From positions 4,188,501-4,252,500 of the forward strand of contig NZ_CP136422.1 of assembly GCF_034355335.1 (NCBI RefSeq): DNA of 64,000 bases, in the 5' to 3' direction. The notes under the pieces were generated by a model. That model was not told the origin of the DNA and ran no database searches. It saw nothing but the letters and a program-made list of their open reading frames with translations. The translations under genes were made by a program, and so were the position numbers. This document shows, piece by piece, positions 1 to 64,000 of the stretch (positions are counted from its first letter, which is position 1; every line of letters starts with the position of its first letter). This DNA comes from Blautia coccoides. GTDB taxonomy: Bacteria > Bacillota > Clostridia > Lachnospirales > Lachnospiraceae.

Positions 1-101
1 GAAAAACGTGATATCATGCCCCTTGCAGGACCGTTTGCATGCGGATGTGAATCCGGGAACGTATTATAATCCCTCCATGCTTCCTGTGGGACTGCCTGTT
101 T

Positions 102-1001
102 TTATAAAACAGGCGGTTCCGACAGGAGGCATTTTTTCATTTCCTGCAAAAGCTTTCTGTCATCCCACAAAGCATTATGGCCTCCCAGCGTGATATTCGG
201 CTTATGCCTGCCATGGAAATCACTGCCGCAGGTGACAAACAGGCCTTTCCTGTCTGCGGTTTCTAAATAATGCAGTGCCTCTGCCCTGCTGTGGTATGAA
301 GAAAATGCCTCTATCCCGTCAATCTCCTCCTCTGTTATTTTGTCCAGCAGCTCCTCATCACCGCCGAGATTCTGTCCCGGATGCGCAAGAACTGCCGCGC
401 CGCCTGCACTGTGGATCAGCGAAGCAGCGTCAGGAAGAGCCAGATAGGCGATCTCCACATAGGCCGGTTTTCCTTTTGAGAAGAAATCCCAGTAAAATCT
501 CACATTTGGCATATCGCTTTTTGGTCCGCCCGGAAGATATGGGGCCAGTATCGCATACCTGCCCGCATCCTCCCGGTTCAGTACATTTTCAGCGATTTGC
601 TCCCCGGTCACAACACCCTTATCTGCTTCTGCAAGAATCCTGTTCGTATCTATAGAGACACCTGTAGCTCTCCGGAAAAGTTCAATTTTTTCCTCTGCCG
701 CATTTCTCTCCTGACGTAAAATATCACTCTCTATTTCCTCAAATTCATGACGTTTCACATCAATGCCGTACCCCAAAAGATGAAAGTCACATCCTCTGTA
801 CACACAATCCAGCTCAACGCCGGATATCACCCTGACCTTAGCCGCAGCCTTTAAGGCCTTTTCTGCACCGCGGACAGAGTTATGGTCTGTTACTGCAATA
901 TACTCCATCCCCCGCGCTTCACACATTCTGACGATCTCCTCCGGAGAAAACTCGCCGTCACTGCTGAAAGACGAATGCATATGAAGATCAACCTTTGACA
1001 T
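102..1001 (-). CDS. PHP-domain metal-dependent phosphoesterase
   Basis: Cytoplasmic PHP-family phosphoesterase of 299 residues; substrate unknown. The N-terminal HMHSSFSSDG motif and the later AVTDHNS stretch are PHP metal ligands, and ISGVEL, VLAHPG and CGSDFH supply the remaining ones. I start it at MSKVDLHMH because GGGAGGT sits just upstream; a longer upstream reading has no such site. The start overlaps the end of the MFS gene by 14 bp, so the two are probably translationally coupled. It is the last gene of a ROK-MFS-PHP operon, which suggests a role in handling a phosphorylated or nucleotide-like compound imported by the transporter (inference). Confidence 0.88.
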   Translation of the reverse strand: MSKVDLHMHSSFSSDGEFSPEEIVRMCEARGMEYIAVTDHNSVRGAEKALKAAAKVRVISGVELDCVYRGCDFHLLGYGIDVKRHEFEEIESDILRQERNAAEEKIELFRRATGVSIDTNRILAEADKGVVTGEQIAENVLNREDAGRYAILAPYLPGGPKSDMPNVRFYWDFFSKGKPAYVEIAYLALPDAASLIHSAGGAAVLAHPGQNLGGDEELLDKITEEEIDGIEAFSSYHSRAEALHYLETADRKGLFVTCGSDFHGRHKPNITLGGHNALWDDRKLLQEMKKCLLSEPPVL

Positions 1002-2277
1002 GGACACACACCTCCCTTTTCCCCTGTACACGGTAATAAATAACCTGCAGGAGCAGGATTCCCGCAGTGGATATGAGATACAGACAGTGTATCCCATGAA
1101 TGGCAGCAGCAGACTGTACTGCCGCACCTGCCTCCAAAAAGCTTTTCACAGCCCCTCCGATCATTGGTCCCAAAATAAATCCGGCACCGATAACTGCCGT
1201 ATAAAAATTGTCATACATAATCCTGTTGTCCCTCGGCATCAATTCATACCTTCTGTTAAACACAGCTACCACAAAGCCCGAATTTCCAACGGAAGACGTC
1301 AGAAATGCAATAGGTATGAACAAAAGGCAGTTTTTCGGCCCTGCAAAGGACATAAACAGAGTTTCCCCTGCAAAAAGCCAGATGGAAGTCTTCAAAACAA
1401 ACTCATGCCCCCGCTTATCGCTTACTCTTCCCCAAAAGCCCAGAAGCACGATCTGAGGCAGGGATATGATCATGTACATTGCCGTCACGGTTTTGTAGGG
1501 CAGCGCCAGGTATTTCATCATATATACCATAGTAAAACTGTCCGAAATATTAAGCAGCAAATAGAACGCCAGGATATAAACTACAAACCCCATAAATCTC
1601 CGGTCCCCAAGGGGTACTTTCAGGGCATCCCCCAGTCTGCACACGTTCTTTAAAGGCCGGTATGGAGCACTGTCAGGTGTCCGCAGCAGCAGAATGATCT
1701 CACAAACACTCATCACTGCCGCTGCCGCGAACAAAACAGCAAATCCCAGATACTCTCCCTTCATAAAATCCATCCAGAAACCGCCTGCCACAGACAAAAT
1801 AACTGTAACTCCCAGGGTCAGCGTCTGTCTCAGCGATATGTAACGTCCGCTCTTCTTCTCATCCATAAAGCCCATCATCCACTGATTCAGGACCACTGTG
1901 GTCTGTGCTTGAAGGGTAAATGCCAAAACCACCATGAAAACAAAAACCCCGATCCGCATCTGCCCTGGAACTGCAACAGGGATGACAATGATAAAAAGTG
2001 TGGCTGTCCTGGACAGTATCGTTAATATAACGGTTAATTTCTTACGGCTTTGAAACCGTTCCAGATATGCCACAAAGGCCAGGATCAACACTCCACAGAT
2101 ATTCACGATCACACTCAGATAACTGACAAGCACATCCCCTGCACCTATGGAAAGCGCAAACCCGCTCAGGAACACACCGCTGGTGAGATAAGCAAATGAA
2201 GTTCCAAATGCAGTCTGCAGAAAAAAGCAAATACGCGGCCCAGTGTCAAGAATTCTCTCTTTTTTATTTGCAAACAT
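988..2277 (-). CDS. MFS transporter
   Basis: Integral membrane protein of 429 residues with about twelve hydrophobic segments and the loop layout of the major facilitator superfamily. A basic RFQSRKK loop follows the second pair of helices. It begins 2 bp after the stop of the ROK regulator and runs into the PHP gene, so the three form one operon. A sugar or glycoside is a reasonable guess because ROK proteins usually sense sugars, but the substrate cannot be read from sequence. Confidence 0.85.
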   Translation of the reverse strand: MFANKKERILDTGPRICFFLQTAFGTSFAYLTSGVFLSGFALSIGAGDVLVSYLSVIVNICGVLILAFVAYLERFQSRKKLTVILTILSRTATLFIIVIPVAVPGQMRIGVFVFMVVLAFTLQAQTTVVLNQWMMGFMDEKKSGRYISLRQTLTLGVTVILSVAGGFWMDFMKGEYLGFAVLFAAAAVMSVCEIILLLRTPDSAPYRPLKNVCRLGDALKVPLGDRRFMGFVVYILAFYLLLNISDSFTMVYMMKYLALPYKTVTAMYMIISLPQIVLLGFWGRVSDKRGHEFVLKTSIWLFAGETLFMSFAGPKNCLLFIPIAFLTSSVGNSGFVVAVFNRRYELMPRDNRIMYDNFYTAVIGAGFILGPMIGGAVKSFLEAGAAVQSAAAIHGIHCLYLISTAGILLLQVIYYRVQGKREVCVHVKG

Positions 2278-2279
2278 GG

Positions 2280-3326
2280 CTACTCCTTTATAAACTGCAC
2301 ATCGTCGAACATCTTACCCGCGGTGAGACTTGCCATCCCGTCAAAATAATCATGCCACACATCCTCAGAATAGAGGATTTCAGCCAGCATATGTTTCGGC
2401 AGAAAAGCAGATAGTCCGTCGCTGATGGGTCCGATACACCCTTTCCTCAGATCCGGTCCGCCAAGTACCACATACTGCGGGTTCAGAATTCCACAGATCC
2501 AGCTTATGACGCGGATCACAAGATTCACATACTTGGTATCCTCCATTGGCTCGGTCATACATTCATCCAGCATTTTTCCGTTTTCCATGGGCAGCAGACC
2601 CAGCTCTCCTGCAAAATTATTGCTTCCCCGTACAATTCTGCCCCCTGATATAAAACCCGCACTGACGCAGCCTTTTTCAAAAAACAGAAATGCCATATTG
2701 GTTTTCTCTGAATTCTCACGTGGAAATTCTCTGGCATAACAACGCCCGAATCCAATGGCTGTAGCATTCAGGTCATTTTCCATCACAACAGGAATCTTGT
2801 AGCGTTTCTCAAGGTTATCCCCTATATTGACCTTATATAATTCTCCCCCTTCCTCCTTTTTTCTCCAGTAACCGCTGCCTTCCACTGCACCGGGCACACC
2901 GATCCCTATGGACTTGATCTCTTTTTTCCCCATCTGTTGATCCAGATAAGAAATGACCGCACTCTCAAAGTCCCCCTGATCAGCGGAAAGCTTTGCAGTT
3001 TCCACGATCTCTCCGCACACATTGATCAGCAGGCCGTATATTTGGTCTCCTGTTATGCAGAAGGCCGCGCCATAGTACCGGTTCGGCCTGAATCCGTACC
3101 GCTCCGCTTTCCTTCCGCCGCTGGACTCGTCATATCCGACACTCTCAATCTCTCCGTTCTGCATCATTTCCGTGAGCAGAGAACGGACTGTGGTGGAGCT
3201 GATCTTTGTCTCACGGGCAATCTCTGCTCTGGTGGCAGTCCCTTTTGCCTTCAGCACTTTTCGTATCAGGGAAAGATTTGCCTGTTTTAATAGTTTTGGC
3301 CTTGCAGTCAGGGTATCCATATGCAT
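2280..3326 (-). CDS. ROK-family transcriptional regulator
   Basis: 348-residue NagC/XylR-type protein. Residues ~15-75 form a winged helix-turn-helix (ATRAEIARETKISSTTVRSL), and the rest is a ROK sugar-kinase-like domain with IGIGVPG and ENDLNATAIG. It contains the ROK-type GELG segment but not the full CxCG zinc signature of active kinases, so it is likely a regulator. It is first in the operon and a large inverted repeat lies just upstream, which suggests autoregulation. The start could be the second Met, two codons in. Confidence 0.88.
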   Translation of the reverse strand: MHMDTLTARPKLLKQANLSLIRKVLKAKGTATRAEIARETKISSTTVRSLLTEMMQNGEIESVGYDESSGGRKAERYGFRPNRYYGAAFCITGDQIYGLLINVCGEIVETAKLSADQGDFESAVISYLDQQMGKKEIKSIGIGVPGAVEGSGYWRKKEEGGELYKVNIGDNLEKRYKIPVVMENDLNATAIGFGRCYAREFPRENSEKTNMAFLFFEKGCVSAGFISGGRIVRGSNNFAGELGLLPMENGKMLDECMTEPMEDTKYVNLVIRVISWICGILNPQYVVLGGPDLRKGCIGPISDGLSAFLPKHMLAEILYSEDVWHDYFDGMASLTAGKMFDDVQFIKE

Positions 3327-3334
3327 TCTCCTTT

Positions 3335-3376
3335 ACACTTTTATCATATACTTTTATAAGTTTATGATAAAAGTGT
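3335..3376. promoter_or_regulatory. Inverted repeat, probable ROK operator
   Basis: Perfect 14-bp arms (ACACTTTTATCATA at 3335-3348 and its complement at 3363-3376) around a 14-bp spacer, 9 bp upstream of the ROK gene start. Position and size fit an operator for the ROK repressor. The binding protein is inferred from position only. Confidence 0.6.
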
Positions 3377-3423
3377 ATAACAGATTCCCTTCTTTGTCAA
3401 CTTCCTTTTTTATCCTTATAAAT

Positions 3424-3975
3424 TCACTTTAACAAACCACACACCAGCACAAAATAATGGGGCAGTTTTCCCTCTTCCATCCACTCCAGTTCAATTCCCA
3501 TAAGCTTACTGAGTGTCAGTCCCACATTGCCTCCTATTGATTCAATGGAATAACGCATCTTTTCCGGAAAACGGCACGCATTTTCGTCCGGTCTGGTACA
3601 GTTTCCATGGCATAAATTACAGGAACCTGCCGACAGACTGATGCTTCCGGGAAATTCTTTTTCCTTCTCCCAGAGCATTTCCGACAGCTTCTCCTTCTCC
3701 ACACGGAGGGACTGTGCCAGAATCTTATCCTGTTCCTCTTTTGTAAACGCCTTACCCGCATGATCCTCATCAAAGATGATCTTAACGGCTGTCAGCTCCA
3801 GCGTCTTGTATTTCCTCCAATACGACAGAACGTCAAAATCATAGGATGGACAGGACCATACCTTATCGTAGTTTGGACATACTCTGCAGCACTCCAAAAA
3901 TGTGTCCACATCCACATAGCCCTCTATGTAGTCCTCTACCGGTACCACGGCTGTATAGGTTTCTGTCTTGTACAT
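3424..3975 (-). CDS. DUF2284-like predicted metal-binding protein
   Basis: 183 residues, rich in cysteine: CCRVCPNY, WSCPSYDFD near the N terminus and CNLCHGNCTRPDENACRFPEKMR in the middle, the pattern of DUF2284 proteins thought to bind iron-sulfur or zinc. The start at MYKTET is favoured by AAGGAGGA eight bases upstream; an upstream extension has no ribosome site. It is transcribed alone. No reaction is known for the family. Confidence 0.8.
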   Translation of the reverse strand: MYKTETYTAVVPVEDYIEGYVDVDTFLECCRVCPNYDKVWSCPSYDFDVLSYWRKYKTLELTAVKIIFDEDHAGKAFTKEEQDKILAQSLRVEKEKLSEMLWEKEKEFPGSISLSAGSCNLCHGNCTRPDENACRFPEKMRYSIESIGGNVGLTLSKLMGIELEWMEEGKLPHYFVLVCGLLK

Positions 3976-4212
3976 ATGATGCTCCTCCTTTTTTCCGCTT
4001 TTCTTACAGTATAGCACTTCCATGCAAAGTATGCCATATCTCTGAATATGCCATACTACAATGTTACTATTCAGCCATCCGTCTTCATAACAACAAATAC
4101 ATGCACACAGACTGCAAAAATGCAGTCCTGCACATATTTCCTCTCTGTTTCACCTTACATTTACAAAGCAGCGCAACGTATAACAGTATAAAACCAAACT
4201 GTTACTGAACGA

Positions 4213-5730
4213 TCACTTTAAAAGTTCAATAGAAAGCATTACCTTAAAACGGACTCTGTAATCATCCAGGTTCAGTCCGCTTATCCTGCTGATTTTCTCC
4301 AGGCGGTACAGCAGTGTGCTTCGATGGACAAAAAGTTTCTGTGCAGTATGAGCTATATTCCTGTCACTTTCCAGAAATACGCGCAGCGTATCATAAAAGT
4401 CCGTACCATGATCACGGTCATATTTTATGAGCAGCAAAAGCCCCGGTTCACAGTACATTTCCGGTGCCAGTGTACAGCATCCCTGATAAAACAGATAAGA
4501 AACTGCATAGTCCTGGAATTTATACATCCAAAACGTAGGGTCCTCTTTTTCCCCCATCAGCAGGGCAGCCGTACACTGCTGATAGTAATACCTGAGATTC
4601 ATAAAATCTGTCCCGTCCCCGCTGAGTCCCGCTTTAAAGATTCCTTCCCTGAGAAAGACCGCAAACCTCTGTAAAAATTCATCCTTAGCGCAATTTATCC
4701 GGGAGAGGTTCACGATTATGGCAATCCCCTCCTGAAAAGGAAACGCATAAAGTCCTGCAAACATGCTCTCCAGACGCCGGCAGGTATAAGCCACCGCATG
4801 CGTAGAGAAATCCCGGCTGCTTATCTGAAGCCGAACGCACTGATATCTGTCTGAAGGATCCCAGTTTTGATACTTTAGACGCATCACAAGAAGGCTCTCT
4901 TCTGTATTTCCATGCTGCAGAAGCTCACAGAAAGAATGTTCCAGATCCCTGGAATCTCCTGACTGTATCAGGCATCCCCTCTCCAAAGCAGCCAATACAT
5001 ATTCCGCCAGATACTCTATAAGGGGATAATCACTCTCCCTGAAACTTCTGCCCAGTTCATTGATACAGATCCTCCCCAGAAACATATGCTCTGCCCAAAA
5101 ATTCACATAAAGTCCCCTGTACCCAAACTGCTGGCTGGGAAATATTTGAGGACCTCTGGTCTTTAGGCTTTCCTGATAGTCCGGTGATACCTTAATGTCA
5201 TTCATAGTCTCCATGGTCACCGTCTTTTTCCCACTGTCCTCTTCATAATTCCAGGATACCTGCCCTTCCATTTCATTGACACTGGCAATGATCTCAAAGT
5301 TGCCGTCATGTACAAAAATGGGATTATTAAAAATAGGAATACTTACACGGCAATAGCTTTCCACATCCTCATTCCGCCGAAGTGCCATGCATAGACGCTC
5401 CTCCCAGAGAAGATATTTACGGAACGTATTTTGAAGTATGTGCCGCACCTCTTCCAATTCGGTAGACTCCGAAAGAAATATCCACTCCTGGTTTTTCTTT
5501 CTTTCCCCTTCATATCTTCCCAGGCATATCACTCCGCATGTTTCAGGAATTTTATATCTGTTAAATTCTTCCGCCCGACCTAAAATGACATAGTCCTCTG
5601 TTATCCCCTCATGATTCTCATTAAGGGTGAGAAACCCTAAATATTTAAAAGTCTCCCACCCTCTTATCTTTTTCCTCACCGGCTGAAATCCCGACAGGTT
5701 TTCATATAGGATCTGCATGCTGATCCGCAT
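4213..5730 (-). CDS. PucR/CdaR-type transcriptional regulator
   Basis: 505-residue cytoplasmic regulator. The C terminus (VFLESDRNIAHTAQKLFVHRSTLLYRLEKI) is the HTH_30 domain of the PucR family; the middle resembles a GAF-like or GGDEF-like sensory region. It is divergent from the uroporphyrinogen-decarboxylase-like gene with a 154-bp shared control region, so it most likely regulates that gene and itself. The ligand is unknown. Confidence 0.85.
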   Translation of the reverse strand: MRISMQILYENLSGFQPVRKKIRGWETFKYLGFLTLNENHEGITEDYVILGRAEEFNRYKIPETCGVICLGRYEGERKKNQEWIFLSESTELEEVRHILQNTFRKYLLWEERLCMALRRNEDVESYCRVSIPIFNNPIFVHDGNFEIIASVNEMEGQVSWNYEEDSGKKTVTMETMNDIKVSPDYQESLKTRGPQIFPSQQFGYRGLYVNFWAEHMFLGRICINELGRSFRESDYPLIEYLAEYVLAALERGCLIQSGDSRDLEHSFCELLQHGNTEESLLVMRLKYQNWDPSDRYQCVRLQISSRDFSTHAVAYTCRRLESMFAGLYAFPFQEGIAIIVNLSRINCAKDEFLQRFAVFLREGIFKAGLSGDGTDFMNLRYYYQQCTAALLMGEKEDPTFWMYKFQDYAVSYLFYQGCCTLAPEMYCEPGLLLLIKYDRDHGTDFYDTLRVFLESDRNIAHTAQKLFVHRSTLLYRLEKISRISGLNLDDYRVRFKVMLSIELLK

Positions 5731-5766
5731 AAAATCCCCCCTTACCCGAATATATGTTTTGTATAA

Positions 5767-5795
5767 AGTATAGGAAATTTATACAGTAATGTCAA
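5767..5795 (-). promoter_or_regulatory. Sigma-A promoter of the PucR-type gene
   Basis: On the minus strand, TTGACA (5790-5795), a 17-bp spacer and TATACT (5767-5772), 37 bp ahead of the PucR-type start. A near-consensus vegetative promoter. Confidence 0.75.
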
Positions 5796-5808
5796 TTTAT
5801 TTATAGAA

Positions 5809-5837
5809 TTTACGGAAAACACATTTCACTCTATACT
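5809..5837 (+). promoter_or_regulatory. Promoter of the UroD-like gene
   Basis: TTTACG (5809-5814), 17-bp spacer and TATACT (5832-5837), about 48 bp before the ATG at 5885. The weak -35 fits a gene that needs an activator, such as the divergent PucR-type protein (inference). Confidence 0.6.
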
Positions 5838-5884
5838 AAAAACAAACAGCAATGCAGTTCGACAAATCAAAGGAGGATTTGCTT

Positions 5885-6889
5885 ATGTTAACGAAAAGAC
5901 AGAATCTGCTGGAAACGATCAGGGGCGGAAATCCGGACCGCTATGTAAACTGCCATGAAGCCTTTGCCTTTATGATCGACCCTGTACTCACCAGTATCGG
6001 CGGCTTCGCTTATACCATGAAGCCTGGAGAAACTACCGTCAATCAGTGGGGAGTTACCGTAACATTCCCAGAAGGATGTGCAGGCCCTCTTCCTGTTCAC
6101 AGTGAAGGACGTGCTGCGCTGAAGGACATTACAAAATGGAAAGATGTGGTGAAAGCCCCCCAAGTGGTTTACCCTCCGGAATTCTGGGCAGACATAAAAG
6201 CACAGGCAGATGCCGTAGACCGCAGTGAACAGTTTGTAGCAGCTTTTATGGCACCGGGAATACTGGAAAAAGTATATTACTTAATGGGAATCGAGGAGAC
6301 AATGGTGGCTTTCTATGAAGAGCCGGAAGCTATGCATGAATTGCTGGATTTTATGGCTGATTGGGAGCTGGCCTATGCCAAAGAGCTGATGAAATACATT
6401 CATCCGGACCTCGTATTTCATCATGATGACTTTGGCACTCAGACTTCATCTTTCCTCTCCCCTCAGATGTTTGAGGAATTCATTGTTCCCGCCTATCAGA
6501 AGGTGTATGGATATTTCAAAGAAAATGGATGTATCATTGTTCACCACTCTGACACCTACCTTGCCAATCTGGTGCCCTCTCTGATCAAGATGGGAATTGA
6601 TATCCACCAGGGCACCATTCATACAAACAATGTACCTGAGCTTGTAAAAAAATACGGAGGTCAGATTTCCTTCATGGGAGGCCTGGACAGCAGCATTGTG
6701 GATGTCATTGACTGGAGCCATGAAAAAATTGCAGCCGAGATAGAAAAAATCTGCAGCCAGATTCCTCCAAAATATTTTATTCCCTGTACAAGTATGGGAG
6801 GACCGGACTGTTCTTATCCAGGCGTATACGATGCTGTCTGTGAAGAAATTGAAAAATATAACAAAAAGCGTTTTCCTGCGTATAGGTGA
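5885..6889 (+). CDS. Uroporphyrinogen-decarboxylase-like / corrinoid methyltransferase-like protein
   Basis: 334-residue TIM-barrel protein of the UROD superfamily, which also holds the MtaA/CmuA-type methyltransferases. HHDDFGTQTSSFLSPQMFEEFI and the later IDIHQGT, FMGGLDSS and IPCTSMGGPDCS segments are typical of the methyltransferase-like clade rather than of haem-pathway HemE. The ATG at 5885 follows AAAGGAGG. No corrinoid protein gene is adjacent, so substrate and partner are unknown. The prophage begins 87 bp after its stop. Confidence 0.85.
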   Translation: MLTKRQNLLETIRGGNPDRYVNCHEAFAFMIDPVLTSIGGFAYTMKPGETTVNQWGVTVTFPEGCAGPLPVHSEGRAALKDITKWKDVVKAPQVVYPPEFWADIKAQADAVDRSEQFVAAFMAPGILEKVYYLMGIEETMVAFYEEPEAMHELLDFMADWELAYAKELMKYIHPDLVFHHDDFGTQTSSFLSPQMFEEFIVPAYQKVYGYFKENGCIIVHHSDTYLANLVPSLIKMGIDIHQGTIHTNNVPELVKKYGGQISFMGGLDSSIVDVIDWSHEKIAAEIEKICSQIPPKYFIPCTSMGGPDCSYPGVYDAVCEEIEKYNKKRFPAYR

Positions 6890-6976
6890 TCCGGTTTTGT
6901 CTGTGTAATAAAACATCCGCACGGTAAATTGAAATAGGTATCATACCGATAACAATACAGGTACAGAGGAATAGGC

Positions 6977-6993
6977 ACATAGAGGTTATCAAT
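6977..6993. other. Left prophage attachment site, phage half
   Basis: ACATAGAGGTTATCAAT. Its exact reverse complement occurs at 57267-57283 beside the integrase. Serine-integrase sites have dyad-symmetric phage arms, so the two prophage ends should carry inverted copies, as seen. The inferred crossover dinucleotide is AC (6977-6978 here and 57284-57285 at the other end). The host half on the left is not cotJC, unlike on the right. Confidence 0.7.
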
Positions 6994-7018
6994 GGTCTGT
7001 GATTCGTCGAAAAATGTC

Positions 7019-7351
7019 TACGGGCTTTTATTGCCCGTATAGATTAGATGTGGTAATATATCCATAGAGATGAAATCAGATATGATAGCGGAATGGCCGG
7101 TACTGTAATGGTGCCGGTCATTTTGCGTATAAGCGTACGGCCTGCCCCGCAGAGGCTTATACGGGCAGTTACGTTGCCAGCGCCGGATAACTGCACCGGG
7201 GCGCAATCGGGTTGGTGGGTGACCGGCCTGTAACAATGTCGTAGGCAGGTACGGCAGCATTACAGGTACTTTGGCTCAAGCCTATGGGCCGCCAGGGGAG
7301 CTGCACCCCTGGTACGCTATCCGGCCCTTCACCCGGTATTTCCTAATCGGG
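7019..7351. ncRNA. Candidate structured RNA at prophage left end
   Basis: This stretch has no credible gene but many stems: TACGGGC 7019-7025/7033-7039; GGCCGGTAC 7095-7103 with 7111-7119; CGTATAAGC 7126-7134 with 7155-7163; CCTGTAA 7227-7233 with 7260-7266; CCAGGGG 7292-7298 with 7306-7312; CCCG/CGGG 7332-7351. It lies downstream of three tiny minus-strand genes. On the minus strand the last hairpin is followed by a short T run, which could end transcription. Strand and function are unproven. Confidence 0.4.
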
Positions 7352-7359
7352 ATGGCACA

Positions 7360-7503
7360 CTATACTGGAAAAGGTTGCTGATGCTCCTCTTCCCATTCCA
7401 TTTCCATCTCATATAATTTTTCAATCCATTCTATATAATTCATACTTTTAGGCTTCTTTACCTTAAAAAATTTTTCCAAGGCTGTTATTCTGGTCCCAAT
7501 CAT
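7360..7503 (-). CDS. Small acidic protein, 47 aa
   Basis: ATG at 7503 follows AAAGGAG at good spacing. The product starts MIGTRITALEKFFKVKKPKS and ends in a very acidic segment (EMEMEWEEEHQQ). No family recognised. It is third of three tiny genes reading left from the promoter at 7849-7877, so it is probably controlled by the HTH protein encoded at 7959. Confidence 0.6.
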   Translation of the reverse strand: MIGTRITALEKFFKVKKPKSMNYIEWIEKLYEMEMEWEEEHQQPFPV

Positions 7504-7548
7504 AATACTCCTTTCCCGGCGCATAACCGGGCGCCGGTCCGGTGGTTC

Positions 7549-7641
7549 CTATTTGCATTTCCGGTCTTTGAGTAACACTACAATGATTCCTGTGCTGACA
7601 ATGATCTGCACGACGTCTAATATAATTTCTATGGTAGCCAT
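7549..7641 (-). CDS. Tiny hydrophobic peptide, toxin/holin-like, 30 aa
   Basis: MATIEIILDVVQIIVSTGIIVV then LLKDRKCK: one membrane helix with a basic tail, the shape of type I toxin or holin-like peptides. No clear ribosome site is visible before this ATG, which lowers confidence, although poor initiation is common in type I toxins. It lies between the 38-aa and 47-aa genes on the same strand. Confidence 0.45.
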   Translation of the reverse strand: MATIEIILDVVQIIVSTGIIVVLLKDRKCK

Positions 7642-7685
7642 ACTTGACAATGGGCAAAGAAAACGATATCCTTATTTTAAGGGAA

Positions 7686-7699
7686 GGGGCTTTCGCCCC
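7686..7699 (-). terminator. GC hairpin after the 38-aa gene
   Basis: On the minus strand GGGGC-GAAA-GCCCC, seven bases after the stop of the 38-aa gene, followed by TTCCCTTAAAAT. A compact GNRA-loop hairpin without a strong T run; it may be a partial terminator or an RNA-stabilising element. Confidence 0.4.
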
Positions 7700-7705
7700 C
7701 GCCCC

Positions 7706-7822
7706 CTAATCTAGCAGATGATTGATTAAATCAATCAGGGCTTGGATTAGTTGGATTGTTGCGGTAATGAGAAGGATGCTTGCGAGGCGTTTCTCATTGC
7801 CGCTTTTCTTTTTCTTCCCCAT
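7706..7822 (-). CDS. Small basic-hydrophobic peptide, 38 aa, toxin-like
   Basis: ATG at 7822 follows GGAGGTGAGAACA, an excellent ribosome site. The product begins MGKKKKSGNEKR, then has a hydrophobic helix (LASILLITATIQLIQALIDL) and ends INHLLD. A positively charged head plus a single amphipathic or membrane helix is the form of small membrane-active peptides. It is first in the leftward unit controlled from 7849-7877, with an operator inside its promoter. A type I toxin or small signalling peptide are both possible. Confidence 0.6.
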   Translation of the reverse strand: MGKKKKSGNEKRLASILLITATIQLIQALIDLINHLLD

Positions 7823-7848
7823 TGTTCTCACCTCCTTTCTATGATTAC

Positions 7849-7877
7849 ATTATAAACCATTTTTAGTTTATTATCAA
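7849..7877 (-). promoter_or_regulatory. Promoter P1 with embedded operator
   Basis: Minus strand TTGATA (7872-7877), 17-bp spacer, TATAAT (7849-7854). The 18-bp dyad TAAAC-N8-GTTTA at 7853-7870 fills the spacer, so a bound repressor would block RNA polymerase. It drives the tiny peptide genes. Confidence 0.75.
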
Positions 7878-7907
7878 GAGTTTTTAAACTTTTTTTGGAT
7901 TATTTTG

Positions 7908-7936
7908 TTGACATTAAAACAAGATAGTTTTACAAT
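7908..7936 (+). promoter_or_regulatory. Promoter P2 with embedded operator
   Basis: TTGACA (7908-7913), 17-bp spacer, TACAAT (7931-7936), ahead of the HTH gene. A related 18-bp dyad, TAAAA-N8-TTTTA at 7915-7932, lies in the spacer, which points to autoregulation. Confidence 0.75.
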
Positions 7937-7958
7937 AAAATAAAAGGAGGTATTCGAC

Positions 7959-8177
7959 ATGTTAGTTTATAAAATCAATGTCATAGACACATTAAAAGAA
8001 GCAGGCTACAACAGCACACGCATACTGAAAGAAAACATATTAAGCCAATCCGCAATGCAAAAGTTAAGAAAAGGAGATATGATTGGAATTAAGACACTTG
8101 AACAGTTATGTGAATTATTGGATATGCAGCCTGGGAATATCATTAAATATGTAGAGAACAAAAATAAACCAAAATAA
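7959..8177 (+). CDS. Small Cro/CI-type HTH regulator, 72 aa
   Basis: A single XRE-type helix-turn-helix (ILSQSAMQKLRKGDMIGIKTLEQLCELLDMQPGNIIKYVE), the short stand-alone form (HTH_26 type). ATG at 7959 follows AAAGGAGG. It sits between three promoters whose spacers carry near-identical 18-bp dyads, so it very likely represses the leftward peptide unit, itself, and the rightward gene at 8275. Confidence 0.85.
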   Translation: MLVYKINVIDTLKEAGYNSTRILKENILSQSAMQKLRKGDMIGIKTLEQLCELLDMQPGNIIKYVENKNKPK

Positions 8178-8190
8178 GTTTAAATATATA

Positions 8191-8219
8191 TTGACTTTAA
8201 ACCAAAAATGGTTTATAAT
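8191..8219 (+). promoter_or_regulatory. Promoter P3 with embedded operator
   Basis: TTGACT (8191-8196), 17-bp spacer, TATAAT (8214-8219). The 18-bp perfect dyad TAAAC-N8-GTTTA at 8198-8215 covers the spacer. It drives the 46-aa gene at 8275. Confidence 0.75.
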
Positions 8220-8274
8220 ATAATTAAGTTAAGAGATTAACTTAATGACCGGGCAAGCGGGGAAAGGAGGACGC

Positions 8275-8415
8275 ATGGCGGACAACATGACAGATAAACA
8301 ATTCAAGACAATATTAGAAATGTTCGGAATGATTCTTGACGGTTGTAAGGACCTCGAGGAAGCCAAAAAGAAAGTGGAGAAACTGCTGGAAGAGCAAAAA
8401 AATAAGTCCGAATAG
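8275..8415 (+). CDS. Small coiled-coil protein, 46 aa
   Basis: ATG at 8275 follows AAAGGAGG. The product begins MADNMTDKQFKTILEMFGMI and ends in a charged helix (DLEEAKKKVEKLLEEQKNKSE), probably a coiled coil. It directly follows promoter P3 and hence responds to the HTH protein just upstream. The function is unknown; a partner or antagonist of that regulator is one possibility. Confidence 0.65.
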   Translation: MADNMTDKQFKTILEMFGMILDGCKDLEEAKKKVEKLLEEQKNKSE

Positions 8416-8510
8416 GACTTAGAGAATACCAAGGGAGGGCGGGCTTGCCACCGCTCCCACAGCAAGTAAATTATAACAAATATAAATATATATTACAAGG
8501 GGGATACAAA

Positions 8511-8804
8511 ATGAAAAAATTTACAGGATATATTAATTACGGGGTACTCGCCGCAGAAAAAAAACAGGTTTGGACGGCAAACGCTCCCCATGCCACTGCT
8601 ACTTGCAGTGACAAAGTAGAAATAGAAATACCTGAAAATTGGGAAATGTTTGAGACAAATGCAGGAGATATCATGCTCATGGCTCCGTGGGGTTGGAATT
8701 ATGAACCAAATGAAGTCCTCACTGGTAACGAACATCCTTACTTTGATGTTATAGACAATGACGGCAATTCCCATCATATCAAATTGCAGTATAAAAAGAT
8801 TTAA
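8511..8804 (+). CDS. Hypothetical protein, 97 aa
   Basis: Starts at MKKFTGYINYG (8511) after AAGGGGG; an upstream extension has no ribosome site. Predicted mostly beta, with a glycine/tryptophan-rich middle (MAPWGWNYEPNEVL). No family recognised. It is followed by a strong hairpin and is probably co-transcribed with the 46-aa gene. Confidence 0.6.
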   Translation: MKKFTGYINYGVLAAEKKQVWTANAPHATATCSDKVEIEIPENWEMFETNAGDIMLMAPWGWNYEPNEVLTGNEHPYFDVIDNDGNSHHIKLQYKKI

Positions 8805-8813
8805 ACTATTGAC

Positions 8814-8836
8814 GGCCCCGGCGAAGAACCGGGGCC
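8814..8836 (+). terminator. GC hairpin after the 97-aa gene
   Basis: GGCCCCGG (8814-8821) pairs perfectly with CCGGGGCC (8829-8836) around a 7-base loop, 9 bases after the stop at 8804. The T run is weak. Confidence 0.6.
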
Positions 8837-8976
8837 TTACAGCGTTTTACAGTTGCCCTCTGTGCGTTGATAGTTACAGTAGTGCTCCTGTTTTATTAGT
8901 ATAACACTTCTTGCTGGACTTGTCCATGTATCAGGCTGCTGGCATGTTAAGATCATGATTCCGTCTCATATAATAG

Positions 8977-9049
8977 AGCGGAAAATTCCGCTGAACTTGT
9001 ACTTGTACAGTCCAAAATTGGACCGTCCGAATAGAGCTGAAAAATCAGC
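8977..9049. repeat. Three successive A-loop hairpins
   Basis: AGCGGAA-AA-TTCCGCT (8977-8992), GTCCAA-AA-TTGGAC (9010-9023) and GCTGA-AAAA-TCAGC (9036-9049). The first and third are preceded by the same AATAGAGC. The 8837-9237 stretch holds these and the terminator at 9142 but no gene that I can support. Confidence 0.5.
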
Positions 9050-9141
9050 GCTACTATATTGGTTTATTATTTATGCTTGTAAGCAAATACTTTATATGAT
9101 ACGATGCTTGCGTACACATTAACTGTGTAAAACACGAATCT

Positions 9142-9172
9142 GGGGACCGGCTGCGGCTGGCCCCCTTTTTTT
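9142..9172 (+). terminator. Rho-independent terminator, rightward
   Basis: A ten-base imperfect GC stem (9142-9151 with 9156-9165) followed by seven T residues. It faces the end of the endolysin gene and probably stops rightward transcription from the 7.9-8.8 kb genes. Confidence 0.6.
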
Positions 9173-9237
9173 GCCCCGGCAGTACGTCACCGGTGCTATT
9201 ATTATGCGACTCGACGTCGAGCCGGATCACAACATCA

Positions 9238-10794
9238 CTATTTAAGTGCTCCAGAGCTGTCCGTAAAGCACATTTTGCCGTTCTTATCCACGTAGTAGAT
9301 CTTGCCGCCAGTACGCACCAGATTATCCGCAACCATAGCACCGTTGGCTTTGAGATAATACCATTTCCCATTATCCTGCAGCCAGCCTGTCTGCATCCAT
9401 CCATTGCCGTCAAAATGGAACCATACTCCGCCGATTTTCTCCCAGGCGTTTTTGGTATAGCCGCCGTCTGAATGGCGATACCACCAGCGTCCATCACGTA
9501 CCTGTATCCAGTTATTCTTTTTGAGGTACGTGTTTACGGCGGCCTTTGTCTTTTCTCCCACACACCCATCTGGATCAGCACCTACAAGGCGCTGTACGCG
9601 GATAGTCTGTGCCTCTGTATCTTGGCCAAATTCGCCGTCTGCATTTACATTGCTACCGAATGTGTTTAATGTTTTCTGCCATGCGGTCACCTCTACTCCG
9701 GTATCACCTTTTGACAGCCAATTTTTATTGTTTGCTGTCGGTGCATTACCAGACATGGCACCGCCAGTAACACCGGCGACAATAGCATTTGCCATCTTTT
9801 CTGCGGTATATCTACTTGCATCCCCTGCATTGTCGCAAAAACAGCACTCTACCAGGAGTGCCGGACTTGACGTATGCCGCAACACATAAAGACTGGGGTT
9901 CGTCTTTACGCCTCTTTTTGTGTAGCCAAGCTCTCCGATCCGGTCCACGATCCTTTGGGCATAGGGTTCTGCGGCTGTTCCCCAATTGTAGATAAATACC
10001 TCTGTTCCGTGCGCCGATCCATTATAGCAGTTGAAATGGACGGACACATCCAGATCTACGGCATGGGTATTGCATTTCGCCACGATAGCTGCAAGGTTTC
10101 CGCTTACACTGCCGGAATCCTCATCGGTACAATCATATACTGTATGCCCTACCGCGCGGAGCTTACTAATCACCAAGTCTTTTACCTTCCTGTCTTCGGT
10201 TGTTTCAGAGAATACTCCTGAAGCTCCTGGAGCCTTAAAATTGTGCCCTGCATGTACATTAATTCTCATTCCTTTTCCCTCACTTTCCATATTCAAAATA
10301 TCCTTATGTATTTTCAGGATTTTCTCACCGTATCCTTTTCCCGCCGCCCATCCAGTGTGATGCGGATTCTCCTGTACTCCCAACCATTCCACGTATTCTG
10401 CCATCCCGCGCTTTACAAATTGAAAACGGGGGTCTACACATCCCTGCTTCAACGGCTGGTTGCAGGCATATGCCTTTAAGTGCTGCACCTGCGCACGTAT
10501 TCCCAATTGAGGGCTAGGGAAATTGTTTCCCTTCTCCCCCTTTTTTGTTACTCCCATTCCGCAGAAATTGTTCTGATCCAGTTTGACAGCAGAACCAGAG
10601 AAAGTGAAATTCCCTGTTTCCAGACAGGACTGTGCAAAAGCGATATCGCCTTTGACACCCTCAACTTCCCCCTCTGACAAATACAAGGGGATCATATCCA
10701 GCACCGACTGCGCCGCAAATGGATTCTTACTTTTGAGATACTTCCGCATCTGATCAGCCGATGCGGTAGCCCTTCCCATTATCAAAACACCCAT
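9238..10794 (-). CDS. Modular endolysin: glucosaminidase-like + amidase + wall-binding
   Basis: 518 residues that degrade host peptidoglycan at lysis. Residues ~15-165 resemble an N-acetylglucosaminidase domain; ~175-345 are an Amidase_3 zinc amidase (HAGHN, SVHFNCYN, LLVECCFCDN); ~358-425 are a peptidoglycan-binding domain (LSKGDTGVEVTAWQ); the C terminus holds choline/cell-wall-binding repeats (WWYRHSDGGYTKNAWE, KWYYLKANGAM). The start follows AGGGAG. Last gene of the late operon, with the holin just upstream. Two catalytic domains in one lysin make it larger than usual. Confidence 0.9.
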   Translation of the reverse strand: MGVLIMGRATASADQMRKYLKSKNPFAAQSVLDMIPLYLSEGEVEGVKGDIAFAQSCLETGNFTFSGSAVKLDQNNFCGMGVTKKGEKGNNFPSPQLGIRAQVQHLKAYACNQPLKQGCVDPRFQFVKRGMAEYVEWLGVQENPHHTGWAAGKGYGEKILKIHKDILNMESEGKGMRINVHAGHNFKAPGASGVFSETTEDRKVKDLVISKLRAVGHTVYDCTDEDSGSVSGNLAAIVAKCNTHAVDLDVSVHFNCYNGSAHGTEVFIYNWGTAAEPYAQRIVDRIGELGYTKRGVKTNPSLYVLRHTSSPALLVECCFCDNAGDASRYTAEKMANAIVAGVTGGAMSGNAPTANNKNWLSKGDTGVEVTAWQKTLNTFGSNVNADGEFGQDTEAQTIRVQRLVGADPDGCVGEKTKAAVNTYLKKNNWIQVRDGRWWYRHSDGGYTKNAWEKIGGVWFHFDGNGWMQTGWLQDNGKWYYLKANGAMVADNLVRTGGKIYYVDKNGKMCFTDSSGALK

Positions 10795-10832
10795 ATATTT
10801 CTCCCTTCACCGGACATTTGCGCCGGCGCAAA

Positions 10833-11120
10833 TTAATCTGATAAAATAGGTACTCCATAATCAACACAGCACTGATGCTCTATCCTGCATCCCCTTGCAT
10901 TTTCCCATCCTGGTGCAAATACCGCCGCATCAGCCTGGCTTAATGCTTCTATACTCTTTGCCAAGCACATAAGTGCTCCCCACTCCGGGTTATCAAAAAA
11001 TGTATCTAGCTCCTCTGTGTGTTCATACTGTTCTCTTACAGCAGCCATCAATTCTGCTCTTTCTGCCTTGATTTCATCGTCGTTTCGCCCTCTCATGGGC
11101 TGCGAAATAAATATCTTCAT
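10833..11120 (-). CDS. DUF4406-like, nucleoside 2-deoxyribosyltransferase fold
   Basis: 95 residues. MKIFISQPMRGRNDDEI at the start and AKSIEALSQADAAVFAPGWENARGC in the middle match the DUF4406/nucleoside 2-deoxyribosyltransferase-like fold found in many phages. The start at 11120 is set by AAGGGA upstream. It lies between holin and endolysin, an odd place for nucleotide metabolism but common for small phage cargo. Confidence 0.75.
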   Translation of the reverse strand: MKIFISQPMRGRNDDEIKAERAELMAAVREQYEHTEELDTFFDNPEWGALMCLAKSIEALSQADAAVFAPGWENARGCRIEHQCCVDYGVPILSD

Positions 11121-11164
11121 ATAATTCCCTTCATGTTGGTTGCGGCGGCGCAAAAAGAGAGCGA

Positions 11165-11452
11165 TCACTCGCCCTCTAACTCCTTTTTGCCATCTTTACT
11201 TATTAAATTCCGCAGCATCTCGTATAAGCCTGTACTGGCCAGGCCGGATATCATTCCACCCAGGATCACCTCTGCATTAATTCCACTTTCCATATTTATG
11301 AGTACCGCAATTATAGTTCCCATTGCCAATGCCGCCAGCGGAATGTACCTGTTTTTGATTGCCGGTATCGCCGTCTTGATCACATACCCTACCAGCAGGC
11401 AGATTCCCAAAATCACCGGGTTGATATAGTTTGTCAAAAAGCTTAAATCCAT
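11165..11452 (-). CDS. Phage holin
   Basis: 95 residues with two or three membrane segments (INPVILGICLLVGYVIKTAIPAI; IPLAALAMGTIIAVLINM; ILGGMISGLASTGLYEML) and a charged C-terminal tail (SKDGKKELEGE). Position just before the lysin and this topology identify a holin that permeabilises the inner membrane at lysis. Confidence 0.85.
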   Translation of the reverse strand: MDLSFLTNYINPVILGICLLVGYVIKTAIPAIKNRYIPLAALAMGTIIAVLINMESGINAEVILGGMISGLASTGLYEMLRNLISKDGKKELEGE

Positions 11453-11464
11453 GATTAATACCTC

Positions 11465-11725
11465 CTATCGTACAACAAAGTTCTCCCATTTTTTATATGC
11501 ATCTACATACGTTTCTTTTTTATCCCCGTTGTGAGTGATCTCGTAATACATGCCATCCGACACCGTAGTGCTTACCAGGGCTTTATTGTTCTGCAACGTT
11601 TTACAGCTCCACACAATAAATACATCCTCTTCGGTGATCTGTTTTCGATCCGTTTTGTCAGCGTGCTCATTAAAATAATCCATAACGGTTTTCTTGCATA
11701 ATGCTAAAAATTCTTCATTATTCAT
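11465..11725 (-). CDS. DUF6275-like phage protein
   Basis: 86 residues. It resembles a small phage family seen beside holins (motif QITEEDVFIVWSCKTLQNNKALVSTT, then DGMYYEITHNGDKKETYVDAYKKWEN). Soluble, function unknown. Co-transcribed with the holin. Confidence 0.7.
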   Translation of the reverse strand: MNNEEFLALCKKTVMDYFNEHADKTDRKQITEEDVFIVWSCKTLQNNKALVSTTVSDGMYYEITHNGDKKETYVDAYKKWENFVVR

Positions 11726-11728
11726 TTT

Positions 11729-11959
11729 TCATCTCTCCTTTTCCAAATCCTCAATCCTGTGGTTGGCAACCTTCATTTTCTCTTCCAAAATGTAGGTTCT
11801 TTCCACAACTGAGTTATGCTTCTCTACCTTTTTTGTAAGCTCTTCAAGCTTATATTCCATCAATGCCCGCGTTTTTTCCTGCTGGCTTTTGTTGCTTATT
11901 AGGCAGACAATTAGAGTAACGCCTGCAGAGATGCAGGCTGAAATGATAGTTTCCATGTA
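11729..11959 (-). CDS. XhlA-like small membrane / coiled-coil protein
   Basis: 76 residues from METIISACISAG; AAGGAG lies nine bases upstream, so I reject the Met five codons earlier. An N-terminal membrane helix (SACISAGVTLIVCLISN) is followed by a charged coiled coil (EYKLEELTKKVEKHNSVVERTYILEEKMK). This is the layout of haemolysin XhlA-type phage lysis accessory proteins. Confidence 0.65.
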   Translation of the reverse strand, partial: YMETIISACISAGVTLIVCLISNKSQQEKTRALMEYKLEELTKKVEKHNSVVERTYILEEKMKVANHRIEDLEKER

Positions 11960-11970
11960 TGCTGTCTCCT

Positions 11971-12024
11971 TCATAATTTATATAAATAAAATAAGACCGT
12001 TTCCGGTCTGGCTCTTATTTCCAT
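11971..12024 (-). CDS. Possible 17-codon leader peptide
   Basis: ATG at 12024 follows AAAGGAG; encodes MEIRARPETVLFYLYKL and stops next to the ribosome site of the XhlA-like gene. The terminator hairpin lies inside it. It may be a translated leader that affects read-through into the lysis genes, or a chance reading. Confidence 0.3.
   Translation of the reverse strand: MEIRARPETVLFYLYKL
11983..12009 (-). terminator. Terminator between tail-fibre and lysis genes
   Basis: On the minus strand AGACCG-GAAA-CGGTCT (12009-11994) followed by TATTTTATTT. It would reduce transcription from the fibre genes into the lysis cassette. Confidence 0.65.
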
Positions 12025-12040
12025 AGATTTCTCCTTTCGT

Positions 12041-12313
12041 GTGCAAAACTCCGCTTTGGGTGGGATGGCGATACAAACTGGCAGGGTTACTATAACCCCG
12101 AAACCAAATGAACCCACTATGAAAAAAGTAACTTTCCCGAAACCCTTTAAAAGTCAGCCCGGCGTAGTGATGACAGTTATATCATCCGTACCAGGCACAA
12201 ATGTTTTGGGAATTGGTACAAGTAATAATACCAAAGATGGATTTGAAGCATATGTTACAAGGATAAATAATACAGAGACAATTATGGTGTGGGTTGCAAT
12301 AGGGCCAATGTAA
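12041..12313 (+). CDS. Silent alternative tail-fibre tip cassette, opposite strand
   Basis: 90 codons open from GTG with no ribosome site or promoter. The product (NSALGGMAIQTGRVTITPKPNEP... MVWVAIGPM) aligns end to end with the C-terminal two thirds of the fibre gene on the other strand (NSALGGFQILTGRVDITPKANTP... MWVAIGPAK). Both start at the same AAACTCCGCTTTGGG element, in the same reading phase, and stop 6 bp apart tail to tail. Best read as a stored alternative tip expressed only after inversion. Confidence 0.75.
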   Translation: MQNSALGGMAIQTGRVTITPKPNEPTMKKVTFPKPFKSQPGVVMTVISSVPGTNVLGIGTSNNTKDGFEAYVTRINNTETIMVWVAIGPM

Positions 12314-12590
12314 AATAGGCTATTTTGCTGGTCCTATTGCTACCCACATTACTGTACTGGTTGTAGTTCCACTACGTGTAAGATAAATGTTGCATCCACT
12401 TTTTGTTACATCAGACGCAGATGTTCCGGTTATGGCTGTACCAGGTACTGAACTGGCAGGGCAAGTAATGACAACCGGTGCTGACGCAAACTCACGGCTA
12501 AACACTACTTCTTTTGCAGTTGGTGTGTTTGCTTTTGGCGTAATATCCACTCTTCCGGTAAGAATTTGAAATCCTCCCAAAGCGGAGTTT
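12046..12590. repeat. Inverted repeat pair bounding an invertible segment
   Basis: AAACTCCGCTTTGGG at 12046-12060 (+) and its complement at 12576-12590. Inversion between them would swap the tip of the fibre gene and keep the reading frame. No site-specific invertase gene is next to it. Confidence 0.65.
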
Positions 12591-12724
12591 AGTACGTCTT
12601 CCACTGTGGTTTCTGTACCGTCACCTTTTTTATGCTTCACCTGTGCGCTGTCAGTCTCAAAATGATACGTGTCCCAATCTGCCCCATTGTTAATTTTAAA
12701 CTGTGATTTTTTTGTTGTAGCCAT
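12320..12724 (-). CDS. Tail-fibre tip / receptor-binding protein with variable C terminus
   Basis: 134 residues from MATTKKSQF, chosen because AAAGGAG precedes it. The short N-terminal anchor ends at VEDVLNSALGG; the remainder is a beta-rich tip (GRVDITPKANTP... VWITCP-like strands to MWVAIGPAK). The segment after NSALGG has a diverged homologue on the opposite strand (12041-12313). It lies at the end of the tail-fibre run, so it is probably the exposed receptor-contact protein. Confidence 0.75.
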   Translation of the reverse strand: MATTKKSQFKINNGADWDTYHFETDSAQVKHKKGDGTETTVEDVLNSALGGFQILTGRVDITPKANTPTAKEVVFSREFASAPVVITCPASSVPGTAITGTSASDVTKSGCNIYLTRSGTTTSTVMWVAIGPAK

Positions 12725-12738
12725 AATATATACTCCTT

Positions 12739-12939
12739 TCAGATTTTGATCCACACTTCGCCCTTGGCCGGGCTGCTCGGTGCGGCAGTTGCTGCGGTTA
12801 TCTTTGTTCCATTACCATCTGTGATCTTCTGATCCACCTGTGCTTTTGTATATGCCCCCACATCTGCAGCGGTCGGCTTATCACCAGCATGGTAAACTTT
12901 GTATCCATTGTAGATGAACTCCTTGCCAAATATCCTCAT
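12739..12939 (-). CDS. Small tail-fibre-associated protein, 66 aa
   Basis: MRIFGKEFIYNGYKVYHAGDKPTAADVGAYTKAQVD: the 'KVYHAGDKPTAADVGA' stretch is common in phage fibre and collar proteins. Lies between the long fibre and the variable tip gene, with short spacing. Probably a linker or connector. Confidence 0.65.
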   Translation of the reverse strand: MRIFGKEFIYNGYKVYHAGDKPTAADVGAYTKAQVDQKITDGNGTKITAATAAPSSPAKGEVWIKI

Positions 12940-12948
12940 AGCTGCCTC

Positions 12949-15075
12949 CTATCCGGTCACCGTAACCCTGTACTTTCCTTCCGCAGGAGCTGTCGCGAAC
13001 AGTAGTGTCACCACATTAACACCTGTCACCTGTACGTCGCATAATACGACATTATATGGACTTGCTTTCTCACGTACCGTAACAGTCACATCCTGGGTGT
13101 TCAGGTTGTGTGTGATAGCCGCTGAAGCGCTGGCCGGCACATCCGCACTGTACTTCTTCGGCTTGGCATTCCAAGCCGCTTTTTCGGTATCAGTTGTGAA
13201 CCGATGTGTGGTATCCTGTGTTATCATACTGGCCGCATGAGTAGACGGGTGTGTGTATACCACTGACTCAGACCCATTGATCTTCACATTTCCATTTGTG
13301 GTAGATTTCTCTGTTTTAGTGGCGTCTGTCCTGGCATGGGTGCTCTGGCTGTGATCATATGCAATTTTTCCCCTGTCTCCTCGATATGCTGTAGATGCAG
13401 TTTCGCCAAGAGCTATCGTATCAGAAATGACCACATATGCTGTGCCTGACCACCTGTATGTCTTGTTTGAGGGAATATCTACATATATTTTTCCGGTCTC
13501 CCCGGCGATTTCAGTGGTATGCGCTGCCTCTTTATAAAACTTACTGTTGTAGTAATATCCTTCCAGGACGTCATCTACAAATGACGGCAACTGAGCAGCC
13601 GGAACTTTTCCTGAACCATCCAGCTCCGCCAGTCCGTTAGCCGCCCCTTTCAGGGAGGCATTGAGTTTTAAATTCAGGGCCGCCTGCTGTGCCGTGGATA
13701 CAGGTTTATTTGTATCGGATGTATTGTCCACGCTCCCTAATCCAATTTGAGCCTTTGTAACTTCGTGCGGGTTTGACTTATTCCCTATGTGAGCAATCAG
13801 GTCAGTAACTGCCTTAGATATCTTGCCAAGTGCTATGGACAGCTTTTCTCCAGACGTCAGTTTTGCAAGGGCTGTAGCCTCAGTAAACGTTGGTGTTTGG
13901 TCATTGGTGGCAACATTCGGCACATTCCCCAGACCAACATCTGATTTTGTAGTCCCGTGCGGGTTTGTCCCACTGCCAGGATGGACATATCTATTTGCTC
14001 CCTCTGCAATCCCATCTAATTTCTTTTTATCCGCTGCTGATTCTAAACCTGCAGCCGACTGTGTTGCGACAGGCAAAGGGTCCGTTCCTCCCGGCAAGTG
14101 CTCAGATACATGCACAGGATATGGTTCTACATTTATCAGTTCCACATATTCTGCAAGGACCGTATCGCCCGCACTCACACCGGTTTTGAGTGTAAATACC
14201 GTCTGTGACGTCTCTGTCACGATCTCATTGCTCACTTTTGCCCCATTTAAAAAGACAGCCAGCGCTCCGATGCCCGGGCGGTATTTCCCGCCGGTCAATG
14301 TAAAGGCTGTCTGTCCCGCTGTGGCCGTGAAACGCTGCTGTTTTACAATATAACTTGTAGGGTCATCATTCGCGTTCAGTGTCCCATCCGCCGTGATGCT
14401 CAGATTGGTGCCCACTTTAATACCACCTAATACCGTAGCACTTGCTACCGGTGGCGTAAAAGTGGAAGGTTTATCGGTAACTTTTGCCCACGCGATCGTA
14501 TCCTGCCCGCCAACCTGCAACCAAGCATTGGCGGCATTGTCCAGCCAGATTTTTTTTGTATCTGTCGCAATATACAGTGCTTTACTACCGGTGGCCGTCC
14601 CTTTATCTGCATCCAGGCCTACTGTTATCTTTGTAGGTGTAAACCCCAGCTTTTCCACGATCTTAGTCTTTGTCAGCTCGTTAAGGATTGTTGCCGCCGA
14701 TTTGTTTTCGACGTTTCCAAGTCCCAGGTCCGTTTTAGTAGTATCATGTGGATTTGTGCCACTACCAGGATGAACATACACCTGTGTCTCAGATCCGTTG
14801 ATTTTTATATTTCCGTTTGTGGTAGATTTTTCAGCCTTGGTTGCCCCCGCGGTGATTCCATCCAGCTTTGATTTGAGAACTGAAGTAAATGTCTCACCGG
14901 TGTATGTATATATGATGTTTTTCCAGGCACCATTGACATACACATAGACCACATGATCTGTTGTGTTGCAGTATATCTGACCCTCTACAGGGCTGTCCGG
15001 CGCAGTAGCAAGATTCTGTATTCTCGCATTCTGCAGCTCATTCTTACCCAAATTTAAATTAGTTAATAAATCCAT
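12949..15075 (-). CDS. Phage tail fibre, 708 aa
   Basis: Long fibre with repeated side-tail-fibre motifs: GSGTNPHDTTKTDLGLGNV, GSGTNPHGTTKSDVGLGNV and NPHEVTKAQIGLGSV, spaced through the protein, as in trimeric phage fibres. The N terminus (LGKNELQNARIQNLATAPDSP) is typical of the tail-tip attachment part, and the C terminus (ITHNLNTQDVTVTVREKASPYNV) is a beta-rich receptor-like domain also found in other fibres. Directly downstream of the Gp37-like tail gene. Confidence 0.85.
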   Translation of the reverse strand: MDLLTNLNLGKNELQNARIQNLATAPDSPVEGQIYCNTTDHVVYVYVNGAWKNIIYTYTGETFTSVLKSKLDGITAGATKAEKSTTNGNIKINGSETQVYVHPGSGTNPHDTTKTDLGLGNVENKSAATILNELTKTKIVEKLGFTPTKITVGLDADKGTATGSKALYIATDTKKIWLDNAANAWLQVGGQDTIAWAKVTDKPSTFTPPVASATVLGGIKVGTNLSITADGTLNANDDPTSYIVKQQRFTATAGQTAFTLTGGKYRPGIGALAVFLNGAKVSNEIVTETSQTVFTLKTGVSAGDTVLAEYVELINVEPYPVHVSEHLPGGTDPLPVATQSAAGLESAADKKKLDGIAEGANRYVHPGSGTNPHGTTKSDVGLGNVPNVATNDQTPTFTEATALAKLTSGEKLSIALGKISKAVTDLIAHIGNKSNPHEVTKAQIGLGSVDNTSDTNKPVSTAQQAALNLKLNASLKGAANGLAELDGSGKVPAAQLPSFVDDVLEGYYYNSKFYKEAAHTTEIAGETGKIYVDIPSNKTYRWSGTAYVVISDTIALGETASTAYRGDRGKIAYDHSQSTHARTDATKTEKSTTNGNVKINGSESVVYTHPSTHAASMITQDTTHRFTTDTEKAAWNAKPKKYSADVPASASAAITHNLNTQDVTVTVREKASPYNVVLCDVQVTGVNVVTLLFATAPAEGKYRVTVTG

Positions 15076-15083
15076 TTTTCCTC

Positions 15084-16529
15084 CTAATTGAGATACGCTT
15101 TTCCCGCAAAACCAGCGGTAAATGTTACCGTGAGGTTGTTACGGTCAATATAACGGATATCGCCTACGACAACGGAACCGGCGCTGTCTACCACGGTAAC
15201 ACTGGGATACTTATTAAGGTTGTGTGCAATCTGCCACACGGCTTGAGCCGATATCTGCGTATGTGTATATGTGACACTCATGCCGTCTTTACCATCCTGC
15301 CCATCTTTACCGGCAGGTCCCTGCAGGTTCGTATATTTATAAGTCCCCTCGTCCTCACGCTTTACACCAAGTTTTGTGCCGTCCCAGCGGTACTGTATGC
15401 TGTACCCTTGTGGCCCCTGCTTTCCTTCAGGACCTGGTATGCTTTCATTTTTCGCAGTATCTCCACTGACAGCATTGACTTTCTCAACGATGGATTTCGT
15501 AGCGGTGCCGAAGGTTGGCTCAACTACATATCCATCCGAATCAAGTGTTTCCATGACCTCAGTGATTCGCTCATGCAGCAAAAGAGACCATTCTGCGTCC
15601 TTCGTTGTGACCACATCACCAAGGTTCCACTTTTTTTGATACAGAGCAGCATCAGCCTCGCAGGTGTAAGAGGAAATCTTCTCACACTCAGCAAGTTTAA
15701 CTTTAGCTCTGTCCGGCAGGTTTGCCTCATCTTCCACGTCCCGGGCGTCCACAAACAGCTCATACCTGTCAAGACCCGTTTTCTCGTTTCCAATGATTTT
15801 AATGACTCGGTTTACTCCGTCTCCCTGTCCTCCGGTGTAAGCACAGTTTTTGTATTCGCTGCTATCCCGGATGTACTCACGATTTTCAATGTTGTCATAG
15901 TTGACATTAAAGATCATGGGCGGCCGGTCAGACTGATTTACTGTCCGGTCCACACCTTCCAAGACTTCAAATACAAACTGTTTCTTCCACGGGTCCAGTG
16001 ATACACAGACGCCAAGTCCAGAGGCGCCACACAACTCCTCCAGGCAGTCAGTAAGTACGTCATACCTTGTTTGGTATGTCAGCCGGTCACCCCTGCCGGC
16101 GCTTTGTTTTATCACAAGCTTAGGGATTTTTCTTTTACTGTCCGCAGGGGCAACTGCATTTGTGTTAACCAAAGCAGTCATGATATCTTCTGCTGCGGCC
16201 TTGTTAAATTCGTGGTGTGCCTTCCCCTTTGGCGGGACTGTTATTCTCTGTGTGAGCATATGGAGTAGAGAAAAACCTTTGAGTTCCACAGTTCCTCCCT
16301 CTTCATCGTCCACTCCGATATACTTTATAATCCCTGTTTTCCTGGTGTCATTGTCCAGCATGATGATATTTCCATCATGGAATAACCGGTCATACATAAC
16401 AGAGGAATGAATCTCAAAATCTCCATAACTTTTCCATTTGCTGACATGGATCAGGGCCGTGTAGTCTGTGATCTCCCCGATAAAATTGATATCAGGGTCA
16501 AAAAACCGAATATTTATCCGCTTATCCAT
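15084..16529 (-). CDS. Siphovirus Gp37-like tail-tip protein with collagen-like segment
   Basis: 481 residues. The first ~350 resemble the ReqiPepy6 Gp37-like family of tail-tip (baseplate hub) proteins (RFFDPDINFIGEITDYTAL; GKAHHEFNKAAAEDIMTAL). Then come short collagen-like repeats (GPEGKQGPQG; GPAGKDGQDGKDG) and a fibre-like C-terminal domain. It overlaps the next upstream gene by 16 bp. Probably joins the tail tip to the fibres. Confidence 0.8.
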   Translation of the reverse strand: MDKRINIRFFDPDINFIGEITDYTALIHVSKWKSYGDFEIHSSVMYDRLFHDGNIIMLDNDTRKTGIIKYIGVDDEEGGTVELKGFSLLHMLTQRITVPPKGKAHHEFNKAAAEDIMTALVNTNAVAPADSKRKIPKLVIKQSAGRGDRLTYQTRYDVLTDCLEELCGASGLGVCVSLDPWKKQFVFEVLEGVDRTVNQSDRPPMIFNVNYDNIENREYIRDSSEYKNCAYTGGQGDGVNRVIKIIGNEKTGLDRYELFVDARDVEDEANLPDRAKVKLAECEKISSYTCEADAALYQKKWNLGDVVTTKDAEWSLLLHERITEVMETLDSDGYVVEPTFGTATKSIVEKVNAVSGDTAKNESIPGPEGKQGPQGYSIQYRWDGTKLGVKREDEGTYKYTNLQGPAGKDGQDGKDGMSVTYTHTQISAQAVWQIAHNLNKYPSVTVVDSAGSVVVGDIRYIDRNNLTVTFTAGFAGKAYLN

Positions 16530-17128
16530 ATGGCACCCGTCACCGCCCCTCCAGGCTCTGTAGCCTGTGCAAAAATATTACGCCAGCCGGTACCCTGCAC
16601 ATTTTTAAACCATGCTTGAAATTGGCGGTCAAATTCCTCCACCATTTCTTTGTATCCGGTTAAATTTTTCGGCCGGATCTCGCCGCATACCGCAGTATTA
16701 AACCTCTCGTCCGTTATGGATATCTGACCGGTCACAGGCACATCAATGCGATACAGGGATAACTCATATCGTGACGCATCTCTCGTGAGGGCTGGCACTG
16801 TGGGTGTACTACCGGCAGTTCCCGCTTTGAGCACAGCCTGTATTGTTTTACTTTCATAATCCAAGCGCAGCACAAGACGATAGATCACTTTGTAGGTGCT
16901 ATTACGAGTGATCGGTATGGTTTTGTTGCTGTCGTTGTAATAAAAAAAGCCCTGCATGATAGCAAAACCTGGCGTTAAAACCACCGATTCACCGCTTAGT
17001 GAGGCTGATAGAGTAAGGCTACCGTTACTCCCCCTACTCAGGCCATCCTCATATATATTTTTAAAGTACCGGTTGAACTCATCTTGTCCGTACTCAGTAT
17101 CTCCGTTAAAAAAACCATAGCTTTCCAT
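16514..17128 (-). CDS. Phage tail/baseplate protein, 204 aa
   Basis: Starts MESYGFFNGDTEYGQDEFNRYFKNIYEDG, a stretch seen at the N terminus of many Firmicute phage baseplate proteins, then a beta-rich region and QFQAWFKNVQ near the end. Lies between Dit and the Gp37-like gene, so likely part of the tail tip. Confidence 0.75.
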   Translation of the reverse strand: MESYGFFNGDTEYGQDEFNRYFKNIYEDGLSRGSNGSLTLSASLSGESVVLTPGFAIMQGFFYYNDSNKTIPITRNSTYKVIYRLVLRLDYESKTIQAVLKAGTAGSTPTVPALTRDASRYELSLYRIDVPVTGQISITDERFNTAVCGEIRPKNLTGYKEMVEEFDRQFQAWFKNVQGTGWRNIFAQATEPGGAVTGAIWISG

Positions 17129-17139
17129 GTATATTCCTC

Positions 17140-17985
17140 CTATACTCCCAGATACCTTTTCTTATACCGGATGATGACGCTCTGTGGATTCAAGTCATTC
17201 TGGGTGCTGTATTCCAGCAGGTTATCCCCCAGCCGCAGGGAAAAGAAGGTCGAGCCCAGGTCGATATAATCAAACGCATCCTCCCGAATACCGTTTCTCT
17301 CAATCTCCACAATCTTATTTCGGAATGCTGTGTTGATAAACAGTACGTCATCACTGGTAAGGGTCCGGTTTACCTGTACATATTCTCCCGTGGTCAGGTT
17401 TGTCACTCTGGGATTCTCTGCAGGACCGTGAAATTCTACCTCTATGGGCGTTTCTACATGTCCATCATTTACAATATTCACCCTGGGATCTCCGCGTCGT
17501 TTCATGTGAAATGGGAGCTTGAATTTCCATTTCCAGCCATCCACCCACGTGCTGATTGCCTCCATTAAGTGATATGGGGTCTGGAAATCTGGATCTACGC
17601 AGACAAGCTCCAGTAAGCAGGAAATGGGTTCAAACACATTCTGGCTGCTGAATTTCAGCTTTTGGACTTCATACTCTATAGCTCTCTCTGCTCCCATAAA
17701 ATCAACAGTTAGGTTTCCGCTGCTGTAAGGGGAGAAAAATCCGATCAGCTTTTGCCTTACTTCCGGGATGTCTTCATATCCGAGATAATCGAATTCTATG
17801 GCTATCGGCCTCTTGAGTATTTTCATCCGTTTTTTACGCTCACCCGCATATCCAACGTTTTCTTCAGTCAACAGGTCGTAATCTGTTGATTCCAGCCCCT
17901 CATATGCCGTTACAGAAAAAGAGGAGTCGTCTAAGACAAGCTCCTCTTCCCCTTTACGGAATGTAAATATTATCTTTCTTGTCAT
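17140..17985 (-). CDS. Distal tail protein (Dit-like)
   Basis: 281 residues directly after the tape measure gene (4-bp overlap), the fixed position of Dit in siphoviruses. The N-terminal half (TFRKGEEELVLDDSSFSVTAYEGLES... FDYLGYEDIPEVRQKLIGFFSPYSSG) is the siphovirus tail-component fold; the C-terminal half looks like a galectin-like beta domain. Forms the ring joining tail tube and tip. Confidence 0.85.
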   Translation of the reverse strand: MTRKIIFTFRKGEEELVLDDSSFSVTAYEGLESTDYDLLTEENVGYAGERKKRMKILKRPIAIEFDYLGYEDIPEVRQKLIGFFSPYSSGNLTVDFMGAERAIEYEVQKLKFSSQNVFEPISCLLELVCVDPDFQTPYHLMEAISTWVDGWKWKFKLPFHMKRRGDPRVNIVNDGHVETPIEVEFHGPAENPRVTNLTTGEYVQVNRTLTSDDVLFINTAFRNKIVEIERNGIREDAFDYIDLGSTFFSLRLGDNLLEYSTQNDLNPQSVIIRYKKRYLGV

Positions 17986-20900
17986 CCAAATGCCAGCTCC
18001 CTTCCTACTTTCCGCAGTTCTCTCGCCGTCTCCACGGGGGATTTAACCGGCTGATAGATATTTACTGTCTGTTCTACTTTTGATGGCTCCCGCGGCTCAG
18101 GCGTGGTTACAGAGGTAATGTATTTCTGCGCCAGGTGGTTTCCGGCAATCCTGTTCAGGTTGCTGTCAAAGTCACCCCGCATCTTGGCCAACATTGCACT
18201 GGGATCAAAAGTCAGTTTGGCTGATAACCGGTCAACGGCTCTCTCAACACCCTTTGTATTCTCCTGTATGCCAATTTCGAGGCCTTTATCGTACCAACGG
18301 CCTATTGCCCGCATCACTCTGGACGGAGATGCTACTTTAAGGTTTCTTTGCGCAGCCGCCACCGCTTGACTTGCGACGTCTGCCGCCGCTGCGGCAACCC
18401 CGCCACCACCGGCTCTGATACCAGACGCAAAGCCTGCGGAAAACTGGACACCTATATCGTATCCACTGCCGGAATAGCCGCTCAGGCTGCTCAGTGCACT
18501 GCTTCCCACCGCCCTGGCAGATGCAGATGCAGAACTGCTACCGGAATTGATACCAGAAGAAAATGAACTTGCAAACTGTGAACCCTGTGTCTTTCCTGCA
18601 GTGGACAGATTACACTCACTCAGCCCTCGTATACTGCTGGTCCCCAACGCTCTTGCAGCACTCACTCCTGACGATGTAAGACCACGTATTCCCGCACAAA
18701 ACATATTAACGGCAGAACGTGCCTGAGACTGGAAATTGCTGCCCAAATTCACACCCTTTAAAGCAGATGCGGACGAGCGCCCGAGATTTGCAGACGCCGA
18801 TGATATAGCCCCCTGGCTCCCTTGAATGGTACTATTCAGGATATTCGTTGCGTTGGATCCAGTCACCTGGAACATGTTGCTAATGCCCGAGTTCTGCAGG
18901 GCCATACCTGCGGAACTGCCTACACTACTTGCTGCCGCTGCCCCCTGGCCTGCACCGGATAACATGCCAAATGCAAAATTTGACGCCGCACCATTTGCTT
19001 GACCAGCAAATACCCCTGGCATATTTGACGCCATAAGAGCCGCATTCGTGGAATTACCAAAATTGGCACCGCTTGCTCCTGCCTGTGCTGCCCCATTCAT
19101 GAGAGTAAAATTTGCCGCATCTGCTGCCGCTTGTGCATTGGAACCAAATATGCCTACCAAATCAGCCGCCGTGAATCCATTTGCTCCAGATTGTGCAACC
19201 TGTGCTGCAACAGCGTATATCTGCTCCTGGTGACCCATCAGCTCCTCTACGGTCATATCACAAGCTTTTGCTGCGGCAGTGATTGCAAGCGAATAATCCG
19301 CTGCAGAAAATCCTTGGCCTATCTGTTCGCCTGCGCCCTTTGATGCAGTATTAATGACCTCGTAACCATCTCGCATAGACTGTGCGGCTGTCTCAGTGAC
19401 TTCTTTTCCCTTTTTATTCGGCACAGATGTGGCGTCCGCAGATTCCATGCTTTTCATCATCTTGTCCAGAGCTTCTGTTCCAATATCGCCAAGAGCGCCG
19501 CTGTCTTTCAGGTATTTTCCAAATGTCTGTATAACCTGATCGGATGTAGCGCCGGCCATGTTTGAAAACTCAGGAATCTTATCCTTCATTGCATCCATCA
19601 TTAGACGCATTGCACTTGCCACAGATTCCTGACCCTCTGTACCCAATTTATCAAAATTCTTCAGTGCTTCAACTATAGATTGCTGTAGGCTTTTGGGAAT
19701 TTCTCCGCCAGATTTTTCAATCTGCAGGATAGCCAATTGGAATCCTTCGGACATTTTACTGTAGTCCGTAGAGGAAAGCGCGTCCTGTATAGTTTCCTGA
19801 CTGGCAACTACTCCTTTTGCCGCCTCTTCTGATTCAATGGGAATCTGTGCATAAGCATCTATTGCCTTCTGCACACTCTCCGGGGTTCCTTTCCCCAGTT
19901 CGTCCATGACCCCTTCAAGCCCTTTAACTTGTGCGTCAGCTTCAACAGCGGCCCGCCCCGCATCTTGTACCTTTTTAGTCGTTGCATCAAGATTTTTTTG
20001 GGCTTTTTCAAGCGCTTCCTGGTCTGCCAGCCCATTGCGCCATTGCTCGTCTACATCTATTGCTTTTTCAATGGCTTCACGATGCGCTTTTTGTGCCTCT
20101 ACCAAATTTTTATGCGCTTCTGCTTGCTCTTTTATTGCTTCGGTATATTGGCTTGTTGTAGCCTCCTGAAGAGCCTTATTTTTCAAATTCTGCACATACT
20201 CGTCAATAGAGGTGTTAACATCATCAATAGACTGCTTTACGCCCTCACTATTCTGGATAAATCCATCAGCAGTAAGGCTGTACTCCGTGCCCATCGCGTC
20301 GTTAAGCTGATTAAGGATGGATGTCGCAAGATCCTCGCACCCTTCTTTCACATGACCGGTTTCGTCAAATGCCTCTGACATTTTGTCCCGCAGGCGCTCA
20401 ACAGGAGCTGCGGATGCTTCAATAGATGCACTGGTATCCTTCATTGATTCCCCGAGCTGATCTATTGCATTTTGGTTCTTTTCTATGGATGCTCCAAGCT
20501 TATCCATTCGCTCATTAAAGGCACTCTGCTGTTCATCCGCACGACCTGCCGTGAGTGCATACGCAGCCAATCCGCCTACAAGTAGGGCAATGGCACCGGC
20601 AATCAGGGTCGCAGGGTTTGCAGCCATAATAGCATTCAGGGCAGTGGTAGCAAGACCTGCTCCTTTTGCGGCTCCTGTTAATTTGGTGATAACGCTTACA
20701 ACGGATGACACCGGACCGGTAACGGCTTTGAAAGTTTTAAAGGCCGCCACAATACTGACAACAGTAGGGATAATGTCATCCATATTCCCACCCAGCCTTT
20801 TAAACACTGCACCTACAGCGTTTAAAACTGACTGTGCAACGCTCAAGAGGTTTTTAGTCCCCGACTTGAATGTCCTTACGAGAGAATCCAGGGCTTTCTT

Positions 20901-22316
20901 TGCAGGTTTCTGCATTTCCTTCGGAAGGAGCTTTACCAATCCGTTACACAGAGATTTGACGATATCATCCGCAGCAACTTTAAGCTGCATCTTGTTTTTG
21001 CCAATACCTTTTACAAAGGATTTAACTACGGAAACTGAGGCGTCTATCATCTTTGGGGCTGATTGTGCTACCTTCGTAGCAAGTCCTGCCAGTATGTCTC
21101 CTGCCTCTTCGACAGCAGCATCAAATCCGCCCTGCTTAAAAGCCTCTGTGAGTCTGTTGACGTCCGCAATCCCGTTATCTGCAGCATTCTTTAAAGGCTC
21201 CTGCATACTCTCGTATACTTCGATTCCCAGACCTTCCAGAGAGGATTTGAGAATGGTTAGACTTCCCTGAAGATTGTCCAGCATGGTTTCTGCCATTCTC
21301 TCAGCAGTACCGTCACAATTTGCAATGGCGCTTTGCAGTTTTTCATATTCTTCTGGGGAGGCTCCTACAATAGCCAGCAGACCAGACATTGCCTCCTGGC
21401 CGCCTAATGCTGCCGCAGTAGCCGCTTTTTCTTCCTCACTTAATCCAGAAAATCCCTCACGCAGATCCTGCATGATAGTATCCAGGGACTTCATATTGCC
21501 CTCAGAATCCGTCAGGGAGATACCAAGCTTGTTCACGGCTCCCTGAGTCTCTTTTGTTGGCTTTGCAAGTCTTGTCATGATACTCCGGAGTGCAGTACCC
21601 GCTTGACTTGCTTTTATACCTCTATTTGCCATCAGCCCAATTGCAAGGGCTGTATCTTCCGCAGTATACCCCATTGCACCGGCAACAGACGCTGCATACT
21701 TAAATGTTTCGCCCATCATGGCAACATTGGTATTCGCATTACTGGACGCTGCTGCAAGGATATCAGCAAAATGCCCGCTGTCACTGGCCTGTAATCCGAA
21801 CGAACTCAATGCATCCGTCACAATATCAGATGTAGACGCCAAATCCTCTCCTGACGCCGCCGCCAGATTCATGATACCTTCTACACCATTCAGCATTTCC
21901 TCTGTTTTCCAACCGGCCATTGCCATATAATTCATGGCTTCAGCGGCTTCCGAAGCAGAGAATTTTGTTTTCGCTCCCATCTCCTTAGCTTTTTCGGTCA
22001 GTTTGCTAAGGTCTGTCCCGGTCGCACCAGAAACAGCGGCTACTTTTGACATGGCAGCCTCGAAATCAGAACCAACTTTTACGGCTAGCCCACCAGCCGC
22101 CGCGACAGCCGTCCCTACACCAGCAAGGGCCGTTACTGCGATTGCCGCCGAATGCTTTGCGGCGGAACCAATCTTACTAAAAGCACTGGACGCCGCCCCT
22201 GCTGCCGCATTACCCTGTTGGCTGACGTTACTTGTCAGCTTTTTAAGGTCTTTTAGCGCCCCAGCATTATCTATACTTGTTTCAATCGTAATTTTGCCAT
22301 CAGCCAATAATCCCAC
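17982..22316 (-). CDS. Tail tape measure protein, 1444 aa
   Basis: Residues ~75-280 are the TP901-type tape measure core (GSDFEAAMSKVAAVSGATGTDLSKL; LMANRGIKASQAGTALRSIMTRLAKPT). A hydrophobic stretch (ANPATLIAGAIALLVGGLAAYAL) lies near residue 580, followed by long helical regions and an Ala/Ser/Gly-rich C-terminal third. Length would set a tail of roughly 200 nm (about 1.5 angstrom per residue, general rule). No lytic domain is visible. Confidence 0.92.
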   Translation of the reverse strand: MGLLADGKITIETSIDNAGALKDLKKLTSNVSQQGNAAAGAASSAFSKIGSAAKHSAAIAVTALAGVGTAVAAAGGLAVKVGSDFEAAMSKVAAVSGATGTDLSKLTEKAKEMGAKTKFSASEAAEAMNYMAMAGWKTEEMLNGVEGIMNLAAASGEDLASTSDIVTDALSSFGLQASDSGHFADILAAASSNANTNVAMMGETFKYAASVAGAMGYTAEDTALAIGLMANRGIKASQAGTALRSIMTRLAKPTKETQGAVNKLGISLTDSEGNMKSLDTIMQDLREGFSGLSEEEKAATAAALGGQEAMSGLLAIVGASPEEYEKLQSAIANCDGTAERMAETMLDNLQGSLTILKSSLEGLGIEVYESMQEPLKNAADNGIADVNRLTEAFKQGGFDAAVEEAGDILAGLATKVAQSAPKMIDASVSVVKSFVKGIGKNKMQLKVAADDIVKSLCNGLVKLLPKEMQKPAKKALDSLVRTFKSGTKNLLSVAQSVLNAVGAVFKRLGGNMDDIIPTVVSIVAAFKTFKAVTGPVSSVVSVITKLTGAAKGAGLATTALNAIMAANPATLIAGAIALLVGGLAAYALTAGRADEQQSAFNERMDKLGASIEKNQNAIDQLGESMKDTSASIEASAAPVERLRDKMSEAFDETGHVKEGCEDLATSILNQLNDAMGTEYSLTADGFIQNSEGVKQSIDDVNTSIDEYVQNLKNKALQEATTSQYTEAIKEQAEAHKNLVEAQKAHREAIEKAIDVDEQWRNGLADQEALEKAQKNLDATTKKVQDAGRAAVEADAQVKGLEGVMDELGKGTPESVQKAIDAYAQIPIESEEAAKGVVASQETIQDALSSTDYSKMSEGFQLAILQIEKSGGEIPKSLQQSIVEALKNFDKLGTEGQESVASAMRLMMDAMKDKIPEFSNMAGATSDQVIQTFGKYLKDSGALGDIGTEALDKMMKSMESADATSVPNKKGKEVTETAAQSMRDGYEVINTASKGAGEQIGQGFSAADYSLAITAAAKACDMTVEELMGHQEQIYAVAAQVAQSGANGFTAADLVGIFGSNAQAAADAANFTLMNGAAQAGASGANFGNSTNAALMASNMPGVFAGQANGAASNFAFGMLSGAGQGAAAASSVGSSAGMALQNSGISNMFQVTGSNATNILNSTIQGSQGAISSASANLGRSSASALKGVNLGSNFQSQARSAVNMFCAGIRGLTSSGVSAARALGTSSIRGLSECNLSTAGKTQGSQFASSFSSGINSGSSSASASARAVGSSALSSLSGYSGSGYDIGVQFSAGFASGIRAGGGGVAAAAADVASQAVAAAQRNLKVASPSRVMRAIGRWYDKGLEIGIQENTKGVERAVDRLSAKLTFDPSAMLAKMRGDFDSNLNRIAGNHLAQKYITSVTTPEPREPSKVEQTVNIYQPVKSPVETARELRKVGRELAFG

Positions 22317-22362
22317 CTGCCTTTCGCAAGCGTCATCGGCTCATAATGGCTCTACTTGACAC

Positions 22363-22515
22363 TTAAATCCTTATTTCAAATTCTTTTTTGCACTTTCGGC
22401 CCTTGCATTGGATGTATACACCCTGGCAAATAACCCTTGCCGGGTCATAAGCTATGGGCATTTTATATCCGCAATAAGGGCACACAATCTTTATGCGCTT
22501 TTTGTTATTATCCAA
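22363..22515 (-). CDS. Com-like zinc-ribbon protein, 50 aa
   Basis: TTG start at 22515 follows GGAGGGACCCC and overlaps the stop of the upstream Gp15 gene. The product has CPYCGYKMPIAYDPARVIC then CKGRKCKKEF: two cysteine pairs of a Com-type zinc ribbon. Longer readings lack a ribosome site. It sits in the tail-chaperone position; function unknown. Confidence 0.7.
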   Translation of the reverse strand: MDNNKKRIKIVCPYCGYKMPIAYDPARVICQGVYIQCKGRKCKKEFEIRI

Positions 22516-23107
22516 AGGGGTCCCTCCCTTCCAGGAGTGCCTGTACAATAGCCTCGTCCTCTTCAGATTTCTTTTCTTGGACACGGAAATACCGCTGTAA
22601 GGCCGCATAAGCTTTCTTCTGTTCCTTGGACAGATTTTTGTTTTTCGTGTCTATCGTCCGGTATTCAATTACCTTTGACAGACGGCACGAAGGAGAAATG
22701 TCCTCCAGCATCCAATTAAATTTCCACCAGTGCAGATATGGGATATCATACAGATCAAGCCCGTATGTCTGTAGGAAGGCAGTATAAATCAAAGCGGAAT
22801 CAGCGCCAAAATCCATAGGTACCGCATTATTAAGGCCCAGTGCTGCACGCGGGAGTGAACTCTTTTTTCCTATATCTCCGCACTTAACAAACCACCCGAT
22901 CGCCTCTGCTATATCGTCAGCTCTCATATTTGGTTTGCGTAGCACCTCTTCTCCCAAAAGCATGTTTATGGCCTTTAATACCGCTTCTCCATCACTCTGC
23001 CCTCTGATAATCTCATCGTAACGGAGGATATCCCTAAAATCCGTTTTGATTGCATATGCTTCTCCCGCAATTTCTACAGTTACTGGAAGCTGTTCTGTTA
23101 ATCTCAC
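22508..23107 (-). CDS. Gp15-family phage protein (tail chaperone position)
   Basis: 199 residues, resembling bacteriophage Gp15 proteins encoded just before the tape measure (DFRDILRYDEIIRG; GLDLYDIPYLHWWKFNWMLEDISP). GTG start overlaps the previous stop by 4 bp. Probably acts with the preceding gene as tail-assembly chaperone. Confidence 0.8.
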   Translation of the reverse strand: MRLTEQLPVTVEIAGEAYAIKTDFRDILRYDEIIRGQSDGEAVLKAINMLLGEEVLRKPNMRADDIAEAIGWFVKCGDIGKKSSLPRAALGLNNAVPMDFGADSALIYTAFLQTYGLDLYDIPYLHWWKFNWMLEDISPSCRLSKVIEYRTIDTKNKNLSKEQKKAYAALQRYFRVQEKKSEEDEAIVQALLEGRDPFG

Positions 23108-23454
23108 TCTGTATCAACAGCCTTCCCAGTTTCCATTTCCGCAATGAGCGCTTCATTCGCTCTCTTCTGTTCGCTCATCTGGTGATTATATTCTTCTACC
23201 AGTTCTCTAAACGCATTTGTGCAGGCTCTAAGAGAGTTGTTGGCCCCACAGATTTTTTCTCCAGTGCCAGCCCCGAATATATCATCGAAACATGTTTTAA
23301 CAGCCTCGCAAAGATACTGATACTGTTTTGGCTGCGGAGCGTCTTTATCAAGCCTATTCGCCTTTTCTGAAACGATCTGCATTGCATCAAGATACTTTTG
23401 CAGGGTGTCCGCATCTGTTGCATCAAAGTTAAGCGTGTCAAAATTTACCTGCAT
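23104..23454 (-). CDS. Putative tail assembly chaperone
   Basis: 116 residues from MQVNFDTLNFDATDADTL; GGAGGTAGAGGAA precedes this Met. Small, acidic and helical, lying between tail-tube and tape measure genes, as chaperone proteins do. It resembles the DUF6673 phage family (recognition moderate). No slippery site joins it to the Gp15 gene, so any pairing would be by coupled translation. Confidence 0.65.
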   Translation of the reverse strand: MQVNFDTLNFDATDADTLQKYLDAMQIVSEKANRLDKDAPQPKQYQYLCEAVKTCFDDIFGAGTGEKICGANNSLRACTNAFRELVEEYNHQMSEQKRANEALIAEMETGKAVDTE

Positions 23455-23481
23455 TTCCTCTACCTCCATAAAAGGCCAGGA

Positions 23482-23589
23482 CTATTCAGTCCCAGCCTCA
23501 CTTTTTGCGGTCTCTATAGCTACTTTATTTACGGCCACTTTAGTCGGTGCTTCGGCTGCCGTTGTTACCGGAGCACCAACTAATTTCCC
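23482..23589 (-). other. Programmed -1 frameshift site and extension, major tail protein
   Basis: On the minus strand the major tail gene ends GCG GGA AAT TAG. The heptamer G GGA AAT (23589-23583) is a canonical X XXY YYZ slippery site right before the stop. Slipping back one base opens 34 more codons (KLVGAPVTTAAEAPTK... GTE) to a stop at 23482. A 16-bp stem (23568-23583 with 23540-23555, one mismatch, one G-U) with a 12-base loop follows. The extension has no start codon of its own. Confidence 0.75.
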
Positions 23590-24134
23590 GCCGACACATC
23601 AAATTTTGCCGCAGCTGTGGCGTCTGCAGTAAACGCCTTTTTCTCCACATCAAAGAAGCCATACTCCCAGTCTGTTTTGCCCAGGAGGCTGCCGGAACCT
23701 ACCATAGTTCCGTCGTTATCGGAATTGGAATCCGGGGAGATGGTCACTCTCCTTTTTCTTGCCGGATACCCCTTGCTTTCTTCTTTTTCCATGTACAGGG
23801 ATACGACCACAAGGTCTGTCTCCGCTTCAGAGCCTACTTTCTCCTTTTTTGCCACAGAATCAATCATCTTGACGGCCTTTTCGGACGGGATATTCTCATA
23901 TTCATAGCCAATGGAATACCCATATCCCGTAATACTCTGAGATGTAGATTTCTGGTTGATGTAGCGGCTCTCTTTAGTTTTCGTGTCAAAGCTCTCATCA
24001 GCTTTGGTCACACCGGTTCCGAACAGTTCGTATGTTGCGGCCGCGCCTGCAGCGCCGACATTGATATACAATGCCTCCTGATACCGCTGCACTGCTTCAG
24101 TGTCCGCAAACCTCTGTAAATCCAATCTTCTCAT
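23580..24134 (-). CDS. Major tail (tube) protein
   Basis: 184 residues from MRRLDLQRFAD, the typical start of Firmicute siphovirus tail-tube proteins; AAGGTAGG lies upstream. Central NQKSTSQSITGYGYSIGYEYENIPSE and TWEYGFFDVEKKAF-like segments match the family. Follows the tail terminator and precedes the chaperones. A -1 frameshift at its 3' end probably yields a minor form longer by about 33 residues. Confidence 0.85.
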   Translation of the reverse strand: MRRLDLQRFADTEAVQRYQEALYINVGAAGAAATYELFGTGVTKADESFDTKTKESRYINQKSTSQSITGYGYSIGYEYENIPSEKAVKMIDSVAKKEKVGSEAETDLVVVSLYMEKEESKGYPARKRRVTISPDSNSDNDGTMVGSGSLLGKTDWEYGFFDVEKKAFTADATAAAKFDVSAGN

Positions 24135-24136
24135 GC

Positions 24137-24571
24137 TTATCCTACCTTTCTTTTTTGATAATATTGTAATTCGCACTGGATCTGATACTGGGCATATGTT
24201 GCCTCACTATCATTGATGTATCCGTGCGTATTTGCTTTTATTGCCCTCGCTGTCTGCCCATCTCCTAATACGGGAAGACATTTTGTCCTGGTACAATCCT
24301 CCAGCCAATCAGCAAAGTTCTCATAAAACTGACTGGTGTCCAGGTTCTCCTCTGCCCCATAAAGGTTTCTGGAGCACAGATAAAAAGTCACCCTGCGGAT
24401 ACTGTCCCCGTTAATGCACCTTTTCACAATTGGGTCGGAAGGAACACTTTCGACGCTGTAAGACGGGTCAGACTCCAGCTTATCCACATTTACGGGCGGA
24501 AACATGGTATCCAGCTCCTCAATAAACGGGCAGGTTGCTATAAAATCTCTGATTGACTCAATAATACTCAT
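24137..24571 (-). CDS. Tail terminator / minor capsid protein 3-like
   Basis: 144 residues (MSIIESIRDFIATCPFIEEL... SFYLCSR-like middle, YENFADWLEDCTR, YQIQCELQYYQK). Resembles the 'minor capsid protein from bacteriophage' group that caps the tail tube. Overlaps the upstream gene by 4 bp and ends just before the tail-tube gene. Confidence 0.75.
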   Translation of the reverse strand: MSIIESIRDFIATCPFIEELDTMFPPVNVDKLESDPSYSVESVPSDPIVKRCINGDSIRRVTFYLCSRNLYGAEENLDTSQFYENFADWLEDCTRTKCLPVLGDGQTARAIKANTHGYINDSEATYAQYQIQCELQYYQKRKVG

Positions 24572-24894
24572 CTCTTAACCCTGCAATCGCAAAACTGTGC
24601 TACGCTATCCACGATTTCCTTTCCCCTGTCACGCCACATTTTTATATGCCACATACTTTTACTTTTGTGCTCATAAAACTGTCTTCTTGCATACGGCGTA
24701 TTCCACGAAACACTTTTCGGGTTAACCCTGGCACTGTCCCTTAATGCCCCTGTCAACCGGGGGACATAAGGAAGTGACTTATCTGCAAAATTCTTTGATA
24801 AAAAAAGCTGGGCCTGCCCGTTGTCGCCCATCTTACGTTTTAATAAAATCTTATCTGCAGGGTCCATCCTAAGTACAAATTTAGACTGTCCCAT
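24568..24894 (-). CDS. Minor capsid protein 2-like (head completion)
   Basis: 108 residues with LPYVPRLTGALRDSARV and TPYARRQFYEHKSKSMWH, the signature of phage minor capsid protein 2 (tail-completion/neck) proteins. Coupled by 1-4 bp overlaps on both sides. Confidence 0.78.
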   Translation of the reverse strand: MGQSKFVLRMDPADKILLKRKMGDNGQAQLFLSKNFADKSLPYVPRLTGALRDSARVNPKSVSWNTPYARRQFYEHKSKSMWHIKMWRDRGKEIVDSVAQFCDCRVKR

Positions 24895-25307
24895 TACTTA
24901 CAACCTCCAAATCTTATATGGGGGATTCCGCCTTTGCGGTTATCCCCATAGTTATCTATACAGCCATATGGCCTGTGCGTCTTCTGCAGATCACTAACCC
25001 CTTTTATCCTCAGATCATACGCCCCAAGGATAAACAGGTCTTCTTTTTCCACAGTCCAAGCCGCCATCTCAGGGTTGTATGGCAACTTCGCATATTCATC
25101 CGGCGGCACATAACCGTCAAGATATTCGGCCGGAATCCGGATTTTAAATACATCAGCATGCTTTAGGCCACCTTCTCCTTTATCGCCCGTTATCACCTTA
25201 TTTTCGCAGTAATAATGGCAGGGAGATATATGCCCGAAATACTCTATTTTCCGCGTATCCGGATTCACCTTGCGGTTATATATGGTCATCTCTGCGTTAA
25301 TAATCAT
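24894..25307 (-). CDS. Head closure protein, minor capsid 1-like
   Basis: 137 residues from MIINAEMTIYNRKVNPDT. Recognised as the small beta-barrel head-closure type in this position (resembles DUF6751); ends RKGGIPHIRFGGCK. I prefer this start over a 37-codon upstream extension that overlaps the preceding gene heavily. Probably seals the head after packaging. Confidence 0.68.
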   Translation of the reverse strand: MIINAEMTIYNRKVNPDTRKIEYFGHISPCHYYCENKVITGDKGEGGLKHADVFKIRIPAEYLDGYVPPDEYAKLPYNPEMAAWTVEKEDLFILGAYDLRIKGVSDLQKTHRPYGCIDNYGDNRKGGIPHIRFGGCK

Positions 25308-25701
25308 AGTACACCCCCGGATGTAAGAGTGTCGTGTCTTCCAGGTAAAGACGGGCTTCAGAATAGCATTTACTGTATAGTGCCTCTTCTGGTGGCCGAT
25401 TGTCGGGGATGTCCGCATATGTCACGGATTCACCGTCGGTATTGACACTCTTTACCAATCTCCCGCCGGTTGCTTCTTTCTGCCGGTGATCCTCGGCCAA
25501 AATTTCAGATACCGCACATATGGCAGCTTTGACAGCCTCCAGGTCATCCGGCCGCAATTCAAATTCATGGATACGACCATATGTCATCCAGTTCACTATG
25601 AACTCCGCCCGCCTGCCGTGCTTTTTTAAATCATCCTCTGTAAGGGCATCTCCCTTAAAAACATCAGCATAATACTGATAATCTACCTCTACCCGTGGCA
25701 T
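25297..25701 (-). CDS. Head-tail connector (gp6-like adaptor)
   Basis: 134 residues, mostly helical (DVFKGDALTEDDLKKHGRRAEFIVNWMTYGRI... DLEAVKAAICAVSEILAE), the form of gp6/gp15-type adaptors that sit on the portal. Immediately downstream of the capsid genes, as in SPP1-like phages. Confidence 0.7.
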   Translation of the reverse strand: MPRVEVDYQYYADVFKGDALTEDDLKKHGRRAEFIVNWMTYGRIHEFELRPDDLEAVKAAICAVSEILAEDHRQKEATGGRLVKSVNTDGESVTYADIPDNRPPEEALYSKCYSEARLYLEDTTLLHPGVYYDY

Positions 25702-25711
25702 ATCCTCACCT

Positions 25712-25990
25712 CTATTCTGCGGCGGTTATTATGGCCATTCCGGCTCCAAAGCAGCGGTTATCCGCATCTACCTCAACAACAACGATTTTCTGACCTGTTG
25801 CCGCTGTAATATCTGCTGTACCGTCCCATGCTGTGTATCCGCTCTTGCATTCCTGTCCTGCATTCGGCATGGTCGGGTTTGCCGCCACTTTGTATTTGTA
25901 GCTGTTGCCGCTTGACAGCGCCGGCTCTACCGTGATCTTAGTAGAGCCGCTCGTGCTACCTGCTACGGAGGTAACCGTCAAACTTGTCAA
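25712..25990 (-). CDS. Capsid C-terminal extension (Ig-like / decoration domain)
   Basis: 92 codons in the -1 frame relative to the capsid gene. The product (TSVAGSTSGSTKITVEPALSSGNSYKYKV... GKIVVVEVDADNR-like) is a beta-rich domain of the kind fused to capsid or tail proteins in Firmicute phages. A TTG overlapping the capsid stop could start it alone, but GGAG lies only one base away, too close to work as a ribosome site. Probably translated by frameshift as a capsid fusion. Confidence 0.72.
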   Translation of the reverse strand: MTSLTVTSVAGSTSGSTKITVEPALSSGNSYKYKVAANPTMPNAGQECKSGYTAWDGTADITAATGQKIVVVEVDADNRCFGAGMAIITAAE

Positions 25991-26853
25991 GCTCCGTGTT
26001 TTTTTACGACTACCTTTGCGGCTGTCGGAACGCGATAACCGGTATTGATCTCAACCTGAGCAAGCGTGCCGTTGAAATTCTCGGAATCTTTCAGACGGAT
26101 CATCTCCAGGTTGTCCACGATGGAGAATCCGTTCCAGTCGTACATGATAAAGTCAATACCGGTCAGATCTACTGTCTTAAGGTCACCTGCATAGTTGTAA
26201 TACTTAGCAGCGCTCAGCACATCCAGCATGTTTGCTTCAACCCACAACATGCCCAGCCATCTGCCAATCTGTCCGGACTGCATGATGCTGTCATTTGTGA
26301 CCGGTGTATACTGCTCGCCGGCAGCTTCCAGCATAGTGGAGTACGCATCAACGGATGCAAGCACGATGTTCGCCACGGCTTTTCCTTTACGCACTACTTT
26401 ACGGGCCTCGATGATTTTCTTTTTGATGTTTGCCGCGGTGAGTGCTTCTGTGTCACTCATTGCTGTGCCCTCATTTGCAAGGCAAGCAAGACCGGACGCC
26501 TGCCATCCTTCCTTACAATCCATAACGGCCTGGGACAAATGCTCTTCCGCCATGTTGTACGGTACACCCTGGGCCTGAATGTTATAGATTTTCTTAGATT
26601 TCTGCTGCATATTGTTCAGCCTCATGTCAATCAGCTCATTAGTTACCTTTTCATGGCTAAAATCAGCCGCCGGGGTCTTCGGGTCCTGTACACCATCAGC
26701 TCCAACCTTAAAGATCTTAACCAGACCAGATGCCGCATCACCCTGGAATTTATCCGTATAGGTCATGCCCGGCTGAAAAATAGAGTCATAGTATAAATTC
26801 GGCTCTACAATATTGCTGTATTTTTCCGTTACGTTATATCCACCATATTCCAT
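25987..26853 (-). CDS. Major capsid protein
   Basis: 288 residues (MEYGGYNVTEKYSNIVEPNLYYDSIFQPGM). Located between the GP20-type scaffold and the connectors, with HK97-type features: a helical spine (NIKKKIIEARKVVRKGKAVANIVLAS) and the C-terminal TGIDFIMYDWNGFSIVDNLEMIRL strand region. The 3' end carries the slippery run A AAA AAA, so a longer fusion form with the domain at 25712 is likely. Confidence 0.85.
   Translation of the reverse strand: MEYGGYNVTEKYSNIVEPNLYYDSIFQPGMTYTDKFQGDAASGLVKIFKVGADGVQDPKTPAADFSHEKVTNELIDMRLNNMQQKSKKIYNIQAQGVPYNMAEEHLSQAVMDCKEGWQASGLACLANEGTAMSDTEALTAANIKKKIIEARKVVRKGKAVANIVLASVDAYSTMLEAAGEQYTPVTNDSIMQSGQIGRWLGMLWVEANMLDVLSAAKYYNYAGDLKTVDLTGIDFIMYDWNGFSIVDNLEMIRLKDSENFNGTLAQVEINTGYRVPTAAKVVVKKHGA
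25999..26005 (-). other. Programmed -1 frameshift site, major capsid gene
   Basis: Minus strand reads GTA AAA AAA CAC GGA GCT TGA; the seven A residues form a perfect A AAA AAA slippery heptamer in phase. Slipping -1 reads T-R-S-L-T-S-L into the downstream domain without a stop. A short stem (ACGGAG with CTCCGT) follows. Capsid genes of other siphoviruses, for example Listeria phage PSA, also use recoding. Confidence 0.72.
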
Positions 26854-26866
26854 AGTTCAATCTCCT

Positions 26867-27508
26867 TTACTTACCTCTGTAATATTTGTTGTTACCATAC
26901 TTCTGTTTTAAATAGGATTCTTCAGAGTCTACAACTCCGGGCTTATAGGTACCACTGGTTCCTCTCACCCATGTTTTTTTCTGGGGTGGCTCCTCTTTCT
27001 GTTCGGATTCAAAGTCATCCGGATACTGCTCCTTCATCTTTTTCATGTAGTCTTCCGCACCTACAAAAGTGCCATCCTTAAATTCAAGATTCTGAGCCAT
27101 GAAATCCGAGAGAATACTTTTTCTTGCAAGAGGGGACTTGATTTTCTGACCATCGAGGTACTTCTCGGCCGCGAATGTCCTCTTCTGGGTCTCGATCTGC
27201 TGATTCAGCGCCGCTGTGTCAGTCTCATACTTTTGTTTCCATTCATCCGCAGATTTTTTAATGCCTTCAATGTCCATTTCCTTATAAGATTCAATAGTGG
27301 TGTTTGCCTCCGTGAGCTGCTTCTTATACCCATCGGCTTCTGTTTTCAGGCCGGTATATTTCTCCTTGCTGACATACGCCCCCTCGGACAGGTCAACAAA
27401 CTTTACAGGGTTCTCTTTCTGCTCATCAGCACCATTTACCTCTGCAATTTTTGCATCTACCTGAGCGTAAAGCTCATCCCCAAGTAATTCTTTTAAATCC
27501 ATATTCAT
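26867..27508 (-). CDS. Phage GP20-type scaffold protein
   Basis: 213 residues, long coiled coil (YKKQLTEANTTIESYKEMDIEGIKKSADEWKQ...), then ARKSILSDFMAQNLEFKDGTFVGAEDYMKKMKEQYPDDF, the hallmark of GP20 scaffold proteins. Sits just upstream of the capsid gene. Expected to be cleaved or removed during head maturation, possibly by the Prp-like protease upstream. Confidence 0.88.
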   Translation of the reverse strand: MNMDLKELLGDELYAQVDAKIAEVNGADEQKENPVKFVDLSEGAYVSKEKYTGLKTEADGYKKQLTEANTTIESYKEMDIEGIKKSADEWKQKYETDTAALNQQIETQKRTFAAEKYLDGQKIKSPLARKSILSDFMAQNLEFKDGTFVGAEDYMKKMKEQYPDDFESEQKEEPPQKKTWVRGTSGTYKPGVVDSEESYLKQKYGNNKYYRGK

Positions 27509-27617
27509 CCTTTCCGCCTTCGTTTTTATATCCGGTGTCTTCCGGTGGCTGCACAGTTTATATGACTTGCCGGTCAGTTTCCGAGACCTTTTAAACGTCT
27601 TAACCGGTATTGGACAT

Positions 27618-27644
27618 AAAAAAACACCCGGGCGTCCCCGCGTG
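27618..27644 (-). terminator. Terminator after the Prp-like gene
   Basis: Minus strand CACGCGGG-GACG-CCCGGGTG (one mismatch; 27644-27625) followed by seven T residues. It separates Prp-like/minor head transcripts from scaffold and capsid, perhaps to set relative amounts. Confidence 0.7.
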
Positions 27645-27645
27645 C

Positions 27646-27939
27646 TTATTTACCATATTTGATTTGTACCCCTGGATAATCCCTCTCAATGGCACATATG
27701 CCAAGGAAAAAGGAATCCACCAATGTTCTACCTCTTTCTGAGAGGTCATCCCAGATAATCTCTGTATATCCCTGCCGCTCTTCCACAAACACCTGATCAG
27801 GCGTCAGGGTCTCCAGGGACAGCACGAGGTTATATGCAAGGACAGAAACCGCAGCACATACGATATCACGACCCTGTTTGTCATATCCTGCATGGCCGCT
27901 GATATCTACTCCGGTACGCCCCATAGTTACTACAATCAA
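27646..27939 (-). CDS. Prp-like cysteine protease
   Basis: 97 residues. The motif GHAGYDKQGRDIVCAAVSVLAYN places the catalytic His at 16 and Cys at 28, as in Prp (YsxB), the protease that trims ribosomal protein L27 and is used by some staphylococcal phages for capsid and scaffold processing. Here a phage copy lies next to the scaffold gene, which suggests it is this phage's head-maturation protease (inference). Confidence 0.75.
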   Translation of the reverse strand: MIVVTMGRTGVDISGHAGYDKQGRDIVCAAVSVLAYNLVLSLETLTPDQVFVEERQGYTEIIWDDLSERGRTLVDSFFLGICAIERDYPGVQIKYGK

Positions 27940-27995
27940 GTAACATCACCTCCAAAAGGCACAAAATACCGCGCAATCAATATTGACCGGTGATA

Positions 27996-28244
27996 TTAAT
28001 GCCACATCACCAATTTATCATTGGGAATTTCCTTTTCCTTTGATATTCCTACAAGAGCATTACGCGCATGCATCACATGCCCTTTACACCATTCATAGCC
28101 AGGCGGCAGGTGATAGCTTACGAGCTCCTCGGTCATAGAGTTAACCGATACATGCCCTGGGGTCTCACCATCCTCTGGGTAGATTTCACACTCTATAATG
28201 GCACCTTTTTTACTTATGTTTTTTAATTTTACCATGTATTTCAC
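27996..28244 (-). CDS. Hypothetical phage protein, 82 aa
   Basis: GTG start at 28244 with AAGGAG eight bases upstream. Product MKYMVKLKNISKKGAIIECEIYPED... HLPPGYEWCKGHVMHARNALVGI. No family recognised; this small protein lies in the head gene block between minor head and Prp-like genes. Confidence 0.6.
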   Translation of the reverse strand: MKYMVKLKNISKKGAIIECEIYPEDGETPGHVSVNSMTEELVSYHLPPGYEWCKGHVMHARNALVGISKEKEIPNDKLVMWH

Positions 28245-28293
28245 TCACTCATCTCCTTACCGTAGCAATTTGGGGTGGTATCTCTTGTACCGC

Positions 28294-29517
28294 TTATACA
28301 TTCGACTTTATTGTACCATTTCTTCCTAATTTTGCAACAGCTTTTGCAGGTATTCTCCCGCCTGACATCCTCCCGAGACCGTCCATGTACACACGCTCCA
28401 TCTGCGGCTGAAGGCCCATGATTTTCGAGAATCCTTTGTATTCATGCAACGTCTGCAGATACTTTGCTTGAGCTGCCAGCACTGCATCGTGATCACCACC
28501 CTCTTTCAGGTATTTGATCCGTTCCCGCTGCGCCCGCATGGTTGTCTCCATCTCGCGTTGTCTCCGCCGGCATGTGTAACCATCATATTCCTTACCCCGG
28601 TATTTTCTGATCCTGGCGTCATCCTCTCGGATATCCTCCAGCATCTCATCTGTATAAGTTCTGGTTGATATCCCCCGGATAAAGGGCAGGTATGAATGCG
28701 TACAGTTTGCACCGCAGAGACCGGTCACACTGCCAAGGCCGCAAACAGACTCCAGTTCTCGGCGGCTGTACACCCTGCCCTGCCATACCGCATGTGTTGG
28801 CCGTGCACCATAATGCGCTGTGACCTCGTAATCGTCCGTTTCCAGCTCTTTTGCAAGTTGCTCGTTGATTTTATTGCCGAGGTTATGCACGCCTGTCATA
28901 ACGGCTCTTCTGGCCGCTACAGGTGCCCTGTTGCTATACCCGCTCGCGTAATCAACAGAACGGATACCCGATGAAGTCATCTCACGCACCACCCGGCGTA
29001 AAGCCGTGTTGTAGTCAAAAGCGCCTGACGCAATGTCGAGACAAGCCCGATCAAGATACTTTTGATAGTATTCAGACAGTGGTGTAAATACCCTTTTCCC
29101 ATTTCCGTAGTCCAATGAGAATCCCAATGACTGCGATATATTTTTAATCTCGCCTTTTGTCTGACTGACGATCGCAGATGACAGCCCCTGCAACCAGTCA
29201 TTTTCTTCGGGCGGGACAAACTGCCCATTTACCTGCTCATACAGGCTCTTGTTACGCACATACTCCCAGTCTATCACTTTGTCGTACAAGGCAAACAATT
29301 CAGGATATGCGGCATCCAGCAGCTCTTTTAGCTCATCCTCGATAAATTCGGTTGAGTTTCCCAGGATCTTGACGCGGTTGAGCTGGTAGTCTGCCGTGGA
29401 TGTTATCTCCCCTGTCTTCTTGATCCGCCTGACCACATCAGACATGATCCTGTCCTGTAGCCCATAAAACAGTTTTTCAACCTGCAGCGGCAGGCTCCCC
29501 ATTTCTTCCGGTCGCAT
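28294..29517 (-). CDS. Minor head protein (Mu-F / minor capsid 2 family)
   Basis: 407 residues, directly after the portal gene. N-terminal helical part and a C-terminal domain with TAHYGARPTHAVWQGRVYS and CGLGSVTGLCGANCTHSYLPFIRGIS, characteristic of phage minor capsid proteins of the SPP1 gp7 type. Probably associates with the portal and DNA. Confidence 0.85.
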   Translation of the reverse strand: MRPEEMGSLPLQVEKLFYGLQDRIMSDVVRRIKKTGEITSTADYQLNRVKILGNSTEFIEDELKELLDAAYPELFALYDKVIDWEYVRNKSLYEQVNGQFVPPEENDWLQGLSSAIVSQTKGEIKNISQSLGFSLDYGNGKRVFTPLSEYYQKYLDRACLDIASGAFDYNTALRRVVREMTSSGIRSVDYASGYSNRAPVAARRAVMTGVHNLGNKINEQLAKELETDDYEVTAHYGARPTHAVWQGRVYSRRELESVCGLGSVTGLCGANCTHSYLPFIRGISTRTYTDEMLEDIREDDARIRKYRGKEYDGYTCRRRQREMETTMRAQRERIKYLKEGGDHDAVLAAQAKYLQTLHEYKGFSKIMGLQPQMERVYMDGLGRMSGGRIPAKAVAKLGRNGTIKSNV

Positions 29518-29522
29518 CTACA

Positions 29523-30908
29523 TCACTCCTGTGTGTCATCCGGGAACTGTATCTTCGCAAGTGCCTTGACTGCCTGGTCCTCCGTCTCACCGTAACGCTT
29601 CATCCTGAATTCCACCGGGCCAATGATCCCGGCAGCCAGGTCGGCTCTGAGCTGCTCCAGCTCGTACTTTTTATCCACGATGAGGGAATCATCCCAGTCA
29701 CATGACACCTCTACCTTTCCAGGCGGGGCAAGGTGACCAAATTCCACCCATACCTCTATTGACCTGACAAGGGAGCGGATAGCCTCCTCTGTACTGTTCT
29801 GGATGTCCTTTACTGTAGAGTAGGACCGCTGTTTACTGGTCTTGATCTCCTCCGCTGTCTTCTCCACACTTTGCGGGTCAGACAGTGTGCCGTATGCCAG
29901 ACCGCTGTTAAACTCCACTTTTTGTATGATACGGTTATATCCGTTAAAAAAGCTCTGGTCACGGATGTCGGGTGAATACACGTTGAACAGGGGCTTTCCA
30001 GTTGTGGGGTCAGCAATGCTGTTTCCCATCGGATAATACAAGCGCTCCTGCCCTTTTGGAAGGAGTACTTCACCCTGTCGATTTTTCTTGAAAAATTCAT
30101 TCGACGCCTGGATCGCCGTTTCCTTCGATTTGTATTCCCAGAGCGTTGCCCCATAAATCTCATCCGCATCCTGTATCTGTTTCTCAGCCCTGGAATAGAC
30201 CGCCACTCCCAGAGGAGAATCCGGGTCTATGTTATTTGCAAGCGGCATTTTTAGGTATGAAAAGAGCGTACAGTCCGCATTCTGAAATTCCTCATGTGGA
30301 GAAATGTCGGCCCACTCATCAACAGTTTCAAGCTTTATCTCCATGCCAAGCTGTACGATCTCATCGGTCTTTACAATAGCCTTCGTACTCACAAATGCCC
30401 GATTCTCAACGGTATATCTGCCATCCTGCAGGCTGTGGTGTTCCAATCTCGTGTATAGTTTCTTCCCCTTACGTCTAAATTCCGGGAATATTGCCCCGGT
30501 CATCGCTCCAGAAGAATCAAACTCCGTCGGATAACAGTTGCCAGCCCTCACCACATCCACTGCAACTGTATCACCAGAGGGATATGGTTTAAAACAAATA
30601 CCGCCTGCAGCACCGGCATACTCTACATATTTGCGAAGATTGCTCCGGAATCCTGTCAGTATCTCGTCAATAAATTCCGCCCTGGGACTGCCGCTGATCT
30701 CTATCTTTGCCTCGTTTGTAACAAGCCGGGCAAACTCAGAGCTGATAGCAGCCGGCAGGTTTAATCCCTTGACGTCTTTACTGAGCCAGGGCGGTTTGTT
30801 TCGGTACATACGCTGCCAGCGGTATATGGCGTCTGCCATCTCTGGTGACACCGCGATATCGACGCCCAGGGCCTTTTTTATGCTCTCATACTGTATCATG
30901 CTTATCAC
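29523..30908 (-). CDS. Portal protein, SPP1 gp6 type
   Basis: 461 residues: YRWQRMYRNKPPWL and GGICFKPYPSG, then TEEAIRSLVRSIEVWVEF are typical of SPP1-type portals. Lies 1 bp after the large terminase gene. Forms the dodecameric DNA channel at the head vertex. The start could also be the second Met (MIQYESIKKALG). Confidence 0.88.
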   Translation of the reverse strand: MISMIQYESIKKALGVDIAVSPEMADAIYRWQRMYRNKPPWLSKDVKGLNLPAAISSEFARLVTNEAKIEISGSPRAEFIDEILTGFRSNLRKYVEYAGAAGGICFKPYPSGDTVAVDVVRAGNCYPTEFDSSGAMTGAIFPEFRRKGKKLYTRLEHHSLQDGRYTVENRAFVSTKAIVKTDEIVQLGMEIKLETVDEWADISPHEEFQNADCTLFSYLKMPLANNIDPDSPLGVAVYSRAEKQIQDADEIYGATLWEYKSKETAIQASNEFFKKNRQGEVLLPKGQERLYYPMGNSIADPTTGKPLFNVYSPDIRDQSFFNGYNRIIQKVEFNSGLAYGTLSDPQSVEKTAEEIKTSKQRSYSTVKDIQNSTEEAIRSLVRSIEVWVEFGHLAPPGKVEVSCDWDDSLIVDKKYELEQLRADLAAGIIGPVEFRMKRYGETEDQAVKALAKIQFPDDTQE

Positions 30909-30909
30909 C

Positions 30910-32250
30910 TCACTCTCTATCGGATACAGGCAGGAATACGGCTATCAGGCCCCACATACCGCATACAAGATACCTTGTGGCATCCGCAGCGTGGTCGTTG
31001 ACCTTCAGCACTTCCTCTTTGCCCTTCTTGATGCTTTCGGGGTCATATTGGTATAACCCCAATTCTCTGATCAAATGTTTCTGACCCCGGTTTATAAGGA
31101 TCCTCCGGAAAGAAAAGAATTTCTGCACACGGCTGATCCCCAATTTTACGTCATTGAAAGCCGGTATAACCTCTATGTGCGGCATGATCCGCCGCACCTC
31201 CTCGATGAGACCGGCTGCGGAAGGGTCGATAAATACCCAGCTCACCACCCGGTTACACTCCTTTTCCAGTCGGTCGCAAAAGTCTTTCAGTTCTTTTGCA
31301 TATTCCGATGGGGATTTCTGCCCCTCATCTCTGCCGCAATGGTACCACTCATCCAAACCACACAATGCCTGTCGGCTGTAATCCACACCGAATGCCTCGA
31401 ATACCGTCGGATTTTTCTGACCGTAGTCAACACCCACTCCGATCTCCCCGATAGTCTTTTTATCCCCATCAGGCAGACCGTCATAATAATGCAGCTCTGA
31501 CCTGACCATATAATAGACCAGGTCATCCACGCCGGTGCTCTCCCCAAGCCATACCCAGCGATACATCTTAGGATCTGCCTGCTCCATCACTTCTGCCGAT
31601 TCTATCAGATCCGGCCCCAGCCAGTCCTCGGGTACATCCTTGTAATTTGTGTGGATGTGGATGCAGTCTGGTCGCTCCTCCATCTTACGGCACCATTCGT
31701 TGATAGGGGCATTCGGGTTTTTGGGCGGATTATAAAGATAGATCATCTGGAACCCGCCCTGGTTACCCCTGACAAAGGTGGCTTCTATGTTCGCCAGCTC
31801 CTCTTCTCCTTCGCCGTCGTCGAAGAACTCTGTCAGCTCGTCCAGTACGACCAGCTTGATAGGCTTATCCTCGTCAATGATACCCTTTGTATCGTCCACG
31901 CCATCGGATCCGGAGAAATAAATGGTGTTTCCATTCTTTTTGTATGTTATCTCCATCGGAGATTTTCCGATTTTGAACCGTTTTTTGCTGACTCCCAGAC
32001 GGTTGATACCACGTATCATCTCTTTATATACCGTCTTACGTAGCTTATTATGATGCTTACGCAGGACAACACAGGATGCATTTTTCTCAGCCATAATCCG
32101 GAAATCCGTTGCAATGCTCACATAACTGGACTTTGCGCCGGCACGACCTGATGTAAGGATAATGTGCCGATGTTTCCGGTCATTAAACAGGGGGAGATAC
32201 TTTGGAATCACTATATCAGATATCTTAATCTGCTTCTTTTGGTGCATCAT
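30910..32250 (-). CDS. terL: Terminase large subunit
   Basis: 446 residues from MMHQKKQIKISD; AGGAGTGGAGATATAC precedes this start, and the first nine upstream codons are left out. ATPase motifs TSGRAGAKSSY (Walker A) and KLVVLDELTEFFDDG (Walker B); nuclease residues in GVGVDYGQKNPTVFEAFG and FIDPSAAGL. PBSX/Terminase_3 type. Cuts and pumps DNA into the head. Overlaps the small subunit gene. Confidence 0.92.
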   Translation of the reverse strand: MMHQKKQIKISDIVIPKYLPLFNDRKHRHIILTSGRAGAKSSYVSIATDFRIMAEKNASCVVLRKHHNKLRKTVYKEMIRGINRLGVSKKRFKIGKSPMEITYKKNGNTIYFSGSDGVDDTKGIIDEDKPIKLVVLDELTEFFDDGEGEEELANIEATFVRGNQGGFQMIYLYNPPKNPNAPINEWCRKMEERPDCIHIHTNYKDVPEDWLGPDLIESAEVMEQADPKMYRWVWLGESTGVDDLVYYMVRSELHYYDGLPDGDKKTIGEIGVGVDYGQKNPTVFEAFGVDYSRQALCGLDEWYHCGRDEGQKSPSEYAKELKDFCDRLEKECNRVVSWVFIDPSAAGLIEEVRRIMPHIEVIPAFNDVKLGISRVQKFFSFRRILINRGQKHLIRELGLYQYDPESIKKGKEEVLKVNDHAADATRYLVCGMWGLIAVFLPVSDRE

Positions 32251-33004
32251 TGTATATCTCCACTCCTTCCTCTCCATCGTCGTCCTGCCCTTCTCGGTTT
32301 AATTTATCCACCTGGGCTTTTATAAGCTCCAGATGTGCGTCATCATACCCAAACTTATGCAATGCCTCTATGGCACGCTGGCGCCTTGCCTGCACCCTGG
32401 TAAGAGCCTCCTCAACTGCCTGTATCTGCCCAAGGATACCCGTAAATTCTCGCAAGTCTGTGATCTTGCCTTTTTCAAATCCTGCAGTGTATTTTGTCAC
32501 TGTCATGCCCGGCGGAACTTTTGTTGAGATGGCGCCTGGCTCGTCATCTTCTTCCTCTGGTGCGCATTCTTCCAATTCGCGCAGGCTATCTATGCGTTTC
32601 AGCATCCGGCGCTCCCGGACTGTTAAAAGCTGTATCTCCTGTAGCAGCAACTGCTCTTTATCCGGTTGCACCAGTTCCAGTAACCGTTTCTCTTCCTGAT
32701 CCAAGGTATCAAAAAAGAGAGTCTCAAACTCTCCTGTTTTCACTGCATTCTTATTTCCCGGCGGACCTGTTCCACCGTGACCTACGGCATTTCTGTTGCC
32801 AGGCTGCCCGCCCTTCCTCCTTTGCGAACGTTCGCTTTTATTTAACGAGCGCTCGCTTCCCCACTTATATGTGCTCTTCCAACGCCGAACAGTCCCTTCC
32901 GGCAAATTTAGTTGACTTGCAATCTCAACTAATTTCTTTCCGTTCAGGTACATCTCCTTTGCCTTCACAGCTCGCTCATCCAATTTCCGCGGCACCCTCA
33001 CCAC
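32225..33004 (-). CDS. terS: Terminase small subunit
   Basis: 259 residues. N-terminal HTH (VEIASQLNLPEGTVRRWKSTYKW) followed by the GGQPGNRNAVGHGGTGPPGNKNAVKTGEF stretch, which is characteristic of this phage TerS family, and a helical C terminus. It recognises the packaging site and loads the large subunit. First late structural gene. Confidence 0.88.
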   Translation of the reverse strand: MVRVPRKLDERAVKAKEMYLNGKKLVEIASQLNLPEGTVRRWKSTYKWGSERSLNKSERSQRRKGGQPGNRNAVGHGGTGPPGNKNAVKTGEFETLFFDTLDQEEKRLLELVQPDKEQLLLQEIQLLTVRERRMLKRIDSLRELEECAPEEEDDEPGAISTKVPPGMTVTKYTAGFEKGKITDLREFTGILGQIQAVEEALTRVQARRQRAIEALHKFGYDDAHLELIKAQVDKLNREGQDDDGEEGVEIYNDAPKEAD

Positions 33005-33032
33005 CTCTCAATCGTTTCGTTTTGATGTATAC

Positions 33033-33059
33033 AAAAAGAGCCAACCCGGAGGTGGACTC
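33033..33059 (-). terminator. Terminator of the ParA-headed cargo operon
   Basis: Minus strand nine-base stem (33059-33051 with 33046-33038, one mismatch and one G-U), loop TCCG, followed by five T residues, starting six bases after the last gene. Confidence 0.65.
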
Positions 33060-33064
33060 TCTAA

Positions 33065-33754
33065 TTACTTCTCGTACTTCAACATATTTAATATTCTATT
33101 TTTTCTTTTCTTAGAAGACATTTTAGCTATACTCATTCTTTCAAAAGCATTCAATTTATTAAAATCTATATTAAATATTTTATTCAAAATGTTGTATGAT
33201 ATAAATAAAAAATTAGACAAATCATCAGATAGTCTACAAATAAAATCATTTCTATTCTTTAGAATATCTCCAAGAAAATTCAATTCTTTATCATATACAA
33301 CCGCCTTATCATGTATATCGTTAGAATATTTTGCATAATAAGAATATATTTTTTCTATTTCTTTCTTTACATTTATATCTATATTTGTGTTACTATTAAT
33401 ATCTTCTTTAATATGCCTATAACTTGTTTTATTGATTTTTGAAACATCATTATTATTATAAAGTGAGTATACATATTTCAAAAATTGTTCTATAAAATAT
33501 CTCATGCATGCGTATATTCCAATGCCATCATTTATTGGAAGATATATCAATAGCTTATTCACACAATCACGAAAACGAATATAATACATCAGCCGGTCCA
33601 CGTTTACACCTAATATACTTAAATCCATATACTTTATATATATATCAGACATAATATTACTTTCACAAATCAAATTAAATAATACTTCATTTTGAAAAGA
33701 GGCCATATCTGCCTCTGGAAAATATTTTTTAAGGAATTTTATGTATTCATTCAT
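33065..33754 (-). CDS. Unknown helical protein of cargo operon, 229 aa
   Basis: Third gene of the low-GC operon. All-helical, Asn/Ile/Lys-rich and unlike neighbouring phage genes in composition. Segments YACMRYFIEQFLKYVYS and YYAKYSNDIHDKAV (His 148) recall the S-N-x-I-H pattern of HEPN-type effector domains, but the usual Arg of RX4-6H is not seen, so this is only a hint. I start it at MNEYIKF, which overlaps the previous stop by 8 bp, mirroring the junction before. It could be the effector of a defence-like system. Confidence 0.7.
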   Translation of the reverse strand: MNEYIKFLKKYFPEADMASFQNEVLFNLICESNIMSDIYIKYMDLSILGVNVDRLMYYIRFRDCVNKLLIYLPINDGIGIYACMRYFIEQFLKYVYSLYNNNDVSKINKTSYRHIKEDINSNTNIDINVKKEIEKIYSYYAKYSNDIHDKAVVYDKELNFLGDILKNRNDFICRLSDDLSNFLFISYNILNKIFNIDFNKLNAFERMSIAKMSSKKRKNRILNMLKYEK

Positions 33755-34136
33755 TTTCATCAACTCTTCCATAAAGATTTAGCACTTTTTTCATATAATT
33801 CTCTTTCGATTTCTTTGTTGTATTATCCGACTGTTCATGTTCTTCTGATTTGATTCTGTTTTTTATTTTATCTATGAACTTCCGTACATCTGTTATATCT
33901 GCTTTTTGAAAGATTCTTACAGCTCTTGCCAACATGGCTGTTCTACTTTTAAGCAAGTACAATTTACACTCTATTCCTAATTCTTCCATAAACTCTTTTA
34001 ATTCTGCATTAATTTTAAATTCTTCTTTTGATAAAATAAAACTAACTAAAACAGAATAACTTTCCATACGTACTAATTCTTCATCTTTTAGTCCTTCAAT
34101 ATATTTGATTTTTTTCAACCAAATGCTTCTATTCAT
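33747..34136 (-). CDS. Unknown small helical protein of cargo operon, 129 aa
   Basis: Second gene. ATG at 34136 overlaps the ParA-like stop by 8 bp (ATGAATAG). Helical, Lys/Glu-rich, with SFILSKEEFKINAELKEFMEELGIECKLYLLKSRTAMLARAVRIF in the middle and a charged low-complexity tail (KSEEHEQSDNTTKKSKENY). No family recognised. Tight overlap on both sides means co-expression in fixed ratio with the other two proteins, so it may be an adaptor. Confidence 0.7.
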   Translation of the reverse strand: MNRSIWLKKIKYIEGLKDEELVRMESYSVLVSFILSKEEFKINAELKEFMEELGIECKLYLLKSRTAMLARAVRIFQKADITDVRKFIDKIKNRIKSEEHEQSDNTTKKSKENYMKKVLNLYGRVDENE

Positions 34137-34986
34137 TATTATATTCCCCCACTTTATTGACAAATTCTTGACAAATAGATTTCATGTTATCCCTCAATGC
34201 CTCATCTTTTCTATCGAGAATAAACGTAGATAACTTTGACGTTGGAATTCTATTAGCTTTCAAATATGAATTCTCAAAAAAAGGCATTTTCCTATCTACA
34301 AACGCTTCTTTAATTTGGTCCATATTATTCTTTATTCCACCTTTAGGAATTTTAGGTATTCTCGTGAAAATTATTCCTAAATTATCTAGTGGGTGAGTTC
34401 TAAAATTTGCTCGATAGTTTCCTTTCAAATGATTTACAACTTGTTCAAGCAAATTTACTCCTAACAATGAATAAGCATCAGGAGTTACCGGGATTAAGTA
34501 CAAATCACTTGCGAGTAATGCAGCAATTGTATAAAAAGAATATGTTGGAGGACAATCTATTAGAATATAATCATAGTCTTTTTTCAAATTATTATCTTCT
34601 ATAAAATTTAATAATCTTTGTTCGGATGCTCCTGTTGCGGTTTCTCGCTCCATGAAGATAGTACGAAGCTCTCCAGGTACTATGTGCAATTTATTAGTTA
34701 ATTTCAAAATTATTTCTTCTAAATCAGAGTGCTCCAGTTTGGCAACACTAGTTGAAAATACCTTCTGAATAGAAGGTAGACATAAATCCCCCTTAATTAT
34801 CGTATTCTTCCCTAATACATTATATCTCTCAAAAAAAGACTGTGTACAGTTCGATTGCGGATCTACGTCAATAACTAACACTTTATTTTGAAATTCTTCT
34901 GCTAAATATAATGCTATTTCTTTGCACAAAGAAGTTTTACAAACTCCGCCTTTCATATTTAAAAAAGCTACTACATTTCGCTTCAT
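34129..34986 (-). CDS. ParA/Soj-like P-loop ATPase of cargo operon
   Basis: 285 residues. Deviant Walker A (FLNMKGGVCKTSLCK, Lys 12 and Lys 17), Walker A' (VLVIDVDPQSN) and Walker B (YILIDCPPTYSF) define a ParA-family ATPase. A partition role is not supported: no ParB or parS-like repeat is visible, and the phage integrates. Base composition is far more AT-rich than flanking phage genes, and the operon has its own promoter and terminator, so it is inserted cargo. It may act in lysogen maintenance or defence. Confidence 0.85.
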   Translation of the reverse strand: MKRNVVAFLNMKGGVCKTSLCKEIALYLAEEFQNKVLVIDVDPQSNCTQSFFERYNVLGKNTIIKGDLCLPSIQKVFSTSVAKLEHSDLEEIILKLTNKLHIVPGELRTIFMERETATGASEQRLLNFIEDNNLKKDYDYILIDCPPTYSFYTIAALLASDLYLIPVTPDAYSLLGVNLLEQVVNHLKGNYRANFRTHPLDNLGIIFTRIPKIPKGGIKNNMDQIKEAFVDRKMPFFENSYLKANRIPTSKLSTFILDRKDEALRDNMKSICQEFVNKVGEYNNE

Positions 34987-35012
34987 TTTATCACCCCGTA
35001 TATTTTTTTATA

Positions 35013-35041
35013 ATTATACTCTATTTTTTAGTGATAATCAA
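35013..35041 (-). promoter_or_regulatory. Promoter of the ParA-headed cargo operon
   Basis: Minus strand TTGATT (35036-35041), 17-bp spacer, TATAAT (35013-35018), 27 bp before the ParA-like start. A strong vegetative promoter, so the operon should be on in the lysogen. Confidence 0.75.
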
Positions 35042-35043
35042 CA

Positions 35044-35073
35044 AAAACACCCCGTATTTCTACAGGGTGTTTT
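35044..35073 (-). terminator. Terminator of the large RNA
   Basis: AAAACACCC (35044-35052) pairs with GGGTGTTTT (35065-35073); on the minus strand it ends in a T run. It insulates the cargo operon promoter from leftward transcription of the RNA gene. Confidence 0.75.
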
Positions 35074-35111
35074 AAAAAATGTATTGGGGGAGTATCGCCT
35101 TCCGGCGAAGC

Positions 35112-35178
35112 GGAACATCCGGAATCGGACCGGAACCCAGGGAGCGACCCTGTCCATCTGCCATTGATGGTATGCTCC
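35112..35178 (-). ncRNA. tRNA-like cloverleaf inside the large RNA
   Basis: Minus strand: acceptor GGAGCAT pairs with ATGTTCC (one G-U); D arm CATC-AATGGCA-GATG; anticodon-like arm ACAGG-GTCGCTC-CCTGG (one mismatch); T-like arm TCCGG-TCCGATT-CCGGA. The variable loop is only two bases and the T loop is not TTCGA, so it is not a normal tRNA gene; more likely a tRNA-like domain or remnant. Confidence 0.4.
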
Positions 35179-35751
35179 ACACATTGCACCGTAAAACGCT
35201 ATGCGATACGGTGCTGTTATCCCAGTCCTGGGACATGCGGTTTAAAGTGCATTCCCGCAAACTTGCAATTCCGCTTTTGGTATCAGAACCCCCTCGCAAC
35301 TCCACCCAGGGACGTCTCCCATGTTCTTTACCGGTTGTCACGGCTTATATTTATCACTGATATTACGTGCCCTATACATCACGCCATCATATCAGCGGAG
35401 AGGTTGTAGTTAATCGGTTCCCCCCAGCGGCGGGATCACCTCGCTCATAAAATTATACAAGATATAGCAGTCACGCAACCCACCCCGTACTGCTCTGGCA
35501 ACCATAAGTTCCTTTCATTGCCCCTACCCAAATGCCCTTTAGGCTATGTCTTCTCTCGGCAGCCTCGGAATGCTTGACGTCAATCTACTCCATTACGGAA
35601 CCATGCTGCCTATACGCCTTACTGCGCAGTGCCTGACATACCTATGCGGTACCGGCAAATCAGCCACTGGGCTATGACACCCAGCAGCCGAACAACAAGA
35701 GGAGGATAGTCAACATCCAAAGGAGCCGTTTGCTCTCGCCCACTGGCTCTA

Positions 35752-35780
35752 TTGTAAGAATAACACATATTTTTGCTAAT
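35752..35780 (-). promoter_or_regulatory. Promoter of the large RNA
   Basis: Minus strand TTAGCA (35775-35780), 17-bp spacer, TACAAT (35752-35757), just after the stop of the sigma-like gene. Transcription would start near 35745. Confidence 0.6.
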
Positions 35781-35784
35781 TGTG

Positions 35785-36201
35785 CTAATCTTTTAGATAC
35801 TGGTTTATAATCTGTGGAATCCTCCCTCTGCTATACCCTAGTTCATCGGCTATTTCGTGCTGCTTTCTTCCTTCCAAATATGCCATTTCAAAAATTTGTC
35901 GTGCGTCACTATCCGGGATTCTGGCAATAAACTGCTCAATCTCCAGCACCGCCGCCCTGATCTGCTCCTGTCTCTCCTTCCGGATTCGTAGCCTCCGGGA
36001 AATCTCATCGGCCTCTTTCGGTTCATCCATCTGGACTGATGTCCTTACCTCAGTATAGGGAAAGTCATGGCTGGAGCCTACTACCTTGCCCATGACAGTA
36101 GGAACCTCTACAGCACGGTCATACAGCTTGTCTATGGCCTTGTCATTCAGGATCTGTTCTTTCAGTAGTGCTCTGTATTGTTTCAGGGTTTTCTTGTCCA
36201 C
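35785..36201 (-). CDS. ArpU/sigma-70 region 4-like phage regulator
   Basis: 138 residues from a GTG at 36201 after GGGAGGTGATACCG; the Met seven codons earlier is inside the ribosome site. The C-terminal HTH (FEMAYLEGRKQHEIADELGYSRGRIPQIINQY) is sigma-region-4-like. Proteins of this type at the end of the early operon control late genes. It is the last protein gene before the large RNA and the late block. Confidence 0.75.
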   Translation of the reverse strand: MDKKTLKQYRALLKEQILNDKAIDKLYDRAVEVPTVMGKVVGSSHDFPYTEVRTSVQMDEPKEADEISRRLRIRKERQEQIRAAVLEIEQFIARIPDSDARQIFEMAYLEGRKQHEIADELGYSRGRIPQIINQYLKD

Positions 36202-36206
36202 CGGTA

Positions 36207-36491
36207 TCACCTCCCGCTCCACATCTTCATAAACTCTTGATACGGATAACTCTCACAAGCTCCAGTCTTATGCCGCAATACAATGTGGTGCTCACATAAA
36301 TCTACAACCTGCATCCGCCGCCGGACTTTTACAGTCCTATGTCTTTCATCCTTTGTCTCCAGGATGATATATATAACCTCACCACGGCGTACTCCATACC
36401 GCTTTTCCCGCGCCCTGGTATTCTCCTCTCGCCGAATGGCCGGAAGAGCCTGGCCATATGCAGGGTCCGGATAGCCTTCACCGTTTTTCAT
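36207..36491 (-). CDS. Hypothetical early phage protein, 94 aa
   Basis: Basic protein with a KRYGVRRGEVIYIILETKDERHRTVKVRRRMQVVDLCEHHIVL segment that looks like a small beta-barrel, ending YPYQEFMKMWSGR. Typical of short proteins in Clostridia phage early operons. Its stop lies inside the ribosome site of the next gene. Confidence 0.65.
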   Translation of the reverse strand: MKNGEGYPDPAYGQALPAIRREENTRAREKRYGVRRGEVIYIILETKDERHRTVKVRRRMQVVDLCEHHIVLRHKTGACESYPYQEFMKMWSGR

Positions 36492-37015
36492 CCGATTTCC
36501 TCCCGAATTGTTTCATAGAGTTTTTTCTTGGCATTATATTGCACGGCTACTGGTGATCCGCACTCTATACAGTTAATATCAAACATATTGTCAGTAATAT
36601 TGGTCATGTACTTAAAACCACGCCCACATTGGCAATTTATATACAGCGGCACCAGCTTGTCTGTAAAGGGTATATCTGCCCCACATTCAAAGCAGTGATA
36701 TCCTTCAACTTCTTTTTTGCTGCAAAAGCCTGTGATGTCACTGCATTCCGGGCATTTCATATAGAGGAATCCTTTGTACTGATATAGCCCATCCAGTTTC
36801 TCATAGCTTTTCTCCTCAGTGACGTCCTCCCGCATAACATTGGATTTCGGCTGTATTTTTACTGGAGGCAGACTTTCTTCAGGAGTTGACTGGTCTTCTT
36901 TCAGTCCACTCGCCTGCAGGAGCTGAAGCACAATTGCCTTAAATACTTTCTCGGCTAGTGCCTGATCCATGTCTATTGCCACGCTTTTACCTTCCGTTGT
37001 TACTCTTATCCTCAT
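36488..37015 (-). CDS. Zinc-ribbon phage protein, 175 aa
   Basis: N-terminal 80 residues are acidic and flexible. The remainder has paired cysteines: CPECSDITGFC, CFECG, CQCG, CIECG, consistent with two zinc ribbons. No known family; may bind nucleic acid. ATG overlaps the preceding stop (ATGA). Confidence 0.65.
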   Translation of the reverse strand: MRIRVTTEGKSVAIDMDQALAEKVFKAIVLQLLQASGLKEDQSTPEESLPPVKIQPKSNVMREDVTEEKSYEKLDGLYQYKGFLYMKCPECSDITGFCSKKEVEGYHCFECGADIPFTDKLVPLYINCQCGRGFKYMTNITDNMFDINCIECGSPVAVQYNAKKKLYETIREEIG

Positions 37016-37134
37016 CCTGTTTTCCTCCTCTTCCTGACTTTTGCCTCCTGTGCCTTATGCTGCCTATGCCAGCCCCGGCGCCACTCATCCAGGCGGCGCT
37101 GCAAGGCCAGTATGGCAGTTAGTCTCTCATCCAT
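37012..37134 (-). CDS. Small basic protein, 40 aa
   Basis: MDERLTAILALQRRLDEWRR followed by a basic tail (HKAQEAKVRKRRKTG). ATG at 37134 sits 7 bp inside the upstream gene end, and the stop overlaps the next ATG. Coupled placement in the operon supports it as real. Confidence 0.55.
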   Translation of the reverse strand: MDERLTAILALQRRLDEWRRGWHRQHKAQEAKVRKRRKTG

Positions 37135-37411
37135 TGTCCATCTCTCCGTTTTCTGTGAATCGGATACCTAGTATATAGTATCGTACTCCGCCAGCTATAT
37201 ACCCACCGAATCTGTATACATGGCGATAATTGCACACCCTTTCAATAATCGCTTTATTTCCTCTGCACGGTACGCGTATATCAACTACAGGGCAGCCACT
37301 TCGGATTGACCTGCATCCAGTATCTACTTTCCCAGGGATCCGTTCACGATCCATCCAAGCTTGTGTCTGACGATACAGACTATCCCAGTTAAAATCTTCA
37401 ATGTTTTGCAT
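37127..37411 (-). CDS. Hypothetical early phage protein, 94 aa
   Basis: Starts MQNIEDFNWDSLYRQTQAW and has RSGCPVVDIRVPCRGNKAIIERVCNYRHVYRF. Mixed alpha/beta, no family recognised. It overlaps genes on both sides by a few bases within the early operon. Confidence 0.6.
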   Translation of the reverse strand: MQNIEDFNWDSLYRQTQAWMDRERIPGKVDTGCRSIRSGCPVVDIRVPCRGNKAIIERVCNYRHVYRFGGYIAGGVRYYILGIRFTENGEMDNG

Positions 37412-37503
37412 GGTTCATCCTCCCGCTCTATCCTCTGCCCACAATAAGGGCAATATTTGCCTTTTACACTCGGCCTTAATGTATTTTCGCATTCTGGACA
37501 CAC
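37324..37503 (-). CDS. Possible zinc-ribbon peptide, 59 aa
   Basis: GTG at 37503 right after the previous stop; VCPECENTLRPSVKGKYCPYCGQRIERE has a clean CxxC...CxxC zinc ribbon, then a less regular tail overlapping the 94-aa gene in another frame. The motif is convincing, but the weak ribosome site and overlap leave it uncertain. Confidence 0.4.
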   Translation of the reverse strand: MCPECENTLRPSVKGKYCPYCGQRIEREDEPCKTLKILTGIVCIVRHKLGWIVNGSLGK

Positions 37504-37698
37504 CTATCCGTAATAATTATTTCCGCCAATCGACTTGTCCCATGCCTTTAATGCAGGGACCGGAATTTCTTTTTTAAGAGCGTTTATCACTGCATCACAT
37601 ATTTCCGTGCCAAGCATACTCTTACATACAGAGGCATTTTCTCTTACCCTTGAAAAGTCTGCTATTGCAAACTCTAAATACGGCCGTCTGTCACTCAT
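37504..37698 (-). CDS. Hypothetical early phage protein, 64 aa
   Basis: MSDRRPYLEFAIADFSRVRENA... AWDKSIGGNNYYG. The start is fixed by GGAGGTGGAAGAG before the ATG at 37698. Small and helical; no function visible. Confidence 0.6.
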   Translation of the reverse strand: MSDRRPYLEFAIADFSRVRENASVCKSMLGTEICDAVINALKKEIPVPALKAWDKSIGGNNYYG

Positions 37699-37761
37699 CT
37701 CTTCCACCTCCGCTTACCAGTTCCAGCAGCAACCTTAGTCCTGCTACCGTCATCTATCCTC

Positions 37762-38145
37762 TTATCTATTCCAGCGTATCTGCAGGTTAAGATTCAACTC
37801 ATCCTTTATCGTCCTTATGTAATCATCCCAAGTACAGAAATCATCTATCAGGCAGTCAGCTTTCTGGTTCATACGGTCGATAAACCGCTGACAACGTTTT
37901 TCTCCAAATCCGAACTCATCATGAAGGACGGCCACGGTCAGGATCGTGAAGGTATCCATGGTCATCTCTTTTATCTTCTCGCTTGCCTGGTTCAGGTCCT
38001 TCCGTGACAGATTCAGAGAGATCCCGGTGAGGTTCCTGAACTTGATCTCCTTTTCCAGCTCCTCGATTCCTTTCTCTCTTGCGATCCGGAGTGCATAGGC
38101 CATGCCCTCTGTCCTGGCCTGCATCTCTTTATTCCGGCTGCTCAT
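37762..38145 (-). CDS. Hypothetical early phage protein, 127 aa
   Basis: MSSRNKEMQARTEGMAYALRIAREKGIEELEKEIKFRNLTGI... FGFGEKRCQRFIDRMNQK. A protein of this form is common in Clostridia phages near recombination and replication genes; the function is not known. 4-bp overlap with the MazG-like gene. Confidence 0.68.
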   Translation of the reverse strand: MSSRNKEMQARTEGMAYALRIAREKGIEELEKEIKFRNLTGISLNLSRKDLNQASEKIKEMTMDTFTILTVAVLHDEFGFGEKRCQRFIDRMNQKADCLIDDFCTWDDYIRTIKDELNLNLQIRWNR

Positions 38146-38465
38146 ATCATCCCCGCCTTCCGCATCCGACCTATCTGCCGGTCTATCTTTTCACTCATGT
38201 AATCATCCACAGTACCGTGGATGTTCAGGAGGTACTCTACCTGTTCCAGCATAACTTTCACATCCGCCATTTCCTCCGCCAAATGATACCCCGTTCTGTA
38301 GTCATGCGGGTCATATTTCGCCGCTGCAGTTACCAGTTCTCCACACTCCTCTATCAGCTTATAGATCTGCAGCTCCAAGCCATAGGTGTCGGCTATCATT
38401 CTCAGTTTTTCCTCCTGGGAGGGTGATGCTTTTACCTCTTCCTCTATCCGTTCAATGTTGATCAT
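38142..38465 (-). CDS. MazG-like nucleotide pyrophosphohydrolase
   Basis: 107 residues. YKLIEECGELVTAAAKY and HLAEEMADVKVMLEQVEYLL carry the EExxE and ExxD metal ligands of the MazG/all-alpha NTP pyrophosphatase family. It may hydrolyse nucleotide alarmones or non-canonical NTPs during infection. The start at MINIERIEE follows GGAGGAAG. Confidence 0.78.
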   Translation of the reverse strand: MINIERIEEEVKASPSQEEKLRMIADTYGLELQIYKLIEECGELVTAAAKYDPHDYRTGYHLAEEMADVKVMLEQVEYLLNIHGTVDDYMSEKIDRQIGRMRKAGMI

Positions 38466-38686
38466 ACTATCTTCCTCCCCCATATTTTCCCCATGCACTC
38501 CGTGTGGAAGAACCATTCAGACCCGCGCTTTGTCTTCACATATTCCACGCCTACCAGGACCCCGTCAGATGTTATATCCTCTCCGCATCCCTGGCACTTT
38601 ACTTTGCACTCTACCGCACCTTTCTTTGTAGTCCTGCCGATTGGTTCTCCGGCCGACCTTATCCTCGCCGCTATGTTTACACCCAT
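38462..38686 (-). CDS. Small zinc-binding protein, 74 aa
   Basis: MGVNIAARIRSAGEPIGRT then KCQGCGEDIT and FFHTECMGKIW; the Cys2-His-Cys set suggests a zinc finger. No family recognised. Overlaps the MazG-like gene by 4 bp. AAGGAGG precedes the start. Confidence 0.6.
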   Translation of the reverse strand: MGVNIAARIRSAGEPIGRTTKKGAVECKVKCQGCGEDITSDGVLVGVEYVKTKRGSEWFFHTECMGKIWGRKIV

Positions 38687-38688
38687 AG

Positions 38689-40080
38689 TCACTTTCCCTC
38701 CTTGATCTTCTTGATCCTTGCTTTCAAACTCTCCATGACCCAGTTCTGCACGTCGTCTTTTTTTTCCAGAGCCCTCATGACATCTTCATCACGGGTCCCG
38801 GTACATACCAGATGATGGATGATGACCTTGTCCTGCTGTCCCTGCCTGTGCAGTCTTTTGTTGGCCTGTGTATAAAGCTCATAATTCCAGGTCAGGCCAA
38901 ACCATATCACATGATTTCCTCCCCGCTGGAGGTTCAGGCCGTATGCGCTGCTGGCTGGGTGCGTAAGGAGTACATCGATCTCTCTGTTGTTCCAGTCATC
39001 CTCATCCTGGGTAGTCTTCAGCTCCCGGACACGCAGCTTGTACTTCTGCAGCGCCTCCAGGATGCGGGTCCGGTCATGCTGGAAGTTGTAGAACACCAGC
39101 GCCGGCTTTCCCTGCAGGGATTCTATAAGTTCCAAGAATGCCTCCACTTTGCAGTTATGCACCTCGTGGACGCTGTGATCTTCGTCGTACACAGCTCCGT
39201 TCGCAAGCTGCAGGAGCTTGTTGGACAAAGCCGCTGCGCTGGCAACACTGATGTCATCTCCATCTTCCGGAAGTTCCAGCACCATCTTTCTTTCCAGGTC
39301 GTCATATGCTTTTAGCGCCTTGCTATCAAGCTCTACAGGCACCTCGTGGTAGGTGACATCCGGTAGCTGCAGGTAGTCCTCTGCTTTCATGGATATACAG
39401 ATGTCAGATATCCGGTCCAGGATGCTCTGCTCTGTTCCCGGCTTTGCAGCGTAGCTGTATATCATCCCGTCGCTGCCCCGCTTATCCGGCTGGAAATATC
39501 TCTCCCGAAACTGGGTATATCTTTTCCCCAGGCGTTCTCCCTCATCCAGGAGGAATACCTGCGCCCACAGATCAGCAAGACCGTTCGGTGAAGGTGTACC
39601 AGTCAGTTCCACTAACCGGTCGATATGGTTCCCCATGCTCGCCAGGGCTTTGAACCTTTTTGCCGTGTGGCTCTTAAAACTGCTGGACTCATCCACCACC
39701 ACCATGTCGAAAGGCCAACTGTTCCGGTAATGATCCACCAGCCAGCACACATTCTCCCGGTTGATGATATAGATGTCCGCCGGCGTATTTAAAGCCCGGA
39801 TACGTTTCGCCTGGCTGCCAAGTACCGGAGACACTCTGAGTATTTTTGTGTGGTCCCATTTTTCCTTTTCCTTCGTCCAGGTACCCTCCGCGACCTTTTT
39901 GGGTGCTATCACCAAAACTCTCCTGACAGCGAACCTGTTATATTTCAGTTCCCTGATGGCTGTCAGGGTGGTAACTGTTTTTCCCAGGCCTTAACCCATA
40001 TCCAGAAATAAGCCTAATTTTTTTATCTCCAGGATTCTGTTGATACAGTGTTCCTGGTAGGCATGTGGTCTGAATATCAT
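38689..40080 (-). pseudogene. SNF2-type helicase with in-frame stop in Walker A
   Basis: Reading from ATG 40080 (after GAGGAGGTG) gives MIFRPHAYQEHCINRILEI... LGLFLDMG, then TAA (39991-39993), then GLGKTVTTLTAIREL continuing in the same frame to 38689. The intact SNF2 motif I is DMGLGKT; here a 6-bp insert (GG-TTAA-GG) adds a stop inside it. Later motifs are intact: VVVDESSSFKSH, LTGTPSPNG, and RLHRQGQ at the C terminus. The protein is likely inactive unless the stop is read through. Confidence 0.8.
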
Positions 40081-40109
40081 ACGACATCACCTCCTCGTCC
40101 TCATATTTT

Positions 40110-40433
40110 TTATAACTCATACCTGCAGTCAATTGCTTTACTCACTTCTTCGTGGCCGATATCCTGAAAGAACTGGCTCAGCCCGTCTATCCCTTTAACG
40201 ACGAATACCTGCTGTTTCAGATCCAGTAAACGGTCGATCTGCACTTTCTGCAAAGCACTCAGCCTTCCGGTTTCAGATTTCAGTTCTACGAAGTACGGCA
40301 TCTCACCCGGAAGGATAACGACCCGGTCGGGCACACCGTCGTTTCCAGGGCTTAACCATTTATAGGCCCTGCCCCCCAGCTTCTTAACCTCTTTCACGAG
40401 TATTTTTTCAATCTCTTTCTCCTGCATTTTCAT
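40110..40433 (-). CDS. VRR-NUC domain nuclease
   Basis: 107 residues. KWLSPGNDGVPDRVVILPGEMPYFVELKSETGRLSALQ holds the catalytic D...ExK of VRR-NUC nucleases, which occur beside SNF2-type helicases in phages. It probably worked with the helicase upstream, which is now interrupted. Confidence 0.85.
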   Translation of the reverse strand: MKMQEKEIEKILVKEVKKLGGRAYKWLSPGNDGVPDRVVILPGEMPYFVELKSETGRLSALQKVQIDRLLDLKQQVFVVKGIDGLSQFFQDIGHEEVSKAIDCRYEL

Positions 40434-40445
40434 ACCTCCATGCGT

Positions 40446-40707
40446 GCGTAAACTTTCTCGCCCTTACGCGCGTATACGCCTCACGTAGGCGCATTAGGCG
40501 TGTTAGGCGTACGCGCATATATCTCTATTTATTCTATTTTTTTATTTATATAGAAGTTGGTTTACATGGTTTACGTTTAGTAAAAAACGTAGTGTTTATG
40601 CGGGTTTAGCCGTAAACTATCGCCGTAAACTTTCTATATTTTTTGGTTTACACGGTTTACACTACCCGTAAACTTTGGTTTGTGTTGGTTTACGGTAGAA
40701 AGTTTAC
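40446..40707. other. Iteron-like probable replication origin
   Basis: Ten copies of GTTTAC (either strand) starting at 40448, 40559, 40568, 40611, 40624, 40645, 40654, 40667, 40687 and 40702, often as paired GGTTTAC-N2-GGTTTAC. There are also TAGGCG repeats at 40476-40510 and an AT-rich stretch at 40521-40555 that could melt. It sits next to the primase/helicase gene. Confidence 0.6.
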
Positions 40708-43112
40708 ACCCTCTCGAACCCCTTTTGTGTTCCGTACGGGCCGTATCTTCTAACAGATTTATTACGTCTCCACCTTTTTAGCGTCATCAAAATATTATTG
40801 ATTTCCACACTGTCTATCCTCTTTAAAAACTTCGGATCTCCATTAAAACATTCAGTCCATATCTCCATCGCGCACACCTTATCCCTTTTCACCAGCCCGA
40901 CGTTATCCGGTATCCGCAGGTTTCCGTTCCAATACTGCCGCCGCTGCTGCAGGTTGTAACCATCCCAGTCCGCAGGGATCTCCCTTTCCAGGAAATCCCG
41001 TATCATCCCTTCTTTTCCTGACATCTCCCTGTGGCTCTCCTGCATCTCTTCGGCCATCTCTTCGATCTCCTTCGACAGATACAAAGGTTCACCCAGCATC
41101 CAATACGCATAGGCCTCCGCCCATATCTGGTCAACTTCCCGTGGTAGACCCTGCCACACGGATCTTTTCGCGGGGATCTGGCCGACATCCACCGGCCAAA
41201 ACCTCCGGTTTCCTGTTGCGTCTTTTAAAAACTCAGCATCATTACAGGTTCCAAAGAAAACACACCGGCGTGGATATTTCTCTGTTCTGCGTCCGTATGC
41301 GGCCCTGTAGATATCATAACGTTTACTCAGGAACTGTTTCACTGCATTCGTCTCCTGCTTTGTCATGGCCGTAAGCTCTCCGACTTCGTTGATCCAGGTG
41401 CCCTGTATGAGCTCCGCTGCCTCTTTTCCCTCAAAAGTTGTCAGGGAATCTGAGAACCATTCCCTCCCCAGGATGTCGAGAAAGGTACTCTTCCCGATGC
41501 CCTGCGGTCCCGCAAATATAGGCATACAATCATACTTCACCCCGCCGGTTATCGCCCTCGCCACGGCGGCGCATAAAGACTTTCGGATGACAGCCCGTGT
41601 ATAGGGGCTGTCCTCCGCGCCCAGATAATCCGTTAGTAAGGTATCCAGTCTCTTTCTTCCGTCCCATTTAAGCCCCTGCAGATATTTTTTTACATCATTT
41701 ATCTTATTCTGGCTGCTGACGATCAGCAGGGCGTTATCCAGCTTCTCTCTTCCAGTGATCCCGTAAAAGGTCTCCATGTATCTGTAAAACCCAGCATCAT
41801 CCGTATCCGTCCAGCGGCGTTTCTCGTCCCGCATATCCCACGGCAGCTTCCCCAGGGTCATACCGCAGCTTGCAAACTCATCCGTGACAACTTTTCCCTT
41901 TAAAAGCGGATCATTCTCCAGAATGATGACAGCATTGTTTATCGTCTTCTCATAGCGCCCGTTCCCGTCCTTCGTGAGCCGTGAGAGCCAGCTCAGGTCA
42001 TATTCCTCCTTCTCCCCCACCGGCCCTGCCTCCGGTATCTGGAAGACTTCCTGCGCCCGCTCATAGTGTTCTTTCGCTATCAGATCGGATACAGCCCCAT
42101 CATTGGTGGCTAAGTGGCTCATAGCCGTAAAAGACGGCATACGGTTGGTTGGTGTGCCCTCCTTCACGTCTGTATCCTGGTCGCCGAACTTATGCAGGCG
42201 GACCAGGTCAAAAGCATTGACCAACTGGTTACAGCATGGGTCATGGGAGTGATGCGAGTACAGGAACATATCATTATCATATATGATCGCGCCGCCTGTC
42301 GTCTCTCCCCCAGTATAGGTATAGCGCCCTGGAACCGTTGTCTCCTCATATAGCCCAGGAAGGAACTTATCCATGGCCTGTATGATGGTGTATGTACGGC
42401 AGAATGCCCCCACCACGCCTTTTTTTACTGTAGGGTCCTCCTGCTTCGCGAGGCGTCTCCGGGCTATGGCGTCGGTTCCTGGGACCTGGGGCCATTGGGC
42501 TACGTCCTGCCAGTCTCCATACATCCCTAACAGGCCGTCTAAGCTACAGAATGGTCTGTCAAACATCCTGTAAACATATACCCCATCAGAGCTGCAACTG
42601 GGCCAGTACATGAGTCGATTGACCTCGAAGGTCGTAGGGTCGCAAAACTCAATGCCGATAAGTGCCCCCACTTTACGTGCTGCTGGTTCATACTCATCCG
42701 CCGTGGCTGTCCGGTCGAGGGGAACGATCACACGGAGCCTTGGCGCATAGTCTGCATGTTTTCTTGTACTGTAAACAACGGCAGCGCACCCCAAGCCGTC
42801 TACACGGCGAAGGATATCATCCGTCTGCCCTGCGGGTATAGAGTCCAGATCTAATGTCAGCAGGTCCCTTCCTTCTGCGTATTCCGGTTTCCGGCGGTCC
42901 CCCATGAAGGTTCCGCCTACAAACCCGCCCGCATCCTTTAGTTCTGCCTGCTGGGCTTTTGTCATAGCAAGATACTGCTCATAGGTTTCGCTGCTACGGA
43001 CCGGTGTTTTTAGCCTGTCCGCAAATTCGGACCAGAGGATGGTGCTCTTCGGCCAGACCGTGGCCTTCCGGCTCCCTGCCGAACTTATCAGCAATTTGCG
43101 GTTATACTGCAT
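40704..43112 (-). CDS. VirE-type primase/helicase
   Basis: 802 residues. The C-terminal half has the VirE/superfamily 3-like ATPase (PIFAGPQGIGKSTFLDILG; GTWINEVGELTAMTKQETNAVKQFLSKRYDIYR; FFGTCNDAEFLKD). The N-terminal half (ADYAPRLRVIVPLDRTATADEYEPAARKVG; WPSCSSDGVYVYR) matches the primase-like domain often fused to it. It is the replicative helicase of the phage; the iteron array begins at its stop. Confidence 0.88.
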   Translation of the reverse strand: MQYNRKLLISSAGSRKATVWPKSTILWSEFADRLKTPVRSSETYEQYLAMTKAQQAELKDAGGFVGGTFMGDRRKPEYAEGRDLLTLDLDSIPAGQTDDILRRVDGLGCAAVVYSTRKHADYAPRLRVIVPLDRTATADEYEPAARKVGALIGIEFCDPTTFEVNRLMYWPSCSSDGVYVYRMFDRPFCSLDGLLGMYGDWQDVAQWPQVPGTDAIARRRLAKQEDPTVKKGVVGAFCRTYTIIQAMDKFLPGLYEETTVPGRYTYTGGETTGGAIIYDNDMFLYSHHSHDPCCNQLVNAFDLVRLHKFGDQDTDVKEGTPTNRMPSFTAMSHLATNDGAVSDLIAKEHYERAQEVFQIPEAGPVGEKEEYDLSWLSRLTKDGNGRYEKTINNAVIILENDPLLKGKVVTDEFASCGMTLGKLPWDMRDEKRRWTDTDDAGFYRYMETFYGITGREKLDNALLIVSSQNKINDVKKYLQGLKWDGRKRLDTLLTDYLGAEDSPYTRAVIRKSLCAAVARAITGGVKYDCMPIFAGPQGIGKSTFLDILGREWFSDSLTTFEGKEAAELIQGTWINEVGELTAMTKQETNAVKQFLSKRYDIYRAAYGRRTEKYPRRCVFFGTCNDAEFLKDATGNRRFWPVDVGQIPAKRSVWQGLPREVDQIWAEAYAYWMLGEPLYLSKEIEEMAEEMQESHREMSGKEGMIRDFLEREIPADWDGYNLQQRRQYWNGNLRIPDNVGLVKRDKVCAMEIWTECFNGDPKFLKRIDSVEINNILMTLKRWRRNKSVRRYGPYGTQKGFERV

Positions 43113-43127
43113 CGCATTCTCCTCCTC

Positions 43128-45107
43128 CTAATCTTTCATATAATAATCATTCTCAAATCCGGCGCCTTTTAAGATCAACCCAGGTGCCCAGGGTATAGGC
43201 TCTGCCATGAGCCCGCATACTTCATCCACTGTTGTATCCATGGGTGCGTCAATGATGACCTCGTCGTGCACATGGAAGACCACCTGCAGGCCTTTTGCGT
43301 CTATCCTTTTTAATGTTTCCGCCAGGCAATCCCTGGCAACAGCCTGTACGATGTTCTCCGTCATCTTTCCGCCGTAAGTGGATGTGACCTCCCACTTCTT
43401 TGTCTGCTGTCCCACCGTATAATAATGTATCGCCATCTTCCCAAACCGGTTTTCCTGCAGAAAAGGTTTTGGGTAATAAAGTTTTCTGCCGGATGGGAGC
43501 TGCACGGTAAGAAAACATTGTCCGTAGACCATGTCTCCCTCCAGGGCAAATATCAGTCCGTGTATTCCCTGTGGCTGGGCGGTCTGCATAACAGTCAATG
43601 CCGCCTGTTCCACGGCATACCACAGGTCACAGATCCTCCGGTTCGCGGAACGCCACCTCTGTACGATATCCGGCAGCTCCTCTTCTGCAAGTCCCATGCT
43701 AAGTGCACCCATGCTGATCAGGGAGTTTACGCCACCCTGGTAGCCCAGTGCCAGTGTAGCCACTTTCCCTTTCTGCCGCAGGCTGTATTCCGGATTTCCT
43801 TTTGCAATTTTTTCAACCGGTACATGGAACATCTGTGAAGCCGTGGCTTCATATATTTTCCCATGGGTGGCAAAAACCTCATTCACCCACTGTTCCCCGG
43901 CCAGCCACGCGATCACGCGTGCCTCGATAGCTGAGAAGTCGGCCACCACAAATTTGTGCCCCTCTGAGGGGATAAAAGCCGTCCGGATAAGCTGGGAAAG
44001 GGTATCTGGCACATTGTTGTAGACCATTCGTACCCCTTCATAATTCTTTTGCTTTACCAGGTTCCTGGCGATATCCAGGGTCTTCAGATAGTTCCGGGGA
44101 AGATTCTGCAACTGCACCAGTCTCCCTGCCCAGCGCCCAGTCCGGTTAGCCCCATAAAACTGTGTCAGCCCACGCACCCTGCCATCTGCTCCTTTTGCTG
44201 TGTCCATAGCCACATACTTTTTGATGGACGTTTTCCCCATCTGTTGGCGGATTTCCAGTACCCTCCTGACGGTTCCGGGAATGTCATCTCTCTGCAGTGC
44301 TTCTTCCACCGTGGCCTTTTGCAAGTTGGGCAGTTCCGCCTCGCTCTTTGACAGCCAGTCCAACAGCTGGGTAGCACTGTTGGGATTGCCAAGCCGGGTC
44401 AGCCTGACCGCCTCTTCTGTGAGTCGGTCTGTGCATATCGTGTCTATTGCCAATGCACCTTCAATTAGTTCCGTATCCACCCGAACGCCGAATACGTTCA
44501 TCCTCACATCCATCTGCCAAAGCCGTATCTCATCCTCCGGCATCGGAAATAATTTCAGCCGGCGAAGTATCTCATACTCCGTCACCACGTCCTGTTTACA
44601 GTAATCCTTGAACAGCTCCCATTTCTCAGGCGCATGTTTCGGAAGGTTCCAAGTACGGCCTCCGTTTGCTTTAGTGGGCTTGCACGGTACACAGAAATAC
44701 CGGATAAGCGCCTTGCCTACGGACATTTTCTGTTTGTCCTGGGGCAGGCCGATGGCCTTTCCGGTGGCATCCAGACCGGCAGTATACCCGCAGTACAGCC
44801 CATGAGCCATAGTACATCTCCACTGCTCCAATGGTGTTATAATCCCTACCCGGTTCAGACAGTACCATTCAAAGGCTGCATTATAAGCGTGCTTTATTAC
44901 ATCCGGATTCCGCAGCTTGTTAAGGATGGTTTCTGGTATCTGTTCTCCTGCAGTCAAATCAATTATTTTAGTCTCTTCCCTATCTAACTTGTAAGCAAGG
45001 AGGAGAATTTCAAAATCTTCAGATTGTGCGTACTTGTACAGCCCAGCCTTTCCGATATCCACACCGGATTTCGTTTCTATATCAATACTTAAATGGTGTC
45101 TTGTCAT
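43128..45107 (-). CDS. Family A DNA polymerase
   Basis: 659 residues with a 3'-5' exonuclease (LSIDIETKSG; YKDYCKQDVVTEYEI) and polymerase motifs A (VADFSAIEARVIAWLAGE), B (EKGNPEYSLRQKGKVATLALGYQGG) and C (VFHVHDEVIIDAP). No 5' nuclease domain, as in T7-like phage polymerases. It copies the phage genome with the VirE-type helicase. Confidence 0.93.
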   Translation of the reverse strand: MTRHHLSIDIETKSGVDIGKAGLYKYAQSEDFEILLLAYKLDREETKIIDLTAGEQIPETILNKLRNPDVIKHAYNAAFEWYCLNRVGIITPLEQWRCTMAHGLYCGYTAGLDATGKAIGLPQDKQKMSVGKALIRYFCVPCKPTKANGGRTWNLPKHAPEKWELFKDYCKQDVVTEYEILRRLKLFPMPEDEIRLWQMDVRMNVFGVRVDTELIEGALAIDTICTDRLTEEAVRLTRLGNPNSATQLLDWLSKSEAELPNLQKATVEEALQRDDIPGTVRRVLEIRQQMGKTSIKKYVAMDTAKGADGRVRGLTQFYGANRTGRWAGRLVQLQNLPRNYLKTLDIARNLVKQKNYEGVRMVYNNVPDTLSQLIRTAFIPSEGHKFVVADFSAIEARVIAWLAGEQWVNEVFATHGKIYEATASQMFHVPVEKIAKGNPEYSLRQKGKVATLALGYQGGVNSLISMGALSMGLAEEELPDIVQRWRSANRRICDLWYAVEQAALTVMQTAQPQGIHGLIFALEGDMVYGQCFLTVQLPSGRKLYYPKPFLQENRFGKMAIHYYTVGQQTKKWEVTSTYGGKMTENIVQAVARDCLAETLKRIDAKGLQVVFHVHDEVIIDAPMDTTVDEVCGLMAEPIPWAPGLILKGAGFENDYYMKD

Positions 45108-45130
45108 AACCCTGCCCCTCCTGATAAAAT

Positions 45131-45149
45131 GAGGGGCTTTAAGCCCCTC
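45131..45149 (-). terminator. Intra-operon hairpin
   Basis: GAGGGGC (45131-45137) pairs with GCCCCTC (45143-45149); on the minus strand it is followed by ATTTTA. It lies between the DUF2815 and polymerase genes and may reduce polymerase expression. Confidence 0.5.
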
Positions 45150-45153
45150 TCAA

Positions 45154-45849
45154 TTAATATGGCATACCTGTAATCGGGTTAATGCCGCCAGCATGCTGTG
45201 CCTGGGGCATGCCCTGCGGCGCGTTACTATAGCCTGCCTGCATAGACGGCTGTGCGTATCCCGGGAATCCCGTTGCAGGTGCCGCTGCAGAAGTCGCAGC
45301 CTGCTGTGGAGCGCCAAAGGCCTGCGCAGCGCTTATGGACCCGCCACTGAGTGCCTCTCCATCTTCCAGTTTCTGGACTGGTCCCAGACCGCACCCGATG
45401 CCTTTTTTACCGCCAAAGGTATAAGGAAAGAAGTTGACATTTACCCTGCCGTACATACCGCTGTAGACTTCTGACTGATTGATGATGGGATTTCCCATCT
45501 TATCCACCACCTCCGGTGGATAGTCTGTCTTGCTGCTCGCTGTGAACACCCAGCATCCTTTGCACTCTGGCCCAAAAGGCAGGCCGTCAGACGGACGGGT
45601 TCCGTCCCCATCGTGTACGGGCGTAGATACGATAGGCGGGCACTGCCCGTTCCATTTCTCATTTATACCCTTCTGCTTAGCCGCTTCAATGGCGGCATTG
45701 ATACGGCCCATGGTATCTACATCCGTTTTTGGTACGAGGACAGTCACCTGATACTTTTCTTCCTGTCCCGGCTGGTAAGCGTAGGGTTTAAACACATGCA
45801 CATAGCTCAGTCTTACTTTTCCAGTTGTTACATTACATAAATTCTCCAT
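45154..45849 (-). CDS. DUF2815 family, ssDNA-binding-like protein
   Basis: 231 residues with an OB-fold-like core (GKVRLSYVHVFKPYAYQPGQEEKYQVTVLVPKTD; VYSGMYGRVNVNFFPYTFGGKKGIGCGLG) and a Gln/Ala/Pro-rich disordered tail ending GGINPITGMPY, as in ssDNA-binding proteins. DUF2815 is regularly found next to phage polymerase genes. Confidence 0.82.
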   Translation of the reverse strand: MENLCNVTTGKVRLSYVHVFKPYAYQPGQEEKYQVTVLVPKTDVDTMGRINAAIEAAKQKGINEKWNGQCPPIVSTPVHDGDGTRPSDGLPFGPECKGCWVFTASSKTDYPPEVVDKMGNPIINQSEVYSGMYGRVNVNFFPYTFGGKKGIGCGLGPVQKLEDGEALSGGSISAAQAFGAPQQAATSAAAPATGFPGYAQPSMQAGYSNAPQGMPQAQHAGGINPITGMPY

Positions 45850-45874
45850 ATTATTTTTCCTCTCTTCTTTTAGA

Positions 45875-45904
45875 TTGATTTTCCTTATCTTTTTGAACTA
45901 TAAT
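45875..45904 (+). promoter_or_regulatory. Promoter of the rightward gene at 45928
   Basis: TTGATT (45875-45880), 18-bp spacer, TATAAT (45899-45904), 23 bp before the TTG start. This is the only rightward promoter-gene pair in the early block, so it stands against the direction of the operon. Confidence 0.6.
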
Positions 45905-45927
45905 CGGAAGATAAGGAGGTAGATATA

Positions 45928-46218
45928 TTGAAACGCATTGAGTATCTTTTACGGTATCTCGGAGAGCCCTATGATATCGTGAATTTTGATGGCGAAGATT
46001 GCATACACCGCATATTTGCCAATTATGAATTCGAGGTCTCCGGAACAAGTCTTAAATATAGCACTCTGTATGTGTGGACTTTAGTCCCCAAGGAAGTGAT
46101 CGCGATATATAAGAACATCCCAACTGAAAATCTTAAGGACGTTCTGGGTTATTATGCATCCATATACCAAAATCTGCCCTGTCAAATCCAGGTCGAACGC
46201 CAAGATATAGAAGTATAA
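45928..46218 (+). CDS. Hypothetical protein on opposite strand of early operon, 96 aa
   Basis: TTG start after AAGGAGG. MKRIEYLLRYLGEPYDIVNFDGEDCIHRIFANYEFEVSG... a small alpha/beta protein with no recognised family. Own promoter. It overlaps the end of the 70-aa leftward gene by 86 bp tail to tail, so both may be regulated by antisense transcription. Confidence 0.6.
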   Translation: MKRIEYLLRYLGEPYDIVNFDGEDCIHRIFANYEFEVSGTSLKYSTLYVWTLVPKEVIAIYKNIPTENLKDVLGYYASIYQNLPCQIQVERQDIEV

Positions 46219-46345
46219 TACCCAAGTCCCTTCTAGAGAGCCCTTTCTCTTTGATGACCCTGTCCAGTTCTGCGAGCTCCGCAGGGTCATCTGTCTTTAA
46301 CTCGAATCTTCTAAGCTCACCATCCGCAAAGTTCTTTTCATACAC
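46133..46345 (-). CDS. Hypothetical early phage protein, 70 aa
   Basis: GTG at 46345 overlaps the DUF2800 stop by 8 bp, with GGAGGGTACTCAGA upstream. MYEKNFADGELRRFELKTDDPAELAELDRVIKEKGLSRRDLGIILLYLGV. Acidic and helical; no family recognised. The 3' end overlaps the opposite-strand gene. Confidence 0.55.
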   Translation of the reverse strand: MYEKNFADGELRRFELKTDDPAELAELDRVIKEKGLSRRDLGIILLYLGVRPGFDRADFGIWMHNNPERP

Positions 46346-47522
46346 TCTGAGTACCCTCCTTAAACGCCTCTGCGGCGGTCACTTTGTTTGAGATCGCATC
46401 TCTTTTATCGGATCCCTTTACCAAAGTTGGCTTTCCGGGGTTCTTGATCACCAGGTCCCCGACAGAATCCGTGAAATCTTTCTTTCCTACCAACTTCTCT
46501 ACCTGGGCTAATGTCAGCGGTTTCTTCTCCCACAGCATGGCCTCTTCCGTGACCCCGCTCTTGACAAGCCTCTCAAAAGCCGTATCCATGTCTGTCCAGT
46601 CCCTAGAACCTCTACCCTCAACAGCTTTCCATCCGGGCACTTCTTTGCCTGCCAGGCATTCTGACAACGCCCATTCCTGCAGATCCTTTTGGTACTTCAC
46701 CACGTCTTCCAGTGCCTCCAGGCGCTTCCCTGCCTCTTCTGCAGTGATGAGTGGCGGAAGCTCCCCGATTTCAAATGCCTGTTTGACGTTGTGATCAGAT
46801 CTCGCCCTGCACTGCGCTTTTGCCCTACAGAATTTACAGATATCTGTGCCAGGCTTAAAATCACCTTTTCCATCCCACGCAAGCGCAGCTTTCTTTTTTG
46901 CATACTCCCCAAACGCCAACAGCTCCGTTAGAGAAGTCTCCCACTCAGAATTGTTATCAATACGTGGCTGCACCACGGACATCCTGATGCGTTCTATTGG
47001 ATAAAGGAGTTTATAAGCCTCATAGGCCCCCAGTGCATATAATGCTAACTGCGGATTTCCCTCCGCACTTACAGGAACACCCTTTCCGTATTTAAAATCT
47101 ACAACATGGATAGTGCCCCCGCCAATCAGGATGCAATCGGCTGTTCCAAACCCCCCGGTGACATAAGCACTGAAATCCACCTGCTTCTCGATCGCCACAT
47201 AGGGCACTGTGATAAATGCCAAAGCAATACTCTTTATGTAGTCCAGGTATTCATCCGTGTACCCCATCATTTCATCCCGCCAAAGTTCCTTCTCTTTTTG
47301 CTTTTTGATAAAGCTTGTCAGCTTCCGTTTGCTAAGATCCGCAGGGTAAAAATAATTCCGCACTTTCGCTTCCGCCAGCTCATGGGCCAGAGTACCTTCA
47401 GCCGCCGCCTCAGAAGAGGTATCCGGAAACTGCTCCTCCAGTCTTGCGCTGGGGGTGCACACCAGCCACCTGTGCGCCCCCGATGCACTCAGCAGTGCAT
47501 GTTCTCTTTCTTTATGCCCCAT
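46338..47522 (-). CDS. DUF2800 family, RecB-like nuclease
   Basis: 394 residues. SASGAHRWLVCTPSARLEEQFPDTSSEAAAEGTLAHELAE at the start, GGGTIHVVDFKYGKGVPVSAEGNPQLALYALGA in the middle (D, ExK-like site of the PD-(D/E)XK fold) and CKFCRAKAQCRAR (Fe-S or zinc cysteines) identify the DUF2800 / Cas4-RecB-like exonuclease family, used for phage recombination. Confidence 0.88.
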   Translation of the reverse strand: MGHKEREHALLSASGAHRWLVCTPSARLEEQFPDTSSEAAAEGTLAHELAEAKVRNYFYPADLSKRKLTSFIKKQKEKELWRDEMMGYTDEYLDYIKSIALAFITVPYVAIEKQVDFSAYVTGGFGTADCILIGGGTIHVVDFKYGKGVPVSAEGNPQLALYALGAYEAYKLLYPIERIRMSVVQPRIDNNSEWETSLTELLAFGEYAKKKAALAWDGKGDFKPGTDICKFCRAKAQCRARSDHNVKQAFEIGELPPLITAEEAGKRLEALEDVVKYQKDLQEWALSECLAGKEVPGWKAVEGRGSRDWTDMDTAFERLVKSGVTEEAMLWEKKPLTLAQVEKLVGKKDFTDSVGDLVIKNPGKPTLVKGSDKRDAISNKVTAAEAFKEGTQSV

Positions 47523-47974
47523 TAGATCTGCGCCCCTTTCTCGCGCAATGCAGTTGCAAAGGCGCCGTACTTCTCCGGCTGCAATTCCGGAAGAGAATTT
47601 ACGCCAAAAGCTACTAACAGCGCCTGCAGTTCCGCCTGCCGTCCGGTATCCATTAATGTCATAGCTGCCCTTGCCAGATCATCCAGTGTGTAACTTGGTG
47701 TGGTCGTTGGTACTGACTGCTGAACTGGTGGCTGCTGCGTTGGCGTCTGCTGTACTGGTGGCGTAATCTGTTGTGCTGGAACCTGCTGCACCGGTGGTGT
47801 AGTCTGCTGTACCTGTGCTGGTACCTGCTGTATCGGCGGCATGGCCTGCTGCACTGGTAACTGCTGCGGTTGCGCAGCACCCTGGATCGGCGCTCCGTTC
47901 TTTCCGGCTGATATGCCCATGATTGCCTCCGCAAGTTCTTTTAATCCCGGAATATTAATCGTAACTTCAAACAT
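47522..47974 (-). CDS. Q/P-rich repeat protein, 150 aa
   Basis: A folded N terminus (MFEVTINIPGLKELAEAIMG), a ~75-residue disordered repeat (PVQQ-type units rich in Gln, Pro and Thr) and a folded C terminus (YTLDDLARAAMTLMDTGRQAELQALLVAFGVNSL). Starts 1 bp before the DUF2800 stop region. Proteins of this build lie beside phage recombinases; role unknown. Confidence 0.7.
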   Translation of the reverse strand: MFEVTINIPGLKELAEAIMGISAGKNGAPIQGAAQPQQLPVQQAMPPIQQVPAQVQQTTPPVQQVPAQQITPPVQQTPTQQPPVQQSVPTTTPSYTLDDLARAAMTLMDTGRQAELQALLVAFGVNSLPELQPEKYGAFATALREKGAQI

Positions 47975-47997
47975 TTGTTGTCCTCCTTATGATATTA

Positions 47998-48405
47998 TTA
48001 TTTATTTACAACATAGGCCTGTCTCCAGAAACCTTTATTGTCCTGGTTTTCTAACCGATTCTTAGACATGAACTTTCCGTACCGAATTATCCCAAATTTT
48101 TTGATCTTTTCATCCCGGTCGGTCACTATCTTTCTGACCAGCTCGTCCATTTCTTTTGCAGGAAAATAGTATCGGTCAAACTTGTCCACACAATGTATCC
48201 GATCCGATATATGTTTTCCGATGTTATATCTGTATTTCAGATAGCTCTTGCCACGGTGGTTAGATATTCTGATGCTGTTGCACACGCCATAATCTAGCTT
48301 TAAATAGATGCTGCTTGTTGAATAAGCATCATATCGCTGGATTGTGAACCCACATTTTAAAAGTTCCGACTGCAGATGATCTGCTATTTTCTGTTCTTCT
48401 GACAT
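47998..48405 (-). CDS. Hypothetical early phage protein, 135 aa
   Basis: MSEEQKIADHLQSELLKCGFTIQRYDAYSTSSIYLKLDYGVCNSIRISNHRGK... An alpha/beta protein found often in Clostridia phages; no function known. Lies between the sigma-like and Q/P-rich genes. Confidence 0.65.
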   Translation of the reverse strand: MSEEQKIADHLQSELLKCGFTIQRYDAYSTSSIYLKLDYGVCNSIRISNHRGKSYLKYRYNIGKHISDRIHCVDKFDRYYFPAKEMDELVRKIVTDRDEKIKKFGIIRYGKFMSKNRLENQDNKGFWRQAYVVNK

Positions 48406-48422
48406 GATCCTGCTCCTCCCAG

Positions 48423-48914
48423 TCAGATACTCTGTCTCAGCTTCTGAAGTCCTGAACGGTAATAATGGCTTGTCATACTCTGTGACACCCCTATGATGTC
48501 CGCTGCTTCAGCCTGCTTCAACCCCTGAAAGAATACCAGCCAGACAGCTTTCTTTTCATTTTCTTCCAGTCCTTCGATCATCATCTGTATTTCTGCCTCA
48601 GCAAACCCATTTTTCTTATCCTCCAGCACATCAGCCAGGGTACATAAACCGTCTGCGATCGGACTATTAAGTGAGACCTGGTTTTGCTGTTTTCTCTGTC
48701 GACGCACTTCCTGCAGGATCTCATTCCTCATAATCGTGATCGCAAGACTTGAAAATTTGTACCCACGATCTTTGTCATAATCTCTTGCTGCTTTCACGAG
48801 TCCCAGTAATGCCAAAGCTTGTAGATCCTCTATCTCTATCCCTGTGCTTTTCATACTCCAGGCCACACTGTAGGCCAGTTTTATATTGTTTAAGATAAGA
48901 TCTTCGTCTTTCAT
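48423..48914 (-). CDS. Phage sigma-70-family factor
   Basis: 163 residues. Region 2 (IKLAYSVAWSMKSTGIEIEDLQALALLGLVKAARDYDKDRGYKFSSLAITIMRNEI) and region 4 (EKKAVWLVFFQGLKQAEAADIIGVSQSMTSHYYRSGL) are clear; no region 1 or 3. It probably directs RNA polymerase to later phage promoters. Near the start of the leftward early operon. Confidence 0.85.
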   Translation of the reverse strand: MKDEDLILNNIKLAYSVAWSMKSTGIEIEDLQALALLGLVKAARDYDKDRGYKFSSLAITIMRNEILQEVRRQRKQQNQVSLNSPIADGLCTLADVLEDKKNGFAEAEIQMMIEGLEENEKKAVWLVFFQGLKQAEAADIIGVSQSMTSHYYRSGLQKLRQSI

Positions 48915-48958
48915 TTGACTTTTCCTCCGTATCTACCCTATAATGAGGGTGTGATAAT

Positions 48959-49255
48959 TTATTGAGTCCCTGATTGCTTCCCGGCGCCAGGGGCTTTTTC
49001 AGTGAGTGTAAAACGATGGCAGGATTCCGAATAGGTCTTCATGTTGCCGATTTCTGCCTTAAAGCCATTATCTCCATCGCTCACACATCTGTAATGACTA
49101 CCCGTGTCATCCTCAATCCACACGGCATGACAAGTTGTCTTTGTTCCCAATGCTATAGTAACAATGTCAAGAGCATTGTTTTTGGCAATCAGCTCCAACA
49201 CTCTTAAATGCGGGGCCATTTCCTTGCATATTTCTATCCATTTTTCTTTTGTCAT
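48959..49255 (-). CDS. Hypothetical early phage protein, 98 aa
   Basis: MTKEKWIEICKEMAPHLRVLELIAKNNALDIVTIALGTKTTCHAVWIEDDTG... Small alpha/beta protein, no recognised family. Ribosome site GGAGGAGAAAG ahead. Confidence 0.6.
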   Translation of the reverse strand: MTKEKWIEICKEMAPHLRVLELIAKNNALDIVTIALGTKTTCHAVWIEDDTGSHYRCVSDGDNGFKAEIGNMKTYSESCHRFTLTEKAPGAGKQSGTQ

Positions 49256-49270
49256 GCTTTCTCCTCCTTG

Positions 49271-49654
49271 CTATCTTTTCTCCAATTTCCCGCACTCACT
49301 AACGCGGTGGAACTGATTTGCAAAGTCAAGTATCGCATTTCGGGCTGTTATATACTCTGGGTCATCACAATCCAGCTTGCAAAAGTGGTATGCCAATTGC
49401 ACGGCAATACGCTTGCACACCTTGACCGCAAGACTTCCGCACCACAATGGCCAGCACGCAAAGTCCAGGTCGGCTCTTCTCAGGTCGGCTCCGCTCAGGT
49501 CGGCTTCACTCAGGTCGGCTCCGCTCAGGTCGGCTCTTCTCAGGTCGGCTTCACTCAGGTCGGCTCTTCTCAGGTCGGCTCTTACACCGCCATCTTCTCC
49601 GGCTAACCATTTCTTATGCTTTTTTAATATTTCCTGTAATTCTTCCTTGTACAT
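49271..49654 (-). CDS. Pentapeptide-repeat protein, 127 aa
   Basis: An N-terminal helix, then about nine pentapeptide repeats (ADLRRADLSEADLRRADLSGADL...), then a folded C terminus with a WPLWCGSLAVKVCKRIAVQLAYHFCKLD segment. This short fusion is widespread in Clostridia phages. The repeats could mimic B-form DNA. The encoding DNA is itself a 15-bp tandem repeat at 49470-49580. Confidence 0.78.
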   Translation of the reverse strand: MYKEELQEILKKHKKWLAGEDGGVRADLRRADLSEADLRRADLSGADLSEADLSGADLRRADLDFACWPLWCGSLAVKVCKRIAVQLAYHFCKLDCDDPEYITARNAILDFANQFHRVSECGKLEKR

Positions 49655-49829
49655 GATTTTTCCTCCTCTTATTTCCTTGGTCTCGTGCTACTTCAAATCC
49701 AACCATCAGCAGCACAAATATAAATATGTAACACATAACTGCCTGCGGTGCATCCCGTGGCTGCCACCATCCCGTCATAGCTGCCAGCGCTGTACAGATT
49801 GCGGCGTCTTTTATGGTGTTATAGTGCAT
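49614..49829 (-). CDS. Small membrane protein, 71 aa
   Basis: MHYNTIKDAAICTALAAMTGWWQPRDAPQAVMCYIFIFVLLMVGFEVARDQGNK: two hydrophobic helices and a basic tail. AAAGGAGG precedes the ATG at 49829. The end overlaps the pentapeptide gene by 41 bp. Confidence 0.6.
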   Translation of the reverse strand: MHYNTIKDAAICTALAAMTGWWQPRDAPQAVMCYIFIFVLLMVGFEVARDQGNKRRKNHVQGRITGNIKKA

Positions 49830-49852
49830 GGGCTTGTCCCTCCTTTCCCGCC

Positions 49853-50002
49853 TTATCCGGCGGCTTCTCTTCTGTAAAATCCGATGATGAGTTTTGATAC
49901 TTCATCCACGACCTTTTGCTTCTCTTCTTCGGTTTTGTTTTTTGAAAAATCATCATGTATCCGGATCACTCCAGAACCATATTTAATGGTTTTTATGATC
50001 AC
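49853..50002 (-). CDS. Small protein at head of early operon, 49 aa
   Basis: GTG at 50002 with AAGGAGGTGGTTGT before it. MIIKTIKYGSGVIRIHDDFS, then a helical part (KTEEEKQKVVDEVSKLIIGFYRREAAG). Probably the first gene of the leftward early transcript, facing the first copy of the repeated leader. Confidence 0.6.
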   Translation of the reverse strand: MIIKTIKYGSGVIRIHDDFSKNKTEEEKQKVVDEVSKLIIGFYRREAAG

Positions 50003-50045
50003 ACAACCACCTCCTTGATGGTATAGTATGTAATGCTACTTGTAC

Positions 50046-50122
50046 TTGTTCCTGGCCCCTTTTTGTCTTATACTGTACTTACAGGCGCTGGTATGCCGAG
50101 TACAAATGAAAGGATTATTTAT
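50046..50122 (+). promoter_or_regulatory. Repeated promoter/leader, copy 1
   Basis: TTGTTC (50046-50051), 17-bp spacer, TATACT (50069-50074), then a leader with ACAGGCGCTGG and GAGTAC and GAAAGGA before the start at 50123, 48 bases after the -10. Copies 2 and 3 have the same order and spacing. Confidence 0.65.
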
Positions 50123-50455
50123 ATGATTGACTTAAGCAAAAAGCAGTATAAAATGCTCTGCAAAATCAAGAGATATGGGGCTATTGAGAAATCTTCTCTC
50201 TCTGATAATGAACTTACAATTTGCCAATACTTATTAGCAAAAGATTGTTTATTGGCAAGCCATCAAACAGTTGCAAATTTCAACAAAATTCAAACCATAA
50301 AAAATCTCCCGCCGCAAATAAGGCTAAATCAAACAGGAGAAGCCCAAATATACGCTTTTCGTTCGACTTTTTACAAATGGTGGATTCCCGTTGTAATTTC
50401 ACTTATCTCTCTGCTCATATCAATAACCACACCAATAATCCAAGCATGGCTATAA
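50123..50455 (+). CDS. Membrane-anchored small protein, 110 aa
   Basis: MIDLSKKQYKMLCKIKRYGAIEKSSLSDNELTICQYLLAKDCLLAS looks like a small winged-helix domain, with a C-terminal membrane helix (WWIPVVISLISLLISITTPII). No family recognised. Under leader copy 1. The tail overlaps the opposite gene at 50415. Confidence 0.6.
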   Translation: MIDLSKKQYKMLCKIKRYGAIEKSSLSDNELTICQYLLAKDCLLASHQTVANFNKIQTIKNLPPQIRLNQTGEAQIYAFRSTFYKWWIPVVISLISLLISITTPIIQAWL

Positions 50456-50600
50456 TTAAAGATATCAAGCTAAGGAACAACGGAAAATTCGGGTAACGTA
50501 ATCTAAAACAAAGGCGTTTATCTGGATTTTCCTTTTTATAATTTTTTCGTTCATCCCGTGTCAGCGATCTACTTATGCTAACTATAGTTACTCTTTTCAC
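50415..50600 (-). CDS. Small membrane protein, 61 aa
   Basis: GTG at 50600 with GGAGGTAAGAG about 12 bases upstream. A basic N-terminal part (SLTRDERKNYKKENPDKRLCFRLR) and a C-terminal membrane helix (LFLSLISLIIAMLGLLVWLLI). It overlaps the gene on the other strand in its helix region. Confidence 0.45.
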   Translation of the reverse strand: MKRVTIVSISRSLTRDERKNYKKENPDKRLCFRLRYPNFPLFLSLISLIIAMLGLLVWLLI

Positions 50601-50626
50601 CTTCGCTCTTACCTCCAGAATTTAAA

Positions 50627-50734
50627 CTATTTCTTTTCATCAATTTTATTAAGTATTACGGTCACAATACTTCCGATGGAAGCCAAAGAAATCACAATAC
50701 ATAAAATAGCAAATACAGCATCTCCCATCTTCAT
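50627..50734 (-). CDS. Tiny membrane protein, 35 aa
   Basis: MKMGDAVFAILCIVISLASI then GSIVTVILNKIDEKK: a single membrane helix, charged end. GAGGTGAT lies before the ATG at 50734. Holin-like or toxin-like in shape. Confidence 0.55.
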   Translation of the reverse strand: MKMGDAVFAILCIVISLASIGSIVTVILNKIDEKK

Positions 50735-50762
50735 ATCACCTCATTTACTATTGACACAAATG

Positions 50763-50841
50763 TTTACATTTTCTTCCTTGTCTTCTATACTGTAAGTACA
50801 GGCCCCGCCAGGCTAAGTACATAAGAAAGGAGATTACAATT
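50763..50841 (+). promoter_or_regulatory. Repeated promoter/leader, copy 2
   Basis: TTTACA (50763-50768), 17-bp spacer, TATACT (50786-50791); leader with GTACAGGCCCCG, AAGTAC and GAAAGGAG; ATG 50 bases after the -10. The upstream TTGACACAA is also shared with copy 3. Confidence 0.65.
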
Positions 50842-51228
50842 ATGAAGCTGAATCCCGACTGTGTTAGAGACATATTATTAACAGCAGAAGAAAATTGTGA
50901 TTTTTTAAGTCCCTGGGACTTCCATAAGGGCGATTCTATTGACCGCTTAAACAGCTACTCACATGAAGAAATCGCTTATCACATACGACAGTGTGAACTA
51001 TCCCGATTATTAGAGGCTGTCGAATATTGTGATGGCGGTGATTGGATTACCATTACGGATTTAACCCCTGATGGGCATAAATTTCTCGCAGATATTCGTT
51101 CGGACACTGTTTGGAAAGACGTGAAAGAAGTTAGTCAAAAAGTCGGTTCTTCCTCTCTTTCTTCACTTTCCCAAATTGCGACTGGTATAATTTCTGCAAT
51201 AATTAAATCTCATCTTGGAATTACATAA
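50842..51228 (+). CDS. DUF2513-like winged-helix protein, 128 aa
   Basis: MKLNPDCVRDILLTAEENCDF... YSHEEIAYHIRQCELSRLLEAVEYCDGGDWITITDLTPDGHKFLADIRSDTVWKDVKE. The wording 'I.DLTPDGHKFLADIR' is that of DUF2513, a winged-helix family found in phages. The C terminus is weakly hydrophobic. Under leader copy 2. Confidence 0.75.
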   Translation: MKLNPDCVRDILLTAEENCDFLSPWDFHKGDSIDRLNSYSHEEIAYHIRQCELSRLLEAVEYCDGGDWITITDLTPDGHKFLADIRSDTVWKDVKEVSQKVGSSSLSSLSQIATGIISAIIKSHLGIT

Positions 51229-51394
51229 AGAGACGTTTTACTACATACGTGGTACATTCTTTCATCTCTGTCTCATTTGGAAGACTGTACCCCTTTTTTT
51301 TGATGTAATAAATTATCGCAGTGCATGATATATACCTTGTCAACCATCCGGCTGCGGATATCACTGTTGTAATGGCAAATAACAATGCCCACAC
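51221..51394 (-). CDS. Small membrane protein, 57 aa
   Basis: GTG at 51394 with AGGAGGTGAAATGA upstream. MWALLFAITTVISAAGWLTR then a second hydrophobic part (YISCTAIIYYIKKKGY) and a soluble tail (SLPNETEMKECTTYVVKRLFM). Ends 8 bp inside the opposite gene. Confidence 0.55.
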   Translation of the reverse strand: MWALLFAITTVISAAGWLTRYISCTAIIYYIKKKGYSLPNETEMKECTTYVVKRLFM

Positions 51395-51429
51395 TCATTT
51401 CACCTCCTCATTTCTTATTGACACAATTG

Positions 51430-51506
51430 TTTACAATTTCTTTCATATCTCCTATAATCTAGGTACAGGCGCTGGCACGCCGAGTACGAATGAAAGGAGA
51501 ATACCA
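51430..51506 (+). promoter_or_regulatory. Repeated promoter/leader, copy 3
   Basis: TTTACA (51430-51435), 17-bp spacer, TATAAT (51453-51458); leader with GTACAGGCGCTGG, GAGTAC and GAAAGGAG; ATG 48 bases after the -10. Confidence 0.65.
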
Positions 51507-51692
51507 ATGACCGAAAACCAACAAAAGTTATACGATTTTCTTAAATCAAAAGGTGGTTCCGCGCATCTAATGGACTGCGCTATGCGGTTAGATATCTCCG
51601 ATGAGGAATTACAACTCGCGGTAAACACACTGGTACAGTCTGGTATCATTTCAAAAGATGCATATGTCCAACCTACTCTAAGGATTATTTAA
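51507..51692 (+). CDS. Small winged-helix-like protein, 61 aa
   Basis: MTENQQKLYDFLKSKGGSAHLMDCAMRLDISDEELQLAVNTLVQSGIISKDAY resembles a small winged helix and is similar in plan to the N-terminal part of the gene at 50123. Under leader copy 3. Confidence 0.6.
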   Translation: MTENQQKLYDFLKSKGGSAHLMDCAMRLDISDEELQLAVNTLVQSGIISKDAYVQPTLRII

Positions 51693-51719
51693 TCTCACAT
51701 GGCCGCCGATTCATGGCGG

Positions 51720-51938
51720 TCATTTCATGTAATCCGGTATCTCAGTCATATCAAAGATACTCACATCAATTTCTAATGTTAGCATCGGGGGGTTATCGCA
51801 CGGCGGAACCTCGAGCTTTAAGCTTTTGACTCCGTATAACTCTTTCCCGTTGAGCACTATGCTGGTCATGTTACCCAGTTCCGTACGCCTATAATCAATC
51901 CTTAATCCCGGGTATGGTAATTTGATTTCTTCCTTCAC
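51720..51938 (-). CDS. Hypothetical protein, 72 aa
   Basis: GTG at 51938 with GAGGAGGTGGAAAA before it. MKEEIKLPYPGLRIDYRRTELGNMTSIVLNGKELYGVKSLKLEVPP... a beta-rich protein. Two LexA-like boxes lie in its upstream region, so it may respond to DNA damage. Confidence 0.55.
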   Translation of the reverse strand: MKEEIKLPYPGLRIDYRRTELGNMTSIVLNGKELYGVKSLKLEVPPCDNPPMLTLEIDVSIFDMTEIPDYMK

Positions 51939-51966
51939 TTTTCCACCTCCTCATTTCTCATTGACA

Positions 51967-52011
51967 CAAACACATGTTCATGGTATATTTACTTTATCGA
52001 ACATAAGTTTG
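51967..52011 (-). promoter_or_regulatory. Two LexA/DinR-like boxes
   Basis: CAAACACATGTTCA (51967-51980) and CGAACATAAGTTTG (51998-52011), each close to the Gram-positive SOS consensus CGAACATATGTTCG. They lie between the Cro-like gene and the 72-aa gene. Neither is perfect. Confidence 0.45.
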
Positions 52012-52013
52012 TA

Positions 52014-52217
52014 TTACTGGCGTTTAAACAGATATTCCATATCGTATTTCGGAAAAAATACCTTATGGATTTTGCACGCATCATCAAAATAAAAGCCTTT
52101 TTTAGTAACTCCGTTGACAATGTCACTAACAGTTTGGTATCTGCATTCTAGCAATTCACCCATCTGTGCAAAAGTAATTTTTTCAGCTTTCATTAATTCG
52201 AGTAAATGAATGTACAA
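52014..52217 (-). CDS. Cro-like HTH regulator, 67 aa
   Basis: TTG start at 52217, set by AAGGAGGTGAAAACA. IHLLELMKAEKITFAQMGELLECRYQTVSDIVNGVTKKGFYFDDACKIHKVFF is a Cro/CI-type HTH. First gene of the leftward lytic direction, divergent from the CI-like repressor. Confidence 0.78.
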   Translation of the reverse strand: MYIHLLELMKAEKITFAQMGELLECRYQTVSDIVNGVTKKGFYFDDACKIHKVFFPKYDMEYLFKRQ

Positions 52218-52235
52218 TGTTTTCACCTCCTTGTA

Positions 52236-52333
52236 ATTCGTAATTCCGAATTTCATAATTGGATTATATTCCTTACTCGGTATTTTGTCAACACAAAATA
52301 TACTGAATTACGAATTTATTCGGTTTAACGAAT
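52236..52333. promoter_or_regulatory. CI/Cro operator region
   Basis: Two 16-bp dyads of the form ATTCG-N6-CGAAT: 52236-52251 (between the Cro-like promoter and gene) and 52318-52333 (between the two promoters). An additional CGAAT-TT-ATTCG at 52311-52322 overlaps the second. Likely sites for the CI-like and Cro-like proteins. Confidence 0.65.
52263..52291 (-). promoter_or_regulatory. Leftward (lytic) promoter of the Cro-like gene
   Basis: Minus strand TTGACA (52286-52291), 17-bp spacer, TATAAT (52263-52268). A consensus promoter flanked by the ATTCG-N6-CGAAT operators. Confidence 0.8.
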
Positions 52334-52341
52334 ATTTGTTA

Positions 52342-52370
52342 TTTACAAAATATCATTTTTCGTATATAAT
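52342..52370 (+). promoter_or_regulatory. Rightward (lysogenic) promoter of the repressor
   Basis: TTTACA (52342-52347), 17-bp spacer, TATAAT (52365-52370). A further dyad CGTATA/TATACG (52361-52366 and 52376-52381) overlaps the -10. Confidence 0.75.
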
Positions 52371-52399
52371 GTAGTTATACGGAAATGAGGTGAAAATGC

Positions 52400-52726
52400 A
52401 TGGAAAAAGCCAAAATACTTGAACACTTAATTAAAGAACAAGGGTATAGTTTAAAGGCTTTTGCTGAAAAATGTGGAATGCCATATACTACATTGTACGG
52501 AATTTTGAAAAAAGGTGTTGGGCGTGCAAGCGTTGATAACGTTATACAAATATGCCAGAATCTTGGCATCACTGTTGAAGAGCTCGAAGAGATGGCTACC
52601 GGAGAAAAACAAAAATACGAGCCGTCGTATGATGACGTTGAACGCCTCATTGCCAGAAATGGGAAACAGATGTCTAAAGAACAGAAATTACGCCTGATAC
52701 AGCTTTTGTCCGAAATAATTGAATAA
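52400..52726 (+). CDS. CI-like repressor, 108 aa
   Basis: N-terminal XRE HTH (YSLKAFAEKCGMPYTTLYGILKKGVGRASVDNVIQICQNLGITVEELEEMA) and a short helical C terminus (MSKEQKLRLIQLLSEIIE) instead of a LexA-type peptidase. Such repressors are relieved by an ImmA partner, which is encoded 14 bp downstream. Maintains lysogeny by binding the ATTCG-N6-CGAAT operators. Confidence 0.85.
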   Translation: MEKAKILEHLIKEQGYSLKAFAEKCGMPYTTLYGILKKGVGRASVDNVIQICQNLGITVEELEEMATGEKQKYEPSYDDVERLIARNGKQMSKEQKLRLIQLLSEIIE

Positions 52727-52740
52727 TTCTGGAGGACAAA

Positions 52741-53337
52741 ATGAATTCTGAAAAACTCCATCAAAAAGTTTGGGAAGTCTGTACAGAGTGCGGAATTAAA
52801 GACTTCCCATTTGATTGCATCGCTGTCCTGAAACATTATGGGTTTAAAGTATTTACATACGAGCAGGCAAGATACCTGCGCCCTGAGTTATATGCCCTAT
52901 GTCTGGATATGTCAGATGATGCATTTTCGGATAAAATTTTAAAGGTCGTGTTTTATAATGATAAACTCTGTATACAACGTATCCGCTTTTCATTAATGCA
53001 TGAATTAGGCCACTTTTTACTGGGCCATGAAACGGAAAGCAGAGAAAATGAATCGGAAGCGGACGCCTTTGCTGCCAACCTTTTAGCACCTGAGGCACTG
53101 ATAAAGTACAAAAATTTCCACAGTGCCCCGTCTATCAGCAGTTATTTTGGAATTTCAATAGCTGCTGCCAACCATATAATGATGCGGACAAAATACCGCT
53201 CTTTCTGGAGCACAGATAAGTATGAGGCTAAGCTTTTGGCTTACCTATACCCAAATTCCTCGAGGATTCATTTTGGAGAGGATGGTATTGTAACGTCCGT
53301 TAAATTTGATAACATATATTATCTGGTTAATAATTGA
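52741..53337 (+). CDS. ImmA/IrrE-type metallopeptidase
   Basis: 198 residues with the zinc motif HELGH at 87-91 (FSLMHELGHFLLGHE) and a downstream Glu in ENESEADAFAANLLAPE. ImmA proteins cleave the phage repressor after DNA damage, as in ICEBs1. Co-transcribed with the repressor. Confidence 0.88.
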   Translation: MNSEKLHQKVWEVCTECGIKDFPFDCIAVLKHYGFKVFTYEQARYLRPELYALCLDMSDDAFSDKILKVVFYNDKLCIQRIRFSLMHELGHFLLGHETESRENESEADAFAANLLAPEALIKYKNFHSAPSISSYFGISIAAANHIMMRTKYRSFWSTDKYEAKLLAYLYPNSSRIHFGEDGIVTSVKFDNIYYLVNN

Positions 53338-53353
53338 AAGGGAGGACAAATAT

Positions 53354-53665
53354 ATGACATATAAAGAATTTTTAACATACTTGGAAGAAAATTTTGACGG
53401 ATACGTGGTATTTATGGAAAAGGCCACGAAATTTCAGGAGACAAAAAATCAGAAAAGACCGGCTAAAAGCCGTTGGAAAGAGGCTAAGGTGGAGAAAGCG
53501 GTCCGTGAGATGTGGAACAAAGCCATGCAGCCACTCTATGACAATCTGAAACGAGAAATAAAATCAGGTATCCCTTATAAGTGGATAGAGTACATAGAGC
53601 AGCATGAGGTGCTGGAAGGACTTCGGGATACAATGGCGGATTTGAGTTTTGGAGACATGGATTAG
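53354..53665 (+). CDS. Hypothetical protein of lysogeny operon, 103 aa
   Basis: Starts MTYKEFLTYLEENFDGY with GGGAGGACAAA upstream. Highly charged and helical (AKSRWKEAKVEKAVREMWNKAMQPLYDNLKREIKSGIPYKWIEYIEQHEVLEGL). Between the ImmA-like gene and two lipoprotein genes; unknown role. Confidence 0.62.
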   Translation: MTYKEFLTYLEENFDGYVVFMEKATKFQETKNQKRPAKSRWKEAKVEKAVREMWNKAMQPLYDNLKREIKSGIPYKWIEYIEQHEVLEGLRDTMADLSFGDMD

Positions 53666-53684
53666 ATAAAAAGGAGGGGTTTTT

Positions 53685-54293
53685 ATGAAGATAAGATTTG
53701 CTGTCTTGATCAGCATTTTATCCGTAACACTCATGTCAGGATGTGGCTTTAATACAACTGTCGAAGACAAGGAACAAGAGGCTTTTGACAAAAGAATGGA
53801 TGAATTAGATAAATCCATCAAAGAAAATCAAGCCTCCATTGATGAGCTTGGAAAATCCATCGAAGAAAAGGCCGAATATATTGACTCAATAGGGAGTGAG
53901 AATGAAAAACTAAACCCCGAAGAGGACAAAGATGAGTGCTCAGTATTTGACTTTTCATATCAAGATTTTATAAAAAATCTAACAACTAATCTTGAAAGTG
54001 TAGGCATATCCACTGGCGAAACAAAGTACTTGGACTCTGTTACCTTTATAACGATTATACTACCGGATAATTCATCCGGAACTATAAAAGTATTATCAGA
54101 TGATTCACAAAATGTATCCTGCATTATTGTCCCCATAGAGCTAGTTAGCGACGATATACTTGCAGCCATTACAGAAATTATTGACAACACTATCTCAGTG
54201 ACAAAAGAGGATATTGACTCTGGCCCTTACACTGTTAATGGTGTCTTATATTTATCGAACGACCGCACACTTAGCATATTACCTGATGAGTAG
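53685..54293 (+). CDS. Lipoprotein, 202 aa
   Basis: Signal peptide and lipobox LMSGC (Cys 20). A coiled coil follows (KRMDELDKSIKENQASIDELGKSIEEKAE), then a C-terminal alpha/beta domain. AAAGGAGGGG precedes the start. Probably expressed in the lysogen; could block superinfection at the cell surface. Confidence 0.75.
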   Translation: MKIRFAVLISILSVTLMSGCGFNTTVEDKEQEAFDKRMDELDKSIKENQASIDELGKSIEEKAEYIDSIGSENEKLNPEEDKDECSVFDFSYQDFIKNLTTNLESVGISTGETKYLDSVTFITIILPDNSSGTIKVLSDDSQNVSCIIVPIELVSDDILAAITEIIDNTISVTKEDIDSGPYTVNGVLYLSNDRTLSILPDE

Positions 54294-54349
54294 ATGTAGA
54301 TTAATCCGCTTCGGCGTTTTAATAAAATATATTTATGAGGAGGATTCTT

Positions 54350-55501
54350 ATGAAGAAAAAGATTGTAACACTATTTCTAACAGCTGTTTTATGCGCATTT
54401 GCTACAAGCTGCGGAAATAATGCAAGCGAACCAAAGGCTAATGACACGACAGCAAAGGAGGAAGTAAAAGAACCTACTGATCTGACTGGTACTTGGGTCT
54501 CAGAAGAAAATGATGGGTCTTATCAGGAGGCTATAATCACTGAAAACACTATTGAGATAAACTGGGTATCAGATGGGGGTAAAACAAAATCAATTTATTG
54601 GATTGGATCATATGAAGCACCCGCTGATTCCACAGATAAGTATTCGTGGACATCTGAAAAAGATAAAGAAAAAACAGATTCGGCGTTATTAGCATCGCAG
54701 GATGACACGAAAAGTTTTACATATGAGGATAAGAAAATAAGCTACGAAGTTTCGGTCATGGGGACTACCAGCACAATGGAACTTTCACAAGTCTCAAAAG
54801 ATATTCCTGAAAATCCCGTATCAGAAGAAGAACCACAGGCCGAAACAGCCGGTAATGAGGCACCTGACTCTCAAAGCCAACAGTCTGAAGCATCATACGA
54901 AGTTACATATCAAAATATTTCATTCCACCAGGATATTATTGGAAATATATGGTCTCAGGCAATCGTCGAGGTGGCAAATACCGGAAATAATGATTTATAC
55001 TTAGACCGCAGCTCCTACGAACTTGTGTCTGAGGATGGAACCATTATCCACACAACAAGTAATACATTTACTCCATATCCGCAAATATTATCACCTGGTG
55101 AAAAAGGCTACTACTATGAAGAAACTAGTATGGATGCTGGAACTCCTACTGAAGGGATATCTATTACCCCGCATATCAGTGCTCAAGCCTCAAAAAATCA
55201 AATTGTCCGTTTAGAGGTAAGTGCCACCGAAATATATGATAAAGAAATGGGAAGTATTGATCTACACGGAAAAATTAAAAATACTACAGGCGCGGAGCAA
55301 AGCAATATAAATGTCGTTGCTATTCTTTTTGATGGAAACGGGCAGCCCATAGGGCAGCTTTGGACCATACTTATGAATCCTATTCAACCCGATGAAGAAA
55401 TAGGATTTGAATTAGAACCCATGAATTTACCGGATGATATAACGAAGGCATCTATAGCAGATTATAAGGTTTATGCCTATCCAGAACAGTACCAGTTTTA
55501 A
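54350..55501 (+). CDS. Lipoprotein with FxLYD-like domain, 383 aa
   Basis: Signal peptide and lipobox (ATSC, Cys ~21). A middle lipocalin-like beta region (TDLTGTWVSEENDGSYQEAIITENTIEINW) and a C-terminal domain with IDLHGKIKNTTGAEQSNINVVAILFDGNGQPIGQ, the FxLYD pattern of surface proteins. Start at 54350 with GAGGAGG ahead. Probably a lysogenic conversion gene next to the integrase. Confidence 0.78.
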   Translation: MKKKIVTLFLTAVLCAFATSCGNNASEPKANDTTAKEEVKEPTDLTGTWVSEENDGSYQEAIITENTIEINWVSDGGKTKSIYWIGSYEAPADSTDKYSWTSEKDKEKTDSALLASQDDTKSFTYEDKKISYEVSVMGTTSTMELSQVSKDIPENPVSEEEPQAETAGNEAPDSQSQQSEASYEVTYQNISFHQDIIGNIWSQAIVEVANTGNNDLYLDRSSYELVSEDGTIIHTTSNTFTPYPQILSPGEKGYYYEETSMDAGTPTEGISITPHISAQASKNQIVRLEVSATEIYDKEMGSIDLHGKIKNTTGAEQSNINVVAILFDGNGQPIGQLWTILMNPIQPDEEIGFELEPMNLPDDITKASIADYKVYAYPEQYQF

Positions 55502-55525
55502 TCGTAACCCAAATAATTAAACTAT

Positions 55526-55560
55526 AAAAAACCGCCCCAGTGTTACCAGCACCAGGACGG
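55526..55560 (-). terminator. Hairpin between lipoprotein and integrase genes
   Basis: On the minus strand an 11-bp imperfect stem (55560-55532) followed by six T residues (A run at 55526-55531 on plus). It faces left, but a hairpin there would also slow rightward reading from the lipoprotein genes. Confidence 0.5.
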
Positions 55561-55693
55561 CCTATACCTCCGAAGAGATACGTACATCGCAAATACATTG
55601 TATCATCTTCGGAGCAGCCATGCAAGCGGAACAAAAGTTCGCTGGCTGTTATTTTTGTACCTATTTTTACATATTTTACAGAGAGGTGATACA

Positions 55694-57259
55694 ATGAACA
55701 CACTTGAAAGAGACTGTATCTATTTAAGAAAGTCCCGTGCAGATCGGGAAGCCGAAGCACGCGGAGAGGAGGAAACCCTGGCCCGGCATGAAAGAATCCT
55801 GCTTGACCTTGCCAAACGCCGCGGTTGCCACATTGGAGCCATTTACCGGGAAGTAGTATCCGGCGAAACAATATCTGCCCGGCCTGTGATGCAGCGCCTC
55901 CTGCAGGAAGTGGAATCTGGTATGTGGGATGGCGTTCTGGTCGTAGAGGTGGAGCGTCTTGCCCGCGGTGATTCTATTGATCAGGGCGTTGTAGCCCGTG
56001 CTTTTCAATATTCCGATACAAAAATCATAACCCCGGCAAAGACTTATGATCCCAACAATGAGTTTGATGAGGAGTATTTTGAGTTTGGCCTCTTTATGTC
56101 CAGAAGGGAGTACAAGACCATAAAGCGTCGACTGAACGCCGGACGTCTCTCATCTGTGCAGGAAGGCAAATACTGTGGCAATAAACCACCATACGGATAC
56201 GAGCGTGTGAAGCTGCAGGGGAAGGGGTTCTCTCTCCGGCCGGTCCCTGCCCAGGCCCAAATCGTGCGGTTGATGTATAACTGGTACGCATATGGCGTTA
56301 GTGGAGAACGCCTGGGGATGCAGAAAATAGCCAGAAAGTTAAATGAAATGGGGATCCCTACGTTATCGGGCAAACCCTGGTCTCCTGCCACTGTTGTGAA
56401 CATACTGGATAATCCTGTTTACACCGGAAAGATACGCTGGAACCGTAGAAAAGCGGTAAACAAGATTGAGGACGGAGCTGTCGTAAAGACACGTCCGCGG
56501 AGTAATGATTACATAATATCTGATGGTTTACACGAACCCATAATCTCCCAGGAGCTTTATGACCTCGCCCAGTGTTATAGGCAACAAAATCCTCCCAGGC
56601 CCATAGGTGTCATGAATGCGGTAAAGAATCCGCTCTCCGGCCTTGTCCACTGTGGGAAATGCGGCCACAGCATGGTAAGGCGGCCTTACGCTAACCGGAA
56701 ACAGGAAGACACTCTCTTGTGCCCGTATACATCCTGTGACAATGTGAGCAGCCGGCTGTCCCTGGTTGAAAAGGCAGTCATTGCCGGCCTGGCAGAACTG
56801 GTACAGAGCTATAAGGTGAATGACACCCTCAATGACAACAACGGAGTGGATATCATAGCGGCAAAGGAAAAAATCCTTGTAGAAAAACGCGCAGAGCTGG
56901 ATAACCTTACCGCACAGAAAACCAGACAATATGACCTCTTAGAACAAGGGGTATACACAACGGAGATATTCCTGGAACGATCCGGAGCCACGGCAAAACA
57001 GATCCGTGATTGTTCCGCAGCCATTGAGCGGATCTCTTCTGAGCTGGATCACGACCGGGAACTCCTTGCACAGAAATTCAACTTCATCCCCAAATGTGAA
57101 CATCTCTTATCCAATTACTGGGACTGGGACATACCGACCCGGAACTCCGTGCTTAAAGAGCTGATCGAGAGAATCGACTACACAAAAGACAGCAAAAACG
57201 GCTTTAAACACGGTGACGAGATCACATTTACTCTGGACATTTACCCCAAAATCCAATAA
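55694..57259 (+). CDS. Large serine integrase of the prophage
   Basis: 521 residues; start at MNTLERDC with AGAGGTGAT upstream, rather than 32 codons earlier. The catalytic Ser is at position 14 (IYLRKSRAD). Resolvase domain, recombinase domain (GYERVKLQGKGF...), zinc ribbon (HCGKCGHSM ... CPYTSC) and a C-terminal coiled coil are all present. Integrates and, with a helper, excises the phage. The attachment site lies 8 bp after the stop. Confidence 0.92.
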   Translation: MNTLERDCIYLRKSRADREAEARGEEETLARHERILLDLAKRRGCHIGAIYREVVSGETISARPVMQRLLQEVESGMWDGVLVVEVERLARGDSIDQGVVARAFQYSDTKIITPAKTYDPNNEFDEEYFEFGLFMSRREYKTIKRRLNAGRLSSVQEGKYCGNKPPYGYERVKLQGKGFSLRPVPAQAQIVRLMYNWYAYGVSGERLGMQKIARKLNEMGIPTLSGKPWSPATVVNILDNPVYTGKIRWNRRKAVNKIEDGAVVKTRPRSNDYIISDGLHEPIISQELYDLAQCYRQQNPPRPIGVMNAVKNPLSGLVHCGKCGHSMVRRPYANRKQEDTLLCPYTSCDNVSSRLSLVEKAVIAGLAELVQSYKVNDTLNDNNGVDIIAAKEKILVEKRAELDNLTAQKTRQYDLLEQGVYTTEIFLERSGATAKQIRDCSAAIERISSELDHDRELLAQKFNFIPKCEHLLSNYWDWDIPTRNSVLKELIERIDYTKDSKNGFKHGDEITFTLDIYPKIQ

Positions 57260-57266
57260 AAAGCTT

Positions 57267-57283
57267 ATTGATAACCTCTATGT
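57267..57283. other. Right prophage attachment site, phage half
   Basis: ATTGATAACCTCTATGT, the exact reverse complement of 6977-6993. Immediately after it, ACTGACGAACTGGCTC is host cotJC sequence in frame (T-D-E-L-A-H). The joining dinucleotide is inferred to be AC (57284-57285). Confidence 0.75.
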
Positions 57284-57504
57284 ACTGACGAACTGGCTCA
57301 CATGGAAATGGTAGCCACCATCGTACACCAGCTCACCCGCAACCTGTCCATGGAGGAAATTGAGAAATCAGGCCTCGGCCCCTACTATATTGACCATACC
57401 GTAGGCATCTGGCCTCAGGCTGCCGGAGGTGTCCCCTTCAATGCCTGTGAGTTCCAGTCAAAAGGCGATCCTATCACCGATTTATTTGAGGATATGGCAG
57501 CAGA
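57284..57504 (+). pseudogene. cotJC: Internal fragment of cotJC, spore-coat manganese catalase
   Basis: Encodes TDELAHMEMVATIVHQLTRN... YYIDHTVGIWPQAAGGVPFN... QSKGDPITDLFEDMAA, the central part of CotJC-type manganese catalases (the EELAHxE metal ligands). The 5' part is absent (replaced by prophage) and the 3' part is cut by the second element after E-D-M-A-A. Neither missing part is in the window. A possible start at 57302 would not give a working enzyme. Confidence 0.85.
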
Positions 57505-57545
57505 TGGTACGATTGTGTAAAGACAACATTGAGGTTTTAAAAGAT

Positions 57546-57588
57546 AGTTCCCAATAATCTGGCATACTAGCTGCCAGATATGAGAACT
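57546..57588 (-). terminator. Nested inverted repeat at element end
   Basis: Outer AGTTC/GAACT (57546-57550, 57584-57588) and inner ATCTGGC/GCCAGAT (57557-57563, 57573-57579). Followed on the minus strand by ATCTTTT. It directly follows the recombinase stop and could be its terminator or part of the element end. Confidence 0.5.
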
Positions 57589-59157
57589 TTAGAAATTCCA
57601 ATGTATCTCAATAGGTACTTCCTTAGTTACAGGGTCTTTCTTACCGACCAATACATAATCAATCAGCTTTTCAACCGTTTCCCTGTCTAAGTGTTCAAGA
57701 TTTGTATATTGCTCGATTAACTGTCGTCTGTTATCGCCAATCAGCATTTTTCTTTCAATAACATCAAGCTGTTTCTGCGTATCAATTACCAGTTTTTCGA
57801 GCCTTTCTTTTTGTGTTGAGAAGTCTTTAGATAAATCCAAGTAATCAAGTTCGGAAAGAATACCCTTTACCTTATCTAAATATAGTTCACGGATTCCTTT
57901 TGTGTATTCCGCAATCTTTTTTTGATAAGCAGCAATCTCCGTTTCCAAAGCTTCTTTTTGACCTCGCAAGTCATTATTGAATTGCACATTTTGTTCAAGC
58001 TCATCTTTATCCAGATATTCTGCGGATAACTTATTAAGTTCATCAATCACAGCTTTTTCCAATTTGTCTACTGAAATGAAAGAACCTATACAAGCGTCCT
58101 TTGCTACATGGCGGTTAGAACATTGTAAATAATGCTTACCACGATTCTTTGATGAACGCATTGTATAACCACAATTCATACAGCGAGCTTTTCTGGCAAA
58201 TAAGCCGATTGTGCCAACTGTGAAAGGTTTTGCCTTTTGAGCTACCAATGCTTGAACCCTATCCCATAACTCACGGTCAATAATCGACTCATGTGTACCC
58301 TCAACTCTGTACCACTCGTCTTTTGGTCTGGGTTTGTTTTGCTTTGTCTTATAAGAAACGCTGCCATATTTCCCTTGAACCATATTCCCGATATAGATTT
58401 CATTCACCAACATATCTGATATGGCAAAATATTTCCATAGGGTACTGTTTTTCGTTTTAGGCTGCTTGTAACGCAAACCATGAAGTCGTTTGTATTCCGT
58501 AGGGTTTGATATTCCTCTGTCATTCAGCATACGGGCAATGGCGGTCTTTCCATATCCCTGTGAAAACAGTGTAAAAACTTCTCTGACAACTTCCGCAGCT
58601 TCTTCATCAATAATCAAATGCCCTTTTACGTCAGGGTCTTTTTTGTAACCATACAGGGCAAAAGCACCGATATGGTATCCGTTCTTTCTTCTGTCAGTGA
58701 GAACGCTTTTAATGTTCTCTGACATATCCTCTAAGTACCACTCATTCACCAGACCATTTATCTGTCTTGATTTCTTATTTCCTTTATTAGCGGTATCTGC
58801 ATTATCAACAATGCTGATGAAACGAATACCCCAAATAGGGAAAAGACCGTGGATATATTTTTCCACTAATTCTAGTTCTCTGGTAAATCTGGATTGTGTC
58901 TTACAAAGGACAATATCAAATTTACGATTCTTTGCGTCCTCCAACAACCTGTTAAATTCTGGTCGTCGTCTGTCAGAACCAGTGTAATCATCATCACTGT
59001 ATATGTTGTAGACTTCCCAACCATGCTCTAATGAGTATTGAAGTAACATTGACTTTTGATTCTGAATACTGTTACTGTCGTCTGTTTCTGATTGTTTGTT
59101 TCTATCTTCCTCTGATAAGCGGCAATAAATAGCAACTCTTGATTTTGATTCTATCAT
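57589..59157 (-). CDS. Large serine recombinase, TnpX/TndX type
   Basis: 522 residues. Catalytic Ser at 15 (IYCRLSEEDRN), resolvase domain with YSDDDYTGSDRRRPEFNRL, recombinase domain, zinc ribbon (RCMNCGYTM ... CSNRH) and long coiled coil. Moves the second element; lies at its left end and reads outward. Confidence 0.9.
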   Translation of the reverse strand: MIESKSRVAIYCRLSEEDRNKQSETDDSNSIQNQKSMLLQYSLEHGWEVYNIYSDDDYTGSDRRRPEFNRLLEDAKNRKFDIVLCKTQSRFTRELELVEKYIHGLFPIWGIRFISIVDNADTANKGNKKSRQINGLVNEWYLEDMSENIKSVLTDRRKNGYHIGAFALYGYKKDPDVKGHLIIDEEAAEVVREVFTLFSQGYGKTAIARMLNDRGISNPTEYKRLHGLRYKQPKTKNSTLWKYFAISDMLVNEIYIGNMVQGKYGSVSYKTKQNKPRPKDEWYRVEGTHESIIDRELWDRVQALVAQKAKPFTVGTIGLFARKARCMNCGYTMRSSKNRGKHYLQCSNRHVAKDACIGSFISVDKLEKAVIDELNKLSAEYLDKDELEQNVQFNNDLRGQKEALETEIAAYQKKIAEYTKGIRELYLDKVKGILSELDYLDLSKDFSTQKERLEKLVIDTQKQLDVIERKMLIGDNRRQLIEQYTNLEHLDRETVEKLIDYVLVGKKDPVTKEVPIEIHWNF

Positions 59158-59238
59158 GCTTCGTTCTCCTTTTAGAGAAGACGAAACAAACTATCTCTAC
59201 ATAATGTTATTATAACATCTTGTAGGATAGTTTGTCTA

Positions 59239-59382
59239 TCATCTGGCAGGAGTTGCCTTTCCTTTATTTTTTTCATATTGATTTATCAACTCTATCCATT
59301 TTAGAGTAAATGCTTTTGTAAACGCCGCTCTATCACAATTTTTAAAAACATTCTTGCAAACTACCTTTGCGTCATTTGCCAT
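59239..59382 (-). CDS. Small protein of integrative element, 47 aa
   Basis: MANDAKVVCKNVFKNCDRAA then FTKAFTLKWIELINQYEKNKGKATPAR. AGGTGG lies before the ATG at 59382. Such short genes lie upstream of the recombinase in this element family; an accessory factor is possible but not shown. Confidence 0.6.
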   Translation of the reverse strand: MANDAKVVCKNVFKNCDRAAFTKAFTLKWIELINQYEKNKGKATPAR

Positions 59383-59763
59383 TGAACCACCTCACTACAA
59401 TATATTTACAAAGTATGCAAAAATGCTTGTACATTATGAAAGAATTTGTCTATAAATAAGAAGTAATCAGATGGCTTTGGAAAGCTCCACTGGAATTTCA
59501 CCATTCCCATTCTGATGGGTGAACCGTGTCATACGGGTGTATCATTATTCTGATATACAGGTCATGGCAGCAACTTTTCCAACAGTCGCTTACGGATCAC
59601 TGGCATGGTCGCTCGCTTCTTTATCCCTCCTTTCGTGGGTCATGGCGTTCCAGTCCGTCGGCTCACCGTATATCAAACGTATCTGATTACTTTATTCATT
59701 TTTCAAAGAACACTTGTAAAACGGAGCTGGAATGAGGTGATAGAACACTCCGTATATATTCGC
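59383..59763. other. Intergenic stretch of the element
   Basis: No gene of useful length and no clear stem or repeat except a 14-codon minus-strand reading from 59606. I see nothing I can assign. Confidence 0.3.
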
Positions 59764-60003
59764 TTATTTCACTCTGACTTCAAAACCTAGAATTGCTTTA
59801 ATAAGAGCAGCTCTGATTCTGCCTTTCAGTTCCATGTCGACCACAATATACATATTTCCGTGTTCATCATAGAACGGGCGTAAACTTGCTTTTGATATGT
59901 AAGCGTCATAGTGATTTAATATTTTCTCTATTGCCACTTCGTCGCCATCAGCAGCTAAACTGATTGTGGAGAATAGAGGACACTTTTTTGTAGACTTCAT
60001 CAT
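59764..60003 (-). CDS. HTH_16-like conjugative-element regulator, 79 aa
   Basis: MMKSTKKCPLFSTISLAADGDEVAIEKILNHYDAYISKASLRPFYDEHGNMYIVVDMELKGRIRAALIKAI is the small HTH protein found beside the sigma-like gene in Tn916-type and related elements. AGGAGGAATTATAAC precedes the start. Overlaps the sigma-like unit end by position (1-bp gap). Confidence 0.78.
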   Translation of the reverse strand: MMKSTKKCPLFSTISLAADGDEVAIEKILNHYDAYISKASLRPFYDEHGNMYIVVDMELKGRIRAALIKAILGFEVRVK

Positions 60004-60004
60004 G

Positions 60005-60424
60005 TTATAATTCCTCCTCATACATATCTCTAATGAGCTTTAGTGAACACATTCTGTTTCTATAAACAGAGTTTCTGGAAATATCCAAAATCTCTGCGAT
60101 TTCTGCGTCTGGTAATTCCAGAAAATAGAACATCAACACAACATTGCGTCGTCTTTCGCTTAATTTTTTGATTGCTTCACATAATTTCTCATCATAGACA
60201 CGAACTTCTGTACCAAACACATCAAAGGAAGTAAATTCAATCGGGTATTCGTCCGATACACTCAACTGGTTTAATTCCAGCTCTGGTATTTCACAGAAAG
60301 ATATTTCATGCTTTGCACGTCTGGCAAGTTCTTTGTTGTAGTTCTTTACAGTTCTGCCAATCACCTTACGAGCCAGACAGTCAAATTGAAGTCTTATAGC
60401 GTTCTCAAATGAAGAAGGTTTCAT
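60005..60424 (-). CDS. Sigma-70-like factor of conjugative element, 139 aa
   Basis: MKPSSFENAIRLQFDCLARKV after AAAGGAGGTGAGATT; the longer upstream reading has no such site. KRRNVVLMFYFLELPDAEIAEILDISRNSVYRNRMCSLKLIRDMYEE is a region-4 HTH. The Tn916-family counterpart sits at the same place and drives element transfer genes. Confidence 0.82.
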   Translation of the reverse strand: MKPSSFENAIRLQFDCLARKVIGRTVKNYNKELARRAKHEISFCEIPELELNQLSVSDEYPIEFTSFDVFGTEVRVYDEKLCEAIKKLSERRRNVVLMFYFLELPDAEIAEILDISRNSVYRNRMCSLKLIRDMYEEEL

Positions 60425-60995
60425 AATCTCACCTCCTTTCAAGTTGAAGTTGCTAAAGCGAAAAGGCTTTTTACCTCTTTCCGCACTAACACTCAACACG
60501 GAGGGGCGATTTGTAACCCGAATCAGAAAAAAATCAAAAAATTTTTTAAAGTAGCAAAAAAGCACAAGGGCATATAAGAAATGCTGTTCTTGTGCTTTTA
60601 AAATTGTTCCTGTTATGTAACGTGAAAAACCACATTCAAGGGTATATTGTGCCGCTGTGAAAGCTAGGATTTTTTTGACAATAACGGATATATTGAAGAT
60701 TGTCGATTATACAGGTCTTTCAATGCGGCTACCTCCCAAAGCCGCTAACCCAAAACCATTATGTTGTTTTTCTATTGATGGGAAAAGAAAAAGGCGGCTT
60801 TTCAACCGCCATCTGGAAAAAGGTATTTTGTGACACGCAAAAACGGTACTGTTGATAGCGGTTTTTTTTATTTGCCGCTATGCAGCACTTTTTAATTGAT
60901 TTACGCATAATAGGAACTAGTAAACCTTACTATACGTTTTTCTATACCTGTTAGAAAATCAACAGGAACTGTAGAATATAGTGAGGTGATTACAT
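60425..60995. other. Control region of the element with stem-loops
   Basis: 571 bp without a gene. It holds the hairpin at 60558-60599, GGCGG/CCGCC around 60792-60810, and ATAGCGG/CCGCTAT around a T-rich loop near 60857-60885. Such stem-rich regions precede Tn916-type regulatory genes and may hold attenuators. Confidence 0.5.
60558..60599. terminator. Strong hairpin with flanking A/T runs
   Basis: AAAAGCACAAG (60558-60568) pairs with CTTGTGCTTTT (60589-60599). It could stop transcription from either side. Confidence 0.6.
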
Positions 60996-61352
60996 ATGCG
61001 TAAAAAAGAAGATAAGTACGATTTCAGAGCTTTTGGTCTTGCCATCAAAGAAGCTCGTATGAAACAGGGTTTAACCCGTGAACAAGTGGGAACAATGATT
61101 GAGATTGACCCACGTTATCTAACAAATATTGAAAATAAAGGACAGCACCCAAGTTTACAGGTATTCTATGACCTTGTATCATTGCTCAATATTTCTGTTG
61201 ATGAATTTTTCCTGCCTGCGTCTGATCTGGATAAAAGCACCAGAAGACGACAGTTGGAAAAGCAACTTGACAACCTTTCCGATAAGGATTTAGTTATCAT
61301 GGAAAGCGTCGCTAACGGAATCATCAAGTCTAAGGAAGTGGCGGAAGAATAA
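60996..61352 (+). CDS. XRE-type regulator of the element, 118 aa
   Basis: [62 protein letters not shown] is a full XRE HTH with a helical C terminus. Divergent from the sigma-like gene, in the position of the Tn916 Orf9-like repressor of transfer. GTGAGGTGATTACAT ahead of the ATG. Confidence 0.85.
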
Positions 61353-61380
61353 CGCTCCACTTTTGATTACCAATAAAATA

Positions 61381-61422
61381 AGCCGATAACCCAAGAAATA
61401 CTTATTCTCGGTGTTATCGGCT
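61381..61422. terminator. Inverted repeat between convergent genes
   Basis: AGCCGATAAC (61381-61390) pairs with GTTATCGGCT (61413-61422), between the XRE gene and the oppositely reading KTR gene, whose stop it overlaps. Confidence 0.5.
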
Positions 61423-61599
61423 CTGCGTCTTAGCGTCTGGCTCTATAACAGTTATTTGTTGTTGCCTTACATTGATTAGGCTTTCTTGTTTACATTTAGG
61501 GCAGAATAGAGGATAATTTATCAATTCTGTATCCTTTCGTATTTTTGTGCGTGTTTTATTTCTGCATATAGGGCAGTATATCCATTTTTTTGTTATCAT
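61414..61599 (-). CDS. Cysteine-rich KTR protein
   Basis: 61 residues: MITKKWIYCPICRNKTRTKIRKDTELINYPLFCPKCKQESLINVRQQQITVIEPDA. Two CxxC pairs and the KTR motif match the Cys_rich_KTR family, which is almost always carried on Tn916/Tn1549-like elements beside resistance cargo. Confidence 0.82.
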   Translation of the reverse strand: MITKKWIYCPICRNKTRTKIRKDTELINYPLFCPKCKQESLINVRQQQITVIEPDAKTQSR

Positions 61600-61618
61600 T
61601 CGTTTTCTCTCTAATATG

Positions 61619-62131
61619 CTATTTTATTGTAAACTCACATGCCAAATAATATGTGTCATAATCCCAATCTTTTGGGGATTCAAAATAAGAAACACTTATA
61701 ATTATCCGATAATGCCCTGATGGGAGTTCACCATAAAACGAAGAAATATCATATGCTAACCTCAATCTTTCTGATGGTTTTATAATAACATCATCTTCAT
61801 TGTTTTTTGACGGGTCAGAAAGTTGAGTTAATTGATACCATACATCTGATTGTTCTGCTTCGATTTCAAAATAAGATTCTGAACAATGGTATTCTTTATC
61901 AGAGTTGTTCTCGATAAAAAATGTCGCATTCTCTAAGTTAAAATCCCATTTTTTATCTAATGTAATTTCAACATCTGATAAAGAATTAATTTCTTCTTCA
62001 TTTCCATAAGGCGAAACCTCGTAATATTCTTTAAAATTTTGTGGGAATACATTTTCCTCATTTTGTGATGAATTGCACCCAGATAAAATGCTTACGGCTA
62101 TTACTAAAATTATGCAGATACATTTTTTCAT
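61619..62131 (-). CDS. Lipoprotein, 170 aa
   Basis: Signal peptide and lipobox ILSGC (Cys 19). The remainder is a beta sandwich with SLSDVEITLDKKWDFNLENATFFIENNSDKEYHCSESYFEIEAEQSDVWYQL, the pattern of an Ig-like domain found in Firmicute lipoproteins. Immediately downstream of a sensor kinase. It may be induced with, or sense for, that system. Confidence 0.72.
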   Translation of the reverse strand: MKKCICIILVIAVSILSGCNSSQNEENVFPQNFKEYYEVSPYGNEEEINSLSDVEITLDKKWDFNLENATFFIENNSDKEYHCSESYFEIEAEQSDVWYQLTQLSDPSKNNEDDVIIKPSERLRLAYDISSFYGELPSGHYRIIISVSYFESPKDWDYDTYYLACEFTIK

Positions 62132-62181
62132 TTTTAAAACCTCCTCGATAAATGTTTAGTCCAATTATATGGAGCAAATAT

Positions 62182-63516
62182 CTATTTTTCATCAACATCT
62201 ATGATTTTTATCCAAGCTGTAACACATGCTCCACCCTTATCATTATTCGCAATTTTCAATGTACCTCCATGCCTTTCACACAATATTTTACAAATATTTA
62301 ATCCTAAACCCAAATGTTCAGTCGTATTGTCTTGCGATGATTTGTAAAACGGTAATGTCACACGCTCTATATCACTATCCTTAAAACCGCAGCCATCATC
62401 AGAGACGGAAATCAATAAATATTGTTTTTTCATACTAATGTCAATATCTATCATTGAATTAGCATATCTAATACTATTAGATAATAAATTTTCATAAATC
62501 TGTACAACAATATCAAGATTGATAAATAGGTTTTCGATATTATTACAGCTTGTCTTAATAGAGTATTTTATGTCCGTACAAAGCAGTTCTGTTGTATCTG
62601 ATAAAGATTTTAATAGTAAGTTAAAGTTTATAGTCTCTTTTTTGATTTCTATATCTTCTAATCGGTATAGATTCGTCATGGCATTAACGTGTTTTTCAAG
62701 TCGTTCCACATTCTTACGCATTGTTGATAATTCATCAATTACCTCTTGTTGGGAAACTAATCCTTTTGGAATAAATGATAACAACATTGTAGTATGCCCT
62801 TTAAGTAGTGTTAAGGGAGTACGCAAATCATGCGAAAAAGCAGCATTTAATCGTCTTTGTTCAGCAAACTGTCGTATCATTTTTTGATTGTTTTGATATA
62901 AACAATTTTTCATTTTTTCAAATGCAAGACACAGCTTACCCATTTCGTCTTTATAGGGGTAATACAGAGTAAAGTCCAATTCGTTGTTTTCAATTTTGCT
63001 ATAAGCATTAGTTAGTAACTTTATCGGTCTCGCCAATTTTCGTTTTATAAAAATAGTTACGCAAAGTATCATACTGAATGAAAGAACAACAGGAATAGTG
63101 GCAATATTTATCATTCCTAAAGTAGTATCTACAATCCTATCTTGTTTGGTAAAGTTTGGTGAGACCTCAATATAAGAAACATGATTTGGATAAACGTATT
63201 CTTGTACCGGGCGTTCTTTTTGATAGTCTACAACAAAACTACATACTTTCTTTTGGCTTGCATTATATATTGTATACTCTGTCTGGTCATTATTGTATTT
63301 TGCTATAAATGAACCATTTTCAGGTATATCATATCTTGTTGTCATGTCCTCATATTTATAGTTAAGATTCATTCTATAATTATCAACAAGAGCAATGGCA
63401 GTAACACTTATAGTAATACCAACTACTAAAGAAATAAGTGCGTAAAGAATAAATGAAATTTTAATACTCCTGTTCTCAATATAGTATACTAATTTTTTTT
63501 CCCTTATTTTTTCCAC
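62182..63516 (-). CDS. Sensor histidine kinase
   Basis: 444 residues: a first membrane helix (ISFILYALISLVVGITISVTAIALV), ~110-residue extracellular part, a second helix (GMINIATIPVVLSFSMILCVTIFI), HAMP-like linker, HisKA motif FSHDLRTPLTLLKGHT, and ATPase domain (NSIRYANSMIDI; DDGCGF; LGLGLNICKILCERHGG). The form resembles kinases that control antimicrobial-peptide transporters (inference). The start overlaps the regulator stop. Confidence 0.88.
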   Translation of the reverse strand: MEKIREKKLVYYIENRSIKISFILYALISLVVGITISVTAIALVDNYRMNLNYKYEDMTTRYDIPENGSFIAKYNNDQTEYTIYNASQKKVCSFVVDYQKERPVQEYVYPNHVSYIEVSPNFTKQDRIVDTTLGMINIATIPVVLSFSMILCVTIFIKRKLARPIKLLTNAYSKIENNELDFTLYYPYKDEMGKLCLAFEKMKNCLYQNNQKMIRQFAEQRRLNAAFSHDLRTPLTLLKGHTTMLLSFIPKGLVSQQEVIDELSTMRKNVERLEKHVNAMTNLYRLEDIEIKKETINFNLLLKSLSDTTELLCTDIKYSIKTSCNNIENLFINLDIVVQIYENLLSNSIRYANSMIDIDISMKKQYLLISVSDDGCGFKDSDIERVTLPFYKSSQDNTTEHLGLGLNICKILCERHGGTLKIANNDKGGACVTAWIKIIDVDEK

Positions 63517-64000
63517 TTATATCCGCACCCCCAAACAGTTTCTATATAAGGATTATCACTCATAGAAAGAAATTTTGTTCTTATCCGTCGTATATGTTCC
63601 GTAACAACAGAATTGTCACCGCAACCATCTAGCCCCCATACTTTTTCATAGATTGTTTCACGGTCGAAAACAATACCTTTGTTTTGTGAAAGAAATTCAA
63701 TTATATCAAATTCTTTCTTCGTAAAGTTTATTTCAGCATTTTTATAAAAAACCGTTCGTGATGAATAATCAATTACTATATTTTTATCGAACTGTACTAT
63801 TGCAGACGAACTATGCCTTTTCTCTCTCCGCAAATGGGCAGCAACTCTAGCTTCTAATTCATCAATAGAGAAAGGCTTTACAACATAGTCGTCAGCACCG
63901 ATAGCAAACCCCTTGATTTTATCACAGTCCTCAACACGAGCTGTTAAAAAAATAATAGGACAGGAAACATAATTTCTAATCGCCTCACAAACTGTAAAGC
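63504..64000 (-). CDS. OmpR/PhoB-type response regulator, partial
   Basis: The 5' end lies beyond the window. Visible part: receiver end (CPIIFLTARVEDCDKIKGFAIGADDYVVKPFSIDELEARVAAHLRRE) and a winged-helix DNA-binding domain (FTKKEFDIIEFLSQNKGIVFDRETIYEKVWG... IRRIRTKFLS... TVWGCGYKWKK). Coupled to the sensor kinase by a 13-bp overlap. Confidence 0.9.
   Translation of the reverse strand, partial: FTVCEAIRNYVSCPIIFLTARVEDCDKIKGFAIGADDYVVKPFSIDELEARVAAHLRREKRHSSSAIVQFDKNIVIDYSSRTVFYKNAEINFTKKEFDIIEFLSQNKGIVFDRETIYEKVWGLDGCGDNSVVTEHIRRIRTKFLSMSDNPYIETVWGCGYKWKK

Follow-up and report, generated by a model that had tools for sequence, protein, structure and literature searches.

The closest described relatives of the locus analysed here place a ParA/Soj-type ATPase beside a HEPN-type gene. 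In the available text of Anantharaman et al. 2013 (PMC3710099), the ParA/Soj - MAE_18760 HEPN dyad is postulated to be a toxin-antitoxin system, and certain HEPN families are described as retaining the conserved H without the R. A second relevant system is Tha, a tail-activated HEPN effector of S. aureus prophages that, according to the accessible part of its description, acts in an Abi-like manner against infecting phages (PMC11087260). The 64,000-nucleotide stretch of the Blautia coccoides genome that was analysed (hereafter the window) contains a three-gene operon that combines an ATPase of this type with a small helical protein and a HEPN-like candidate effector, and these genes constitute a conserved three-gene cassette in prophages of Gram-positive and Gram-negative bacteria. 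The interpretation that we favour, at a probability of about 0.55, is that the trio is an anti-phage cassette, carried by prophages and acting by abortive infection, that comprises an ATPase switch, an adaptor and a HEPN-like RNase; the defence activity and the roles of sensor, adaptor and effector are predictions from sequence.

All three genes are on the minus strand and overlap by 8 bp at both junctions: gene 1 (34986-34129) encodes a ParA/Soj-type SIMIBI ATPase of 285 aa, gene 2 (34136-33747) a helical protein of 129 aa, and gene 3 (33754-33065) the helical HEPN-like candidate effector of 229 aa. The overlap between genes 2 and 3 assumes that gene 3 starts at 33754, in-frame ATG codons being present also at 33760 and 33772. 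With that start, the arrangement agrees with a preliminary description of the locus, as do the intrinsic terminator after gene 3 (33062-33035, minus strand; -14.1 kcal/mol, z -3.4), which was missed by the first terminator scan and was equalled by one of 200 shuffles, and the base composition of the operon, far more AT-rich than its surroundings (GC 0.276 versus 0.482 in the flanks). Another intrinsic terminator, directly upstream of the promoter (35073-35044, minus strand; -18.4 kcal/mol, z -5.0; none of 200 shuffles as good), likely insulates the operon from upstream phage transcription. The promoter had been called strong: the site in question, TTGATT-17-TATAAT (35041-35013, minus strand), does match the consensus at 10 of 12 positions, but is graded here as consensus-like only, because the 19 promoter-like sites in the 4 kb scanned exceed the 13.5 (sd 3.1) of shuffled sequences only mildly.

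The operon is an insert in a prophage-like region of the 6.1-Mb genome, just upstream of terminase genes. The earlier placement between replication and packaging genes is supported on the packaging side by TerL (30961-32172; TIGR01547, E=1e-38) and can be refined, in that the immediate neighbours, both named by eye, are a small-terminase-like gene immediately downstream of the operon (33004-32225) and a late-transcription-regulator-like gene on its other side (36222-35785). No phage integrase (PF00589) is encoded inside the window, all 42 matches in the genome being located elsewhere, and the intactness of the prophage therefore cannot be claimed. Upstream of the operon, the minus strand of 35100-35780 is a tract of about 0.7 kb that contains neither a convincing gene nor an Rfam match above the gathering score, of which 35248-35208 is a 95% match to Blautia phage Montmirail, where the sequence is beside a tRNA gene, and 35165-35108 an 88% match to a faecal phage contig. 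Two cis-regulatory RNAs, SQ2397 (60772-61008) and pemK (59487-59548), exceed their Rfam gathering scores elsewhere in the window.

The gene 1 product matches AAA_31 (E=5e-35) and phrog_164 (E=8e-46), and shares its sequence family with the ParABS partition ATPases Soj, PF-32 and Orf delta'. It possesses the lysine of the deviant Walker A motif, KGGxGK[ST], that holds for the family, but its own Walker A is KGGVCKTS (34953-34930), a Cys codon (34941-34939) replacing that of the last Gly. Among 64 dereplicated ParAs, 60 have Gly at this position, three have Cys (the window, L098 and L103), and one is a fragment without the motif. A sequencing slip is an unlikely cause of the substitution, since L098 and L103 carry the same Cys at just 64% and 51% identity; the ATPase activity of the window ParA is nevertheless uncertain, because Cys stands for Gly in the Walker A motif.

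Given this strong ParA homology, the operon might be a partition system, in which the ParA and gene 2, as its centromere-binding partner, segregate phage or plasmid DNA and gene 3 is an accessory. Partition of plasmids is what many ParAs do, and the window ParA has matches in at least 5000 plasmid records; small partners occur in type Ib partition systems. However, the window contains no ParB_N (PF02195) gene, the four matches in the genome all being outside it, and a repeat scan of 32700-35800, by which a single site of novel type could be missed, detected no parS-like array around the operon; both results agree with the preliminary description, which had noted the absence of ParB and parS. 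Moreover, the carriers of the trio that were opened are prophages, some with an integrase next to the trio and some chromosomal, and its position varies. Neither a parS array with ParB function nor a restriction of the trio to partition plasmids, either of which had been named in advance as grounds for rejecting a cargo or defence role, was found as far as tested. A tblastn search for plasmids carrying gene 2 or gene 3 found none, but counts little because the same queries also missed three phages known to carry the trio. Partition is an improbable function for this operon, and is retained at all because gene 2 could be an unusual centromere binder.

The extent to which the three genes remain together was evaluated by scanning viral contigs with a five-member ParA alignment, ParA alone being the locus query, and keeping the best 80 of 147 relatives. 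Gene 2 adjoins ParA in 79 of these best 80 loci (gene 2 of L084 being only 82 aa), and a third ORF longer than 120 aa is present in 77 of them, the exceptions (L077, L084 and L102) being truncated or broken. What had been proposed as a cargo operon is thus a real three-gene unit kept across many prophages. Of the two profiles constructed for the other genes, from seven members for gene 2 and from five for gene 3, the latter matches 59 of the 77 third ORFs; when the remaining 18 were taken together with L015, 16 of the 19 matched a second profile, made from 50 members that included none of them, and L091, L093 and L096 are assigned to gene 3 solely from position and motif. One of the best 80 viral loci, L095, belongs to the same phage type as the window. 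Four named phages were opened after a ParA tblastn search of phage records: Lactococcus phage PLg-TB25, Lactobacillus phage LF1 and Streptococcus phage Javan1 carry the trio, adjoining an integrase in LF1 and Javan1 and with gene 2 unannotated in the latter, and Flavonifractor phage Cormatin has the ParA without genes 2 and 3.

As a control, 80 public-genome loci with related ParAs were considered among the matches listed, of which three carry genes 2 and 3. These three are the loci of Lachnoanaerobaculum saburreum, Vreelandella boliviensis (a weak case, gene 3 matching at E=0.001) and Erwinia sp. S63. When the Erwinia copy was the query, 68 of the 5426 complete E. coli genomes matched, and in 51 of them the match covers at least 80% of it; 67 of these places are chromosomal and one is on a plasmid. 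In the three E. coli loci that were opened, the trio occupies one end of a prophage, with tail genes, a DinI remnant and the junction to the chromosome nearby. Since these matches amount to about 1% of the E. coli genomes, the cassette is testable in a standard laboratory system. The search for the trio outside phages that the preliminary description had called for gave the Erwinia locus, which has plasmid-like neighbours, the Vreelandella locus (neighbours judged by eye in both) and the single plasmid among the 68 E. coli places. Within the Bacillota, gene 3 is sparse: the gene-3 family profile finds it in six of 299 genomes at E <= 0.001, a figure that includes the window genome and a partial match that is doubtful.

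Pairwise distances between the gene products correlate over 60 loci, with r 0.69 for genes 2 and 3, 0.69 for gene 2 and ParA, and 0.87 for gene 3 and ParA (the maximum of 1000 permutations was 0.20), so the three genes diverge together, although shared descent of the carrier phages could partly explain the correlation. The gene junctions are within 60 bp in 57 of 59 and 58 of 59 loci, and the GC content of the trio is below that of its flanks in all 56 loci with enough flanking sequence (median difference 0.09), even where the flanks exceed 50% GC. Of 144 flanking proteins selected, 124 were scanned, and the matches include 19 to a PHROG integrase, 18 to Pfam Phage_integrase and three to Recombinase; others match repressors, endolysins and terminases. 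The variety of these flanking genes indicates that the cassette occupies varied accessory positions.

In the window and in L197 the trio adjoins terminase genes, an arrangement that would suit a role in the lytic cycle of the phage itself, such as the positioning of replication or packaging. Such a role is very improbable: in other phages the trio has integrase, repressor or endolysin genes as neighbours; the operon has its own promoter-like site and terminators; the L197 trio is opposite in orientation to the terminase; and gene 3 is rare, a search with the single window protein having found it, among 295 genomes of the order, in that of the window alone. The terminase-side interval of L197 (6560-10524; G300) contains, besides the oppositely oriented trio, two further unknown genes, and is a possible cargo hotspot.

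The proteins encoded by gene 3 have a median pairwise identity of 17%, and R85, E89 and H148 are invariant in all 62 dereplicated members. An aromatic residue stands at position 140 (Y in 57 of 62), and every member has S or C at position 144; in the window protein, residues 144-148 are the S-N-D-I-H motif that had been noted beforehand. An AF2 model, all-helical and confident (pLDDT 88, pTM 0.88), has R85 and E89 on helix 77-99 and H148 as the last residue of helix 127-148. The conservation of these three residues appears catalytic-like: E89 (62 of 62), with K or R at position 93 (59 of 62), forms an Ex3[KR] motif, and H148 (62 of 62) corresponds to the helix-terminal conserved His of HEPN type and is a candidate catalytic residue. 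The canonical Rx4-6H motif of HEPN proteins is absent from gene 3, R being found at H-5 to H-7 in just 11 of 62 members. Among 50 Foldseek matches listed, the two highest probabilities belong to HEPN domains, 2hsb at 0.96 (E 0.43) and sacsin 3o10 at 0.87 (E 1.4); these E-values, with no match at E <= 0.001, make the fold assignment suggestive only, and the top rows of a VIA structure search are unrelated helical membrane proteins or helical bundles. The earlier designation of gene 3 as a HEPN-like effector is therefore sustained in part: the residue pattern of HEPN/DUF5677 type and the leading Foldseek probabilities favour it, while the missing Rx4-6H, a DUF5677 profile comparison that is not significant and the poor structural E-values count against it.

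Gene 2 of the window matches phrog_6264 (4.9e-11), a family of unknown function. Its most conserved feature is a Y60-x3-S64-R65-T motif, with Y60 in 65, S64 in 63 and R65 in 64 of 66 members. The AF2 model is helical and confident (pLDDT 87, pTM 0.71), and structure searches yielded no clear structural relative of it. Gene 2 may encode a partner or adaptor of the ATPase.

An abortive-infection cassette with these components could operate as follows. In the lysogen, the trio's own promoter would drive its expression, and the ParA-type ATPase, with gene 2 docked on it, would keep gene 3 inactive. A superinfecting phage, through its DNA, its replication or a phage protein, might then shift the nucleotide state or the localisation of the ATPase-partner complex, which would free gene 3; H148, with R85 and E89, may form a metal-independent RNase centre, and the cutting of RNA by gene 3 would stop the infected cell from making phage. 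The same parts could alternatively be assembled into an addiction module, gene 3 being an RNase toxin and ParA, together with gene 2, its antitoxin, with no purpose beyond stabilising the prophage or other element. This is what was postulated for the ParA/Soj - MAE_18760 dyad in the available text of PMC3710099, and the tight gene junctions and mobile distribution of the trio are in keeping with it. However, a conserved extra partner in a three-gene unit would be unusual for simple addiction, and next to a restriction-modification gene there is a gene-3 relative whose overlapping partner is another, larger P-loop ATPase. Addiction as the sole purpose is unlikely on balance; the two readings are compatible and not exclusive, and differ mainly in purpose.

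That gene-3 relative is in L215 (5870-8237; G410:C1), where it has both motifs intact, lacks a ParA, and overlaps by 8 bp a gene for a 555-aa ATPase whose P-loop was recognised by eye and for which no informative PDB match was found; the pair is downstream of HsdR (E=3e-31), and is a possible sister defence pair. Parts of the trio family are beside restriction-modification genes in two more loci, L196 and L216, and these three cases, for which there is no background count, are leads rather than statistics. L196 (1-15000; G039:C79) carries five ParA-family genes in tandem and a single gene 2, next to a type I system: HsdR matches at E=4e-14, HsdS was recognised by eye and, in comparison with solved structures, an adenine-methyltransferase subunit is matched at E=5.5e-31 and type I M subunits from 4e-26; the 15 kb read contain no gene 3. 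In L216 the gene-3 relative is more distant, has D for E89 and no ParA, and lies close to a cytosine methyltransferase of HaeIII-like type (E=4e-42). By eye, the Vreelandella trio adjoins condensin-like genes and the Erwinia trio antirestriction- and methylase-like genes, of which PADLOC backs the methylase-like one only.

A broader generalisation of the anti-phage reading, which we offer tentatively as somewhat short of an even chance, is that the trio represents a widespread and undescribed kind of mobile cassette for immunity, in which surveillance would fall to a DNA-positioning ATPase of ParA/MinD type with a dedicated small partner, the two switching a HEPN-like RNase of non-canonical type with the centre R-x3-E ... 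Y-x3-[SC]-x3-H, and in which the effector would also have recombined with a different P-loop ATPase and been placed beside restriction genes. If the anti-phage interpretation is true, an uncatalogued prophage cassette is common to Bacillota and Gammaproteobacteria; ParA-family ATPases, known for moving DNA, would gain a role as immune switches; and the 2013 prediction, as it appears in the accessible text of PMC3710099, that ParA ATPases control HEPN RNases would be put to the test.

The trio is not represented in the catalogues that were searched. In PADLOC-DB 2.0.0, whose scope excludes systems newer than 2023, no model matches more than one of 56 gene-3 members, and the gene 3 product of the window has no convincing match; for gene 2, the window protein, the only gene 2 product scanned, has an unconvincing best E of 0.007, and the ParAs give generic PDC-M28B matches (32 of 34). 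No NCBIfam family matches more than one gene-3 or gene-2 member, no Pfam model was found to cover the gene-3 family, and no published description of the trio was found in the open literature, newer defence catalogues being outside that search. The nearest Pfam family is DUF5677 (PF18928), which two of 56 gene-3 members match (best 9e-8), whereas the other 54, the window's included, have no match at E <= 0.01. The signature R[STV]x2E followed by [YFW]x3[SCNTA]x3H, a pattern chosen after the sequences had been inspected, occurs in all nine DUF5677 proteins that were fetched (in shuffles 0.12 on average and 2 at most) and in 51 of 62 gene-3 members (in shuffles 0.37 on average and 3 at most). An hhalign comparison of gene 3 with an alignment of the nine DUF5677 proteins was not significant, being no better than the reversed control, and no trio genes were found on the nine DUF5677 loci, which are short, at about 3.4 kb.

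Among characterised or postulated systems, ParABS has an ATPase of the same family, but the window ParA is paired instead with genes 2 and 3. Tha resembles the trio as a HEPN effector carried by prophages, the corresponding activity of the trio against infecting phages being predicted; it differs in its ArgX4His motif (R265-H270), its separate inhibitor Ith and, as far as the available text of PMC11087260 extends, the lack of a described ATPase partner. The ParA/Soj - MAE_18760 dyad has in common with the trio a ParA/Soj-type ATPase beside a HEPN-type gene, postulated to be an ATPase-controlled RNase; judged by the part of its published description that is available (PMC3710099), it is set apart by having two genes and a conserved Rx4-6H, whereas the window trio has three genes, lacks Rx4-6H and resides in prophages. 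Compared with these systems, the trio looks like an uncatalogued ATPase-controlled HEPN-like conflict module.
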